Source: Acidobacteria bacterium RIFCSPLOWO2_02_FULL_65_29 (GTDB lineage: Bacteria; Acidobacteriota; Vicinamibacteria; Vicinamibacterales; CAVVIG01). From it: 51,853 nt of DNA. Within the stretch, counting starts at the first letter, position 1. Every line of letters begins with the position of its first letter. The DNA lies in the NCBI GenBank assembly GCA_001767435.1, contig MEKT01000079.1, positions 1 through 51,853 of the forward strand. Reading direction: 5' to 3'. The notes under the pieces were generated by a model. It searched no databases. It saw nothing but the letters and a program-made list of their open reading frames with translations, and was not told where the DNA came from. Below are positions 1-51,853 of this stretch, one piece after another. The translations under genes were made by a program, and so were the position numbers.

Positions 1-110
1 CTCGCGCGGCCATCGACGAGTTTCTGCAGAAGACCGGCGGGCAGTTATGGATTCAGCACGACATCATCGCGAATGCGACGCTGAAGAAGTCGCCGTTGTA
101 CTACGATTGA
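1..110 (+). CDS. C-terminus of a metallo-beta-lactamase-fold hydrolase (partial)
   Basis: The frame starting at base 3 is open from the window edge to a TGA at 108-110 and gives about 35 residues. The stretch QLWIQHD followed by a lysine-rich LKKSPLYYD end resembles the C-terminus of N-acyl-homoserine-lactonase-like metallo-beta-lactamase-fold hydrolases, in which a late His-Asp pair precedes a short tail. The metal-binding HxHxDH motif lies outside the window, so the substrate cannot be inferred. The assignment rests on a short tail only; another hydrolase of the same fold is possible. Confidence 0.5.
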   Translation, partial: RAAIDEFLQKTGGQLWIQHDIIANATLKKSPLYYD

Positions 111-200
111 ACCGTGGGCGCGCAAGCGAATGCGCGCGTGAGTCAGGCGGTTTGGGGCGGGACCAGGGGTCAGAGTCAGGAACGAATAATTTCGCAACAC

Positions 201-228
201 TTGACAACGCTGATTCTATCGGTAATAA
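201..228 (+). promoter_or_regulatory. sigma70-like promoter for the amidohydrolase at 303
   Basis: A perfect TTGACA (201-206) is followed after 16 bp by TAATAA (223-228). It lies about 75 bp upstream of the amidohydrolase start in a stretch that is AT-richer than its surroundings. Prediction from sequence only. Confidence 0.5.
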
Positions 229-302
229 GAGCCTTCTATCCAAACAGGCAGCGTGCCCAGAAACGGCGTTGAACGTTGAAGTAGACAGATATGGAGGACT
301 CC

Positions 303-1688
303 ATGTACAGCCGTAGGTTAGCGAGCCTCGTCGCCGCCATCGCCGTCGCGTCGGGCACGGTCGTGTGGTCTCAGGCTCCACGCCCGCCGCAGTCGCCCTA
401 CCTCGCGCCGCCCGACAATGTCGTGGCGGTTCGGGCCGGCCGGATGTTCGACGCCAAGGCCGGCACCATGCTGACCAACCAGATCATTCTGATCAGGGGC
501 GACCGGATCGCCGATATCGGTCCATCGGTGCAGATCCCGGCTGGGGCACGAGTGATCGATCTCAGTGACGCGACCGTTCTCCCTGGAATGATCGATGCGC
601 ACGTACACAACGCTGGACGCGGCGATTCGGTCGAGATGAAGACCATCGTCATGGTGCAAAGCGCCGTGCGCGACCTTGAAGCCGGGTTCACGACGACGGT
701 CGACATGGACGCACGCGGCGGCTTTGGCACCGTGGATCTGAGAAACGCGATAAACGAAGGGCTGATCAAAGGGCCCAGAATGCAGGTCTCCGGGCAGTCG
801 CTCAACCAGAGGGCGAGCTCTCCCTACCCGAACCCCGGCCCCGGCTTCTACGCGGGCTTCACGGAAAACAAGAACATCAATGGTCCCTGGCTCGCCCGCG
901 CCGCGGTGCGCGAGTCGAAGCTGCATGGCGTCGATTGGATCAAGATCTACACAACCCAGGATTTCGTCGGCGCCCGGGCGTTATACGAGTTCAAGCCGGA
1001 CGGCTCGCTCTTGGCGTTCCCGTCCCTGACGCTTGAAGAAGTCCAGGCCATCGCTGACGAGGCGCATCGGATGGGGCTGAAAGTCGCCTGCCATACGTAC
1101 GGTGGCGAAGGCATGCGCTCGTGCATCAACGCGGGCGTCGATCTCAACATGCACGTGACCGAGCTGTACAAGGATGACGCCCTGCTGAATACCGTGGTCC
1201 AGAAGAAGCTGCCCATCATGATCACGATCGACGATCTGGCGGGCCTCAATGCGGGCGACAGGCGGCTGCTGACGGAGCTGGGGCTCACCGGCGATAAGTA
1301 TTTGACACGCCTCGGTATGGCCGAGCAGACCTTGAGGAAGCTTGTGAAGGCGGGCGTTCCGCTTGCGTTTGGCAGCGGCGCGGTCGCCGGCGACGGCGCG
1401 TTTCCACACGGGAAGCAAGCCGATCAGTTCGCCTGGAAGGTCAAGTGGGGCATGACGCCCGCGCAGGCGCTCCAGACCGCCTTCATGCCGGCAGCCAACG
1501 TGCTCAACTACAACTGGGCGACCCGCGTCGGAAGCCTCGAAAGGGGCAAGTTCGCCGATGTCATCGCCGTGGGTGGCAATCCGCTGACGGACGTCACGGA
1601 GATGGAGCGCGTCAGATTCGTGATGAAGGGCGGCGTGGTCATGAAGAACGACCTGGCGCCGCGCCCGCCGCAGACGGCGTCGCGGTAG
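303..1688 (+). CDS. exported amidohydrolase, imidazolonepropionase-like
   Basis: 461-residue amidohydrolase-superfamily metal hydrolase. The ATG at 303 is preferred over the in-frame ATG at 291 because GGAGG at 293-297 precedes it by 5 nt and it opens directly on a signal peptide (MYSRRLASLVAAIAVASG). An N-terminal beta-sandwich part (VRAGRMFDAKAG) leads into the barrel with the HxH motif IDAHVHN, a candidate metal-bridging lysine in WIKIYTT, and histidines in ACHTYG and NMHVTEL. Around residue 357 the usual GTD/GSD, which carries the last metal ligand, reads GSG, so activity may be altered or the Asp a few residues on may substitute. The family hydrolyses cyclic amides or X-Pro-type peptide bonds; the substrate is unknown. 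It has its own promoter and is convergent with the TonB receptor. Confidence 0.85.
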   Translation: MYSRRLASLVAAIAVASGTVVWSQAPRPPQSPYLAPPDNVVAVRAGRMFDAKAGTMLTNQIILIRGDRIADIGPSVQIPAGARVIDLSDATVLPGMIDAHVHNAGRGDSVEMKTIVMVQSAVRDLEAGFTTTVDMDARGGFGTVDLRNAINEGLIKGPRMQVSGQSLNQRASSPYPNPGPGFYAGFTENKNINGPWLARAAVRESKLHGVDWIKIYTTQDFVGARALYEFKPDGSLLAFPSLTLEEVQAIADEAHRMGLKVACHTYGGEGMRSCINAGVDLNMHVTELYKDDALLNTVVQKKLPIMITIDDLAGLNAGDRRLLTELGLTGDKYLTRLGMAEQTLRKLVKAGVPLAFGSGAVAGDGAFPHGKQADQFAWKVKWGMTPAQALQTAFMPAANVLNYNWATRVGSLERGKFADVIAVGGNPLTDVTEMERVRFVMKGGVVMKNDLAPRPPQTASR

Positions 1689-1793
1689 CACTCTCACCTT
1701 TTTCGCGCTGTGCCACGTGGCAAAGCGGGCGTGGGCCCAACTTGCCGCGTGGCCGTCCTCTGTCACGTCGAGTCAGCGCCTGAGCTCCGTCAG

Positions 1794-4739
1794 TTAGAAC
1801 CGATACGCCGCGTTGAACTCGGCCAGCCGCCCCCGCGTGATGGCCCTCACGCGGTTGAAGCTCGACCCGGACGCGACCGTGATGCCTGTAATCGTGCTCG
1901 CGTTGAACAGGTTGAAGACGTTCAAACGCAGCGCCAGGGACTTCGCCCCCCCCAGCATCAGCCGCTTCTCGACGCGGAAGTCCGTCAACTGGACCGTCGA
2001 ATATTGATTGGCATCCCGCGGCTCCACCCGCAGGGTGATCGATGGAATCGTGACACCGCCCCGGAAGACCGCCGTCCGCGCCCAGTAGGCCCCGCTTCGC
2101 GCCTGGTAGTTCGCCGAGAGCTGTAAGTCCCAGGGCAGCGTGTAGCTCCCCGAGAGCCGCGCCTGCCACTCTTTGGTTTCGTCCGCCGCGAAGATTTCCG
2201 CGTTCGGGTCCCTCGTATTGGCATTGAACGCCCCCGTTCCCCCGGCCGTGTTGTCCGGCAGCGGGTCGTCGAGCCGCGTGAAGCTGTACGAGGCCTGCAG
2301 GGACCAGCGGTTGGCCAACCGCTTGCTCGCCGCGATCTCGAACGAGGTGTACTTCTTGTTGGCCTTCTCGTCATTGACAATCCACGGCGCCTGAAACGCG
2401 TTCCCGCGCAGCGCCACGGGATACTCGTAGTAGGTGATCGACCTCCCCGGATCGTCGGCCGTGCCTCGGGTGTTGTCGGGGCCCGGATCCGTGTTCGTGA
2501 TCGGGATCGTGTAGGTTTCGTACGGCCGCAGGCTGTTCTCGTACCGGTACCAGTTCAGCACGCGCGACTGGATACCCGTGAGCCGCAGACCAAAGCCCGG
2601 CCGGAGCTCCCGCTCGAACTGCGCCATGTACTCGTCGGTATACGCCTGCTTCTCGTCCGGATTGACAATTCCGTTCGCCAGGGCCGCGCCCTGCCCCGTG
2701 AACGTCGTGCTTTGGAAGTCACAGCCCGCACCGGAACAGTTTGTATTCAGATTGACTTCCCCGGGATCGTATTCGGTGTTCCTGTTGAGGTCGCGCCAGG
2801 TGTAAATCGTCGTATTGATGACGTTCCGGTTCGCCGTGTTGATCTCCTCGAACCAGCGACCCTTCTGGTAACGCCCCCAGCCGGCCTTGAGCAGCGTCCG
2901 GCCGTCCCCCGTGATGTCGTAGGCGAAGCGCAGGCGCGGCGCCAGCGATTGGTATATCGGGAATTGGATGTCCGGGAAGCACTGGGCCGGGTTCGCCACG
3001 TCCCCCGGCGCGTTCGCCGCCTCCCGGCACACCTCCGTCACCTTTCCGTCGTCATGCGCGTAGCGGATTCCCACGTTCAGGGTCAGCTTCTTGCCCACGG
3101 TCCACGTGTCTTGGACATAAGTGCCGAGGTAACGAATTCGCCCCGTCGGAAAGACTGGCGTGTTCTGGACTGCGATCGTGTCCGCTACGCCGTTCGCGAA
3201 GACGAGCTCGTAGGTCGGCGCCTTCCGGTTGACGCGGGCCCGGTTCCCCTCGGAGTCGAAGTAGTCCGCGCCAATCTTGAAGGCGTGACTGCCTCCTAAC
3301 CAGTCCGGCTTGTACCAGTCCAGCCCCCAGCGCACGTTCTTCCGAAACACGCCTTGCCGCTCGCCCATGTCGGGCCTGGTACCCCACGAATACCCCGTGA
3401 TCCGATCCCGTTTCGGTGTGGCGCCGTCGGCGAACTCGTCGCCCCACCCGCCGGAGCTGTTATTCCAGGCGCCAAACATCAACGACATCGTGCGCGAGTT
3501 CCCCTGGAGGGACTGCCATTCCACCTTATAGGTCGGGCTGAATGTGTTCCACTGCTTGCGGCGCCGCTCCCACGCGACAAACTGGGTCGCGCCCTCATTG
3601 TCGCGCCGCATGGTCGACATCAGCATGCCGTTCAGCGTGTTCGCGTTGTTGATCTTCCAGGTCTCCTTGGTCGTCTGATAGTAGGCGCGCTGCCACTCGT
3701 AGCACTGCTCGCCGCTCGCCTGGAGGGCAGGCCCTGTAAAGGGTGCCTCCCTTTGGAAGCAATCCTGTGTCAGCGTCTTGTCCCGCTGCCAGCGCCCCTG
3801 AACCCAGAACCACAGCCTGTCGCGGATGAGCCGGCCCCCAACATCGCCGTTCCAGTCGTCCTTCAACTCCAGGTGGTCGGGCTCCCCGACGCCACGCGCC
3901 TCCAGCTCCGGCGTGAGGTTGTTGCTCTGGAGGCTCTGGTTCGCGTAGCCGACGAAGCCCTGGCCGTGGAAGTCGTTACCGCCGCTCTTGATGACCGTGC
4001 TGATCATGATGCCGCGCGTCGGCACCGACGCCTCATGCCCAAGCGTCGAGATCACGGCCTCCTCGAACGCCGTACCGTCGATGTACTGGCCCGTCTGGCT
4101 CAACAGCGGACTGGAAGTGACCACTCCGTCGATCGCCTGGTAGGCCTGGTTGCTCTGTCCAAACGCCCGGAAATTGGGGCTGGAGGTTGGGGAGAGCGCC
4201 TGCAGGGTGTCGCGCACTCCGGGCGCCTGCGCGAGGAGGGCATTGTAGCCGGTCCGCGCGGTGGGAATCACATCGAGCGTCTCGCGCGTCAGCGTCGTCG
4301 CGGCGTCCGTGGACGTCACGTCCACCACGGGCGACGCCCCGGAGACCGTCACCGTTTCCTCGAGCCCCCCGATGGTCAACGCGATATCGATCCGTGCCGT
4401 CAGGCCGGCCGTCAGGCGCACATCCTCGCGCCGCAGGGTGCGAAAACCCGATAGCGTGAACACCATCGTATAGGAGCCAACCGGCAACGGGCTTACTCGG
4501 TACCGGCCCTGCTCGTCGGTCACGGTGTCGCGCGACCCCTGCAAGGCCGAACTCGTGACCGTCACCGTGACGCCGGGCATCACGCCCTGGCTTTGATCGG
4601 TCACGGTGCCGATGACGCCGGCGTTCGTCTCTTGACCCGCGCTTGCCCGTCCGGCGATCGCAAGGACACCGAAGAAAACAGCCACCGCCCCCCCCAGGCC
4701 GATACGACGCCGCCGGCGGCCACCAAATCTCGAATCCAT
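1794..4739 (-). CDS. TonB-dependent receptor with carboxypeptidase-regulatory domain (Oar-like)
   Basis: 981-residue outer-membrane receptor for active uptake of a large substrate energised by TonB. An arginine-rich signal peptide ends near ASAG (about residue 35). Residues 40-120 form a carboxypeptidase-regulatory-like beta-sandwich (VIGTVTDQSQGVMPGVTV, then GRYRVSPLPVGSY). The plug follows (EETVTVSGASPVVDV, then PTARTGYNALLAQAPGV), then a long barrel region rich in Tyr/Trp/Asn ending in a terminal Phe, the outer-membrane insertion signal. GAGGTGAG lies just upstream of the start. It sits 207 bp downstream of, and in the same direction as, a lipoprotein amidohydrolase, so the two may act on the same imported oligomer. 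The ligand cannot be read from sequence. Confidence 0.92.
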   Translation of the reverse strand: MDSRFGGRRRRRIGLGGAVAVFFGVLAIAGRASAGQETNAGVIGTVTDQSQGVMPGVTVTVTSSALQGSRDTVTDEQGRYRVSPLPVGSYTMVFTLSGFRTLRREDVRLTAGLTARIDIALTIGGLEETVTVSGASPVVDVTSTDAATTLTRETLDVIPTARTGYNALLAQAPGVRDTLQALSPTSSPNFRAFGQSNQAYQAIDGVVTSSPLLSQTGQYIDGTAFEEAVISTLGHEASVPTRGIMISTVIKSGGNDFHGQGFVGYANQSLQSNNLTPELEARGVGEPDHLELKDDWNGDVGGRLIRDRLWFWVQGRWQRDKTLTQDCFQREAPFTGPALQASGEQCYEWQRAYYQTTKETWKINNANTLNGMLMSTMRRDNEGATQFVAWERRRKQWNTFSPTYKVEWQSLQGNSRTMSLMFGAWNNSSGGWGDEFADGATPKRDRITGYSWGTRPDMGERQGVFRKNVRWGLDWYKPDWLGGSHAFKIGADYFDSEGNRARVNRKAPTYELVFANGVADTIAVQNTPVFPTGRIRYLGTYVQDTWTVGKKLTLNVGIRYAHDDGKVTEVCREAANAPGDVANPAQCFPDIQFPIYQSLAPRLRFAYDITGDGRTLLKAGWGRYQKGRWFEEINTANRNVINTTIYTWRDLNRNTEYDPGEVNLNTNCSGAGCDFQSTTFTGQGAALANGIVNPDEKQAYTDEYMAQFERELRPGFGLRLTGIQSRVLNWYRYENSLRPYETYTIPITNTDPGPDNTRGTADDPGRSITYYEYPVALRGNAFQAPWIVNDEKANKKYTSFEIAASKRLANRWSLQASYSFTRLDDPLPDNTAGGTGAFNANTRDPNAEIFAADETKEWQARLSGSYTLPWDLQLSANYQARSGAYWARTAVFRGGVTIPSITLRVEPRDANQYSTVQLTDFRVEKRLMLGGAKSLALRLNVFNLFNASTITGITVASGSSFNRVRAITRGRLAEFNAAYRF

Positions 4740-4946
4740 GTCTCACCTCACATTAATTCGATCGCAAAGGGCTGAATGGATGCACAGCCAAGGGAAACTC
4801 GTGGACATCGGACACACGGCTGGACCGTACATCCCGTCGTGCGGTCTGTCAACAGGGAAAACGCTGCTGCGAGGTGACAGCGCGAGCGACGAACAAGCGA
4901 TTGGATCCTCGTCTATGTGTAGCCGCGAAAGGAGCCCGAGGGTTGG

Positions 4947-6452
4947 CTATTGCGTCTGAACCGGGCCCTTCCACTTGGCCTGCCACCTTGCCCGCATCCC
5001 GGCGCGGTCTACTTCCTGTCCGCGGAGATAGACCTTGTTGATCCGTCGCGTATTGGCGATGTTCTCGAGCGGATTCGCGTCGAGGACGATGAAGTCGGCG
5101 CTCTTGCCCGCCGCAATCATGCCGGTGTCGATCCCGGCTATCTGCGCACTGTCGCGGGTCGCCATCACGATGGCTTCCATGGGCGTGAAGCCCATGGTGA
5201 TCCAGTTCTCGAACCGCAGCTGCTCGAACCAGCCGAAGCCGCGTCCGGCTGACCCGTTGTCGCTGCCGTACACGAGCTTCATGCCAGCCGCGATCAGCGT
5301 CTTCGCATCGTCGCCTGTTTCCTTGGAGCTCTTGCGGGCCCGCTCGACGACCTCGGGTGTCATCCGTTTGAACGCCGCGCCCAGCTGCGCCATCACCTGA
5401 TCCCGCGGGAGCATCTCCCAGAGCAGTGGGTCGTCCCATACCTGCGGACCCAGAGCGGCCGAAGACCCGTGCTCGCTGAACCAGAGCGGGAACTTGCTCG
5501 TCTTCACCCGCTCCTTGATGATCGCGAGGAAGGCCTCGTCAGGATGGTCCCCGCTGCGAACGGGAGCATGGACGGCGCCCACGAGGCCGGCCTCGTACAG
5601 GCCCATGGCGTCCTTCAGCGTGACGGTATGCGCGGCGACGTAGGTGTCATGGTTCGCTGCTTCGTTCAACACGGCCTGATAGACCGCGGGCGGCATGTTC
5701 TTCATCTTGCCGCCACGGTCATCCATCCAGATCTTGATGAACGCGGGCTTCGTCTTGACGTAGTCGCGCACGGCCTCGCGAGCCTCTTCGGGCGTCGAGA
5801 CGGGATACATCACGTCGTTGCGGGCCGGAGCGCCCTGAGCCCCCGAGCCAGGCCAGGAGATGCCCGGGCCGGCCGTGCGGAACAGGGCGGCGTTCGGGAT
5901 GACTTCCTGCGCCACCTTCACCGGCACATCGCCCCACGGGAACCGGCCGGTCTTCGGCATGTTCGGGTCGCGCTTGGCCTGGTACACGTCGAGATGATCG
6001 CCCGGCATGATCTCGCGCTCGGCGAGATCGGCGATGCTGACCACGGCGCCGAACCCCGTGTAGGCATACCGCTCGAGATGGTCGATCAGATTCTCGCGCG
6101 TGACGTTCTCCTTCGACGTGGTACCCTCGATGATGTTCTCGTAGCCCAGGTGTCCGTGCAAATCGGTTTTCGTCGGCATGACGGACTTGCCCGTCAGATC
6201 CACGCGGGCGGCCCCGGCTGGCACCGCGACCTCTCCCGTCTTCCCGAGGCTGGTGAACTTGCCGCCCTCGATGACGAAGGCGCCGTCCTCGATGACGGTA
6301 CCGTCGCCCGTGATCACTCTCGCGCCATCGAACACGGTCGCGTCGCCCCGCCCGGCCTGCTCGGCACGGCGCATCTCCTGCGACGAGCACGCCGCCACGA
6401 GCAGACACGCTGCAACGAGAAAACAAGCCGCCATCCCATTCGGTCGACACAT
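4947..6452 (-). CDS. lipoprotein amidohydrolase
   Basis: 501-residue amidohydrolase with a lipoprotein signal peptide: the lipobox LVAAC precedes SSQ, so the protein is probably anchored to a membrane on the periplasmic side. The start at 6452 is chosen over 6485 because GGAGG lies 7 nt upstream and the signal peptide begins directly. The barrel shows an HxH motif (DLHGHLG), a lysine in IKIWMDD, histidines in AAHTVT and VHAPVR, and an intact late aspartate in YGSDNG. The C-terminal sandwich closes with ADFIVLDANPLENI. Unlike the amidohydrolase at 303, all expected metal ligands are present. It lies upstream of the TonB receptor on the same strand and diverges from the sensor kinase at 6684. 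Substrate unknown. Confidence 0.85.
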   Translation of the reverse strand: MCRPNGMAACFLVAACLLVAACSSQEMRRAEQAGRGDATVFDGARVITGDGTVIEDGAFVIEGGKFTSLGKTGEVAVPAGAARVDLTGKSVMPTKTDLHGHLGYENIIEGTTSKENVTRENLIDHLERYAYTGFGAVVSIADLAEREIMPGDHLDVYQAKRDPNMPKTGRFPWGDVPVKVAQEVIPNAALFRTAGPGISWPGSGAQGAPARNDVMYPVSTPEEAREAVRDYVKTKPAFIKIWMDDRGGKMKNMPPAVYQAVLNEAANHDTYVAAHTVTLKDAMGLYEAGLVGAVHAPVRSGDHPDEAFLAIIKERVKTSKFPLWFSEHGSSAALGPQVWDDPLLWEMLPRDQVMAQLGAAFKRMTPEVVERARKSSKETGDDAKTLIAAGMKLVYGSDNGSAGRGFGWFEQLRFENWITMGFTPMEAIVMATRDSAQIAGIDTGMIAAGKSADFIVLDANPLENIANTRRINKVYLRGQEVDRAGMRARWQAKWKGPVQTQ

Positions 6453-6683
6453 GGTGAGACCTCCAACGAAACAGACAGGGCACACTATCTAACACGCGCG
6501 GGGACGTCTGCAAGCGCAAACGAAGGGACGAACCCGGCATGGCACGACCCGCTCTCGAGGGAGACGATTTCAGACGCGCAGGTCCAGCAGCACCACGGGC
6601 TGCTGGGACACGGGTTGACACGCGCACGGGAATCGGCTGACGATGGCTCGGCTGACTCCCAATCAAGAACTCCGGAGGTCGTG

Positions 6684-9650
6684 ATGCATCGGTGGCTCGT
6701 TCGCACCGTCGCGAACTTGTTCGTCTTCGCCGTCACTATCCCCGTCGCGCGGCAGGTGTACGGAGCCGATGACGGAGCGTTCATTGGCTTCACCGTGACT
6801 TCCTGGACGGCGCGGGACGGTCTTCCATCAGAAGCCATCAGTGCAATCAGCCAGGACAGGGATGGTTATCTCTGGCTCGGTTCTTCTGCAGGCCTCGTGC
6901 GCTTCGACGGCGTGCGCTTCGTTTCCTGGGACGCGCTTGGCGAATCGACGCTTCCAGAGAGTATTGTTAACGCCCTGTGCATCTCTCGGGATGGAAGCCT
7001 GTGGATCGGCTTCGGCAACCTCGGCGGTGTGAGTCGCCTTCGGAACGGCGCGTTGTCCAGCTACACCTCACAGGACGGGTTGCCGCCCGGCGGCATACGA
7101 ACGCTTCTGGAGGATCGCGAGGGGACGCTCTGGGCAGGCAGCTTTGGCGGACTGGCGCGGTTCAGGAATGGCCGCTGGGAGCAATTGGGGGAGCGGCACG
7201 GTTTGGTGGGAGCGACGACGGTGGATCGTCTGTACGAAGATCGGCGCGGAAATTTGTGGGTCGCCACATCCGCTGGAGTCCTTCGCCGAAACCCACGACA
7301 AGACATCCTCGAACGTACGGATGCAGGGTCATATCGAGCACGGGACATCATTGAGGACAGCGGCGGCGCCGTCTGGGTCACCGGACAGCCGCAGCCTTTC
7401 AGGCGCCTGACGTCGGCCACCGTCTCGGATTCGACACCGCAAGGCTCGGGCGCAGTCTATGGGTTTCGTCTGCTTCGCGACGGCCAGGGCAAACTATGGG
7501 TGGCCACACTGGGCCAGGGCTTACTGCATGTGCCCAACCCGTCTTGGGGAAATACTCGCGCCGAGCGGCTCACGCAGCAACGAGGACTGACGAGCGACTG
7601 GGTGACGTCCTTGTTTGAAGATCGAGAAGGGAATATTTGGGTCGGGACTGAGGCTGGCCTCAACCGTCTGACCGTGATTAGGGCTAAACCAGTCGTCACC
7701 AGCGCAGAATTTGCCCTGCAGACCGTTCGAGCTGTCACGGCTACAAGAGACGGTAGCCTATGGACTGGTACCGCCGACGGCTTGCATCGGCTGTGGCGCG
7801 GCAGGTCGCAGTGGTATCGCGAGCGGGACGGATTGCCCAGTGCGACGATCAGAGTCCTACACAGCGATGCGAGCGCAACGCTGTGGGTCGCGACGGGGCG
7901 GGGTCCGGTGCGGTTTGCTGACGGCCGGTTCTCGCTCTTACCTCTTCCCACCGGCGTTCGGCTCGACCGGATCGACGCGATGACCACCGATCTTCAGGGC
8001 AACCTGTGGCTTTGTGATTTTACCGGGATTTACCGCTGGAAGGATGGCGCTCTAACCGAGTTGAAAATCGAGTCCGGTCGGCATACGACCGCCATATACG
8101 CTGACAGCCAAGGTCGGGTCTGGATCGGCTTCCGTGGTGGCGGTCTCGTGATGCACCAAGACGGCACGTTCACGGAGTACTCCGCGACAGACGGCCTCAG
8201 CGCTGGTGCTGTCGGTGCTATCCACGAGGACACGGCCGGCACGATCTGGGTTGGCACATTCCAAGGGTTGAGCAGGTTCGCGCGCGGACGGTTCGTCTCC
8301 ATCGCTTCTCACAGCAGGAGTCTTGGCGGCGGTGGTAGGCTGACCGCGATCGTAGAGGATGGGCAGGGGTATCTGTGGTTGGGAACCGACGCCGGCCTCG
8401 TCCGTATCAGGCGTGATGAATTCGATAAGGCCGCCGGTGATCCAGCGTATAGCATGCAGTACAGACTTCTTGACGTCTCCGACGGGTTCGAGGGTCGACC
8501 CACCTCTCAAGGCCAGCCGACCTCGACTCGAAGCAGTGATGGGACGCTGTGGTTCGTGACCAGTCGTGGCTTGGCTGCTCTGGATCCTCGTGCGCTTCGG
8601 GAATACCCGCGGCCGGTCGCACCAGTGATCGAACGAATCCTCGCCGATGAACGGGCCTTCTTTCCTGAATCGCAGCTCAGCCTGTCCCCTCGCACAGCGA
8701 GGGTTCAAATCGATTACACCTCCTTGAGCTTCGCGGCTCCATCGAGGATTCTCTTTCGCTACAGATTGGACGGCTACGACCAGAGTTGGGTCAATGCTGG
8801 TAACCGCAGGCAGGCCTTCTACACCAATCTACCGCCGCGCAGTTATCAATTCCGTGTCGCGGCGAGTCGGGGCGACGGCGTCTGGATGGAGTCGCCGGCC
8901 ATATTGGGGTTCGCGATCGCGCGGGCGTTCTATCAGACGACCTGGTTCTACGCGGCCTCCGCAGGGATCGTGGTCCTGGCTTTGTCGGGTGTCTGGCGCC
9001 TTCGGCTGCGTCAGGTCCGAAAGCAGTTCTCAGTCGTGCTCGCGGAACGGGAGCGACTGGCCCGCGAGATTCACGACACCCTCCTTCAGGGCATGCTCGG
9101 CGTGGCGCTGCAGCTCCATGGTATCTCGGAGACTCTGAACTCACCACTGAGCACGACCAAAGGTCGATGCGAGCGCGCTCGCGACAACCTCGAGTACTAC
9201 ATACGCGAGACCCGTCTGTCGATCTGGGATCTGCGCTCGCCGACACATGAAACGCGCGATCTCGCGACAGCGTTGCACGAGACCATTGATCGTGCTGCAA
9301 CCAGCGCAGTCAGAGTGTCGCTGAAGGTCGCCGGAAAGCCTCGACCGTGTGGACAAGTGATAGAACGTCACATGTTGCGGATCGGTCAGGAGGCAATTAG
9401 TAATGCCGTTCGGCATGCCGAGGCAACCCACGTCCGAGTAGAGCTAGGCTACGACGGGACGTCAGTGCTCCTTCGCGTATCCGACAATGGACGCGGCTTT
9501 GATCCGGAAGACGCCGCTCACGCATCGGTGGCTCACTGGGGTTTGAGAAGCATGCGTGAGCGTGCCGAACAGATCGGTGGGCACCTGAGGCTGACCAGCA
9601 CCCCTGGCAGGGGCACAGAGATCGAGGCGATCATCCCCTTATCTGAATGA
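6684..9650 (+). CDS. hybrid periplasmic-propeller sensor histidine kinase (Reg_prop / Y_Y_Y / HisKA_3)
   Basis: 988-residue membrane sensor kinase. The ATG at 6684 has GGAGG at 6674-6678 and begins a signal sequence. The much longer upstream open frame is antisense to the neighbouring amidohydrolase and is not coding here. Residues 45-680 carry repeated two-component-regulator propeller units (SAISQDRDGYLWLGSSAGL, LFEDREGNIWVGTEAGL and others), followed by a Y_Y_Y domain (FRYRLDGYDQSWVNAG) and one membrane segment (FYAASAGIVVLALSGVW). The cytoplasmic part has a HisKA_3 box with the phospho-accepting His in LAREIHDTLLQG and a HATPase with SNAVRHAEA and DNGRGFDPED. It pairs with the response regulator 16 nt downstream. 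This architecture senses extracellular polymers or ions in other bacteria; the ligand here is unknown. Confidence 0.92.
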   Translation: MHRWLVRTVANLFVFAVTIPVARQVYGADDGAFIGFTVTSWTARDGLPSEAISAISQDRDGYLWLGSSAGLVRFDGVRFVSWDALGESTLPESIVNALCISRDGSLWIGFGNLGGVSRLRNGALSSYTSQDGLPPGGIRTLLEDREGTLWAGSFGGLARFRNGRWEQLGERHGLVGATTVDRLYEDRRGNLWVATSAGVLRRNPRQDILERTDAGSYRARDIIEDSGGAVWVTGQPQPFRRLTSATVSDSTPQGSGAVYGFRLLRDGQGKLWVATLGQGLLHVPNPSWGNTRAERLTQQRGLTSDWVTSLFEDREGNIWVGTEAGLNRLTVIRAKPVVTSAEFALQTVRAVTATRDGSLWTGTADGLHRLWRGRSQWYRERDGLPSATIRVLHSDASATLWVATGRGPVRFADGRFSLLPLPTGVRLDRIDAMTTDLQGNLWLCDFTGIYRWKDGALTELKIESGRHTTAIYADSQGRVWIGFRGGGLVMHQDGTFTEYSATDGLSAGAVGAIHEDTAGTIWVGTFQGLSRFARGRFVSIASHSRSLGGGGRLTAIVEDGQGYLWLGTDAGLVRIRRDEFDKAAGDPAYSMQYRLLDVSDGFEGRPTSQGQPTSTRSSDGTLWFVTSRGLAALDPRALREYPRPVAPVIERILADERAFFPESQLSLSPRTARVQIDYTSLSFAAPSRILFRYRLDGYDQSWVNAGNRRQAFYTNLPPRSYQFRVAASRGDGVWMESPAILGFAIARAFYQTTWFYAASAGIVVLALSGVWRLRLRQVRKQFSVVLAERERLAREIHDTLLQGMLGVALQLHGISETLNSPLSTTKGRCERARDNLEYYIRETRLSIWDLRSPTHETRDLATALHETIDRAATSAVRVSLKVAGKPRPCGQVIERHMLRIGQEAISNAVRHAEATHVRVELGYDGTSVLLRVSDNGRGFDPEDAAHASVAHWGLRSMRERAEQIGGHLRLTSTPGRGTEIEAIIPLSE

Positions 9651-9666
9651 CAGCTCTGCAGACGCA

Positions 9667-10296
9667 ATGTCCCAGCCTCAGATCCGAATTCTGTGCGTTG
9701 ATGATCACGCCGTGGTGCGTGAGGGGATTGCTGTCATTCTCGAGTTGCAGCCCGACATGAAAGTTGTTGCGTCGGCCGGGAGTGGACTCCAGGCCGTCCA
9801 CATGTTCAGGGAGTACAGGCCTGATGTGACCTTGATGGACTTGCAGTTGCCGGTGGTGACTGGTCTCGAAGCCATTCGCACGATTCGAAGCCATCACGCA
9901 GGCGCCCGCATCATCGTGCTGACGATGTATCACGGAGACGAAGACATCTATCAGGCACTGCAAGCGGGGGCAACGACGTATTTGTTGAAAGAGACCCTTT
10001 CCAAGGATCTAGTCAGGGTCATCCGTGAAGTCCACGCTGGAGGTCGTCCGATTTCAGCCGAGATTGCTGCGCGACTCACGGAACGTACCGCTCAACCCCT
10101 CCTGACTCCCCGCGAACTGGCCGTCCTCAAACTCATAGCGGAGGGCTTGCACAACAAGGAAATTGCCACTGCGCTTGGCATCACCGAGGAGACGGTCCAT
10201 TCACACCTGAAGAACATCTTCACCAAGTGGCATGTGGGGGATCGTCGAGCAGCCGTGAATGTTGCAGTCCGACGCGGAATCATTCACGTCGAATAG
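9667..10296 (+). CDS. NarL/FixJ-family response regulator
   Basis: 209-residue two-domain regulator. The receiver domain has acidic residues D12-D13, phospho-acceptor D58 in TLMDLQLP, a Thr in VLTMY and Lys in LLKETL. A LuxR-type HTH at about residues 143-200 contains LTPRELAVLKLIAEG and NKEIATALGITEETVHSHL. It begins 16 nt after the kinase stop, so it is co-transcribed and is the cognate partner of the HisKA_3 kinase. Targets are not evident; neither the 11-bp TGAC repeats of the right half nor another clear operator is seen next to it. Confidence 0.93.
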   Translation: MSQPQIRILCVDDHAVVREGIAVILELQPDMKVVASAGSGLQAVHMFREYRPDVTLMDLQLPVVTGLEAIRTIRSHHAGARIIVLTMYHGDEDIYQALQAGATTYLLKETLSKDLVRVIREVHAGGRPISAEIAARLTERTAQPLLTPRELAVLKLIAEGLHNKEIATALGITEETVHSHLKNIFTKWHVGDRRAAVNVAVRRGIIHVE

Positions 10297-10668
10297 ACAC
10301 GCCTGGTCTCCCCCCTCTCGCCCCAAGGTTGGACCTCCCGGAACGAGATGACTACGGGCCAAAGTCGGTTTCCCGGGCCCGTCCCCTAAGTATTCCGATT
10401 CCTCTCGATGCGTGGGTTCAGTAATCCAAGACTTTGAATCCGGCAGATCTTCCCAGCAGTACAGCATGTTCCGGACGGGCAAAGGCACTTGTCAGAATGC
10501 TTCTTGCGGCCCGCTGGGCATGGTCTACCCTTTTTAGGGGATTTACACGCGGAGCGACGCACACCAAGAATGAGTCGTTCCGAACAGACCACCTGGACTC
10601 GTGTCCGCGGTTGACGTCGCGCAATCGGCCAATGTCACGCGACCGATATCGCTGCCGCTAGGATGACG
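10297..10668 (+). other. intergenic region without a recognisable gene
   Basis: About 370 bp between the response regulator and the DUF1592 gene. Only short frames without family character are present. A short inverted repeat around ACCC-TTTTT-AGGGG near 10525-10545 may be a weak hairpin. The promoter of the long plus-strand gene run probably lies here, but I cannot assign hexamers with confidence. Confidence 0.4.
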
Positions 10669-13164
10669 ATGCGTGCTTTCCGGCACAAGACGCGGCATAC
10701 GTTCGGACGGCGCGCCCGTGCGTCGATCTTCGGGCTCTTCATCGGCTGCTGGGTGGCCATGGCGCTTTCCAGCGTTCAGACCTCGCCGCTACTGGCCCAA
10801 CAGCCGCCTGCGATAGCGACGCTCCCGGCGGCACGGGTGGTGCTGGATCGGTACTGCGTGACCTGCCATAACCAGAACCTCAAGACCGGAGGGCTTGCGC
10901 TCGACACGCTGGACGTCAGCAGACCAAGCGCCAATGCGGAGGCGTGGGAGCGCGTGATCCGGAAACTTCGGGCGGGCTCGATGCCGCCGGCCGGGAGGCC
11001 GCGGCCGGACCAAGCCACCTATTCTGCCGTGGCGAGCTCACTGGAGACCGAGATCGACCGGGCGGCGGCGGCATATCCCAATCCAGGCAGGACCAGCACG
11101 GTCCAGCGCTTGAATCGTACGGAATATCGCAACGCGATTCGCGACCTGCTCGCGCTCGAGATCGATGCGACGGCATTGCTGCCAGGAGACGACACGTCCG
11201 ACACGGGATTCGACAACAATGCGGACGTTTTGTCGATTGCGACGTCGCAGTTGGAACGGTACCTGACGGCTGCCCGTAAGATCACCCGTCTGGCGACGGG
11301 CCTCCCGCCCGCAAGTCCCGTCATCGAGACGTTCGACGTTCCCTTGTTTCTGGTGCAGGACGATCGACAGAGCGAAGATCTGCCGCTCGGATCCCGCGGC
11401 GGCGCCGCCGTTCACTATTACTTTCCCGTGGACGGCGAGTATCTCATCAAAGTGCGTCTCCGAAGGACCTACCAGGACTACATCATGGGGATGGGGTGGC
11501 CGCACCAGCTCGACATCCGCATCGATGGCGAGTTTCTGAAGCGCTTCACGGTCGGAGGAGAGGCCAAGGGCCGGCCGACGCCCGCCAGCTTCGCCTCCGC
11601 TGAAATCGGCGACCCCGAGTGGGAGGAGTACATCCGCAAGGCAGATGACGGGTTGGAGATCCGTTTGCCCGTGAAGGCGGGACCGCGTCTTGTCGCCGTA
11701 TCGTTCGTCAGGAAAACGTGGGAGCCAGAAGGCATCCCACAGCCGACGCAGCGGGGGAGCGTTCTGTCGAACGACGAAATCTATCACGGTAACGCAAGCG
11801 TGGGATCGGTCGCGATCGGAGGCCCCTACCGGATTTCCGGACCCGGAGACACCCCGAGCCGTCGGGAGATTTTTGTCTGTCAGCCGAAACGTCGAGCAGA
11901 CGAAGAGGCGTGCGCCACGAAGATTCTTGCCAAGCTCGCCCGGCGCGCCTATCGTCGTCCGGTCACACCGCGAGATATGCAGATGCTGCTCGGGTTTTTC
12001 AAGACGGGCCGCACGACCGGTGGAAGGTTCGATGCCGGCATCCAGCTCGCGCTCGAACGACTCCTCGTCGACCCGGATTTTCTCTTGCGCATCCACCGGG
12101 ATCCCGTCGATGCGGCACCAGGACAAATCTACCAAGTCACAGACTTGGAGTTGGCCTCGCGCCTGTCGTTCTTCCTCTGGAGCAGCATCCCCGACGAACC
12201 GCTGCTCGATCTGGCCACGCGCGGAAAGCTCCGCGATCCGCTGACCGTGGCACAGCAAGTGCGGAGCATGTTGGGAGACGCACGCGCGACGGCGCTGGTG
12301 AACAATTTCGCCTCCCAATGGCTGCATCTGCGCAGTCTGGCGAATGTGGTGGGTGATCCGGTCGTGTTTCCCGACTTTGACGATAACCTGGTTGAGGCGT
12401 TCAGACGCGAAACGGAGTTGTTCATCGCGAGCACGCTCGACGAGGACCGAAGCGTTCTGGATCTCTTGAGCGCGAATTATACGTTCGTCAACGAGCGGCT
12501 GGCACGGCATTATCGGATCCCCGGCGTGTACGGCAACCGCTTTCGGCGAGTCACTCTCTCGAACAGTCACGAGCGCGGCGGCCTCCTCGGCCACGGAGGG
12601 TTGCTGGCGCTGACGTCCTACCCGAACCGCACGTCACCCGTGCTGCGCGGCAAGTGGCTGCTGGACACGATTCTCGGCGCGCCTCCGCCCGCGCCTCCAC
12701 CCAACGTGCCTGACCTGCCGGAGCGCGGAGAGGGCGGCAAGACGGTGTCGGTGCGTGCGCGGCTGGAGCAACACCGGAAGAATCCCGTTTGCGCGAGTTG
12801 CCATTCGACGATCGACCCGTTGGGTTTCGCGCTGGAACATTTTGACGGGCTCGGAGCGTGGCGGACCGCCGACGAAGCGGGCAATGCCGTTGATGCGACC
12901 GGCACGATGCCGAGCGGCGCGAAAGTGGAAGGGCTGGCGGGCTTACGGGAGCTGTTACTGAGCCAGCGCGAGCAATTTGTCGGCACCATGACCGAAAAGC
13001 TCTTGGCCTACGCCCTGGGGCGTGGGCTCGAGTACTACGATCGGCCTACGGTGCGCAAGATTGTCCGAGACTCGGCGGCGCACGAATACCGATGGTCGTC
13101 GCTCATTCTCGGGATCGTTGAGAGTCCGGCATTTCTGATGCGCAGATCCCGCGAGGCGGACTGA
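10669..13164 (+). CDS. DUF1587/1592/1588/1585 multidomain c-type cytochrome
   Basis: 831-residue exported protein. The ATG at 10669 has AGGA 5 nt upstream; the ATG at 10663 has no usable ribosome site. A signal peptide ends near SPLLAQQ. A haem-binding CxxCH lies in YCVTCHNQ at the N-terminus (planctomycete-type cytochrome). DUF1587-type sequence follows (VQRLNRTEYRNAIRDLL), then an insert resembling a carbohydrate-binding module, DUF1595/1592 (ASRLSFFLWSSIPDEPLL), DUF1588 (RTSPVLRGKWLLDTILG) with a second CxxCH in VCASCHSTIDPLGFALE, and a DUF1585 end (KLLAYALGRGLEYYD). Its constant partner, a DUF1552 protein, is 39 nt downstream. The pair is common in Acidobacteria, Planctomycetes and Verrucomicrobia; its role is unproven but two haems imply electron transfer. 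Confidence 0.92.
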   Translation: MRAFRHKTRHTFGRRARASIFGLFIGCWVAMALSSVQTSPLLAQQPPAIATLPAARVVLDRYCVTCHNQNLKTGGLALDTLDVSRPSANAEAWERVIRKLRAGSMPPAGRPRPDQATYSAVASSLETEIDRAAAAYPNPGRTSTVQRLNRTEYRNAIRDLLALEIDATALLPGDDTSDTGFDNNADVLSIATSQLERYLTAARKITRLATGLPPASPVIETFDVPLFLVQDDRQSEDLPLGSRGGAAVHYYFPVDGEYLIKVRLRRTYQDYIMGMGWPHQLDIRIDGEFLKRFTVGGEAKGRPTPASFASAEIGDPEWEEYIRKADDGLEIRLPVKAGPRLVAVSFVRKTWEPEGIPQPTQRGSVLSNDEIYHGNASVGSVAIGGPYRISGPGDTPSRREIFVCQPKRRADEEACATKILAKLARRAYRRPVTPRDMQMLLGFFKTGRTTGGRFDAGIQLALERLLVDPDFLLRIHRDPVDAAPGQIYQVTDLELASRLSFFLWSSIPDEPLLDLATRGKLRDPLTVAQQVRSMLGDARATALVNNFASQWLHLRSLANVVGDPVVFPDFDDNLVEAFRRETELFIASTLDEDRSVLDLLSANYTFVNERLARHYRIPGVYGNRFRRVTLSNSHERGGLLGHGGLLALTSYPNRTSPVLRGKWLLDTILGAPPPAPPPNVPDLPERGEGGKTVSVRARLEQHRKNPVCASCHSTIDPLGFALEHFDGLGAWRTADEAGNAVDATGTMPSGAKVEGLAGLRELLLSQREQFVGTMTEKLLAYALGRGLEYYDRPTVRKIVRDSAAHEYRWSSLILGIVESPAFLMRRSREAD

Positions 13165-13203
13165 CGGCCCGGCGCGGCTCTGGATGTAGAGGAGACGAGA
13201 GAC

Positions 13204-14538
13204 ATGAGTATCGCCATGAAATCGCTGCCGCGGCGGACCATCCTGCGCGGTTTGGGTGCGGCGTTGGGGTTGCCGCTCCTGGACGCCATGGTCCCGGCGT
13301 TCTCGGTTCTGGTCAAGACCGCCGCGAAGCCCATCAATCGGTTCCAAGCGATCTATGCGCCAAACGGAATGGCCATGGAGTACTGGACGCCGAAGGCGGA
13401 GGGGACCGACTACGAGCTCACACCCATTCTGGAGCCGCTGGCACCGTTCCGGAATCAGCTGCTCGTCCTCTCGGGCCTCAAGGCGACATGGGTCCGGTCG
13501 CACGCGGGCGCGTCCGGCGCGTTTCTGACTGGCACCCCGCGGGGGGGGCGCAGCGAAACCGACATCCTGGCAGACATATCGATGGACCAAGTCCTCGCGA
13601 AGGAATTCGGGAAGTCGACGCAGCTGGGATCGCTCGAGCTCTCGATGGATGCGACGAGCAACGCGGGAGAATGCACGAGCGGCCTCAGTTGTGTGTACAC
13701 ACACACGATTTCCTGGCGGAGTCCCACGATGCCTCTGCCGATGGAGAACAACCCGCGCGCCGTGTTCGAGCGGCTGTTTGGCGATAGTGGAACAGGGCAG
13801 GCCGCCCGCGTCGCACGTATGCGGGAGAGCAAGAGCATTCTCGATTCGGTGACCGAAAAACTGGCTGACCTCAAACGGGAGCTGGGGTCGCAAGACAAGT
13901 TGAAGATCAGTGAATATACCGAGGCGGTCCGCGACGTCGAACGGCGCATTCAGAAGGCGGAGGAACAGAGCGACGTCGAGCTGCCGTTTGTCGAGCAGCC
14001 TCAAGGAGCGCCACCGGTTTTCGAAGAACATTTGAAACTGATGATGGACCTGCAGATCCTGGCGCTTCAGTGCGATCTGACGCGCGTCATCACGTTCATG
14101 CTGGGCAAAGAACAGAACGCCCGTGTCTATCCTCAAATCGGCGTGCCCGATGCGCATCATCCGCTGTCGCATCACGGCAACGACCCGGACAAGATCGCGT
14201 TGATGTCGAAGATCAACGCGTATCACGCCAAGTTGTTCTCTGAATATCTGGCGAAGCTCCGCGCGACTGCCGACGGCGACGGCTCGCTCCTGGATCACAT
14301 GACGATCATGTACGGCTCGGGCATCTCCAACAGCACGCAGCATTCCGGCGACAACTTGCCGATCCTGCTGGCCGGTGGCGGCGCGGGCCGGCTCAAGGGT
14401 GGGCGCCATTTGAGGTATCGCGGCGCTGTCCCATTGGCGAACCTGCTCGTCACGTTGATGGACAAGCTCGACATGCCTGTCGAACGGCTCGGCGCCAGCA
14501 GCGGGAAGCTCGAGATCGACACGCTTTCTGGAGTGTAA
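13204..14538 (+). CDS. DUF1552 domain protein
   Basis: 444-residue exported protein that accompanies DUF1592-type cytochromes. GAGGAG at 13189-13194 precedes the ATG. The N-terminus has a Tat-like signal (PRRTILRGLGAALGLPLLD). The body shows the family pattern: FQAIYAPNGMAMEYWTP, EPLAPFRNQLLVLSGL, THTISWRSPTMPLP, and near the end the histidine-rich DAHHPLSHHGNDP and TIMYGSGISN. The fold resembles alkaline-phosphatase/sulfatase-like proteins (related to DUF1501), but no catalytic activity has been proven. It is probably translationally linked to the upstream cytochrome gene and acts in the periplasm with it. Confidence 0.9.
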   Translation: MSIAMKSLPRRTILRGLGAALGLPLLDAMVPAFSVLVKTAAKPINRFQAIYAPNGMAMEYWTPKAEGTDYELTPILEPLAPFRNQLLVLSGLKATWVRSHAGASGAFLTGTPRGGRSETDILADISMDQVLAKEFGKSTQLGSLELSMDATSNAGECTSGLSCVYTHTISWRSPTMPLPMENNPRAVFERLFGDSGTGQAARVARMRESKSILDSVTEKLADLKRELGSQDKLKISEYTEAVRDVERRIQKAEEQSDVELPFVEQPQGAPPVFEEHLKLMMDLQILALQCDLTRVITFMLGKEQNARVYPQIGVPDAHHPLSHHGNDPDKIALMSKINAYHAKLFSEYLAKLRATADGDGSLLDHMTIMYGSGISNSTQHSGDNLPILLAGGGAGRLKGGRHLRYRGAVPLANLLVTLMDKLDMPVERLGASSGKLEIDTLSGV

Positions 14539-14566
14539 CAGCCGCGTCGAAGCAAAAGAGGGAATG

Positions 14567-16057
14567 ATGTGGAAGACAGGCGGGGCTCGATGTCTAGCTG
14601 TCCTGGGGCTGGCCGTCATCGGTATCGCCGCCGGCGATCGTGACCTGCGGCTGGTCGATGCGGCCAAGAAGGCCGACGGCGGCGCGTTGCGGGGTCTGCT
14701 CGAGCAAGGCGTCGACGTCACGGCCTCGCAGGCAGACGGAACGACCGCCCTCCATTGGACGGCCTATTGGGACGATACCGAAGGTGCCGACCTGTTGATT
14801 CGCGCCGGTGCCAGGGTGAATGCGGCGAATGAGCTTGGCGTCACGCCCCTTTGGGTGGCGTGTGAGAATGCAAGCGCGCCCATGGTGCAAAGGTTGCTGA
14901 AGGCCGGAGCGAACCCCAACGCTGCCCTCCTGTCCGGCGAGACGCCACTCATGACGGCAGCCCGCACAGGCAGTGCCGTCGTCGTCAAACAGCTGCTCGA
15001 CAACGGCGCCGATGTGAACGTCAAGGAACGTGCGCGCGGCCAGACGGCCCTCATGTGGGCAATAGCACAGCGACACGCCGATGTCGTCGAGGTGCTGCTC
15101 GCGCACGGCGCCGACGTTCGTGCCCGTTCAAACGTCTGGACTCAGGTCGTGAAGACGACGGCGGATCAGAAGAGCCATCCCGACTACATCGTCGATATTG
15201 CGCAGGGGGGCTACACGCCCCTACTGTTTGCTGCCCGGGTGGGTGACCTCCTCTCGGCGAAACTTCTGTTGGATGCCGGCGCCGATGTGGACGCCGCGGC
15301 GCCGTACGGCACCAGCCCCCTGGTTCTCGCCGCTCACAGCGGACATGGAGAGCTGGCGGTATGGCTGCTCGAGAAAGGCGCGGACCCAAACGCAGCTGGT
15401 GCCGGCTATAGCGCGCTGCACGCGGCGACATTGCGGCACGATGCCAAGCTGGCCGGTGCTCTCCTGATCCACGGCGCAGATCCGAACGCGCCACTTCGGA
15501 GGTCCACTCCCGCCAGGCGCCAAAGTGCAGATTTCCATCTCCCTCCGGCATTCGTCGGCGCCACCCCATTCTGGCTCGCCGCGCGGTATGGTCAAGCGGA
15601 AATCATGCGCCTCCTGATGAAGCACGGCGCCGACCCGCGGTTCGTGCATCATCTCGATTTCTGGGGGCAAGGTGCTGGATATGGAGTGGCCCACTTCATA
15701 GAAGGCGACACGACGACGCTCATGGCGGCTGCCGGAATGGGAGGGCGTGTCTCCAGTGGAGAAGGCCTGGTGCCGGTTCCCGATCCCGATCAGGTCGAGG
15801 CCATGACGCTCGAAGCTGTCAAAGTGGCGACAGAGAGCGGTGTCGACCTCAACGCCGCGAACGTCGATGGCAACACAGCGCTTCACTCCCTGGCGGCTCG
15901 AGGATACGACGCCGTTGTCCGGTTTCTCGTAGAGAAGGGCGCGAAGCTCGACGTGACGAACAAGAAAGGGCAAACGCCGTTGGCTGCGGCGATGGCCGGA
16001 CCGCGGCCGCGCGAAAGCACAGTTGAGCTGCTTCGGAAATTGGGGACGAAAGAGTAA
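14567..16057 (+). CDS. exported ankyrin-repeat protein
   Basis: 496 residues. The second of two adjacent ATGs is preferred (GAGG at 14559-14562). A short signal-like segment (LAVLGLAVIGIAAG) is followed by ankyrin repeats through almost the whole protein, with units such as GTTALHWTAYWDD, GETPLMTAARTGSA, GYTPLLFAARVGD, GTSPLVLAAHSGHGELA and GNTALHSLAARGYDAV. Ankyrin arrays mediate protein-protein contacts; the position, 28 nt after the DUF1552 gene and before a cytochrome gene, suggests a scaffold for periplasmic redox proteins. That role is inference. The interrupted stretch around residues 355-420 is less regular and may be a loop. Confidence 0.88.
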   Translation: MWKTGGARCLAVLGLAVIGIAAGDRDLRLVDAAKKADGGALRGLLEQGVDVTASQADGTTALHWTAYWDDTEGADLLIRAGARVNAANELGVTPLWVACENASAPMVQRLLKAGANPNAALLSGETPLMTAARTGSAVVVKQLLDNGADVNVKERARGQTALMWAIAQRHADVVEVLLAHGADVRARSNVWTQVVKTTADQKSHPDYIVDIAQGGYTPLLFAARVGDLLSAKLLLDAGADVDAAAPYGTSPLVLAAHSGHGELAVWLLEKGADPNAAGAGYSALHAATLRHDAKLAGALLIHGADPNAPLRRSTPARRQSADFHLPPAFVGATPFWLAARYGQAEIMRLLMKHGADPRFVHHLDFWGQGAGYGVAHFIEGDTTTLMAAAGMGGRVSSGEGLVPVPDPDQVEAMTLEAVKVATESGVDLNAANVDGNTALHSLAARGYDAVVRFLVEKGAKLDVTNKKGQTPLAAAMAGPRPRESTVELLRKLGTKE

Positions 16058-16087
16058 TTCATCGAGTGAAGGAGGAGAACCCCTGTG

Positions 16088-16555
16088 ATGCGTCTAGTCT
16101 TCTGGGTGATGGCGGCGGGTCTCGTGCAGCAGCTCGCGGCTTCGTCCGGGGCCCTGGTCCTGACGGCCCAGCAGCCCTCTTCTGCGACGAAGGCTTCCCT
16201 GGATTTTGAGTATTTCAAGACCCAGGTGCAGCCGGTGTTTCTGACCAAGCGCGCGGGGTACACCCGCTGCGTGGTGTGTCACAGCGGCGGCGGGGCCGGG
16301 TTCTTGCAGCCGCTCGCCCCCGGCGCGACGGCCTGGAACGAGGAGCAGTCGCGCAAGAACTTCGAGGCCGTGTCGCGCCTCGTCATGGCGGGCCAGCCGA
16401 TGAAGAGCCGGCTGCTTACGCATCCCCTGGAGCCCAAGGCGGGCGGCGACGAGTTCCACAACGGAGGCCGGCAGTTTACGTCTCAAGATGACCCGCAGTT
16501 CCAGACGATCGCCGCCTGGGTGGGCGGCAAGACGGCAGGCGGCCCTGGAAGGTAG
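16088..16555 (+). CDS. small monohaem c-type cytochrome, copy A
   Basis: About 156 residues. ATG 16088 is preferred over the adjacent GTG 16085; GGAGGAG lies at 16071-16077. A signal peptide ends around LTAQQ. One haem site, CVVCHSG, follows a conserved YFKTQVQPVFLTKR stretch that resembles the start of planctomycete-type cytochrome domains. Candidate distal ligands are the Met residues in MAGQPMKS and the His in FHNGGRQF. It is followed 49 nt later by a YncE-like gene. The same pair recurs at 22174-23729; the two cytochromes agree at about 85% of positions. Probably donates or accepts electrons in the periplasm with a partner in this gene run. Confidence 0.82.
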   Translation: MRLVFWVMAAGLVQQLAASSGALVLTAQQPSSATKASLDFEYFKTQVQPVFLTKRAGYTRCVVCHSGGGAGFLQPLAPGATAWNEEQSRKNFEAVSRLVMAGQPMKSRLLTHPLEPKAGGDEFHNGGRQFTSQDDPQFQTIAAWVGGKTAGGPGR

Positions 16556-16604
16556 GCTAAAGGTAAGCTGTCGAAATGCGGCGGTTGAAGGAGATCTGAA
16601 AATT

Positions 16605-17642
16605 ATGACTACTTTCATCAAATCGCTTGGGGTCTCTCTCGCGGCGTTGGCGACCCTCGTTCTCACGCTGCCGTTGACGATGTCGGCGGCCTCCGGTGTC
16701 CGGATCATCCAGACAAACAGCGCGGGCGATTCCGTGCACATCATCGATGCCGCGACGAACAAGGTCGTGGCCGAGATCCCCGGGATCGAACGGGCGCACG
16801 GCGCCCAGGCCTCTCCTGACGGGAACTGGATGTGGATCAGCAACGAGGCCGACAACACGGTCGATGTCATCAGCACCAAGACGATGACGGTGACCAAGAA
16901 GATCCCGCTGAGCGGCCACCCCAACAACCTCGCGATCACGCCCGACGGGCGCAAGCTCTACGTGGCCATCGCGCAGGCTCCGGGGGCCCTCGACGTGATT
17001 GACACGGCCAAGCAGACGAAGGTCCGGACGATCTCGGTGCATGGCGGCGTGCACAATACGTACGTCACGCCAGACGGCAAGTATGCCGTTGCCGGCATGG
17101 TCGGCGCGCGGAACATCACCGTGGTCGACACGAAGACCGACATGCCCGTGTGGACACACTACTTCGACCTGGGTATTCGGCCGATGGCGTTCGACGCGAA
17201 CCCGGATGGATCGACCCGGCGGGCCTACGCGCAGCTCTCCGAATTCAACGGCTTCGCCGTGGTGGATTTCGCCACGCGCAAAGAAGTGGCGCGGATCACG
17301 TATCCCGAAGTACCGGCTGACAAGCGGACGGAGGGGCACGGCGGCAACACCTCGCATGGCATCGCCGTCACGCCGGACAACCGGACGCTGGTGGCCAACA
17401 GCAGCATCAACAGCATTGTGTACGTCTATTCGCTCCCCGATCTCAAGCTGCTCGGCCAGGCCGCGGTCGGGCATTCCCCGAACTGGATCACGCTCACGCC
17501 CGACGGCAAGTTCGCCTACATCTCGCTGGCCGGCGCGAACAGCGTGGCGGTGCTCGACATCAAGGCCGTGAAAGTGGTGACGGAGATCAAAACGGGTGGC
17601 CAGGTTCCGAAGCGCAACGCAACGATGGTGGTGACGCAATAA
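16605..17642 (+). CDS. YncE-like periplasmic beta-propeller, copy A
   Basis: 345-residue propeller with 40-residue YVTN-type repeats (NTVDVISTKTMTVTKKIPL, HPNNLAITPDGRKLYVA, HNTYVTPDGKYAVAGM, SPNWITLTPDGKFAYISL). The ATG at 16605 is chosen because GAAGGAG at 16587-16593 precedes it and a signal peptide (to MSAASG) begins there; the open frame extends upstream without support. Such proteins act as periplasmic binding or scaffold proteins, sometimes beside haem enzymes. It forms a two-gene unit with the upstream cytochrome. Copy B differs by 21 substitutions and one inserted residue, about 94% identity, with a central block of roughly 100 residues unchanged. Confidence 0.87.
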   Translation: MTTFIKSLGVSLAALATLVLTLPLTMSAASGVRIIQTNSAGDSVHIIDAATNKVVAEIPGIERAHGAQASPDGNWMWISNEADNTVDVISTKTMTVTKKIPLSGHPNNLAITPDGRKLYVAIAQAPGALDVIDTAKQTKVRTISVHGGVHNTYVTPDGKYAVAGMVGARNITVVDTKTDMPVWTHYFDLGIRPMAFDANPDGSTRRAYAQLSEFNGFAVVDFATRKEVARITYPEVPADKRTEGHGGNTSHGIAVTPDNRTLVANSSINSIVYVYSLPDLKLLGQAAVGHSPNWITLTPDGKFAYISLAGANSVAVLDIKAVKVVTEIKTGGQVPKRNATMVVTQ

Positions 17643-17727
17643 CGTGCCTGCCCATGCTCGGTGATGGTGCAACCACCAGCAGCCAGCCCATGGCGATGGC
17701 GGTCGAAAGGTAATAGGAGAAACGGCT

Positions 17728-20604
17728 ATGAGCTTGAAACGTCGGTGGTACGTTCGCTCTTCCGGTTTGCTGTCTCTGATTTCGGTCCTGTGCCTTGGTT
17801 TCATGACGTTGCCCAGCCCCGTTTTCGGTCAGCAGCCCTCGAGCATTTACGGCACGGTCGTGGACGAGAGCGGCGGCATTCTGCCAGGCGTGACGGTAAC
17901 ACTGACAAGTCCGGCGCTTCAGGTCTTAGAGAGGCAAGCCATTACGGACGCCAACGGCGAGTACCGCGTGACGCCGCTGCCGATCGGCGTCTACAAGGCC
18001 GTCTACGCGCTTTCAGGGTTTCGAACAGTGACCCGGGAAGACATTCGGGTTTCGGTTGGATTTGCTACGCGACTTGATATCGGACTGAGCGTGGGAAGCA
18101 TCGAGGAGTCGATAACCGTGAGCGGTGCGTCGCCGGTGGTGGATGTCACGCAGACGAGTTCTAGTACTGTGTTGACATTAGAGACTCTGGAGGCTACACC
18201 CACCGCGCGGCAGGGGCTCCTCACGTTGTATAGCCAGGCCCCTGGAGTGCGCGGGCAACTCGATGTGGGGGGGAACAGTCTCAATACGGAACCGTCGGTC
18301 AGCTCGTTTGGGCAACCAGGTGAACCCGAGGCCTGGCTCGAAGGTGTGGTGACGAGGTATGCCGCCTACTGGAACTATCTCAGCGTCGAAGAAGCGCAGA
18401 TCGCCACGGTGGGCAACACCGCGGAGACGGAAGCCCGTGGCGTGCAGGTCAACGCCATCGTGAAGTCCGGCGGGAACCAGTTTCACGGCACAACCGGTGT
18501 GACGCTCGGGGGGCGAGTTGAAGCCAACAACATCACCGAAGAGTTGGAGACGCAGGGCCTCAGCGTAGGCAACGACCTGAAGTATCGGGATGACTTCAAT
18601 ACGGATCTCGGCGGCCGAATCATCCGGGACAAACTCTGGTTCTACGTGGGAACGCGCCTTCAAAGGGAGCGAGAGAATGTTCTGGACGGTCGGATCAAAG
18701 AGGACGGCTCACCGGTGTCGAGCGACCAGACCGCCAGTTTCTTTACCAATAAGACAACGTATCGGATGACCGACCAGAACCGAATTGTCGGGTTCTATGC
18801 ATGGTCCCAAAAGCACAATGTCACTCCCGGCAACCGGTTCAACCCCTGGGAATCGCGGACCGACCAACGGAATAACCAAGACCTGGCGAAGGGCGAGTGG
18901 CAATTCGTGGGCGGGAACTGGCTGGTGACGTCGGCGCAATTCGGGTACTACGGTCATCTGCCGAGCAGAGTTCGTAACGTGCCACATTCGGACAACGTCC
19001 GCACAGATGACATCGTGACCCGGTTTGTCACGGGACCGGCCGCGCGCGCCGGTCAGAGGAACTACCAGAACACATACGACACGAGAATCAAGGCGACGAT
19101 ATTCCGCCCCAACCTATTTCTGGGCAACCATGAGTTCAAGGTGGGATTCAGTCACACGTATGACGACTTCGGCCGTGAATACGGGATCTCACAAGATCTG
19201 CCCCCCTTCAACTACCAATTGCGATTGGCCAGGGGCGTGCCGATCGAGATCCGCGCGCTCAACTACCCGAACAAGCCCAAAGTCGTGACGGACTACATGG
19301 CCGCCTTCTTCCAGGATCAGTGGACCCTTGGGCAACGATTGACACTCAACATGGGGATCAGACGCGCCAGAGACGATGCCTATTCGGCCGAAAAGTGCCG
19401 CGACGCCGCTCGCGATCCGGGGCACATCGCCTTTCCGGCGGCGTGCTACCCACAGGTGGGCTTTCCAACCTACAACCTCTGGGACCCTCGCATTCATGCC
19501 GCGTACGATGTGCTCGGCGACGGCAAGACGGTCGTGAAAGGCGGCTGGGCGGCATACAGCCACAAGAACTTCGATGACGAGATCACGACCTTGGATCCGG
19601 ACTTTCCCAACTACGTGACCTACCGCTGGCACGATCTCAATGGGAACCTCGACTACGATCCCGGAGAAGTAAACCTGGATCCGAACGGGCCGGACTACAT
19701 CGACCAGTTGCTCAACCTCGGCCAAGCGAATCCGGACCTGGTCGCCCCGACATCGGATGAGCTCATGGTCTCTGTCGAGCGCGAATTGGTGCCGAACCTG
19801 GCGGTGAGGGTGCTTGGACTCTACTCCAAGAACAGAAACAACTATCGGGTGGCCAATGTGCTGCGGCCATACGATGCCTATAACATTCCTGTCACAAGGC
19901 CCGACCCTGGGCCTGATGGACAGGTCGGAACGGCCGACGATCCCGGCGTGAACTTCACTTACTGGGAGTATTCGCCGCAACTTTCCGGACAACTCTTCGA
20001 GCGGCCGATGTACATCAACGACGCGAGCATCGATCAGACATTCAAGAGCGTCGAGGTTGGCGTCAACAAGCGATCCGCGGACGGCTGGCAGCTCAACATG
20101 TCGTACATGGCCACGAAGAAGAACGTTCCGCTCTTCGCTGGCACGCAGATCTCGGAAACCGACTCGCTGGCCCGGAACGCAAACCACAACCCCAACACCG
20201 AAATCAACCACAGCGACACCTCGTGGGAATGGAACGGCCATGTCTCGGGGGCCTACGACCTCCCGTATGACATCCGCCTCGCCGGTAAGTACCAGTTTCG
20301 AAGCGGTCGTCCGTTTGCCCGTGAGGTGCTCTTCCGTGGTGGGCAGACCATTCCGTCGATCGCGCTTCTTGTCGAGCCGTACGGGACCAGGCACTTCCCG
20401 CACGTCCACCTTACGGACGTCCGCTTCGAAAAGACATTCAACATGACGCAGAGGACGAGGCTCGCCGCACGACTGAACGTCTTCAACGTGTTCAACACCA
20501 GCACGGCGACCGACCTGGACATACGGTCCGGGTCGACTTTCGGGTTGGTGGAAGCAATCGTGGCGCCACGGATCCTGGAGATGGGCATATCTCTCATCTT
20601 CTGA
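17728..20604 (+). CDS. TonB-dependent receptor with carboxypeptidase-regulatory domain
   Basis: 958-residue outer-membrane receptor. TAGGAGA lies 7 nt before the ATG. The order is signal peptide to about VFGQQ, carboxypeptidase-regulatory domain (SIYGTVVDESGGILPGVTV, then GEYRVTPLPIGVY), plug (ESITVSGASPVVDV, then PTARQGLLTLYSQAPGV) and a barrel ending in a C-terminal Phe. It is paralogous to the receptor at 1794-4739; their C-termini share LNVFNxFNxST patterns. It lies in the middle of the cytochrome/propeller gene run, so the substrate it imports may be what the neighbouring exported proteins process. A hairpin with 8-bp arms (20661-20680) follows the gene. Confidence 0.92.
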   Translation: MSLKRRWYVRSSGLLSLISVLCLGFMTLPSPVFGQQPSSIYGTVVDESGGILPGVTVTLTSPALQVLERQAITDANGEYRVTPLPIGVYKAVYALSGFRTVTREDIRVSVGFATRLDIGLSVGSIEESITVSGASPVVDVTQTSSSTVLTLETLEATPTARQGLLTLYSQAPGVRGQLDVGGNSLNTEPSVSSFGQPGEPEAWLEGVVTRYAAYWNYLSVEEAQIATVGNTAETEARGVQVNAIVKSGGNQFHGTTGVTLGGRVEANNITEELETQGLSVGNDLKYRDDFNTDLGGRIIRDKLWFYVGTRLQRERENVLDGRIKEDGSPVSSDQTASFFTNKTTYRMTDQNRIVGFYAWSQKHNVTPGNRFNPWESRTDQRNNQDLAKGEWQFVGGNWLVTSAQFGYYGHLPSRVRNVPHSDNVRTDDIVTRFVTGPAARAGQRNYQNTYDTRIKATIFRPNLFLGNHEFKVGFSHTYDDFGREYGISQDLPPFNYQLRLARGVPIEIRALNYPNKPKVVTDYMAAFFQDQWTLGQRLTLNMGIRRARDDAYSAEKCRDAARDPGHIAFPAACYPQVGFPTYNLWDPRIHAAYDVLGDGKTVVKGGWAAYSHKNFDDEITTLDPDFPNYVTYRWHDLNGNLDYDPGEVNLDPNGPDYIDQLLNLGQANPDLVAPTSDELMVSVERELVPNLAVRVLGLYSKNRNNYRVANVLRPYDAYNIPVTRPDPGPDGQVGTADDPGVNFTYWEYSPQLSGQLFERPMYINDASIDQTFKSVEVGVNKRSADGWQLNMSYMATKKNVPLFAGTQISETDSLARNANHNPNTEINHSDTSWEWNGHVSGAYDLPYDIRLAGKYQFRSGRPFAREVLFRGGQTIPSIALLVEPYGTRHFPHVHLTDVRFEKTFNMTQRTRLAARLNVFNVFNTSTATDLDIRSGSTFGLVEAIVAPRILEMGISLIF

Positions 20605-20660
20605 TGTCCGAGCGTTCTCCAAGGGTCTCCGTCTCCTCTGGACCGGCAGATAGTCATGTG

Positions 20661-20801
20661 ACAGCGGCCAACGCCGCTGTTGGAGGAGGGATGCGATGTC
20701 GCATCCAGGTCGAGTGAGAACCTGCAGCGGTGACCTTCGAGTGCGGGCCATTGGCTTTCCTTCTTTTTCCTGGAGGGCTACGATGTCGCGTGCAGGTCGA
20801 C
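20661..20801 (+). repeat. hairpin plus in-frame duplication of a translation-start region
   Basis: A perfect 8-bp-arm hairpin (20661-20680) precedes two similar start regions: GGAGG followed by an ATGTCGC start and CAGGTCGA, first at about 20682-20713 and again at 20772-20801. The two ATGs (20696 and 20783) are 87 bp apart, exactly 29 codons, and share one frame. Only the second is followed by a signal peptide. Confidence 0.55.
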
Positions 20802-21865
20802 TTGGATTCGCGCTTGTAGCCGTGCTCGCGGTGATCGCCACATTTGGAGTAGCGGCACACACCCAACAGACCCAACTCGCCAACCCGTATCGCCTCGTGG
20901 AGGGCTGGCCGACGCTCCCCAAGAGCATGAATGGAGGTCGGTGGGGAGAGTTAATCAGGGCGGATGTTGATCCCAAAGGCAACATCTGGGTCTTTCATCG
21001 ATGTTTCAACACCGTACCCGCCGGCGCCGCCACTTGCGTCGGTCGGTCTGAGCCGCCGATTTTGCAATTTGATCCGTCAGGCAAGCTTCTGACGAGCTTT
21101 GGCGGGGGGATGTTCGCGTTTCCTCACGGTTTCACCATCGATGGGGAGGGAAACGTGTGGGCGAGCGACGCAAATGGGAATGAGACAGTACTCGGGATGT
21201 CAGCCAGGGGCTCGAACGGCTTGCCAAGGGGCCAGCAGGTCTTCAAGTTCAGCCCGGATGGCAAGGTGTTGTTGACGCTCGGCAAGGCGGGCGTGGCCGG
21301 AAATGGTCCGGATACTTTCGATCGGCCGACCGGTGTCGCCGTCGCTGCAAATGGCGATATCTTTGTGACGGATGGCCATGGCAAGAATGACCGCGTGGTG
21401 AAGTTTTCGAAAGACGGCCGGTTCATCAAGGCCTGGGGGCGCCACGGAGCGGGACCAGGCGAGTTCGACCAGCCCCACGATATCTCCGTCGGAGGTTCCC
21501 AAGGACGGGTGTTTGTCGCCGACCGTGAGAACAATCGGGTCCAGATCTTCGACCAGGACGGCAACTTCATCGCCGCGTGGAAGCAATTTGGCCGGCCGAG
21601 CGCGATTTTTGCTTCGAAGGACGACACGCTGTATGTGAGCGACTCACACTCGAATTCGAAAGTGAACCCGGGCGGAACGAGGGGCATCTATATTGGGAGC
21701 GCCAAAGACGGCAGGCTGACGGCCTTCATTCCCGACCCTGACCTGGACCAGGTGGAGGTGAACCGTATTTCCGGGGCGTCAGGCATTACGGCGGATGATA
21801 AGGGGAGCATATACGCGGCGGACGTCGGCACGCACAACTTGAGGAAATACGTCAAGGTCAAATAG
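20783..21865 (+). CDS. exported NHL-repeat beta-propeller protein
   Basis: 360 residues from ATG 20783 (GGAGG at 20772-20776). The frame could start 29 codons earlier at 20696, but the signal peptide (LGFALVAVLAVIATFGVA) begins at 20783. NHL units follow: FPHGFTIDGEGNVWASDANG, FDRPTGVAVAANGDIFVTD, FDQPHDISVGGSQGRVFVAD, ASGITADDKGSIYAADVG. The pattern matches six-bladed propellers of the peptidylglycine-lyase-like type found widely in Acidobacteria, but no catalytic metal site is evident. Probably a periplasmic binding or lyase-like protein of the same locus as the TonB receptor just upstream. Confidence 0.83.
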   Translation: MSRAGRLGFALVAVLAVIATFGVAAHTQQTQLANPYRLVEGWPTLPKSMNGGRWGELIRADVDPKGNIWVFHRCFNTVPAGAATCVGRSEPPILQFDPSGKLLTSFGGGMFAFPHGFTIDGEGNVWASDANGNETVLGMSARGSNGLPRGQQVFKFSPDGKVLLTLGKAGVAGNGPDTFDRPTGVAVAANGDIFVTDGHGKNDRVVKFSKDGRFIKAWGRHGAGPGEFDQPHDISVGGSQGRVFVADRENNRVQIFDQDGNFIAAWKQFGRPSAIFASKDDTLYVSDSHSNSKVNPGGTRGIYIGSAKDGRLTAFIPDPDLDQVEVNRISGASGITADDKGSIYAADVGTHNLRKYVKVK

Positions 21866-21931
21866 CTCAGAAGGGCCTGGACGGCACCACCTCGGCGACC
21901 ACCAGGTGCTTTGTGGTCGATTCGCCGCAGG

Positions 21932-22063
21932 GTCAACCTGTACAACGTCATGAATGCCAGCACCTTGACCAATCTGAACACACGGTCCGGTTCGACGTTC
22001 CTGCGGCCGAGCGCGATCATGGCGGCGCGGACGGCCGAGTTGAGCGCGTCGTTTAGCTTTTAG
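21932..22063 (+). pseudogene. C-terminal relic of a TonB-dependent receptor
   Basis: The frame ending at TAG 22061-22063 reads VNLYNVMNAST, TLTNLNTRSGSTFLR, then a tail ending ELSASFSF. This is the typical end of an Oar-like receptor, parallel to LNVFNVFNTST, IRSGSTFGLVE and the terminal Phe of the intact receptor ending at 20604. Upstream of about 21930 no receptor sequence continues in frame and there is no start codon or ribosome site. The remaining part of the gene has therefore been lost. The relic lies directly before the second cytochrome-YncE pair, suggesting that receptor, cytochrome and YncE once formed a unit there as well. Confidence 0.75.
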
Positions 22064-22173
22064 TTGAGCTTTTGGTCACGAAGCCCCCGTAACGTCTCCG
22101 AAAAGATGTTGACAGAAGCGCACCGCGAGTCGGAAGCTAGGGGTGATCACGGTGAGGAGGAGGGTTCGCCATT

Positions 22174-22650
22174 ATGCGTATAGTGTTCTGGGTGATGGCT
22201 GCAGTTCTCGCGCAGCAGCTCGCTGGGACGTCCGGGGCCCTGGGGACCCTGCGGGCCCAGCAGCCCGCGTCCGGGTCAAAGGCGGCCCTGGATTTCGAGT
22301 ATTTCAAGACCCAGGTGCAGCCGGTGTTTCTGACCAAGCGCCCGGGGTACACGCGCTGCGTGGTGTGCCACAGCGGCGGCGGCGGCGGGGCCGGATTTCT
22401 GCAGCCGCTCACGCCCGGCGCGACGACCTGGACCGAGGAGCAATCGCGCAAGAACTTCGATGCCGTGTCGCGCCTCGTCATGGCGGGCCAGCCGATGAAG
22501 AGCCGGCTGCTGACGCATCCCCTGGAGCCCACGGCGGGTGGCGACGAGTTCCACAACGGAGGCAGGCAGTTCACGTCCCAAACAGACCCGCAGTTCCTGA
22601 CGATTGCCGCTTGGGTGAGTGGCAAGACGGCAGGTCCCGTTGGAAGGTGA
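22174..22650 (+). CDS. small monohaem c-type cytochrome, copy B
   Basis: 158-residue paralogue of the cytochrome at 16088. A GGAGGAGGG ribosome site lies about 10 nt upstream of the ATG. Signal peptide, YFKTQVQPVFLTKR, haem motif CVVCHSGG (with two extra glycines after it compared with copy A), MAGQPMKS and FHNGGRQF are all preserved. The gap to the following YncE copy (38 nt) and the AAGGAGATCTGA ribosome-site sequence are nearly the same as in copy A, so the whole two-gene unit was duplicated. Confidence 0.82.
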   Translation: MRIVFWVMAAVLAQQLAGTSGALGTLRAQQPASGSKAALDFEYFKTQVQPVFLTKRPGYTRCVVCHSGGGGGAGFLQPLTPGATTWTEEQSRKNFDAVSRLVMAGQPMKSRLLTHPLEPTAGGDEFHNGGRQFTSQTDPQFLTIAAWVSGKTAGPVGR

Positions 22651-22688
22651 GCCGTTGATATACAGCAGTTGAAGGAGATCTGAGAATT

Positions 22689-23729
22689 ATGACTACGCTC
22701 ATCAAATCGATTGGCGTCTCTCTCACGGCATTGGCGGTCCTTGTGTTCACGCTGCCGCTGACGATGTCGGCGGCTTCCGGGGCCGTCCGGATCATCCAGA
22801 CCAACAGCGCGGGCGATTCCGTGCACATCATCGATGCCGCGACGAACAAGATCGTGGCCGAGATCTCCGGGATCGAACGGGCGCACGGCGCCCAGGGCTC
22901 TCCCGATGGGAACTGGATGTGGATCAGCAATGAAGCCGACAACACCGTCGACGTCATCAGCACCAAGACGATGACGGTGACGAAGAAGATCCCGCTGAGC
23001 GGCCACCCCAACAACCTCGCGATTACGCCCGACGGCCGCAAGCTCTATGTGGCCATCGCGCAGGCCCCGGGGGCCCTCGACGTGATTGACACGGCCAAGC
23101 AGACGAAGGTCCGGACGATCTCGGTGCATGGCGGCGTGCACAATACCTACGTGACGCCGGATGGGAAGTACGCGGTCGCCGGCATGATCGGCGCGCGGAA
23201 CATCACCGTGGTCGACACGAAGACCGACATGCCCGTGTGGACACACTACTTCGACCTGGGTATTCGGCCGATTGCGTTCGACGCGAATCCGGATGGCTCG
23301 ACCCGCCGCGCATACGCGCAGCTCTCCGAATTCAACGGCTTCGCCGTCCTGGATTTCGAGACGCGCAAGGAAGTGGCGCGGATCAAGTATCCCGACGTGC
23401 CGGCTGACCAGCGCACGGAGGGCCACGGCGGCAACACCTCGCATGGCATCGCCGTCACGCCGGACAATCGGACGCTGGTGACCAACAGCAGCATCAACAG
23501 CATTGTGTACGTCTATTCGCTCCCCGATCTGAAGCTGCTCGGCCAGGCCAAGGTCGGGCATTCCCCGAACTGGGTCACGCTCACGCCCGACGGCAAGTTC
23601 GCCTACATCTCGCTGGCCGGCGCGAACAGCGTGGCCGTGCTCGACATCAAGGCCGTGAAAGTGGTGACCGAGATCAAAACCGGCGGGCAGGTCCCGAAGC
23701 GCAATGCGACGATTGTGATCGGGCAGTAG
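22689..23729 (+). CDS. YncE-like periplasmic beta-propeller, copy B
   Basis: 346 residues; signal peptide to SAASG, then YVTN-type propeller repeats. About 94% identical to copy A. Changes cluster in the signal peptide and in surface positions of the C-terminal half, while the stretch from the second blade to about residue 170 is unchanged, which suggests either strong constraint or recent gene conversion. It ends the long plus-strand gene run and is followed by a large hairpin. Confidence 0.87.
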   Translation: MTTLIKSIGVSLTALAVLVFTLPLTMSAASGAVRIIQTNSAGDSVHIIDAATNKIVAEISGIERAHGAQGSPDGNWMWISNEADNTVDVISTKTMTVTKKIPLSGHPNNLAITPDGRKLYVAIAQAPGALDVIDTAKQTKVRTISVHGGVHNTYVTPDGKYAVAGMIGARNITVVDTKTDMPVWTHYFDLGIRPIAFDANPDGSTRRAYAQLSEFNGFAVLDFETRKEVARIKYPDVPADQRTEGHGGNTSHGIAVTPDNRTLVTNSSINSIVYVYSLPDLKLLGQAKVGHSPNWVTLTPDGKFAYISLAGANSVAVLDIKAVKVVTEIKTGGQVPKRNATIVIGQ

Positions 23730-23747
23730 GGTGAACAGAGCGTGGCG

Positions 23748-23822
23748 AAATTAAGAATTAGGAATTAAGAATTCAGAATTCGTGGCGCGCATTCTTCATT
23801 CTGAATTCTTGATTCTTAATTT
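23748..23822. terminator. long AT-rich hairpin between convergent genes
   Basis: The left arm (23748-23780) and right arm (23791-23822) are largely complementary, built from repeated GAATTAAGAATTC-like words, with a GC-rich loop at 23781-23790. It lies between the stop of YncE copy B and the end of the convergent cytochrome gene, so it can terminate both transcripts. The AT-rich word composition differs sharply from its surroundings and suggests a dispersed repeat. Confidence 0.7.
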
Positions 23823-23838
23823 CGTCGTCGGCACCAAA

Positions 23839-24273
23839 CTAAGGCTCCCCGGCGTCCAACCTGATGTCCTTCAGGACCTCGACATCGCTGGGCAGGGCCC
23901 CGTCGCCTGCCGGCAACTGGTTGGCGCTGAGGACGTAGGCGATGATATCGGCCGTTTGCTCGGGCGACAGCGTGCCGGGCTTGTCTTGCGGCATCGTCTC
24001 TTGGATCCTGCTGAACAGCCGGGCGAGCGAACGATCTCTCCAGAGATTCTGGAACCCGGTATCGTTGAGGAGTGGCGCCATGTCGGGCGTGACCGACTCC
24101 ATCGTGCCGTGGCACGACGCGCACTGTTCGACGTACACCGTCTTGCCTTGATTGGCCTGCGCCGCTGAATAGACGCCTTCCTTCGCGGAACGGGGCGGGA
24201 CCTGTTGCGCCTGCACGGCGGCCACCGCCAGTAGGGCAAGGGTCGTCCGCGCCGCACCCTGCACAACGTTCAT
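23839..24273 (-). CDS. monohaem c-type cytochrome
   Basis: 144-residue exported class-I-like cytochrome c. Signal peptide to about VQAQQ; haem site CASCHGTM at about residues 51-58; the later segment LSPEQTADIIAYVLSANQLP is the usual C-terminal helix, and a Met in QETMPQDKPG is the probable axial ligand. Transcribed convergently to the YncE gene. The ribosome site is weak. Such cytochromes commonly serve as electron acceptors of periplasmic dehydrogenases; no dehydrogenase is adjacent. Confidence 0.88.
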   Translation of the reverse strand: MNVVQGAARTTLALLAVAAVQAQQVPPRSAKEGVYSAAQANQGKTVYVEQCASCHGTMESVTPDMAPLLNDTGFQNLWRDRSLARLFSRIQETMPQDKPGTLSPEQTADIIAYVLSANQLPAGDGALPSDVEVLKDIRLDAGEP

Positions 24274-24300
24274 ATATAACCTGCCGCCTCAGCGGTCTCT

Positions 24301-24557
24301 GCCCTTCGACTCAGGGTCGTCCCGAGCGTCGTCGAGGGGCGACACGCTCAGGGCATTCCGAGCCTGTCGAGGAATGCGTTGACCGTCGTCTACGTTTTCC
24401 GTCCACAAACCAACGTGGGGCTCCGCCCCACACCCCGGCTCGGTCGCTTGCGGGGACCCCTACGCCCCGCGCCGCTCCCTCGCAGGCGCGCCGTGCGCGC
24501 CTAGCCCGTTATGCGGAACGAGTACAAAATTCTCGTTTCGACCAGCGTAACGGGCTA
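24301..24557. repeat. cluster of palindromic repeats upstream of the cytochrome and downstream of the lipocalin gene
   Basis: Three inverted repeats follow each other: GCATTCC/GGAATGC arms (24353-24377) inside a CCTTCGACTCAGGG-type repeat, a perfect GTGGGGC/GCCCCAC hairpin (24415-24431), and an outer TAGCCCGTTA/TAACGGGCTA pair (24502-24557) with a second inner stem. The last overlaps the stop codon of the lipocalin-like gene and can act as its terminator. No gene is seen in this stretch. Confidence 0.6.
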
Positions 24558-25535
24558 ACGCGAACCCATGGCCGGCGTCACGCGCTCCCAGGTGATGTAG
24601 CCCTGCACGGGCTGGCCATCAGCCGTCGACGGCGGCGGCTTCAGGATGAGCCGATTGCCGGTCAACTCGAAAAAGCGTTGGGCGTCGTTCCCGACCTGGC
24701 CCGGATTCATTTGGCCAATTTGGTGGTGGACGACAAAGCGCTCCGCCTCGTGTACCGTGTACGGACCAAAATAACTTCCGTACGTGCTCAAAGCGGCTCT
24801 TGCCTCTTCCAGCGTCGCTTGTGCGCCCGCGTACGGCTTTCGATTCGCCTGCATGAGATGCACCGCCATATGTCCCGAGGCGGTGTAGATGATGAACCCG
24901 GCCTGGCCCGGGTTCGACGACACCAGCTCGCCGTTCGGTCTTTTTCTCTCGTTCGAGACGAGCTTCCAGAAGCCGATCAACCGGCGATGCGTGGCCGTCA
25001 GGTTCTTCAAGTCGGGCTCGCGCTCCCAGGTCAATTGTGACTGCACGCCGTTGGCGCCTCGAGGCGGCTTCAAGGTCAGCAGGTTCCCTTTGAGCTCGAA
25101 ACCGCGCCGCTGATCGGTCGCCATGCCGGGATTCAGGCTGCCTTGCAGGCGGTGGGTCACGACGCCCTCGGCCGCGTTGACGATGAAGGTGCCGAAGTAC
25201 GACGTGTAGCTGGTCAGAGCCGCCCTGGCTTCTTCGGGAGTGGGCTGAGCGCCGGCATATTTCTGCCGGCCGCCCTGCATGATCGTCACGCCCATGTTTC
25301 CAGCCGAATCGTAGATGAGGAAGCCGATCTGGTTCGTGGACGTTGGGGGCAGGCGCTCGCCGTTGGCGCTGACGCGTTCCGTGGAGACGAGCTTCCAGGT
25401 TCCGACAAATCGATCGCGCGGGTCCGCGGCCGATGTTCTGGCGGTAGACGCCTGGTCCAACGCCTTCGCCGGGGGGGCGGCGTCGAGCCACCCTGACACC
25501 GCCGCAAGTCCCAACGCACCGAGCAGGAGGATCAT
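24555..25535 (-). CDS. exported protein with two tandem lipocalin-like domains
   Basis: 326 residues. ATG 25535 is preferred to 25574 because AAAGGA precedes it and it begins a signal peptide (MILLLGALGLAAVSGW). Two homologous units follow. Unit 1 (about residues 40-190) has FVGTWKLVSTERVSANGE, IGFLIYDSAGNMGVTIMQ, YTSYFGTFIV and FELKGNLLTLKPP. Unit 2 (about 190-320) has LIGFWKLVSNERKRPNGE, AGFIIYTASGHMAVHLMQ, YGSYFGPYTV and FELTGNRLILKPP. This matches the lipocalin-like domain family (Lipocalin_5), normally a single domain of about 140 residues; the duplication is visible in sequence. Probably binds a small hydrophobic molecule; ligand unknown. Confidence 0.83.
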   Translation of the reverse strand: MILLLGALGLAAVSGWLDAAPPAKALDQASTARTSAADPRDRFVGTWKLVSTERVSANGERLPPTSTNQIGFLIYDSAGNMGVTIMQGGRQKYAGAQPTPEEARAALTSYTSYFGTFIVNAAEGVVTHRLQGSLNPGMATDQRRGFELKGNLLTLKPPRGANGVQSQLTWEREPDLKNLTATHRRLIGFWKLVSNERKRPNGELVSSNPGQAGFIIYTASGHMAVHLMQANRKPYAGAQATLEEARAALSTYGSYFGPYTVHEAERFVVHHQIGQMNPGQVGNDAQRFFELTGNRLILKPPPSTADGQPVQGYITWERVTPAMGSR

Positions 25536-25714
25536 TATTTCGGGTCCTTTCTGGCGGCCTCTTCGGCACGACATCGATGGTTCATCGGATGTGCCTCCTA
25601 CGGCTGTCGTCTCGCCGAAACACGGGCATCATCGCCCAAGATGGACTCGGACACAACAACAGCGACAGGAGCCGAGTCCCAGGCCCGCGGGGCTGTCCAG
25701 ACGCCTGGTTATTA

Positions 25715-25743
25715 TTGTGAGGCGACGGGCTCTGCCGTATACT
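25715..25743 (+). promoter_or_regulatory. sigma70-like promoter for the aminotransferase
   Basis: TTGTGA (25715-25720), 17-bp spacer, TATACT (25738-25743). It lies about 120 bp upstream of the aminotransferase ATG in the divergent intergenic region with the lipocalin gene. Among the best hexamer pairs in the window. Confidence 0.6.
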
Positions 25744-25860
25744 GTTAGGCGCACATTTCGTGCAATGAGCCGTACTCGAGCGGCCAGGAAGCGGCCGCTC
25801 CCGCGCGGCGTCGGGGCTGTCGTCCAGGGCTCGAGGTGAGTCCCGTCCAAGGAGGGCTTC

Positions 25861-27033
25861 ATGTCAGTGTCCCGTCGCAACTTCTTTCGGACTCTTGGAT
25901 TGGGCAGCGCCGGGCTGTCCACGTCGTTCATCATCGGCCGCGGCCAGGAGGCGATGGCCTTCCAGGCGGGCACGATGCCGCTGCCAGACGACGGCGGCAT
26001 GATCCGGATCAGCTCGAACGAGAACGCGCGCGGCCCGGGCCGAAAGGCGATGGAAGCGCTGCAGCACGCGATCTCGCCTCGAGTAGGGCGGGGATATCCG
26101 CCCGACTACACGGGTGAGCTCGTCGACACGATTGCCGCAACCTACGGCGTCAACCGCAACAACGTCATCGTCGGCACCGGGTCCGGTCCGATTCTCGAGG
26201 CCGGCGTCCGGGCGTTCTGCACGGCCGACAAGCCGCTGGTCACCGCCGCGCCGACGTATGGAACGCCGGACGGGACGGCGCGCCGCATCAACGTCCCGAT
26301 CAAGATGATTCCCGTCGATCGCGCGCTGTCGCTCGATCTCGACGCCATGGCCGCTGCGGCCACGGGCGGGGGCATGGTGTTCTTGTGCAATCCGAACAAT
26401 CCAACGGGCACCGCGCACAACGCAGCGGCGGTGGAGCGGTTCGTCCGTCGCGTCAAGCAGGCCTCGCCTGGGACCGCGATCCTGATCGACGAGGCCTACA
26501 TCGACTACGTCCATGACCCGGCCGTCAAGACCGCGGTGCCGTTGACCCAGCAGCTTCCAGGCGTGTTCGTCACGCGATCGTTCTCGAAGGCCCACGGGAT
26601 GGCCGGCCTGCGTCTGGGCTATGCCATTGGCCAGCCCGAGACGGTGCAGGCGATCTCGCGTGCGTGGAGCCTGGGCAGCGTCAACACGCTGACGGCGGCA
26701 GCCGGTATGGCGTCGCTGAAGGATCCACAGCACATCGCCGAAGAGCGGGCCGAGAATGCCCGGGTGCGCGACTTCACGCTTCAGGCGTTCAAGGATCTTG
26801 GGTACCAGGGTTCCGACTCGCACACCAACTGCATCTTCCTCGACCTGAAGCGGCCCGCGAGCGAGTTCCGCGACGCGTGCCGGGCGCTCAAGGTGCAGGT
26901 CGGTCGCGACTTTCCGCCGTTCGAGAAGACCCACAGCCGCATCACGCTGGGGACGATGGACGAAATGCGGCAGGCGGTCCAGGTCTTTCGGAAGGTGCTG
27001 ACGGCGAAAGCGTCGACGAGCTCGGCGGCGTAG
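25861..27033 (+). CDS. Tat-exported HisC-like PLP aminotransferase
   Basis: 390 residues, fold-type I aminotransferase of the histidinol-phosphate-aminotransferase group. GGAGG precedes the ATG. The N-terminus is a twin-arginine signal (SRRNFFRTLGLGSAGLS), so the folded enzyme with its cofactor should be exported, which is unusual for this family. Family marks: SSNENARGP at residue 51, GTGSGPILE (106), CNPNNPTGT (176), IDEAYIDYV (209), and the Schiff-base lysine K243 in RSFSKAHGMAGLRLGY. Length is normal apart from the leader. No histidine-biosynthesis gene is nearby; the next gene is a D-aminoacylase homologue, so an extracytoplasmic amino-acid salvage role is possible but inferred. Confidence 0.87.
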   Translation: MSVSRRNFFRTLGLGSAGLSTSFIIGRGQEAMAFQAGTMPLPDDGGMIRISSNENARGPGRKAMEALQHAISPRVGRGYPPDYTGELVDTIAATYGVNRNNVIVGTGSGPILEAGVRAFCTADKPLVTAAPTYGTPDGTARRINVPIKMIPVDRALSLDLDAMAAAATGGGMVFLCNPNNPTGTAHNAAAVERFVRRVKQASPGTAILIDEAYIDYVHDPAVKTAVPLTQQLPGVFVTRSFSKAHGMAGLRLGYAIGQPETVQAISRAWSLGSVNTLTAAAGMASLKDPQHIAEERAENARVRDFTLQAFKDLGYQGSDSHTNCIFLDLKRPASEFRDACRALKVQVGRDFPPFEKTHSRITLGTMDEMRQAVQVFRKVLTAKASTSSAA

Positions 27034-27076
27034 CGTCGGCGTCGTTCGGCGGCGAACGAGAGCGCTTTGCGCCGGT

Positions 27077-27108
27077 GGGTAGTGCAGGACTTCAGTCCCG
27101 CACTACCC
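27077..27108. terminator. palindromic repeat after the aminotransferase
   Basis: GGGTAGTG (27077-27084) pairs with CACTACCC (27101-27108) around a GCAGGACTTCAGTCCCGC core. It belongs to the same repeat family as 29104-29177 and 42759-42837 and probably ends the aminotransferase transcript. Confidence 0.55.
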
Positions 27109-27291
27109 CGGCGCGCGTGCACGTCCGAGACACCTCTTCTCCTCGACCGCAGTGCCCGTGCCGGCCGCAGGCTTCTGTCCACCGATCGGCCCGTCATCCA
27201 CCATCCGGGCAAATCATCCGCTTTGTTGTTGTCCATCGGATCGCGTGCGGTGGAGAATGAGACCCTCAACCCCCACGGCTTGAGGAATCAC

Positions 27292-29055
27292 ATGCGAATA
27301 TCAGCTTCCGTCGCCGCCCTGTCCACCCTCCTCGCCCTAGCAGCCAGTGGTGCAACTCCATCTGCATTCGAACGGCGATGCATCCCGGCTGGCTGCGTTG
27401 CTTCTCCTTCAAATATTCCCGATATTCTCGGTCGTCGCGCCTTGCCAGCCGGGCGCCTCGCCGTTCTCGGTGCGACGATGGCGTTGCACCACGGGCTGCT
27501 AGCCACTGTCGACTCGGGCGCGCAGCAGGCGCCTGCCTACGATGTCATCGTCCGAAACGCGCGGATCGTGGACGGCACCGGCAGCCCGTGGTACCGGTCG
27601 GATATCGCCATACGCGGCGACGCGATCGCCCGGATCGCGTTTCGCATCGACGCGCCAGCCACGCGCACGATCGACGCCGCCGGCAGGGTCGTCGCGCCCG
27701 GCTTCATCGACATCCACTCGCACGCCCGAGCCGGGATCTTCGACGTGCCGACGGCCGAGAACTACATCCGTCAGGGCGTGACGACGGCGATTGAAGGTCC
27801 CGACGGATCGTCGCCGATCCCGCTGAAGCCGTTTCTCGACAAGGTCGCCGCCACACGCGTCACCGTGAACTTCGGCACGTTCATCGGGCAGGGATCGGTG
27901 CGGGAACAAATGATCGGCTCGGTGAATCGCCGAGCGACTCCCGAAGAGATGGAGAGGATGCGCGCGCTGGTCCGCCAAGGCATGGCGGACGGCGCGTTCG
28001 GTCTCAGCACCGGCCTGTTCTACATCCCTGGCACGTTCACACCGACCGCCGAGGTCATTGACCTTGCCAGGGTCGCGGGCGCCCTGGGCGGCATCCACAT
28101 CTCGCATATGCGCGAGGAGACCGTGAAGGTCGCCGACAGCGTGCGCGAGACGATCGAGATTGGGGAGAAGGGCGGCCTGCCGACCCAGGTGACCCACCAC
28201 AAGGTCATTGGCAAACCCTACTGGGGCCGGAGCGTCGAGACGTTGCGATTGATCGACGAAGCCCGCGCGCGCGGCGTGGATGCGACACTCGATCAGTATC
28301 CGTACACGGCTTCGGCGACGGCGATCGGATCGGCGCTCGTCCCGGTGTGGGCTCGAGAGGGCGGCACGGAGGCGATGCTGAAACGATTGAAGGACGCCGG
28401 CTCGCGCGCCGACATCCTGGCCGAAGTGATCCGCCTGCTGCAGGAGGAGCGTGGCGGCGGCGATCCGCAGAACGTGCAACTGTCGCGGTGCGTCTGGGAT
28501 CCGTCGCTCGACGGCAAGCGCCTTGGCGACGTGACGAAGGGGCGCGGCCTCCAGCCCACGCTCCGCAACGCGGCCGAGACCGTGCTGTGGATCGTGGAAA
28601 GCGGCGGGTGTGGAGGCATCTATCACGCCATTGAGGAGCAGGATCTCCAGCGCATCATGCGTCATCCGGCGACGATGATCGCGTCTGATGGTGGAGTGCC
28701 CGTCTTCGGACAAGGGAGCCCGCATCCGCGCAACTACGGCACGTTCGCCCGCGTCCTTGGCCGCTATGTCCGCGAGCTGAAGATCATCACGCTCGAAGAC
28801 GCCGTGCGCAAGATGACCTCGTTTCCCGCGCAACGGCTCGGTCTGGTCGATCGCGGCGTCCTGCGCGAGGGGATGAGAGCTGACATGGCCGTCTTCGATC
28901 CCGAAACCGTCCGCGACCGCGCGACGTTCGAACAGCCCCATCAGTACGCTGAAGGCGTGTCGCTTGTCATCGTCAACGGCGAGGTGGTCTTCGAGAACGG
29001 GACGATGACCGCCGCGCGTCCGGGTCGCATCTTGTACGGTCCCGGGCATCGGTAA
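27292..29055 (+). CDS. N-acyl-D-amino-acid deacylase (D-aminoacylase) family protein
   Basis: 587 residues from ATG 27292, with GAGGA 5 nt upstream and a signal-peptide start (MRISASVAALSTLLA); the open frame upstream of it is repeat-rich and unlikely to be translated. The catalytic region begins at AYDVIVRNARIVDGTGSPWY. Motifs include the metal-binding IDIHSHARAG, HISHMREE, THHKVIGK and MIASDGG, and the sandwich end ADMAVFDPETV. The family releases D-amino acids from N-acyl derivatives. Codons 16-70 are supplied entirely by a MITE-like element (27337-27502) between the signal-peptide core and the enzyme, adding about 55 residues that relatives should lack. Possible partner of the exported aminotransferase just upstream. 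Confidence 0.87.
   Translation: MRISASVAALSTLLALAASGATPSAFERRCIPAGCVASPSNIPDILGRRALPAGRLAVLGATMALHHGLLATVDSGAQQAPAYDVIVRNARIVDGTGSPWYRSDIAIRGDAIARIAFRIDAPATRTIDAAGRVVAPGFIDIHSHARAGIFDVPTAENYIRQGVTTAIEGPDGSSPIPLKPFLDKVAATRVTVNFGTFIGQGSVREQMIGSVNRRATPEEMERMRALVRQGMADGAFGLSTGLFYIPGTFTPTAEVIDLARVAGALGGIHISHMREETVKVADSVRETIEIGEKGGLPTQVTHHKVIGKPYWGRSVETLRLIDEARARGVDATLDQYPYTASATAIGSALVPVWAREGGTEAMLKRLKDAGSRADILAEVIRLLQEERGGGDPQNVQLSRCVWDPSLDGKRLGDVTKGRGLQPTLRNAAETVLWIVESGGCGGIYHAIEEQDLQRIMRHPATMIASDGGVPVFGQGSPHPRNYGTFARVLGRYVRELKIITLEDAVRKMTSFPAQRLGLVDRGVLREGMRADMAVFDPETVRDRATFEQPHQYAEGVSLVIVNGEVVFENGTMTAARPGRILYGPGHR
27337..27502. mobile_element. 166-bp MITE-like element inside the D-aminoacylase gene
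   Basis: The ends are inverted repeats agreeing at 19 of 20 positions: CTAGCAGCCAGTGGTGCAAC at 27337-27356 and its complement at 27483-27502. Inside lie further GC-rich inverted words (CGTCGCGCC near 27434, GGTGCGACG near 27470). No transposase is encoded. A 78-bp part (27421-27498) recurs at 45490-45567 with 65 of 78 identical bases. The element length is not a multiple of three, yet the host frame stays open through it. Confidence 0.72.
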
Positions 29056-29103
29056 CGAAACTTCCGGGCGGCACTTGAGTCGACGTACCGCCGCCCATGT
29101 AGT

Positions 29104-29177
29104 GCAGGACTTCAGTCCTGCTGGTGCTAGTGCAGGACTTCAGTCCTGCTGGTGCTAGTGCAGGACGTCAGTCCTGC
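29104..29177. repeat. three tandem palindromic repeats, 28-bp period
   Basis: GCAGGAC-TTCA-GTCCTGC at 29104-29121 and 29132-29149 and the variant with GTCA loop at 29160-29177, separated by a constant TGGTGCTAGT spacer. Members of the same family occur at 27085, 42765 and, with pairing-conserving changes, at 42820. Lies after the D-aminoacylase gene and may terminate it. Confidence 0.75.
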
Positions 29178-29189
29178 CCCGTCTAAGAG

Positions 29190-29732
29190 ATGCCTAGGAC
29201 ATGGTCACGCTTGGCGATCGGGCGCGTCGCGGCGGGCGTCGTCACCATATCGTCCGTGGCCGCATGGCTCCTCTCTTCGCACGATCCGGTTCGCGAAGCG
29301 ATCGTGGGCTTCGTGCTCCGCGAGCAGACCGAGTATGCGAGCGGCTTTTCCGAACGCGCGCTGCGCACCGTCGAGCGCGGACAATCGGAAAGCGCCGTGC
29401 GCCAGGCGCTCGGTGCGCCGCTTGCGGAGAAATGGCTCTACGGGTTCGACGAGACCCAGCCGTGCATGGACCTGGACTTTGCCAACGACGTCGTCGTCTC
29501 GGCGCGTGACGCCGAGGCGTGTCTGGAGGTAGGAGTCGACGCGGGCACGGCGCGCTCGTCGGTACGGGACACGCTCGGGTCGCCGAGGCAGGCGTGCTGG
29601 CACTACACGCGCGGCAAAGGCAACGGCTACTTCCGTGAGCGCAGGGTGTGCTTCGAAGACGGAGAAGTTCTCGGCGTGTTCCGCGAGTGGTCGACAGGTC
29701 GAGAGCTCATGCCCCTCTCGAATCTTCCCTGA
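29190..29732 (+). CDS. small membrane-anchored protein with two BamE/SmpA-like units
   Basis: 180 residues; an N-terminal membrane or signal segment (AIGRVAAGVVTISSVAAWLL) and two units of the pattern turn-V-x-LG-x-P: VERGQSESAVRQALGAPLAEKWLYGF and GVDAGTARSSVRDTLGSPRQACWHYTRG. The spacing resembles the BamE/SmpA fold, used in outer-membrane assembly lipoproteins, although no lipobox is present. Three cysteine-containing segments (QPCMDL, EACLEV, RVCFED) may form disulfides in the periplasm. The function is not recognised; the assignment to that fold is tentative. Confidence 0.6.
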   Translation: MPRTWSRLAIGRVAAGVVTISSVAAWLLSSHDPVREAIVGFVLREQTEYASGFSERALRTVERGQSESAVRQALGAPLAEKWLYGFDETQPCMDLDFANDVVVSARDAEACLEVGVDAGTARSSVRDTLGSPRQACWHYTRGKGNGYFRERRVCFEDGEVLGVFREWSTGRELMPLSNLP

Positions 29733-29854
29733 CGCGCCCCGCTGCGTGCGCTGCCCAAACATCGCGGCCTCGGTGGCAGACAGCGCGAGCGCCTCGTACC
29801 CTAGGAGCGGTCAGGCGATCCGGTCTTTGGACGTGCTAATCTTGCCGGGCACCG

Positions 29855-30193
29855 GTGATTCTTCTTCTCCGCGAGCCAGCCACGCCCGATCAGATTGATC
29901 TGATGCTGGCCGATTGGGAAGTACTCATCAAGGTCGTCGTTGACATCCGCCGGAGGATCCTGACCGGGGGCGGCGAGATGCACGCCGACGGGGAAGCGGT
30001 TCTGCTCGCCGACGGGAGCTCGCAGGAGGACCTCTGGGGCGCCAACTGGTACGCCGGCAGTCGAGAGATCCGGTTCGAGGCTCTCATCAACATCCGTCCC
30101 CGTCAGGGTAACCGGCGATTGCAGGTCGACAGCGAGGTTATTCGCAGCACGATGGAGCCGATCATTCGTCATGTCCTGGAAGGCACATCATGA
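29855..30193 (+). CDS. DUF5674 family protein
   Basis: 112 residues with a GTG start. The family features are visible: N-terminal MILLLREPATPDQ, central VVDIRRRILTGGGEMHADGE, QEDLWGANWY, and the C-terminal FEALINIRPRQGNRRLQV. No signal peptide or membrane segment. The family is small, conserved and of unknown function. Its stop overlaps the start of the next gene by four bases (ATGA), so the two are translationally coupled. Confidence 0.72.
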   Translation: MILLLREPATPDQIDLMLADWEVLIKVVVDIRRRILTGGGEMHADGEAVLLADGSSQEDLWGANWYAGSREIRFEALINIRPRQGNRRLQVDSEVIRSTMEPIIRHVLEGTS

Positions 30194-30573
30194 AGGATGT
30201 CGCAGCGGTCAAGAGCCGATATCTTCGCGATCCTCTTCCGGTGCGTCTCGGTGGGTTGGCGGCGGATCTCGCACGGATTGGATCAGCGGGCGCGAACCCC
30301 GCCAACGCCCGCGCGATTCAGCTGTTGCTGGAGGAGGCGCGGCGGTTCATCGAGTGGACGGCGGCCGAGTTGACTGTCGAGGAGGCGGCCGAGTTGGTGG
30401 ATCTGCAACTGGCCTTGACGCTGTGGCTGCATGCATGGGAGGACACGCAAAGGCACCCGGTCCAACGGGCCCTGCTGGCTCACCAGGCCGGTTGCTGGTC
30501 TGAACGTGTCCTGGTCCTTTCAGGACTCGCCGATCACGGTCCGGCTAAAGCCGGACACTACATACGCACGTAG
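30190..30573 (+). CDS. uncharacterised 127-residue protein with a repeat-derived tail
   Basis: Starts in an ATGA overlap with the DUF5674 gene. Mostly helical and rich in Ala/Leu/Glu (ARAIQLLLEEARRFIEWTAAEL, LVDLQLALTLWLHAWED); no recognised domain. The last residues, GPAKAGHYIRT, are encoded by the palindromic repeat at 30539-30556, whose continuation also gives the stop. The same peptide GPAKAGHY ends an unrelated kinase at 48099, so the original C-terminus has probably been replaced. Likely functions with the DUF5674 protein, by coupling only. Confidence 0.65.
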   Translation: MKDVAAVKSRYLRDPLPVRLGGLAADLARIGSAGANPANARAIQLLLEEARRFIEWTAAELTVEEAAELVDLQLALTLWLHAWEDTQRHPVQRALLAHQAGCWSERVLVLSGLADHGPAKAGHYIRT

Positions 30574-30631
30574 TGTCCGCCATTAGGCGGACACGTCGCG
30601 ACGGTACGTCGTGTCCGCCTTTAGGCGGGGC
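30539..30631. repeat. cluster of GTCCGGCT/AGCCGGAC-type palindromes
   Basis: Three hairpins: GTCCGGCTAAAGCCGGAC (30539-30556), GTGTCCGCC/GGCGGACAC (30573-30594) and GTGTCCGCC/GGCGGGGC (30611-30631). The first and second are also joined by 10-bp arms CGGACACTAC/GTAGTGTCCG (30552-30561, 30570-30579). Copies of the first recur inside genes at 34015-34032 and 48053-48070. The cluster separates the small-protein pair from kinase 1. Confidence 0.75.
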
Positions 30632-30640
30632 GATCTGCGC

Positions 30641-30694
30641 TTGACACGATTCTGACGCGACCGACATCGCGGCGGTACAGAGCGGCGGTATCCT
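30641..30694 (+). promoter_or_regulatory. TGAC direct repeats and -10 element before kinase 1
   Basis: TGAC at 30642 and 30653 are 11 bp apart; TATCCT at 30689-30694 begins 36 nt after the second. No -35 hexamer is seen at the usual place, as expected for an activator-dependent promoter of an OmpR/PhoB-type regulator. The kinase ATG at 30707 lies only about 12 nt past the -10, implying a very short leader. Confidence 0.55.
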
Positions 30695-30706
30695 TGGCTT
30701 CACGCC

Positions 30707-32322
30707 ATGCCCATCCGCGACTGGCTGCGCCCGCCGCGTCAGGTGATCGTCGTCTTTCTGGCCGTGGCGCTGGTGTCCGCCGGCGGTCTGGGATGGCTGG
30801 CGTGGCAACTGTTGGCACAGGAGAAGGCGCTCGAGATCCAGCGGCGGCAGGAGCGGCTCGAGCAAGCCGCCGACCGCGCCGCGGCGCTGATGCAGCAGTC
30901 GCTCGCCGATCTGCAGGCACGCGTGGGTCCGCAGTCGGCCGCGAATGAGCGTCTTCCGTCTGGTGTGTCGGTCGTTTCGATCGGACCTGGCGGCGCGACG
31001 GTCACGCCACCGGGCAGCATCCTCTACTACCCGTTTCCGCGCACCGCGCTCGAGGCGGATCCGAAGGCGTTCGTGGGCGGCGAACGCTTGGAGTTCGCCC
31101 CGACGCCGACGCGCGCGCGCGGACGGAGGCGCTCGCCTGGCTATGGCAAAACCGCGCGTCGAACGCTCCGACCGGGCGGCGCCTGGTCGTGCGTTCCGGT
31201 GGCGCCGCGCTCCTCGCGTGGCAACCGGCATCCGACGGCCTCCACGCGGTCGTCGCCGGCCCCAGCTATCTCGCGTTGATCGCGACCGAGGCCACGCCGT
31301 CCGATCTCCGGTGGAAGTTGAGCGATCAGGACGGCCGCATCGTCCTTGGCCCGCCGCCGGCGGCAAGAGAGGTGGCGGTCCGGACCGCGGCGGCCGCCCG
31401 GCTGCCGTGGACGCTTCACGTGTTCGAAGGTCCCGACATGCGCGCGATCCAGCAGTCGTCCCCTCGCCGCCAGCTCCTCATACTGATTTTCGCCGTGGTC
31501 GGACTCGTGCTCGCCACCGGCTGGTACTTCACGCTGAGGGCCATCTCGCGCGAGCTGCGCGTCTCTCAGCTGCAGTCCGATTTCGTGGCCGCCGTCTCGC
31601 ACGAGTTCCGCAGCCCGCTCACCTCGCTCTCCCACATCGCCGAGATGCTCGCGCACGATCGCTTTCCGTCCGACGATCTCCGCCGGCGGTCCTACGACGT
31701 CCTCATCCGCGACACCGATCGGCTTCGGCGGCTGGTCGAGGGACTGCTCGACTTCGGCCGTTTCGAAGCAGGTGCCGCCACGTTGCGGCTCGAGACCGTT
31801 GATGTCGCTGATCTGGTGCGTGCGACGGTTGCGGACTTTCGAGAACGTGTGGCGCCGGAAGGCTACTTGGTCGAATTGGCCGACGGAGGCCAGTCGATCG
31901 ACGCGCGAGTCGATCGCGAGGCGATCTCGCGGGCGTTGTGGAATCTGCTGGACAACGCGGTGAAGTACTCGCCCGACTGTCGCACCGTGTGGGTGGAGCT
32001 CGATCGTCACCCCGATCGCGTGGCCATCGTCGTCCGGGATCAGGGCCTCGGCATCCCGGTGCCCGAGCAGCGAGAGATCTTCGATCGCTTCGTGCGCGGC
32101 GCCGACTCCAAGGCCCGCCACATCAAGGGCACGGGCATCGGACTCGCCATGGTGCGGCAGATCGTCCAGGCTCACGGTGGCCACGTCGCCCTCGAGTCCG
32201 CGCCCGGCGCCGGCAGCGCGTTCACGATTGTATTGCCGTTGAAAGATGCATTTCAGCGTGAGCTCTCCACCACCGGCGGCACGGACGACGCTGAGGGACA
32301 ATTCCGTTTCGGGAAGGCCTGA
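30707..32322 (+). pseudogene. sensor histidine kinase 1, frameshifted by a sensor deletion
   Basis: Cassette 1 kinase, split over two frames. The first frame gives a membrane segment (VIVVFLAVALVSAGGLGWLAW) and the start of the periplasmic sensor to about residue 130 (FVGGERLEFA). From about 31100 the homologous protein continues in another frame: ARTEALAWLWQNRASN, then membrane segment 2, HisKA (AAVSHEFRSPLTSLSHIAEML), NLLDNAVKYS, RDQGLGIP and GTGIGLAM. Compared with kinase 3 at 46081, about 130 residues of TPR-like sensor are missing exactly at the junction. The deletion removed a length not divisible by three, or it combines with a small indel in the GC-only run at 31111-31122. A truncated kinase could still be made from internal starts such as GTG 31189. 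Confidence 0.78.
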
Positions 32323-32352
32323 TCCTCCGTGTCCTCTGTGTCCTCGGCGGTG
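32323..32352 (+). repeat. CT-rich CCTC(C/T)GTGT repeat between kinase 1 and regulator 1
   Basis: Short tandem words of the type TCCTCTGTG immediately after the kinase stop. Related runs occupy the kinase-regulator gap of the other two cassettes (41801-41907 and 48118-48150), and a complementary version (CGCAGAGCCCGCAGAG) lies at 33072-33099 after regulator 1. Confidence 0.5.
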
Positions 32353-32366
32353 GAGATTTGAATTCA

Positions 32367-33044
32367 ATGGCCCACATCCTGATCGTCGAAGACGAACCCG
32401 GCATCGCCTTCGCGCTCGAAGCCGATCTGACGAGTGAGGGTTACACGGTGAGCGTCGCCGGCACCGGCGACGAGGCGCTGCGGATGACACGCGGTGGCGA
32501 GAGCTACGATCTCGTCCTGCTCGACGTCATGCTGCCGGGCAAGGACGGCTTCGAGGTTTGTCGCGAGCTGCGCCGCTCGGGCGCACGCACGCCGATTCTC
32601 ATGCTGACCGCGAAAGCGCACGAGGCCGAGAAGGTGATGGCCCTCGAGCTCGGCGCCGACGATTACATCACCAAGCCGTTCAGTCCCCGCGAGCTTCGCG
32701 CGCGGATCAAGGCCGTCCTGCGACGCTCCTCGGTCGACGCTCCAGACGTGTTCACATTCGGCGACGCCGAGGTCGACTTCGCGCGTTGTGAAGTGCGCCG
32801 TGGCGGGCGAGCCGTGGAACTCAGCGCCCTCGAATTCAAGCTACTCACCGCGTTCGTGAAGAGCCGTGGCCGGGTCCTCACGCGCGAGCAGCTGCTCGAC
32901 GCCGCCTGGGGCCGTGACGTGTCGCTCAACGACCGCGTCGTCGACAACCACATCGTCGGCCTGCGCCGGAAGCTCGAGGTCGATCCCGCGCGGCCGCGAC
33001 ACTTTCTGAACATCAGGGGGATGGGATACCGGTTCGATGCATAG
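32367..33044 (+). CDS. OmpR-family response regulator 1
   Basis: 225 residues from ATG 32367; an upstream TTG in frame lacks support, while GGAG at 32352-32355 fits. The receiver domain has E8-D9, phospho-acceptor D53 (LLDVMLPGKDGF), a Thr in ILMLTAK and Lys in YITKPFSP. The winged-helix domain (about 125-223) has LSALEFKLLTAF, TREQLLDAAWG, RVVDNHIVGLRRKLE and the closing GMGYRFDA. Partner of kinase 1. It is a close paralogue of the regulators at 41917 and 48163. Expected to bind pairs of direct repeats, of which the TGAC boxes are candidates. Confidence 0.93.
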   Translation: MAHILIVEDEPGIAFALEADLTSEGYTVSVAGTGDEALRMTRGGESYDLVLLDVMLPGKDGFEVCRELRRSGARTPILMLTAKAHEAEKVMALELGADDYITKPFSPRELRARIKAVLRRSSVDAPDVFTFGDAEVDFARCEVRRGGRAVELSALEFKLLTAFVKSRGRVLTREQLLDAAWGRDVSLNDRVVDNHIVGLRRKLEVDPARPRHFLNIRGMGYRFDA

Positions 33045-33113
33045 TCGTCCGCGAAAAACCCGTTCACGACGAGCAACGCAGAGCCCGCAGAGACCGCTGA
33101 GCACACTTCTGAT

Positions 33114-33530
33114 CTACGGAAATCGGCGGAACGCCCGCTGCCGTGGCGTTCCGTAGCGGTAGACAAGGAAGTGCGAGTCGAAAGCAAATGCCTCGTCCAT
33201 GCCCAGCCGCTGCATGAGGGCGAACGTCGTGCAGTCGACGAAACTGAAGGTCTGGTCAGGGAAGATCTCGAGGATGTGCCAGGCCGATTCCAGATCGACG
33301 GCGTCGAGTGTCAGGATCGGCGTGCGGGTGTCTCTGAGGTTGGCCCAGAACGTCAACGCCGTGTGCCGTCCAAGATGGGCGTACAAGAGGGCCCAGGTCT
33401 CGGCGACGATGAGATCGGTCGTGACGAACGAATCTTGGGAGGCCTGATCGAGGTAGAAAGCTCGCGCCGCGACATGATGGCGGTCGGACCTGTCGGCCAT
33501 CGCGTACCAGGCGCCGGTATCAACAATCAT
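33114..33530 (-). CDS. PIN-domain toxin (VapC-like), pair 1
   Basis: 138 residues from ATG 33530, which overlaps the end of the antitoxin gene by 11 bases; the longer frame to 33587 runs into the antitoxin. The PIN acidic residues are present: D4 (IVDTG), E44 (VAETW), D99 (SFVDCTTF) and D118 (FDSHF). Such proteins are Mg-dependent ribonucleases held inactive by the partner. It lies on the strand opposite to the cassette, between regulator 1 and propeller protein 1. Confidence 0.87.
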   Translation of the reverse strand: MIVDTGAWYAMADRSDRHHVAARAFYLDQASQDSFVTTDLIVAETWALLYAHLGRHTALTFWANLRDTRTPILTLDAVDLESAWHILEIFPDQTFSFVDCTTFALMQRLGMDEAFAFDSHFLVYRYGTPRQRAFRRFP

Positions 33531-33780
33531 GGTCCTTGCGAAGTGCGTCAGCCAAGAGCGCATCATGGCGATCCGAGACGTCGTCACGACCGCTGGATCC
33601 GAGCGCGACCATCCGTTCGAACGTAGACATCGGTACGGGGGTGCGAGGCCGTTCGGCCTCCAGAGAGTCCGTCACGAGGCCGCGCATGATTTCAGCGACC
33701 GACACGCCCTTGGCTCGGGCGCGGGCTTTGAGGGCGCGCAACTGCGATCGTTCGAGTGAGATGATGGTTCTAGTTCGCAT
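33520..33780 (-). CDS. ribbon-helix-helix antitoxin, pair 1
   Basis: 86 residues from ATG 33780 (ATGs at 33786 and 33789 are also in frame but lie inside the operator repeat). The N-terminal half, RTIISLERSQLRALKARARAKGVSVAEIMRGLV, is a ribbon-helix-helix DNA-binding unit; the C-terminal half (ERMVALGSSGRDDVSDRHDALLAD) is the toxin-binding tail. Stop and toxin start overlap, the standard arrangement for a coupled antitoxin-toxin pair. Autoregulation through the direct repeat just upstream is likely. Confidence 0.82.
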   Translation of the reverse strand: MRTRTIISLERSQLRALKARARAKGVSVAEIMRGLVTDSLEAERPRTPVPMSTFERMVALGSSGRDDVSDRHDALLADALRKDHDC

Positions 33781-33783
33781 GTG

Positions 33784-33809
33784 CATCATGATATCGACAT
33801 CATGATATC
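33784..33809. promoter_or_regulatory. probable operator of toxin-antitoxin pair 1
   Basis: CATCATGATATC is repeated exactly at 33784-33795 and 33798-33809, 14 bp centre to centre, each with a GATATC palindrome. The position at the antitoxin start and the repeat spacing suit a ribbon-helix-helix autorepressor. Confidence 0.65.
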
Positions 33810-33968
33810 ACGTCAATCGGGTGTGTTAGGACGCCGGGATCACGATCGCTGGGTGGCGCGACCGAGCCGCGTGACGACGAGACGAAAACGGTGCACGAGC
33901 GTGACAATTCGGCGGACAGAAGCCGTGCACTCGGCGGCTACTGTGTCGAGCTGAGGAGGACAACTCTC

Positions 33969-36131
33969 ATGAAGTTTCGACTCACGCTGACAACGATTCT
34001 CAACCTGCTGTGGTGTCCGGCTTTAGCCGGACGGAAACCGGCGGTCGCGATCGTCGCGCTCATCGCGGCGACCGCGCTTCTGGTCGCCGATCAGGCCGAC
34101 ACGGCCAAGACGATGATGGAGGCCGCACGGAAGATGGAAGTGGTGGACGGCGATCTCAACGGTGCGATACGACAGTACCAGGCCGTGATCGACGCCAACA
34201 AGCAGGATCGCGCAATCATGGCGGATGCGCTCGTGCGGATGGCCGGTGCCTACGAAAAGCTTGGCCATGCGGAAGCGCGAAAGATCCATGAACGTCTGGT
34301 CCGTGACTACGCGGATCAGACGGAGGCAGTGGCCTTGGCGCGAGCGCGCCTGGGTGACGCGCAAGGCGTGGAACGACCGGTCGGGATCGCGCTTCGGAAG
34401 GTGTGGGACGGCGATACCTCGGGCACCATTTCTCAGGACGGCCGTCGCCTGTCGTACCAGGACTATGCCGCCGGTAACCTGCGGGTGCGCGATCTTGTTG
34501 GCGGCACCGATCACCCTATCACTGTCAGCGACTACAACGTCTTTGAGTCAGCGATTTCGAGAGATGGCACGCAGGTCGCGTACCCCTGGATTAACAACTT
34601 GCGTGGCCTGGAGCTCCGAATCACGAGCGTCCAGGGAACCAGCGTGGTGCCGTCTCGGCGACTATTCGCGAGCGACGACGTCGAATGGATCTCTCCGATG
34701 GACTGGTCGCCCGACGGCAAGGCGATCGCGGTCAGCCTTCAGCGGGGGGACCAAACGGCTCAGATCGGCCTGGTCACGGTGCCGGAGGGATCGTTGCGCG
34801 TGCTGAAATCGGTCGATTGGCGAGGCCCCACCCGAATCTTCTTCTCGCCGAACGGCCGTGAGCTCGGTTTCGATCTTCCGGTGAGTGACACGAGCGATCA
34901 GCGCGACGTATTCCTCCTGGCCGTTGATGGCAGCCGCGAGGTTTCCGCGGTCGTTCACCCAAGTCAAGATGTCATGATGGGCTGGTCGCCCGACGGCCAG
35001 CACCTCTTGTTTGCAAGCGATCGTCAGGGCGGCTCGATGGGCTTATGGGCGCTTCCAATTGCAGAAGGAAAGCCACGAGGGACCCCCGAATTGGTCAAGG
35101 CCAGCATTGGAACGGGTTGGTCATTAGGAGTCACCAGCAATGGCGCCCTCTATATGGGAACTCGAGCCGGTGATGGAGACGTCGGCGTCGTGTCGATCGA
35201 TCTGGCGATAGGAAAACAGATCGGTCCACCTGCGAGGCCGATCCAGACCTTCATCGGATCCAATTCTCAGCCCCACTGGTCGCCCGATGGAAAGCATCTC
35301 GCCTACGTTTCTGCACGTGGGTTCCATCCTACGAGCAACCGCGATCGAATCATTGCCATTCAGTCTCTCGAGACATCCAACGTTCGAGAGATCCGGCCGA
35401 GGCTCTCGTACTTCAATCAATTCAGCTGGTCGCCCGACGGGCGTTCGTTTCTGACGGGCGGAACCGATCTGAAAGGGCGCTCTGGAGTGTTCCGTATCGA
35501 TGCGCAAACCGGCGAGACTGCTCCGGTCGTCGTTTTGTCTCCACAAGGAGGCAATGCCTATCCGCAATGGTCACTGGATGGGAAGCGAATCTATTATCGG
35601 CACCTGCTTCCCGGCGGCGAGGACTACGGCGTCCTTGAACGCGACGTCGTCACGAGTCGAGAACGACAGGTGATTGGTGGCGGCATTGCGAATGGACCTA
35701 TCAACCTGTCTCCCGACGGGCGTTGGATCGCCATGGGCAGCCACGATCGATCAGGGGGGCTCTCCTCGGCGATTGTGCTCATTCCGGTCGAGGGCGGAGA
35801 ACCTCGCGAACTACTACGTGTTCGTGAGACCGAGCGGCTTGCGACTTTTCAGGGCATGCCGTGGACGCCCGATGGTCGCGGATTCCTGGTGAGAAAAAGG
35901 TTGCCGCGGGCCACCGAGCTATGGTACGTGCCGATCGCAGGCGACCCGCGCAAACTGGACGTTGACGCCAGCCAGTGGACTACTGGCCCGGTAGGTGCGC
36001 TCAGCTTGCATCCTGACGGGCGACAGTTGGCAGTCCTTCTTCAATCGAGTAAGCCGGGCCGGGAGGTGTGGGCGCTGGAAGACTTCCTGCAGGCGCTGAA
36101 GCCAGCTCAAAAGCAGGGCGCGCTTTGTTGA
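33969..36131 (+). CDS. exported TPR + PD40 beta-propeller protein 1
   Basis: 720 residues from ATG 33969 (GAGGAGGA at 33953-33960). The signal-peptide region carries a palindromic repeat (34015-34032) translated as CPALAG. Residues about 45-130 form a TPR-like helical part (GAIRQYQAVIDAN, DALVRMAGAYEKLGHAEARKIHERLV). The rest is a TolB/PD40 propeller with many SPDG units (MDWSPDGKAIAVSL, MGWSPDGQHLLFASDR, PHWSPDGKHLAYVS, FSWSPDGRSFL, MPWTPDGRGFLV). It is the third element of cassette 1. Unlike the others it is separated from its regulator by 925 bp holding a toxin-antitoxin pair. No TGAC box is seen before it. Probably a periplasmic binding or signalling protein. Confidence 0.85.
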   Translation: MKFRLTLTTILNLLWCPALAGRKPAVAIVALIAATALLVADQADTAKTMMEAARKMEVVDGDLNGAIRQYQAVIDANKQDRAIMADALVRMAGAYEKLGHAEARKIHERLVRDYADQTEAVALARARLGDAQGVERPVGIALRKVWDGDTSGTISQDGRRLSYQDYAAGNLRVRDLVGGTDHPITVSDYNVFESAISRDGTQVAYPWINNLRGLELRITSVQGTSVVPSRRLFASDDVEWISPMDWSPDGKAIAVSLQRGDQTAQIGLVTVPEGSLRVLKSVDWRGPTRIFFSPNGRELGFDLPVSDTSDQRDVFLLAVDGSREVSAVVHPSQDVMMGWSPDGQHLLFASDRQGGSMGLWALPIAEGKPRGTPELVKASIGTGWSLGVTSNGALYMGTRAGDGDVGVVSIDLAIGKQIGPPARPIQTFIGSNSQPHWSPDGKHLAYVSARGFHPTSNRDRIIAIQSLETSNVREIRPRLSYFNQFSWSPDGRSFLTGGTDLKGRSGVFRIDAQTGETAPVVVLSPQGGNAYPQWSLDGKRIYYRHLLPGGEDYGVLERDVVTSRERQVIGGGIANGPINLSPDGRWIAMGSHDRSGGLSSAIVLIPVEGGEPRELLRVRETERLATFQGMPWTPDGRGFLVRKRLPRATELWYVPIAGDPRKLDVDASQWTTGPVGALSLHPDGRQLAVLLQSSKPGREVWALEDFLQALKPAQKQGALC
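34015..34032. repeat. GTCCGGCT-type palindrome inside a signal-peptide coding region
   Basis: Perfect 18-bp palindrome GTCCGGCTTTAGCCGGAC, the same family as 30539-30556 and 48053-48070 but in the opposite orientation. It is read in frame within the leader of propeller protein 1. Confidence 0.8.
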
Positions 36132-36270
36132 CAGGATCCTGACCAAATCACCATCGTCGCGCGACAGAGCGAGTCTGTGCTTGGCGCCATGTGGCTCGTC
36201 GTCGCCGGTCTGCTCGCGATTCCTCTGGGACTGGACCTGTCATGCCGGTCCCAGAGGGCAACCCGCTGGC
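36129..36270 (+). pseudogene. decayed duplicate of the peroxidase promoter and start
   Basis: This stretch parallels 37053-37210. Both have two TGAC boxes 11 bp apart (36129, 36140), a third CGAC 22 bp on (36162), and then a start codon and leader. ATG 36189 gives MWLVVAGLLAIPLGLDL, against MLTLLIALLVIPLGLDL in the intact gene. Then one base is lost at about 36240 (CTGTCATG against CTCTACATG). In the shifted frame MPVPEGNP continues, matching MPVPEDNP. Homology fades after about 36270 and no haem motif follows. It is therefore a truncated, frameshifted copy that retains its regulatory boxes. The first box overlaps the stop codon of propeller protein 1. Confidence 0.72.
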
Positions 36271-36333
36271 CCTCCATCTACTCGACTTCAGTATGCGTGC
36301 GGCGGGTGACGCGTGATAAGACCTGAGAAAACG

Positions 36334-36957
36334 TCATTCGGCGCCGCGGCCTTGCATGTCTCGGAGACACTGGACGGTGGAGGGCAACTCCTCCTGCCAC
36401 AGCCAGGACACATCAATCCAAAAGCCGGGAACCACCGTGGAGTCCAACCGTCCCGAGGACAATGTCTGAGCGTCGTATCCGCCGGTCGTCTTCGTCTCCG
36501 CAAGGACTCGCTTCTCGAACGGGTCGATGATCCAGATCTCCTCGATCCCCGCTTCCCGGTAGCGCGGGAGCTTCTCGCGATAATCCAAACCGGGATCGCT
36601 CTCGGACGCGATCTCGACCACCATGTCCGCCGGCCCTTCGAGCCGCTGCGGAGTCATCAGGTGGCGCCGACTCTCGCGGACGATGAGAATGTCGGGCTCA
36701 GGGGACCAGTTCGCATCCAGGCGCATGGGATAGCGCGAGCCACGAACAACGGCGGATCGCTTCTCGTCCAGAACGATGCTCAACAGCGTCAGAAGGAAGC
36801 GGAAGATGTTTTCGTGCCGATCGGACGCCGGTGAATGCATGATGATCCTGCCATCGAGGTATTCCCAGTCGCTGTCCTCGCAGGCAGCTCGGTAGAATTC
36901 ATCTTCGCCGACGCCTGGCCGAACGATCAGGTACGGCGGATCCAGGCTGATCTGCAT
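36334..36957 (-). CDS. Uma2-family putative endonuclease (DUF820)
   Basis: 207 residues from ATG 36957 (MQISLDPPYLIV); the open frame continues 25 codons upstream without family similarity. The PD-(D/E)XK-like core is visible: WEYLDGRIIMHSPAS, HENIFRFLLTLL, EPDILIVRESR, DMVVEIASESDPGLD, YREAGIEEIWIIDPFEKRV. Uma2 proteins are abundant in cyanobacteria and other environmental bacteria, and their biological role is largely unproven. It sits opposite to the cassette genes, between the decayed and the intact peroxidase copies. Confidence 0.85.
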   Translation of the reverse strand: MQISLDPPYLIVRPGVGEDEFYRAACEDSDWEYLDGRIIMHSPASDRHENIFRFLLTLLSIVLDEKRSAVVRGSRYPMRLDANWSPEPDILIVRESRRHLMTPQRLEGPADMVVEIASESDPGLDYREKLPRYREAGIEEIWIIDPFEKRVLAETKTTGGYDAQTLSSGRLDSTVVPGFWIDVSWLWQEELPSTVQCLRDMQGRGAE

Positions 36958-37052
36958 GCGTGGATCATAGCACGCGGCATGGAACGCCCAAGGCACTCCC
37001 GTGGCGCGCGGACCCCCTTTCCCTGACGTCACAGGCCAGCCGGTGATTCTTT

Positions 37053-37105
37053 TGACACAATCCTGACCGAGTCCACATCCTCTCGCGACACAGCCGCGCT
37101 ATAGT
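37053..37105 (+). promoter_or_regulatory. TGAC direct repeats and -10 element before the peroxidase
   Basis: TGAC at 37053 and 37064 (11 bp apart), a CGAC at 37086 (22 bp further, same helical face), and TATAGT at 37100-37105, starting 36 nt after the second TGAC. Same geometry as before kinases 1 and 2. Confidence 0.58.
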
Positions 37106-37126
37106 GGCCATTGGGGGTGAAGGCCG

Positions 37127-38203
37127 GTGCTGACGCTGTTGATCGCCCTGCTCGTGATTCCTCTGGGACTGGATCTCTACATGCCGGTCCCGGAGGACAA
37201 TCCGATGACCGTTGACAAATTGGAATTGGGGCGGCGGTTGTTCCACGACCGCCGCCTCTCACGCGACGGCCGCGTCGCGTGTGCGTCGTGCCACGATCCC
37301 CGGCGCTCGTTCTCGTCGCCGCAGCCGCAGGCGATCGGCGTCTTCAACCGCAAGGGCCGTCGCAACGCGCCGGCCCTCATCAATCGCGCCTGGGGCCGCG
37401 CGTTCTTTTGGGACGGCCGCATCCCCACGCTCGAAGAGCAGGTGTTGAAGCCGATTCAGGATCCCAACGAAATGGACCTGACGCTCGCGGAAGCCGCCGC
37501 GCGCGTCGGTCTGGACGTCGACACGATTTCCCGCTCGCTCGCGAGCTACGTGCGCGGCATTCTGTCCGGAGACTCCCCCTACGACCGCTTCATCAACGGC
37601 AATCGCACCGCGCTCTCGCGGCAACAGCAGCAAGGGCTCCAGATCTTTCGAGGGAAGGGCAACTGCACGGCCTGCCACGTCGGTCCGACCTTCTCGGACG
37701 AGAAACTGCACAACACGGGCGCGGCCTGGCGGGCGAATGAACCTCGAGCCGGGTCCAATAGGACCCGGCCTACGTTAAGCCCTCAGGGCTCGGGGTTGGG
37801 CCTGCCCGCCGTAGCTCGCCCAGCGATCAGGCGAGCGGAGGTGGGGGCTGGGCCTGCCCGCCGTAGCTCGCCCAGCGATCAGGCGAGCGGAGGTGGGGAC
37901 TCGGGCCTGGGGGCTGGCGCGGGCGTGTTCGCCGATCTGGGGCGCGCGATCGTCACCGGCCGCAACGCGGACCGCGGCCAGTTCAAGACGCCGACGCTGC
38001 GCGAGGTCGCGCGGACCTCGCCTTACATGCACGATGGCAGCCTCGCATCGCTCGACGCGGTCGTCAATTTCTATAGCGACGGCGGGCGCCGAAATCCCAA
38101 CCTCGATCCGGAGATCCGTCCGCTTCGCCTGATCGCAGCCGAAAAACGAGCCCTGGTGGCCTTCCTGAAGTCGCTGTCGGGAACCGTGCGAGAAGGTCCC
38201 TAG
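37127..38203 (+). CDS. di-haem cytochrome c peroxidase family protein with a repeat-encoded insertion
   Basis: 358 residues with a GTG start (GGGGGTGAAGG upstream) and a short N-terminal membrane or signal segment (LTLLIALLVIPLGLDLY). Haem sites are CASCH (C52-H56) and CTACH (C180-H184), with MTVDKLELGRRLFHD, RNAPALINRAW and MHDGSLASLDAVVNFY typical of the CCP/MauG family, which reduces peroxide or oxidises proteins using periplasmic electrons. Between HNTGAAWRANE (about residue 205) and VFADLGRAIVTG (about 263) about 57 residues are encoded by palindromes and a 52-bp tandem repeat. Relatives go from HNTG directly to this segment in a few residues. The TGAC promoter suggests control by the cassette regulators. 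Confidence 0.86.
   Translation: MLTLLIALLVIPLGLDLYMPVPEDNPMTVDKLELGRRLFHDRRLSRDGRVACASCHDPRRSFSSPQPQAIGVFNRKGRRNAPALINRAWGRAFFWDGRIPTLEEQVLKPIQDPNEMDLTLAEAAARVGLDVDTISRSLASYVRGILSGDSPYDRFINGNRTALSRQQQQGLQIFRGKGNCTACHVGPTFSDEKLHNTGAAWRANEPRAGSNRTRPTLSPQGSGLGLPAVARPAIRRAEVGAGPARRSSPSDQASGGGDSGLGAGAGVFADLGRAIVTGRNADRGQFKTPTLREVARTSPYMHDGSLASLDAVVNFYSDGGRRNPNLDPEIRPLRLIAAEKRALVAFLKSLSGTVREGP
37748..37900. repeat. palindromes and 52-bp tandem repeat inside the peroxidase gene
   Basis: Perfect hairpin GCCGGGTCC-AATA-GGACCCGGC (37748-37769), AGCCCT/AGGGCT (37778-37790), then a unit beginning TGGGCCTGCCCGCC at 37797 that repeats at 37849. Each unit contains CTCGCC/GGCGAG arms. Because 52 is not divisible by three, the two units are translated in different frames, yet no stop appears. 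Confidence 0.78.
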
Positions 38204-38212
38204 CGAAGCACC

Positions 38213-39616
38213 CTACGTGCGTCTCGGTCTGCCCGCGAGATGGCGCAGCGTGACGATGGCCACATCGTCGATATTCGCAAGATGGTGCGCGTCTGGAACG
38301 AACAGGGCACGCACGATTCGACGACGACGATAGCGTGATGGCAAGTCAGGTGGGGTGCGTCTCATGAGGGCGCCGACTTGGGTGCGGAGGTCTCCCGGGG
38401 CGAGCTTCGCCTCGCCCAGCAGCAGGCGTTCTCCCGCGACATCTTCAGCGACGATATCCCACTCGGGTGCGTTCCCGCTCCACCATCTGGACGCCGGCTT
38501 CCAGTCTCCCGCTCTGCCAAGTACGCGATGTGACAATGATCGAATTCGATGGCGGCATAGTTGTTCCCACGTCGCCGCGACGAGACCGTTCCAATACCGA
38601 TCGAGCACGGCGAGCCGGCTCTTGCGCGTCCCGCTGACGAGCTCCGCCCGATGGGGCGCGACGACCCTGAACCAGAGCCGTGTAAAGGGATCGGCGATCT
38701 GATAGAGGCTTCGGCGGCTGGTCCGCGGCGGCTCGCCGAAGGGAATCTGACGAGCCGCGAGTCCCAACTCGATCAGCCGATCGAGGGGGCGCGAGAGCGA
38801 GGTCGCCGGGCGCCCGATGCGACCGGCGATCTCGGAGACGCGATGGGCGCCGGCGCCAATCGCGTCGAGCACTGGTCGCACCTCGAGCGCCGATGGCATC
38901 TCCTCCAGCAGCAGACGATCCGGTTCCCGGTGCAGCGGGCCGCGTGGATCGAGCACCAGACCATCGATCGTCCCACGGACATCTCGCCCGGTTTCGACGG
39001 CGAGCTCCCAATAACGGGGGACACCGCCCCACGCGGCGTAGAACTCGACCACGTCACGGGGAGCGACCCGCCCGATCGCGTCGGTGACGTGTGAGACCTC
39101 GAGCGGCGGGACCTCGAAGATCTCGCGCGCGCGGCCGTAGAGAGGCGCGTCCCGCCCCAGCACGAGCCCCTGCATCATTCGCTGGCTCGACCCCGCGACA
39201 GCCACAATGAGCGCCGCCGCGCGCGCCTCGTGATCGAGCCATCGCTGCAGGACGGAGGGCAGCTCCGGCGACGAGGCGATCCAATACGGCAGCTCGTCGA
39301 ACACGATCGGTCCGCGCCACGCCTGGGCCCGCGCCTCGGTGCTCAACCGGGTGAGCAGGCCGAGCCAATCGCGGTAGTCGACGTCGGCAAACCCCGGGAA
39401 CCGCCGCGCCAGGGCTTCGGCGAGATATCGCCGTTGCACGTCGGCCGCCGACTGGTCGGCGACCGCGTAGATGCCGTTGAAACGCCGGCACCATTCGAGC
39501 AGCAGGCGGGTCTTGCCGATGCGGCGTCTGCCGAAGACGACGGCCAGGCCGCCATCAGGCGCCTCGGTCAGGGTCGCCAGGCGCGCCAGCTCCTCGCCGC
39601 GATTCGAGAACCTCAT
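38213..39616 (-). CDS. AAA ATPase with DUF234 C-terminal domain
   Basis: About 467 residues; ATG 39616 (MRFSNRGEELARL) matches the normal start of this family, with alternatives at 39625 and 39643. Walker A is GRRRIGKTRLL, Walker B is PIVFDELPYW, followed by a sensor-like VAGSSQRMM. A winged-helix-like segment (VSEIAGRIGRPATSLSRPLDRLIELGL) leads to a DUF234 part with a PD-(D/E)XK-like core (PEWDIVAED, LLLGEAKLAPGDL). These archaeal-type ATPases are frequent in mobile or defence neighbourhoods; the target is unknown. It lies opposite to and between the peroxidase and cassette 2, and is preceded by its own promoter. Confidence 0.85.
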   Translation of the reverse strand: MRFSNRGEELARLATLTEAPDGGLAVVFGRRRIGKTRLLLEWCRRFNGIYAVADQSAADVQRRYLAEALARRFPGFADVDYRDWLGLLTRLSTEARAQAWRGPIVFDELPYWIASSPELPSVLQRWLDHEARAAALIVAVAGSSQRMMQGLVLGRDAPLYGRAREIFEVPPLEVSHVTDAIGRVAPRDVVEFYAAWGGVPRYWELAVETGRDVRGTIDGLVLDPRGPLHREPDRLLLEEMPSALEVRPVLDAIGAGAHRVSEIAGRIGRPATSLSRPLDRLIELGLAARQIPFGEPPRTSRRSLYQIADPFTRLWFRVVAPHRAELVSGTRKSRLAVLDRYWNGLVAATWEQLCRHRIRSLSHRVLGRAGDWKPASRWWSGNAPEWDIVAEDVAGERLLLGEAKLAPGDLRTQVGALMRRTPPDLPSRYRRRRIVRALFVPDAHHLANIDDVAIVTLRHLAGRPRRT

Positions 39617-39628
39617 ATTATTCATTAC

Positions 39629-39657
39629 AGCATAATGCATCATTGATTAATGATCAA
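39629..39657 (-). promoter_or_regulatory. promoter of the AAA/DUF234 gene
   Basis: On the minus strand TTGATC (39657-39652), a 17-bp spacer and TATGCT (39634-39629). A transcription start about 7 nt on would fall among the candidate ATGs, so the mRNA would have almost no leader. The stretch is AT-rich and contains ATTGA/TCAAT arms that could be an operator. Confidence 0.5.
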
Positions 39658-39789
39658 TCGCCGCCGGAATCGTCGCGTGCCTCATGGCAGTTGGCCACCC
39701 TGCGATCGCTAGAACTGGTTGCACAACCTGCCCGGGTGCCCCTGTGAGCAATGACGGGGGCCCACCTTGGCGCGGAAGGCCGTCAGCCG

Positions 39790-39842
39790 TGACAGAAACC
39801 TGACACTTCTCTGACGCCGACCGGGATCCTCCTCGGTAAGAT
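39790..39842 (+). promoter_or_regulatory. triple TGAC repeat and -10 element before kinase 2
   Basis: TGAC occurs at 39790, 39801 and 39812, exactly 11 bp apart, the clearest example in the window. TAAGAT (39837-39842) begins 36 nt after the second TGAC. The kinase ATG at 39853 is about 10 nt past the -10, so the leader is very short or absent. Confidence 0.65.
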
Positions 39843-39852
39843 ACGCGTGTCG

Positions 39853-41781
39853 ATGGTGCGCCCACCGCGTTCCCTCTTTGCGGCGCTCGTGGCGACGACG
39901 GTAGTGGTCACTGTGGCGCTGTGCTGGTTCGCGCGGCGCCTGCTGGTTCAGCAGCAGGTCATCGACCAGCAGCGCGCACGGGAGCAGCTCGAGATCGGCG
40001 CCGACGCCATGGCCGCGGGCATTCGCGGAAAGCTTGCGGAGGCCGGCGAACTCCTGAGCGGGTGGATCTCCAGTCCGGCGTCTTTGGCCCCGTCTTTAGT
40101 CCCTTCTTTAGCCCCGGCGTTCGACGGGGCCGTCGTGTTGACCGTCAATCCTGACGAACCGGGGACCGTGCGTGTCGCGCCGGACGGCGGGCTGCCGTTC
40201 GTGCCGGTGGCCGGCGCCTCGCCAGCGGTGACCAACGCCTTCACCTCAATCGAGGCGGCCGAGTTCGCCCGCAATCAACTCGCGTCAGCGGCCGAACAAT
40301 ACCGCCTCCTGACGAGCCATCGCGACGCGCACGTGCGCGCGGGAGCGTGGCTCCGGCTCGGCCGCGTCCTGCGCAGGTCTGGCGACTTCAAAGGCGCGCT
40401 GGCGGCGTATCAACAGCTCGCAGCTCTGGGCGCGGTCCGCACCGACGATCTCCCGGCGGAGCTGGCGGGCCTCGACGGCCAGCGTCTGGCATCGGTCGCC
40501 ATGGGTGACGATGTGCGCCGCATCGCCGACCAATTGTTGCAGGGGTTGGACGAGGGGCGATGGCTCATCACGCGCGGTACGGCGGAGTTCTATCGCGACA
40601 GCGTCAGTCAGTCCAGCCGGCCCGACTCGTGGCGGCTGGCGGATGCGGTGAGCAACGTCTGGCGCGAGCATGACGGTCGACCTCCCGCGCGCGGCCAGCG
40701 CCTGTTCAGCACGGACGGCCGGAGCGTGCTGGTGCTATGGCGATCCAACGGACAGCGCACGGCGCTGCTGACGGCATTCACCCAGGGTTTCTTCGAGGCG
40801 TCCGCGCCCGGCGGGATGGCCTGGCGACTGTCGGACCCCGAAGGTCAGCTTCTTTCGGGAGACGAGGCGGCGCCGGCACGCTCGGTGGCCCGCCTCGTCG
40901 GCAACTCAGAATATCCCTGGACGTTGCATTTGTGGACCGTCTCGCCGCTTCCCGCGGGCGCGCGAAGCAACGGGATCCTGCTCGCGATGATGGCGGCCAT
41001 GCTCGTGTTTCTGTGGGGCGCCACGTACTTCATGGCCCGCGCCATGCGCCGCGAAGCCGAGGTGGCGCGCTTGCAGTCGGACTTCGTCGCGGCGGTCTCT
41101 CACGAGTTCCGATCGCCGCTCACCACGGTCCGCCAGATGGCCGAGATGCTCGAAATGGGGCGGCTCCCGACCGAAGAGCGACGACAGACCTACTACCGGG
41201 TGATCGCCGGTGAGGCCGCGCGCCTGCAGCGTCTGGTCGAGACGCTGCTCAATTTCGGAAGGATGGAAGCGGGCGCCGAGCGCTATCGCTTCGCCGACGT
41301 CGACCTGGCGGCGCTCGTCGGCGACCTTGTCCGCGATGTCGAGCCGCAGGCGCGCGAGGCCGGAAAGCAGATCGAGGTCGACGGCCCGAGCGAAGCAGTC
41401 CGTGTGCGTGCGGATGGAAGCGCATTGTCCGTCGCCCTGCGCAACCTGATCGACAACGCCCTCAAGTACTCGCCGAATCAACCGACCATCTGGGTTCGCT
41501 GGAAAGGAGACCACGACCGGGCCACGATTTCCATCGTCGATCGGGGCGCCGGCATTCCGCGAGCCGAGCAACAGTCGATTTTCGGCAAGTTCGTGCGCGG
41601 CCGCGCAGCCATCGAGGCCAACGTGAAGGGCACCGGCGTCGGGCTGTCGATGGTGCGGCAGATCGTGCAGGCGCACGGCGGAGAGGTTCGGCTCGACAGC
41701 GAAGTCGGGCGCGGCAGCACGTTCACCATCGTGCTGCCGATGGCGCTCGACGCTCCGACGAGCACGCGGTTGTCGCTGTGA
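39853..41781 (+). CDS. sensor histidine kinase 2
   Basis: 642 residues from ATG 39853 (a GTG at 39847 is also in frame; no ribosome site is visible for either). Membrane segment 1 is residues 8-28. The periplasmic sensor (about 30-370) includes a TPR-like part (EFARNQLASAAEQYRLLTSH, RAGAWLRLGRVLRRSGDFKGALAAYQQLA). Membrane segment 2 is about 374-396. HisKA follows with H417 (AAVSHEFRSPLTTVRQMAEML), then NLIDNALKYS, DRGAGIPRAEQ and GTGVGLSM of the ATPase domain. Residues 77-88 (SLAP/SLVP/SLAP) come from a 12-nt tandem repeat. Partner of the regulator 135 nt downstream. Full-length comparison with kinase 3 shows the sensor that kinase 1 has lost. Confidence 0.92.
   Translation: MVRPPRSLFAALVATTVVVTVALCWFARRLLVQQQVIDQQRAREQLEIGADAMAAGIRGKLAEAGELLSGWISSPASLAPSLVPSLAPAFDGAVVLTVNPDEPGTVRVAPDGGLPFVPVAGASPAVTNAFTSIEAAEFARNQLASAAEQYRLLTSHRDAHVRAGAWLRLGRVLRRSGDFKGALAAYQQLAALGAVRTDDLPAELAGLDGQRLASVAMGDDVRRIADQLLQGLDEGRWLITRGTAEFYRDSVSQSSRPDSWRLADAVSNVWREHDGRPPARGQRLFSTDGRSVLVLWRSNGQRTALLTAFTQGFFEASAPGGMAWRLSDPEGQLLSGDEAAPARSVARLVGNSEYPWTLHLWTVSPLPAGARSNGILLAMMAAMLVFLWGATYFMARAMRREAEVARLQSDFVAAVSHEFRSPLTTVRQMAEMLEMGRLPTEERRQTYYRVIAGEAARLQRLVETLLNFGRMEAGAERYRFADVDLAALVGDLVRDVEPQAREAGKQIEVDGPSEAVRVRADGSALSVALRNLIDNALKYSPNQPTIWVRWKGDHDRATISIVDRGAGIPRAEQQSIFGKFVRGRAAIEANVKGTGVGLSMVRQIVQAHGGEVRLDSEVGRGSTFTIVLPMALDAPTSTRLSL
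40081..40116. repeat. three 12-nt tandem units in the kinase 2 sensor
   Basis: Units TCTTTGGCCCCG, TCTTTAGTCCCT and TCTTTAGCCCCG encode SLAP-SLVP-SLAP. Kinases 1 and 3 lack an equivalent here. Confidence 0.65.
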
Positions 41782-41800
41782 ACACTGTCTTCCGTGGCCC

Positions 41801-41907
41801 CGAACGTTTCGTGTCTTCGTGCCGTGGTCACGACGATCAACGTCTTCTCTTCTTCGTGCCTTCGCGTCTTCGTGGCCTCTTTTTCGTGCTTTCGAGTTTT
41901 CGTGGCC
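41801..41907 (+). repeat. CT-rich TTCGTG(C/G)CTTCG repeat between kinase 2 and regulator 2
   Basis: Repeated words such as TTCGTGCCTTCGCGTCTTCG and TTTCGTGCTTTCG fill the gap before the regulator start. The open frame runs through them but no ribosome site supports an upstream start. Related CT-rich words occupy the same position in the other two cassettes. Confidence 0.5.
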
Positions 41908-41916
41908 AATGACCAG

Positions 41917-42600
41917 ATGAACAAGCCGCGCTTACTGGTGGTCGAAGACGAACCCGGCATCGCGCTGGCACTCGAGGACGACCTGACGCTGGAAGGCTAT
42001 CAGGTGGAGGTCGTCCGGGATGGGCCGACGGCGGTGAAAAGGGGCCGAGCGGAGGCGTTCGACGCGATTCTGCTCGACGTCATGCTGCCGGGAAAGGATG
42101 GCTTCGAGGTGTGCCGCGAGCTGCGGCGGAACGGCGTGCGGACACCCATCCTGATGCTCACGGCGCGTGCGCAGGAGGCCGAAAAGGTGCTCGGTCTCGA
42201 GGCGGGCGCCGACGACTACGTCACCAAGCCGTTTGGCGTGCGCGAGCTGCGGTCCCGCATCGCAGCCCTGCTGCGCCGCACTCAGGCCGGACCCACGCCG
42301 CCCGTTGTGCGCATCGGCGATGCCGAGGTCGACTTCAGTCGCGGGGAGGTCAGGCGCGGCGGCGACGTGACGCCCCTGACACCCCTCGAGTTCCGGCTGT
42401 TGCAGGTGTTCGTGCGCGCCCGCGGGCGCATTCTCACCCGCGAACAGCTGATTACCGAGGCGTGGGGCCCCCAGACATTCGTCTCCGACCGCGTCGTGGA
42501 CAACCACATCGGGAGCCTGCGCAAGAAGATCGAACCGGACGCCGCGGAGCCTCGGTTCCTGCGGAACGTGCGCGGTCTTGGGTACTGTTTCGATACGTGA
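41917..42600 (+). CDS. OmpR-family response regulator 2
   Basis: 227 residues from ATG 41917 (MNKPRLLVVEDEPG); the longer frame from 41794 passes through a low-complexity repeat. Receiver: E10-D11, D54 (LLDVMLPGKDGF), LMLTAR, YVTKPFGV. Winged helix: LTPLEFRLLQVFV, TREQLITEAWG, RVVDNHIGSLRKKIE, GLGYCFDT. Partner of kinase 2. Strong similarity to regulators 1 and 3 in both domains, including recognition-helix residues RVVDNH in 1 and 2 against RAVDTH in 3, so 1 and 2 may share operators while 3 may differ slightly. Confidence 0.93.
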   Translation: MNKPRLLVVEDEPGIALALEDDLTLEGYQVEVVRDGPTAVKRGRAEAFDAILLDVMLPGKDGFEVCRELRRNGVRTPILMLTARAQEAEKVLGLEAGADDYVTKPFGVRELRSRIAALLRRTQAGPTPPVVRIGDAEVDFSRGEVRRGGDVTPLTPLEFRLLQVFVRARGRILTREQLITEAWGPQTFVSDRVVDNHIGSLRKKIEPDAAEPRFLRNVRGLGYCFDT

Positions 42601-42604
42601 AATC

Positions 42605-42658
42605 TGACGCAAAGCTGACGGTGTGCAGGCGGCTTTTCGCACACTCGACCGGTAGTCT
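42605..42658 (+). promoter_or_regulatory. TGAC direct repeats before propeller protein 2
   Basis: TGAC at 42605 and 42616 (11 bp apart), beginning 4 nt after the regulator stop. TAGTCT at 42653-42658 starts 37 nt after the second box. Suggests that the propeller gene has a regulated promoter of its own in addition to read-through from the kinase-regulator pair. Confidence 0.5.
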
Positions 42659-42700
42659 GCACGTCGCCCCGAACAATGTCGAGGGGCGAGGAGTGACCAC

Positions 42701-44884
42701 ATGAACCGACGTTCCTTCTTGAATGCCACACGGGGTTCGGGGCTCGCGTTGCAGGCGTGTAGTGCAGGACTTCAGTCCTGCCTACGGTGGGCGGGTATGA
42801 AAACTGATGTAGGCGTAGCGCGGGGCTTCAGCCCTGCCGTGCTGGTCATCACGGTAGCCCTGCTGGCGGGCCTGCAGACCACGCGCGCGCAGCAGGACAG
42901 CGCGCAAGTCGAGAAACGACTCGCGAGCGCGCAGCACAAGGCGACGGTCGACGGCGACCTGAAGGGCGCCATCGAGGAATACAAGAAGATTGTCGCCAGC
43001 GCGGGCAACAACCGAGCGGTCGCCGCGCAGGCGCTCGTGCGCATGGCCGAGTGTTACGAGAAGCTCGAGGTTGCCGAGGCGCGAAACGTGTACGAACAGA
43101 TCGCTCGCGACTACTCTGACCAGAAGGGCGCCGTCGCAATCGCGCGCGAGCGGCTGGGGCGTGCCCCTTCTGCCGGAACATATGCCGGCATGAGCAGCCG
43201 GCGAGTCCTGACGCTGCCCGCCTTTGGGGATCTCGCGACTGGCGGCGCCATTTCCTCCGACGGGCGCATTCTCACTTATTTCGATTGGGCGACGGGCGGT
43301 AGTCTGGTTGTGCACGACCTCGCGACCAGCCGAGAGCGGCGGATCTCGGACTCCAGGTACGGCGGAAGTGCGGCCATTTCACGCGATACCAAGCAGGTCG
43401 CCTACAACTGGAACTCCAACCAACTGCGGGTCGCCTCGCTCGAAGGCAGCGGCCCGCTCCACTCGAGACTCCTGGCTGCCATCGAAGACGTCTTGTGGTT
43501 CCAGATATTCGATTGGTCACCGGACGGCACCTGGATCGCCGTGCAGTTGACCAGGCCGGACAATACCAGCCAGCTGGGCTTGATCTCGGCCGGCGACGGC
43601 ACGCTGCGCGTGCTGAAGTCCTCGCAGTGGCTAGGAGCGACTCAAGTGTTTTTCTCGCCTGACGGGAAATACCTGGGCTTCGATCTCCCTGCCGGCGAGA
43701 GCAATACCAGCCAGCGTGATGTGTTTATTCTGGCTGTGGATGGAACCCGCGAAGTCCGAGCTGTGGAAGGATCCAGCGACGACACCTTGATGGGCTGGTC
43801 ACCCGATGGGAAATATCTCCTGTTCGCGACTGATCGGGCTGGCAGCGTTGGCCTATGGGCAGTCGCGATTGTGGATGGAAGACCGCACGGAACCCCCGAG
43901 CTGATCAAACCGGACATCCCTCGACGAGCTCTTGGGGTCACCTCTTCCGGCCGTCTGTACACAGGCGTCTTCCTCGGCGACCGAGACATCCGGGTGGCCT
44001 CCGTGGATTTCGAAACCGGTAAGTTGCTGAGCGGACCCGTCAAGCCTGTCCAGAGTTTCGTCGGATTCAACGATTCGCCGAGCTGGTCGCCAGACGGGAA
44101 GTACCTGGCCTACCTCTCCAGGCGCGATAATTTGGGCCGGAGCCGCGCTCTCGGGATTCAATCGATCGAAACCGGGCAGGTTCGCGAATGGCAGCCAAGG
44201 CAGCTCAACTACTTTCAAATGCCCCGCTGGGCGCCCGATGGCCGGTCCGTGATCGTTTCAGGCAGAGACCTCAAGAACCGGCCGGGCACGCATCGGGTCG
44301 ATGCACAGACCGGCGAAGCGACGCGTATCGGTGATAGGGGCGGGCGGCCACAGTTGTCTCCAGATGGCATGCGCCTGTATGGGGACAGGAACATCAACGG
44401 TCGCCGGCCCATCGTCGAATACGACCTCGCCACCGGCAACGAGAGAACGATCATCGAGCGCGACAATCTGGGACCCCCAGGTCTGTCGCCCGACGGGCGC
44501 GTGATTGCGGCGGTGGCCTCCGATGGACCCGCGAGCTCGTCAGTTCTGCTCCTCATCCCTGTGGCCGGAGGCGTGCCCAAGGAATTGCTTCGCGTCACTC
44601 CGCCACAGTGGCTGGACCGTCGGATCGTCGGCTGGACGCCGGATGGTCGGGCGGCCCTCGTCCACATGCTGGACAAAGGAGAGCAGGGAGAGCAGGGAGA
44701 CCTCCTCCTGGTTCCAACCGCAGGCGGTCAACCTCGCAAGATCGACGTGGGCATGCGCGTGTGGGGAGGTTTCGGTTTTGACGTGCATCCCGACGGGCAT
44801 CGGATCGCGTTTGTCGGCGGTGAAGACAAGACCGAACTCTGGGTCCTCGAGAATTTCCTGCCGGCGCTGAAGGCGAGCCGGTGA
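42701..44884 (+). CDS. exported TPR + PD40 beta-propeller protein 2
   Basis: 727 residues from ATG 42701 (GAGGAG about 10 nt upstream). The leader is odd: MNRRSFLNATRGSGLALQA is followed by residues encoded by two palindromic repeats, then a second hydrophobic stretch (LVITVALLAGLQTTRAQ). A start at ATG 42798 would bypass one repeat. TPR-like part at about 80-150 (GAIEEYKKIVASAGNN, ALVRMAECYEKLEVAEARNVYEQIARDY). The propeller has many SPDG units (FDWSPDGTWIAVQL, MGWSPDGKYLLFATDR, PSWSPDGKYLAYLSR, VGWTPDGRAALV) and ends WVLENFLPALKASR, nearly the same ending as protein 3. Third element of cassette 2. A short GGAGAGCA tandem near 44680 adds GEQGEQG. Confidence 0.85.
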   Translation: MNRRSFLNATRGSGLALQACSAGLQSCLRWAGMKTDVGVARGFSPAVLVITVALLAGLQTTRAQQDSAQVEKRLASAQHKATVDGDLKGAIEEYKKIVASAGNNRAVAAQALVRMAECYEKLEVAEARNVYEQIARDYSDQKGAVAIARERLGRAPSAGTYAGMSSRRVLTLPAFGDLATGGAISSDGRILTYFDWATGGSLVVHDLATSRERRISDSRYGGSAAISRDTKQVAYNWNSNQLRVASLEGSGPLHSRLLAAIEDVLWFQIFDWSPDGTWIAVQLTRPDNTSQLGLISAGDGTLRVLKSSQWLGATQVFFSPDGKYLGFDLPAGESNTSQRDVFILAVDGTREVRAVEGSSDDTLMGWSPDGKYLLFATDRAGSVGLWAVAIVDGRPHGTPELIKPDIPRRALGVTSSGRLYTGVFLGDRDIRVASVDFETGKLLSGPVKPVQSFVGFNDSPSWSPDGKYLAYLSRRDNLGRSRALGIQSIETGQVREWQPRQLNYFQMPRWAPDGRSVIVSGRDLKNRPGTHRVDAQTGEATRIGDRGGRPQLSPDGMRLYGDRNINGRRPIVEYDLATGNERTIIERDNLGPPGLSPDGRVIAAVASDGPASSSVLLLIPVAGGVPKELLRVTPPQWLDRRIVGWTPDGRAALVHMLDKGEQGEQGDLLLVPTAGGQPRKIDVGMRVWGGFGFDVHPDGHRIAFVGGEDKTELWVLENFLPALKASR
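42759..42837. repeat. two GCAGGACTTCAGTCCTGC-type palindromes in the leader of propeller protein 2
   Basis: GTAG-TGCAGGACTTCAGTCCTGC-CTAC spans 42759-42785, and a variant with GGGGC/GCCCT arms lies at 42815-42837. The change on one arm is matched on the other, so the stem is kept. Same family as 27077-27108 and 29104-29177. Confidence 0.75.
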
Positions 44885-45070
44885 TTCGACTCGGGACGTC
44901 GTGTTCCGACAGCCGACACCTCAGACGCCGAGCCGTTCATGCGAGCAGCATGCACATGGGCTGGAGCGTTCTGTTTACCCCCTCAGGCAGGAGACCGGAA
45001 TCTTGAACCTGTAAAAACTTGTGCCGACGCTGTAAGACGTTGTGGATGTCGTCTCGGTTTCGTCGTGCGG

Positions 45071-45487
45071 TCATTCGGGCAGGAGACGAAACGGCTTTCG
45101 ACCCTTGAGGCGATAGACCGGGAAGTCCGTGAGGTCGGTCGTGAACACCTGCGCGCAGTCCAACTCTTCGGCGAGCGCGACCAGCGTGGCATCCGCATAG
45201 TCCATCGGCAGGTCGGCGTACTTGTCCAGCAGTGTGCGAACGCGTCGAAGCGAGCTCGTGGTTGATGGAACCAGGATGGCTCCGCCGGACAAGAAGAAGT
45301 CGACGCAGGCCGCACGGCCGCCCCTGACACCCGACAGGAGGTACGTGGCCTCGGTGAGGACGGCCTCGGTCGAGACGACCGCGCCATTCCAGTCGGCGAA
45401 CACCCGGCGGCACGTTTCGTGTTGCGTCTGGCTGCGATCCAGGAGCGAGACCAGGGCCCCGGTATCGAGCAGCAGCTCACCGGCCAA
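45071..45487 (-). CDS. PIN-domain toxin (VapC-like), pair 2
   Basis: 138 residues beginning at a TTG (45487); an in-frame TGA lies four codons upstream inside the repeat element, so no ATG start is possible. PIN residues: D8 (LLLDTG), E46 (VLTEATYL), D99 (MDYADATLVAL) and D118 (FTTDLTDFP). A Mg-dependent ribonuclease toxin by family. Normally such a gene overlaps its antitoxin; here 99 bp with a MITE fragment separate them, and the original start was probably replaced. Faces cassette 3. Confidence 0.82.
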   Translation of the reverse strand: MAGELLLDTGALVSLLDRSQTQHETCRRVFADWNGAVVSTEAVLTEATYLLSGVRGGRAACVDFFLSGGAILVPSTTSSLRRVRTLLDKYADLPMDYADATLVALAEELDCAQVFTTDLTDFPVYRLKGRKPFRLLPE

Positions 45488-45489
45488 GC

Positions 45490-45567
45490 GATATTCTCAC
45501 TCGTCGCGCCTTGCCGGCGGGGCGCCTCGCCCGTCTCGGCGCGACGCCAGACTTTCACCACGGGCTG
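45490..45567. mobile_element. MITE fragment between antitoxin and toxin
   Basis: 78 bp aligned without gaps to 27421-27498, with 65 identical positions. Only the right part of the element is present; its left half and terminal repeat are missing. CGTCGCGCC/GGCGCGACG inverted arms remain. It lies 2 nt upstream of the toxin start. A CTAG, as at the ends of the intact element, occurs at the antitoxin stop. Confidence 0.7.
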
Positions 45568-45586
45568 TCAACGACGCGATGATGTG

Positions 45587-45808
45587 CTAGCGATGTCGCT
45601 CGGCCAGGTCGGGTCGGCCGGACGCCAACGATCCGATGAGGTGCTCGACGCGTGTGGCCGGCCTGGCTTGGGCCGGCGACTGTTCCTCGAGGAACGTCTC
45701 CAGCGCCAGGCGGACGATTTCGGACGTCCGGCGGCCAAGATGACGCGATCGTCGACGCAGCGTTCGCCCCAGGGCGGCTGGGAGACGAACAGAGATCTGA
45801 TCGTCCAT
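45587..45808 (-). CDS. ribbon-helix-helix antitoxin, pair 2
   Basis: 73 residues from ATG 45808 (GAGG 7 nt upstream). ISVRLPAALGRTLRRRSRHLGRRTSEIVRLALETFL is a ribbon-helix-helix unit; the tail (VEHLIGSLASGRPDLAERHR) should bind the toxin and may be shortened, as the stop coincides with repeat-like sequence. Partner of the PIN toxin downstream and probable autorepressor through the palindromes at 45826-45850. Confidence 0.8.
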   Translation of the reverse strand: MDDQISVRLPAALGRTLRRRSRHLGRRTSEIVRLALETFLEEQSPAQARPATRVEHLIGSLASGRPDLAERHR

Positions 45809-45825
45809 GTGGAAACCTCACGCAG

Positions 45826-45850
45826 TGCAATTGTATTGCAATGCATTGCA
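45826..45850. promoter_or_regulatory. probable operator of toxin-antitoxin pair 2
   Basis: Two overlapping perfect palindromes, TGCAAT-TGT-ATTGCA (45826-45840) and TGCAATGCATTGCA (45837-45850), lie just upstream of the antitoxin start. The AT-rich symmetric site suits an autorepressing ribbon-helix-helix protein. Confidence 0.65.
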
Positions 45851-46001
45851 GACTGTCCAACCTGAGAGCATGGCCGAGAAACGTGAGCCACGCTCCTAGT
45901 AGGCCGCCTCCGCCCGCAAGAACAGCCGGAATTCGCTGAGTCATCCCGCGCGAATCGCGCTGACTCGTGCTGGAGCAGCAAAATACGGTAAGGGCAGAGC
46001 C

Positions 46002-46044
46002 TATACTGGATCGCTCGCTAACGGACTCTTGACACAACTCTGGC
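46002..46044 (+). promoter_or_regulatory. -10-like element and TGAC/TGGC pair before kinase 3
   Basis: TATACT at 46002-46007, then TGAC at 46030 and TGGC at 46041, 11 bp apart. Here the boxes lie downstream of the -10 candidate and near the start codon, unlike the other sites, so this copy could act differently or the -10 is misassigned. Confidence 0.35.
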
Positions 46045-46080
46045 AGTCTGTCTCCACAGGAATTGCTGGAAGGTGAACGC

Positions 46081-48099
46081 ATGAGCCGCGGACGCAGGTG
46101 GAGCGGCAGTTCGCATCGGCTGGCCGCTCTGTTTCTGGCGGTCGTGCTGCCGCCCTCCGTCGCATTGGTCTGGCTTGGCGCGCAGCTGCTTCAGCAGGAT
46201 CGCTCACTGTGGGCGCAACGAGAGCTGGAGCGCCGGCAAGCGGCCGCTCAGGCGGCAGTCCGTTCGCTTGAACAGTCGCTGACCGACGCGGAGCGGTGGC
46301 TGGCTGAGGCCACGCTTCCCGAGGGCGTCGCTCGGTTGACAGTGTCAGCGCCGGGAGTCGACGCGTACCCACCGGGTCGGGTCCTTTGGCTTCCCGTGGC
46401 GCCCATCGCACAGCCGGCCGCGACGCGCGAGTTCATCGACGCGGAAGCGCTCGAGTATCAAGGGCAAGGCGCTCAGGCCCTTCGACGTTATGAGCTCCTC
46501 GCGCGATCCTCTCTCCCCGCGGTTCGCGCCGGCGCGCTCCTGCGCGTCGCCCGTGTTCATCGTCGTGAGAAACGGTGGGACGCGGCGCTGGCCGCCTATC
46601 GACAGCTCGCCGAGATCGACCAGATTTCAATTGACGGCATGCGCGCCGACCTGGTGGCTCGCCGCGCATCGTGTTTCCTGTTCGAAGAGGCGGGCCTGAA
46701 GGCGGACCTGTCCACAGAGGCCCTCGCGCTCGAAGCAGACTTTCTTGCCGGCCGCTGGCCGCTGGACCACCCTGCGTGGGAACTGATGGCGAAGCAGCTC
46801 CCCGAATGGACCGGACACGCCATCCAGCCTCCGCCTGGTTCGCTGGCGCTCGCAGCGGCCGCCGAGTGGTTGTGGAGCGAGTGGCAGAAAAGCAGCGGCG
46901 ACGCGTCGGCGTTTCCGCCTCGTCGCGTGCTCGCTGTGAACGCCGTCGAGAACATGCCGGTCACGCTCGTCTTGCGCCGTGCGCCGGGCGAGAAACTGGA
47001 CGCGCTCGCGATTCTTCCGTCGCACCTGCAGACATGGCTGAGTGGGGTCAGACCCCACTCTGACCCCACTCTGACCCCAAACCGTGGTCCGGCGCCGGAC
47101 GAGCCGCTGAGCCTACTGACTGAGTCCGGTGAGGTCGTCGTCGGACCCCGGCCAACGCCCGGTTCGGGTGGTGTCCGCCACGTTGCGTCGGAAACCGGTC
47201 TGCCGTGGACGATCGTGCTCAACCCGTCCGACCCGCCTCGCCCGATGCAGGAATTCGGCGCGCGCCGGCAGCTTCTGATGTGGGGGCTCGCCGCGATCGT
47301 ACTGCTCCTTGCCGGCGGCAGCTATCTGTTGTGGCGAGTCATCCAGCAGGAGTTGGCCGTGGCCCGGCTGCAGACGAATTTCGTGTCGGCCGTGTCGCAC
47401 GAGTTTCGCACCCCGCTCGCGTCGCTGCGGCACGTCACCGAGCTCCTCGAGGAAGATGATGAGCTGCCGCGAGAACGGCGCAAGTCGTTTTACGACGTGC
47501 TGGGCCGGAACACCGACCGGCTTCACCGGCTCGTCGAGTCGCTGCTCGACTTTGCGCGGATGGAAGAGGGACGCAAGCCCTACGATCCGCAGCCGGTCAA
47601 CGCCGCGGCGCTGGCCGAGCGGGTGGTGGCGGACTTCAAGAAGGACGATCGCGCGGAAGGCGTTGCCATCGAATTCGACGCGGCCGAGGCTGCCGCGATC
47701 GACGTGCACGCCGATTCCGCGTCGCTCGCCCACGCGCTGTGGAACCTGCTCGACAACGCGGTGAAGTATTCATCTGGCGAGCGGACCATTCGCGTGTTGG
47801 TCGAGCGCCATCCGGCAGGCGTGGCGATTTCGGTTCGCGACGCCGGTCTGGGCATCCCGCGCCGGGAGCAGAAAGAGATCTTCCGCAAGTTTGTCCGCGG
47901 GGAGACAGCCCGCCGGCTCGGGATCAAAGGCACCGGCCTCGGCCTGGCGATGGTTGCCCATATCGTCCGCGCGCACGGTGGCGCGATCGAGCTCGAGTCG
48001 GAGGAAGGGGCCGGCAGCACGTTTCGGCTCGTGTTGCCTGTCGTCGCTGAGGGTCCGGCTAAAGCCGGGCACTACGCGCCGATTTCTGGGTCTGGGTGA
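46081..48099 (+). CDS. sensor histidine kinase 3
   Basis: 672 residues from ATG 46081 (GGAAGG at 46068-46073; the in-frame TTG at 46063 is rejected). Membrane segment 1 is about residues 15-36. The sensor has TPR-like repeats (QALRRYELLARSS, RAGALLRVARVHRREKRWDAALAAYRQLAEI). Membrane segment 2 is about 399-420. H440 lies in SAVSHEFRTPLASLRHVTELL; ATPase motifs are NLLDNAVKYS, DAGLGIPRREQ and GTGLGLAM. Two repeat-derived pieces are seen: residues about 321-333 (GVRPHSDPTLTPN) from 47042-47078, and the C-terminal GPAKAGHY from 48053-48070, which displaces the usual end after FRLVLPV. Partner of regulator 3. Confidence 0.92.
   Translation: MSRGRRWSGSSHRLAALFLAVVLPPSVALVWLGAQLLQQDRSLWAQRELERRQAAAQAAVRSLEQSLTDAERWLAEATLPEGVARLTVSAPGVDAYPPGRVLWLPVAPIAQPAATREFIDAEALEYQGQGAQALRRYELLARSSLPAVRAGALLRVARVHRREKRWDAALAAYRQLAEIDQISIDGMRADLVARRASCFLFEEAGLKADLSTEALALEADFLAGRWPLDHPAWELMAKQLPEWTGHAIQPPPGSLALAAAAEWLWSEWQKSSGDASAFPPRRVLAVNAVENMPVTLVLRRAPGEKLDALAILPSHLQTWLSGVRPHSDPTLTPNRGPAPDEPLSLLTESGEVVVGPRPTPGSGGVRHVASETGLPWTIVLNPSDPPRPMQEFGARRQLLMWGLAAIVLLLAGGSYLLWRVIQQELAVARLQTNFVSAVSHEFRTPLASLRHVTELLEEDDELPRERRKSFYDVLGRNTDRLHRLVESLLDFARMEEGRKPYDPQPVNAAALAERVVADFKKDDRAEGVAIEFDAAEAAAIDVHADSASLAHALWNLLDNAVKYSSGERTIRVLVERHPAGVAISVRDAGLGIPRREQKEIFRKFVRGETARRLGIKGTGLGLAMVAHIVRAHGGAIELESEEGAGSTFRLVLPVVAEGPAKAGHYAPISGSG
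47042..47078. repeat. palindrome plus 11-nt tandem repeat in the kinase 3 sensor
   Basis: GTGGGGTC-A-GACCCCAC (47042-47058) overlaps two copies of ACTCTGACCCC (47057-47067, 47068-47078). Related GGGGTCAGAGTCAGG sequence occurs in the intergenic region near 164-180. Confidence 0.7.
48053..48070. repeat. GTCCGGCT-type palindrome encoding the kinase 3 tail
   Basis: GTCCGGCTAAAGCCGGGC, one base different from 30539-30556, same orientation and same reading frame, giving GPAKAGHY in both proteins. Confidence 0.8.
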
Positions 48100-48117
48100 A
48101 GCCATCGAGTTGAAGTT

Positions 48118-48150
48118 TCGACGTCTGTGTCCTTCGCGTCCTCTGCGGTG
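48118..48150 (+). repeat. CT-rich GTGTCCTTCGCGTCCTCTG repeat between kinase 3 and regulator 3
   Basis: Short run of CT-rich words in the 63-bp gap, matching in position and composition the runs at 32323-32352 and 41801-41907. Confidence 0.45.
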
Positions 48151-48162
48151 AACAGGAAAGTC

Positions 48163-48855
48163 ATGGCGAGAATTCTGATCGTGGAGGACGAGCCGGATCT
48201 GGCGCTCAGCCTGGAGGAGGACCTCCGCCGGCAGGGTCATCAGGCGACGGTCGCGCGCGATGGTGCGCAGGGTCTGGAGCTGGGGACATCCAGCTCGTGG
48301 GACCTCGTCCTGCTCGACGTCATGCTGCCGAAGATGGATGGGTTCGAGGTCTGCAGCGAGCTCAGGCGCGCCGGCGCGACGACCCCCGTCATCCTGCTGA
48401 CGGCGCGGACGCAGGAGGCGGAGAAAGTGCTCGGCCTCGACTCGGGCGCCGACGACTACGTGACCAAGCCGTTCAGCCTGCGCGAGCTCCGTGCCCGGAT
48501 CCGGGCGCAGCTGCGCCGTGGCTCGAGAGAGACCGAGCATGTCTTTCATTTCGGGGAGTGCGAGGTGAACTTCGACCGGGCCGAGCTGCGGCGTTCGGGG
48601 CAACCGGTCGACGTCACGCCGCAGGAGCTGCGTCTGCTGGGAGTATTTCTCCGTAACCGAGGGCGGGTCCTCAGCCGCGATCGACTGATTGAGGCGGCGT
48701 GGGGGAACGGCACTGCCATCACCGACCGCGCCGTGGACACGCATGTCTTCAACCTGCGGAAGAAAATCGAGCCGGTGCCGTCGGCGCCGAGGTTCCTGAT
48801 TGGCGTGCGCGGGCTCGGCTACCGGTTCGAAGACGAAGACTTGACCAACTCTTGA
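48163..48855 (+). CDS. OmpR-family response regulator 3
   Basis: 230 residues from ATG 48163 (AGGAAAG upstream). Receiver: E8-D9, D52 (LLDVMLPKMDGF), ILLTAR, YVTKPFSL. Winged helix: VTPQELRLLGVFL, SRDRLIEAAWG, DRAVDTHVFNLRKKIE, GLGYRFED. Partner of kinase 3. The 3' end of the gene overlaps the TGAC boxes that precede propeller protein 3: the stop codon TGA is itself part of the second box. Confidence 0.93.
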   Translation: MARILIVEDEPDLALSLEEDLRRQGHQATVARDGAQGLELGTSSSWDLVLLDVMLPKMDGFEVCSELRRAGATTPVILLTARTQEAEKVLGLDSGADDYVTKPFSLRELRARIRAQLRRGSRETEHVFHFGECEVNFDRAELRRSGQPVDVTPQELRLLGVFLRNRGRVLSRDRLIEAAWGNGTAITDRAVDTHVFNLRKKIEPVPSAPRFLIGVRGLGYRFEDEDLTNS

Positions 48856-48878
48856 CCGATGGCCACCGATCGATTGAC
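48842..48878 (+). promoter_or_regulatory. TGAC direct repeats before propeller protein 3
   Basis: TGAC at 48842, 48853 and 48875, spaced 11 and 22 bp, that is, on one helical face. No good -10 hexamer is seen 36 nt after the second box (GAAACT at 48889 is weak). Confidence 0.5.
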
Positions 48879-48914
48879 AGGCGCCCGCGAAACTTTGGTC
48901 TGGGAGGCAGACCG

Positions 48915-51080
48915 ATGACTCAGAAAGCACTCCGACTCGCCACGGCGCTCTTCGCGGCCTGGCTGGCCGTCACAGCGCTTCCGCGCGCCCAGGGATCGGG
49001 AGAGGTCGCGCTTCGCGCGGCCATGGAGACCGAAAACGTCAAGGGCGATCTCCGGGCGGCGATCGAACAGTACAAAAAGATTGCCGCCGGCACCGATCGA
49101 GCGATCGTCGTCCGCGCGCTGCTTCGGATGGCCGAGTGCTACCAGAAACTGGGAGACGTTGAAGCGCAAAAGATCTATCAGCAGCTCGTGCGCGAGTACG
49201 CGGATCAGCAAGAGGCCGTGGCGATCGCACGTGCGCGGCTCGCCGGATCAAATCGTGCCGCATCCAGCGGCGGGGTGGCGCTTCGCAAGGTCTGGACCGA
49301 CACCAACGCAGGAGGAGTTTCCTATCCAGGAGGTATTTCGCCGGACGGGCGGTACCTGAGCTACGCCGGGCGCTTCAACACCGCGGTGATCCTTCGCGAC
49401 CTGATCGAGGGCACCGAGCGGGCGTTGAACGGTGGAGACTGGGGGACGGTGGCGTCAGCGATTTCCAAGGGTGGAAGCCAGGTGGCCTACGACAAGTGTG
49501 CGGGCGTTACCGGGAATTCTCCCGATGCGCTGCATTGTGAACTATGGGCGTCGCCGCTCGGGGCCGGCAGCCTTTCCCCACGCGAGGCGTTCGAGCGCCT
49601 GCCGATCCTGACGGTGTGGCCGTTGCCGCTCGGAAACGGCAACCTTCCGCCGGCTCGCCGCCTGTTCGCCAACGACGACGTGATCAACATTTGGCCACAC
49701 GACTGGTCGCCTGACGACACGCGCATTGCTGTCGCCATCAGGCGGAAAGACCGGACGGCACAGGTCGGATGGGTTGGCGTCGCCGATGGGTCGCTGCATG
49801 TGCTGAAATCGGTCGACTGGCGCGGCCCGATACGGATGTTTTTCTCGCCGGACGGAAGCGACATCGCGTTCGATTTGCCTGCAAGTGACACCACCGACGA
49901 CCGCGACGTGTTCGTCCTGGCTGCCGACGGCAGCCGTGAGACAGGGGCTGTCGTCAGTCAGGGAAACGACGCGGTGATTGGATGGTCGCCGGACGGACGT
50001 CATCTCCTGTTCGCGAGCGATCGCAATGGCACAATGGGCCTCTGGGCGGTGCCCTTTGCCGATCACAGACCGCATGGCGCTTCAATTGTCCTGAAACCAG
50101 ATATCGGTAGTGTCCTTCCCCTCGGAGTCACGCGATCGGGTGCGTTGTACTGGAGCGCACCGACTTCGGATATAGATATCGAGATTGTGCAGATGGATCT
50201 CACTACCGGGAAACAGACCGCGTCGCCCGTGAAGCCAATCAAGAGGTTTACCGGAACCAATACACAGCCAGCCTGGTCGTCGGATGGGAAATGGCTGGCG
50301 TATCGATCCGTCCGTGGGAGCGCGGAGTTCATCGGCATTCGCTCGAACGATACAGGGGAGGTCCGGGAGCTGCGACCGCCGCTTTCCCATTTCCAGGGAC
50401 TCACCTGGGCGCCCGACGGTCAGTCGCTCGTCGTGTGGGGAAGCGACCTGAAGGGGCGTGAGGGCGTGTTCCGCATCGACGCGCGCGCGGGCCAGGTCAC
50501 GCCGATCGTCATGCCCGCCGGCGAAACTCGGGCCTTCTACTGGTCGCCGGACGGTACACGGCTCTATTACCCCACCCGGAGCCCGAACGGGGCGACGATG
50601 CACGAACAAGACCTGTCTTCTGGAACAGAGCGCGTGTTTGGCACGTCGATCACGGGCAACGTTTTGTCGCCCGACGGGCGGTGGATCGCCGGAGTGCGAA
50701 CCGAACCGCCGACCGGATCGGCGGCTGTCGTGCTTATTCCGGTCGACGGCGGCGAATCGCGCACGCTGCTTCGCCTGAACCGGACCGAGGGACGTGTCAA
50801 CAATATTCTGTGGACACCGGATGGGAGCGCCCTCCTCGCGCTCAAGATGACCGGCACCACCGAGATGACGTCCGACGACAACGAGCTCTGGTATGTGCCC
50901 GTCAATGGGGCGACGCCGCGTAAACTCGACGTTCGCCTGAACCGCGTCGTGACGGGCGGCCAGGGACGAATTCAGCTCCACCCGGACGGCCGCCAGCTGG
51001 CATTCGTCTCCGGACGCTACCCAGTCGTAGAGGTATGGGTGCTCGAAAACTTCCTGCCCGCGCTGACCGCCAAGAGATAG
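48915..51080 (+). CDS. exported TPR + PD40 beta-propeller protein 3
   Basis: 721 residues from ATG 48915 (GGAGG 9 nt upstream); the frame is open further 5' into the regulator gene but has no start signal there. Clean signal peptide (LRLATALFAAWLAVTALPRAQG) without repeats, which shows what the leaders of proteins 1 and 2 looked like before repeat entry. TPR-like part about 35-105 (AAIEQYKKIAAGT, ALLRMAECYQKLGDVEAQKIYQQLVREY). The propeller has SPDG units (HDWSPDDTRIAVAI, IGWSPDGRHLLFASDR, PAWSSDGKWLAYRS, LTWAPDGQSLVVWG, ILWTPDGSALLALK) and ends WVLENFLPALTAKR. Third element of cassette 3, only 59 bp from its regulator. Confidence 0.87.
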   Translation: MTQKALRLATALFAAWLAVTALPRAQGSGEVALRAAMETENVKGDLRAAIEQYKKIAAGTDRAIVVRALLRMAECYQKLGDVEAQKIYQQLVREYADQQEAVAIARARLAGSNRAASSGGVALRKVWTDTNAGGVSYPGGISPDGRYLSYAGRFNTAVILRDLIEGTERALNGGDWGTVASAISKGGSQVAYDKCAGVTGNSPDALHCELWASPLGAGSLSPREAFERLPILTVWPLPLGNGNLPPARRLFANDDVINIWPHDWSPDDTRIAVAIRRKDRTAQVGWVGVADGSLHVLKSVDWRGPIRMFFSPDGSDIAFDLPASDTTDDRDVFVLAADGSRETGAVVSQGNDAVIGWSPDGRHLLFASDRNGTMGLWAVPFADHRPHGASIVLKPDIGSVLPLGVTRSGALYWSAPTSDIDIEIVQMDLTTGKQTASPVKPIKRFTGTNTQPAWSSDGKWLAYRSVRGSAEFIGIRSNDTGEVRELRPPLSHFQGLTWAPDGQSLVVWGSDLKGREGVFRIDARAGQVTPIVMPAGETRAFYWSPDGTRLYYPTRSPNGATMHEQDLSSGTERVFGTSITGNVLSPDGRWIAGVRTEPPTGSAAVVLIPVDGGESRTLLRLNRTEGRVNNILWTPDGSALLALKMTGTTEMTSDDNELWYVPVNGATPRKLDVRLNRVVTGGQGRIQLHPDGRQLAFVSGRYPVVEVWVLENFLPALTAKR

Positions 51081-51099
51081 CCCAGCCAAATGATGTAGG

Positions 51100-51180
51100 G
51101 CGGGTCCTTCCGCCTTCGCTGGAGCTCCGGCGGACCGCCGTAGCCTTGGCGGAGGCTGGTCGGGGCCCGCCTCGCTTCGA
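51100..51180. repeat. GC-rich palindromic repeat after propeller protein 3
   Basis: Contains TCCGGCGGACCGCC and CCGCC/GGCGG arms (51133-51152) within GGGCGGGTCC/GGGGCCCGCC outer sequence. Lies between the converging propeller and nucleotidyltransferase-like genes and may terminate both. Confidence 0.5.
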
Positions 51181-51226
51181 TCGGCCGTGACAACCGTCGC
51201 GCCATGGCGGCGCGCGATGAGCGCGA

Positions 51227-51700
51227 TCAGCGCGGTTGGAGAGACATCCAGTACTCACGAAACGCCCGAAGACGGGGGAGGCTCTCGCGGTCCTTCACGC
51301 GATTCGCCGCCGCTTTGCTCGCGATGATGTCGTCCGGGTGACACACGGGAAACCCTTCGACGTCCACGTGTCGGCTCCAGGCGTCTTCGAAGCACTCGAT
51401 GCCGTCCGGCGCGAACACCAGATCGAGATCGAACGGGCCGTTCCGCAGCTGGACGAAATCCTTGCGGCGCGTGATGTCGGCGGCCTCCGCCTCGGTCAGG
51501 CCGAAACCCAGCTCCCGCAACGCCTCGACGGCCGCGCGGCGGTTCCGGGGAGATCTCTGGAGAAACAGAACGGCGTTCTGTGTCGTGTCTGGGTAGCCCA
51601 GCAGGATGGCCCCGGACTTGCCGATGAAGAGGTACTGCACGGCATGTCGCGCGAAAGCGTCGCCGACCTCGAGCGCCTGGCGATACTCAAACGCGGCCAT
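51227..51700 (-). CDS. nucleotidyltransferase-fold-like protein
   Basis: 157 residues from ATG 51700, where the start overlaps the end of the upstream gene by 14 bases. The pattern YLFIGKSGAILLGYPDTTQNAVLFL recalls the GG(A/S)xA-x-L-G-x-x-R-x-T-x-D-hD core of MNT/AbiEii-type nucleotidyltransferases, and FDLDLVFAPDGIECFEDAW and PDDIIASKAAANRVKDRESL match later parts of those proteins. The first catalytic Asp pair is not typical (QNAVLF instead of xDID), so activity is uncertain. It forms a two-gene unit with the partial gene upstream; toxin-antitoxin-like coupling is possible but unproven. Confidence 0.6.
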   Translation of the reverse strand: MAAFEYRQALEVGDAFARHAVQYLFIGKSGAILLGYPDTTQNAVLFLQRSPRNRRAAVEALRELGFGLTEAEAADITRRKDFVQLRNGPFDLDLVFAPDGIECFEDAWSRHVDVEGFPVCHPDDIIASKAAANRVKDRESLPRLRAFREYWMSLQPR

Positions 51701-51853
51701 AGCCGAGCCATGTTGGCAGGTTCCGCTCGCACCACTCGCGGTACTCCGCCATCGTCTCGAATGCGCGGAAGCGCGCGTCATCGAGGACAGGCTTGTAGGT
51801 GTGAATGAAGGCATAGCGCATCCGGAGCGCCAGCGGCCGTCGTGCCGCCGCCT
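51687..51853 (-). CDS. C-terminus of an uncharacterised partner gene (partial)
   Basis: The frame is open from the window edge to a TGA at 51689-51687 and gives about 54 residues with YAFIHTYKPVLDDARFRAF and TMAEYREWCERNLPTWLG. It overlaps the nucleotidyltransferase-like start by 14 bases, so translation is coupled. I do not recognise the family; the N-terminus lies outside the window. Confidence 0.55.
   Translation of the reverse strand, partial: AAARRPLALRMRYAFIHTYKPVLDDARFRAFETMAEYREWCERNLPTWLGYGRV

Follow-up and report, generated by a model that had tools for sequence, protein, structure and literature searches.

The D-aminoacylase-like gene and its leader

The window, a stretch of 51,853 nucleotides, carries a gene for a putatively secreted D-aminoacylase-like amidohydrolase with a short palindromic element in its leader. 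The features of the locus are as follows.

27292..29055, plus strand: D-aminoacylase-like amidohydrolase gene, putatively secreted, 587 amino acids with the insert
27282..27287, plus strand: Shine-Dalgarno-like GAGGAA, 4 nt upstream of ATG 27292 (read from the sequence)
27292..27336, plus strand: signal-peptide start MRISASVAALSTLLA, codons 1-15 (read from the sequence); modelled helix at residues 4-17; signal-peptide-like by a hydropathy test
27337..27340, plus strand: left target-site duplication CTAG (YTAR), direct, not inverted, from flank agreement over 120 copies
27341..27498, plus strand: palindromic MITE of 158 bp, the exact length of 75 of the 120 copies having both ends; about 40 copies in the genome
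27341..27362, plus strand: left terminal inverted repeat CAGCCAGTGGTGCAACTCCATC, from the inverted-repeat match
27395..27444, plus strand: central conserved core, common to elements with unlike terminal repeats, from core comparisons
27477..27498, plus strand: right terminal inverted repeat GATGGCGTTGCACCACGGGCTG, from the inverted-repeat match
27499..27502, plus strand: right target-site duplication CTAG, from flank agreement over 120 copies
27499..27534, plus strand: remaining leader of the pre-insertion gene (..LATVDSGAQQAP), from orthologue N-termini

From the ATG at 27292 the reading frame runs without stops or frameshifts to the termination codon that ends at 29055, and ribosomes starting at this ATG must translate across the element. 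The CTAG at the start of the insert is read CTA Gxx, from codon 16 on, and the remaining leader is followed by YDV and then by the enzyme domain. The protein matches PF07969 (5.7e-29, residues 125-567) and also PF01979, and its match to the NCBIfam amidohydrolase model PRK09061 (1.6e-71) lies under that model's cut-off. In the structure model, pLDDT is below 50 at residues 16-54, so that the insert is predicted to be disordered, and above 90 from residue 81 on, where the enzyme part is intact. The model also predicts a second helix at residues 53-73 and this, together with an in-frame ATG at 27478, would fit translation starting inside the element, whose right end (MALHHGLLATVDSGAQQ) would then supply a new short leader. 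We consider such a start improbable: ATG 27478 has no Shine-Dalgarno sequence ahead of it, whereas ATG 27292 has GAGGAA, and the internal ATG is absent from most other in-gene copies of the element.

A REP-like palindrome, TAGTGCAGGACTTCAGTCCTGC, lies on both sides of the D-aminoacylase-like gene, at 27080-27105, 29100-29177 and 42760-42837; it occurs singly and in tandem with 28-bp spacing.

Boundaries, copies and origin of the element

The initial annotation had proposed a 166-bp MITE-like element at 27337-27502, bounded by 20-bp terminal inverted repeats with 19 matches. The inverted repeat is real, extending over 26 nt (27337-27362 and 27477-27502) with 92% complementarity, a pattern for which the chance expectation in shuffles is 0.01, but the outer limits had to be moved inwards. 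Copies elsewhere define the terminal sequence as CAGCCCGTGGTG...CACCACGGGCTG. Because the outer 4 bases vary between copies (CTAG, TTAG, CTAA, TTAA, TCAA) and agree within one copy as direct repeats (20/88 at non-palindromic sites, as compared with 3/88 for inverted agreement), they represent a 4-bp YTAR target-site duplication outside a 158-bp element (27341-27498). This resolves the puzzle raised by the annotation, an open frame across 166 bp, a length that three does not divide: the net gain is 158 + 4 = 162 bp, and these 54 whole codons leave the frame open. Being short (<300 bp), multicopy and without a transposase gene, and having both terminal inverted repeats and a target-site duplication, the element shows the characters of a MITE. 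A REP/RAYT palindrome, for which a hairpin, a GTAG-type tag and no target duplication would be expected, was rejected given the direct 4-bp duplications. Some larger copies measure 197, 236 or 275 bp, exceeding 158 bp by one to three units of 39 bp. In these (L163, L177, L200, L233 and others) a nested palindromic unit, about CCACCCCAACGCGGCTGCCGCGTTGGGGACCCC, adds length in 39-bp steps, 39 being a multiple of three.

About 40 copies are spread over many contigs of the organism's own 5.5-Mb draft genome, mostly at 79-93% identity, and the element is present in 32 of 60 relatives. A covariance model of the family found matches in 33/247 Acidobacteriota genomes, the assemblies surveyed being largely metagenome bins. 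The core pattern also matches Gammaproteobacteria; most scan matches to this core bear names of Acidobacteria subdivision 6 or Luteitalea-like organisms, and viral contigs gave no match to it.

The orthologues of the enzyme display the gene without the element. More than 20 of them, with 43-76% identity, lack the 54 residues and have leaders of 19-35 residues followed directly by ..YDL.., the start of the catalytic domain; thus the L090 orthologue has the N-terminus MRTRSIALALVAGVALAAGALRAQTPAYDLIIRNGRIVDG, as against MRISASVAALSTLLA-[54 residues]-LATVDSGAQQAPAYDVIVRNARIVDG in the host gene. Homologues with a plain leader, which the annotation had called for, therefore exist, and among the orthologues examined (matches in 48/60 genomes, N-termini read) none carries the 55 residues, whose presence in distant homologues would have spoken against an insertion. 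On these sequence comparisons, the element is inserted by transposition at a CTAG within the signal-peptide codons, with duplication of the CTAG.

A different reading, which denies mobility and gives the palindrome a role in the D-aminoacylase-like gene as functional RNA or regulatory element, could draw on its very stable strand fold (z = -9.4 as DNA, -11.0 as RNA) and on double compensatory changes at 39 of 50 consensus stem pairs. However, copies are scattered over unrelated loci, where they are flanked by target duplications, no Rfam covariance model matches up to E = 1, and G.T mismatches in the stems, at 40, show no advantage over A.C, at 70; pairing thus seems to be maintained at the level of DNA. 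The mismatch counts led us to reject an RNA-level function, and we regard this reading as a whole as very improbable.

Lone TIR-like sequences resembling CAGCCCGTGGTG, without a partner, are found in the window on the minus strand at 6591-6602 and 45556-45567; they are possibly remnants or chance occurrences.

Reading through the element in leaders and other genes

In the element consensus, the C-TAG phase is a stop and the CT-AGC phase meets TGA in ..TGGTGA.., so only the CTA-GCA-GCC (Leu-Ala-Ala) phase is open, and it is so on both strands. Among individual copies, the CTA-Gxx phase is open across the interior in 69/69 on the plus strand and in 56/69 on the minus strand. Since this is the single open phase, an insertion at a leader Leu-Ala reads straight through. 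A Leu-Ala pair is often found where signal-peptide cores end, and when a small residue precedes L-A-A, an A-x-A-like cleavage site arises.

Roughly 20 of 110 unique flanked copies sit inside genes, so that the palindrome is found in frame, and in the same peptide phase, in several unrelated genes. In-gene calls combined coding scores with Pfam matches and inspection by eye, the list being partly curated in this way; for signal-peptide calls, only the (-3,-1) rule and hydropathy were used. The copies fall into three placements, most of them in a signal peptide or directly behind one.

Element directly in a predicted signal peptide: M20 peptidase (L002), esterase (L007), CarboxypepD_reg/outer-membrane protein (L011), polysaccharide export protein (L135), PSD cytochrome (L139), LRR protein (L200), L020, L067 and L123, and the D-aminoacylase-like gene of the window
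Element just downstream of the leader: L147, L151, L179 and L225
Element internal: penicillin acylase (L022), in an apparent spacer; FkbM methyltransferase (L024), with the domain match spanning the element; and L143, L167, L177 and L233

Of 220 flanks, 10 have a signal-peptide-like leader running right up to the element, compared with 1.3 expected from shuffled flanks and with a background of 0.9% over all YTAR sites. The alignment of the M20 peptidase with its orthologues begins only past the element. In the penicillin acylase, the apparent spacer immediately ahead of SNNWV, which we take to be the usual start of the beta chain, is filled by the element together with several other repeats, and this spacer insert is absent from penicillin-acylase orthologues. 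The repeats at L022:1300-1700, in the apparent alpha-beta chain spacer, comprise three in-frame REP-like repeats (TESVVRDFSPAN, i.e. TAGTGCGGGACTTTAGTCCCGC) beside the MITE. For the FkbM copy, the orthologue search returned only other copies of the element.

The orientation of the element in genes is biased, with 18 of 19 copies alike in the curated in-gene set (two-sided sign test, calculated by hand on the curated list, ~8e-5); the peptide of the strand so read is near neutral, and the opposite strand encodes the highly charged RRDDREYREYLREEQRSQ. In addition, a change of CGT to AGT (Arg to Ser) occurs at 3 of the 220 ends, always at the translated 5' end (20 such ends), among them those in the host D-aminoacylase-like gene and in another signal peptide; this post hoc observation is only suggestive of adaptation after insertion. 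Family-wide coding selection on the element peptide was rejected, divergence being nearly flat over the three codon positions (0.079/0.091/0.098), and open frames in excess of a substitution simulation were not used as evidence, three frames being alike in this and the copies sharing ancestry.

Taken as a whole, we hold it to be very probable that the element is an in-frame MITE insertion in the leader that is read through and tolerated because the segment is discarded or flexible. According to this explanation, a transposase acting in trans would have moved the 158-bp non-autonomous MITE into the leader CTAG of the D-aminoacylase-like gene, duplicating the CTAG. The first element codons, L-A-A-S-G-A, would keep the leader hydrophobic and offer an A-x-A type cleavage site, and export therefore probably continues despite the insert; either the mature enzyme would bear a flexible extension of about 50 residues, or cleavage would fall at a later point. 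An alternative is that the gene is a pseudogene in waiting. Export would then be lost through the insertion, and nothing but the recent date of the event and a length of 162 bp, divisible by three, would have kept the frame open. The inserted peptide is indeed charged in places (ERRCIPAG, GRRALPAGR), but the catalytic domain is intact, with 76% identity to an orthologue, the frame has neither stops nor frameshifts, and several unrelated genes have kept insertions in their leaders. Two substitutions in this copy disrupt the palindrome and yet make the peptide less charged: Arg becomes Ser towards the left end and Glu becomes Ala towards the right. We regard a pseudogene as unlikely.

As to why the insertion persists, the annotation had proposed that the segment is cleaved or flexible. 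The predicted disorder of the insert and the recurrence of such placements agree with this, the cause itself being reached by inference: the similar placements in other secreted proteins and in the penicillin-acylase spacer suggest that insertions in leaders and spacers survive since such segments are removed or unstructured, and most likely the element has been retained for the reason that what it alters is discarded or flexible. As the recurrent landing place is a part of the protein that the cell discards, 'tolerated because discarded' becomes testable on many independent cases.

Shared core, differing ends and related systems

When the search was based on the core, the elements retrieved had clearly unlike terminal repeats (TGTCCCGTCCCCGTGATTCG, TGTGGTGTCTCCGAAATAGC, TGGCGTGTCCACGCTGATCA, TCCCCTGGAACCGTGATGAC and further types); most share the 158-bp length and the YTAR flanks, and at least 7 dissimilar terminal-repeat groups surround one core. 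Unlike ends on the same core are exemplified by L155, L162, L165, L168, L203, L208 and L086/L087, among others. When 45 elements were aligned and divided into 7 TIR groups by average linkage (single linkage lumped all TIRs together), the ends had 38% identity between groups and 83% within them, random identity being about 26%, while the core had 85% identity between and within groups alike. From these identities, ends appear to have been exchanged around a constant core, which raises the testable question of how non-autonomous elements switch transposase. We tentatively propose, as one possible picture, a modular mobile palindrome with a conserved core, a mostly fixed 158-bp chassis and exchangeable terminal repeats, in which different transposases would move the same core, symmetry would be kept at the DNA level, and copies in genes would persist preferentially in discarded segments (signal peptides, a precursor spacer).

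Palindromes that code for protein have been a curiosity known from Rickettsia, Wolbachia and enterobacteria, and in the literature searched we found no prior description of this Acidobacteriota (also Gammaproteobacteria) family. The Rickettsia palindromic elements (RPE) are repeats of 105-150 bp found between genes and in frame inside ORFs (PMC10969869, PMC2229807). By description, and with no membership claimed, the present element resembles them in being both intergenic and in frame within ORFs and tolerated by its hosts; it differs in phylum, in its clear 4-bp YTAR duplications, those of RPE being listed as unknown (PMC2229807), in having many of its in-gene copies in signal peptides, and in carrying varied ends on one core. 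Yersinia YPAL/RU-2 and ERIC/RU-1 are small palindromic mobile sequences of 127-168 bp that form in-frame gene fusions (PMC2759123), a likeness again drawn from description, but they show a few predicted signal-peptide cases (PMC2759123) as opposed to about ten in the Acidobacteriota family, and ERIC has TA termini (PMC2229807) instead of YTAR duplications. The Neisseria Correia/NEMIS element likewise is a MITE (107-155 bp) with long TIRs, a stable stem-loop and ORF fusions (PMC2229807); its ends and target differ, and a shared core with exchanged ends is not reported for it in the literature examined. By analogy, then, the element is a protein-tolerated palindromic MITE, in effect like the RPE and ERIC/YPAL fusions. 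Its novelty lies in the lineage, in target duplications that are clean, in repeated placement within leaders and a spacer, and in a core held in common by elements whose ends differ.

The annotation had also suggested looking for a transposase with matching ends; no autonomous transposon with such ends turned up in the organism's own draft genome, the fetched loci of relatives or one closed genome. In the fetched loci, TIR pairs 0.33-2.6 kb apart proved to be separate copies or to enclose ordinary genes, and the PF01609 and PF13546 transposases of relatives examined have ends that differ from those of the MITE, with no identical TIR among these matches. IS5 (L250) and IS701 (L256) elements of relatives do share the 4-bp CTAG-type (YTAR) target duplication, although their terminal repeats are unlike the MITE ends, and by this analogy a DDE transposase of the IS5/IS701 type is the likely mobiliser. 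The closed genome (G229; e.g. L330, L340), rich in relatives of the element, has no long end pair among its listed sites and about 150 element ends in excess; its elements are mostly 227-249 bp long with extra inner palindromes, and thus a length divisible by three is not universal.
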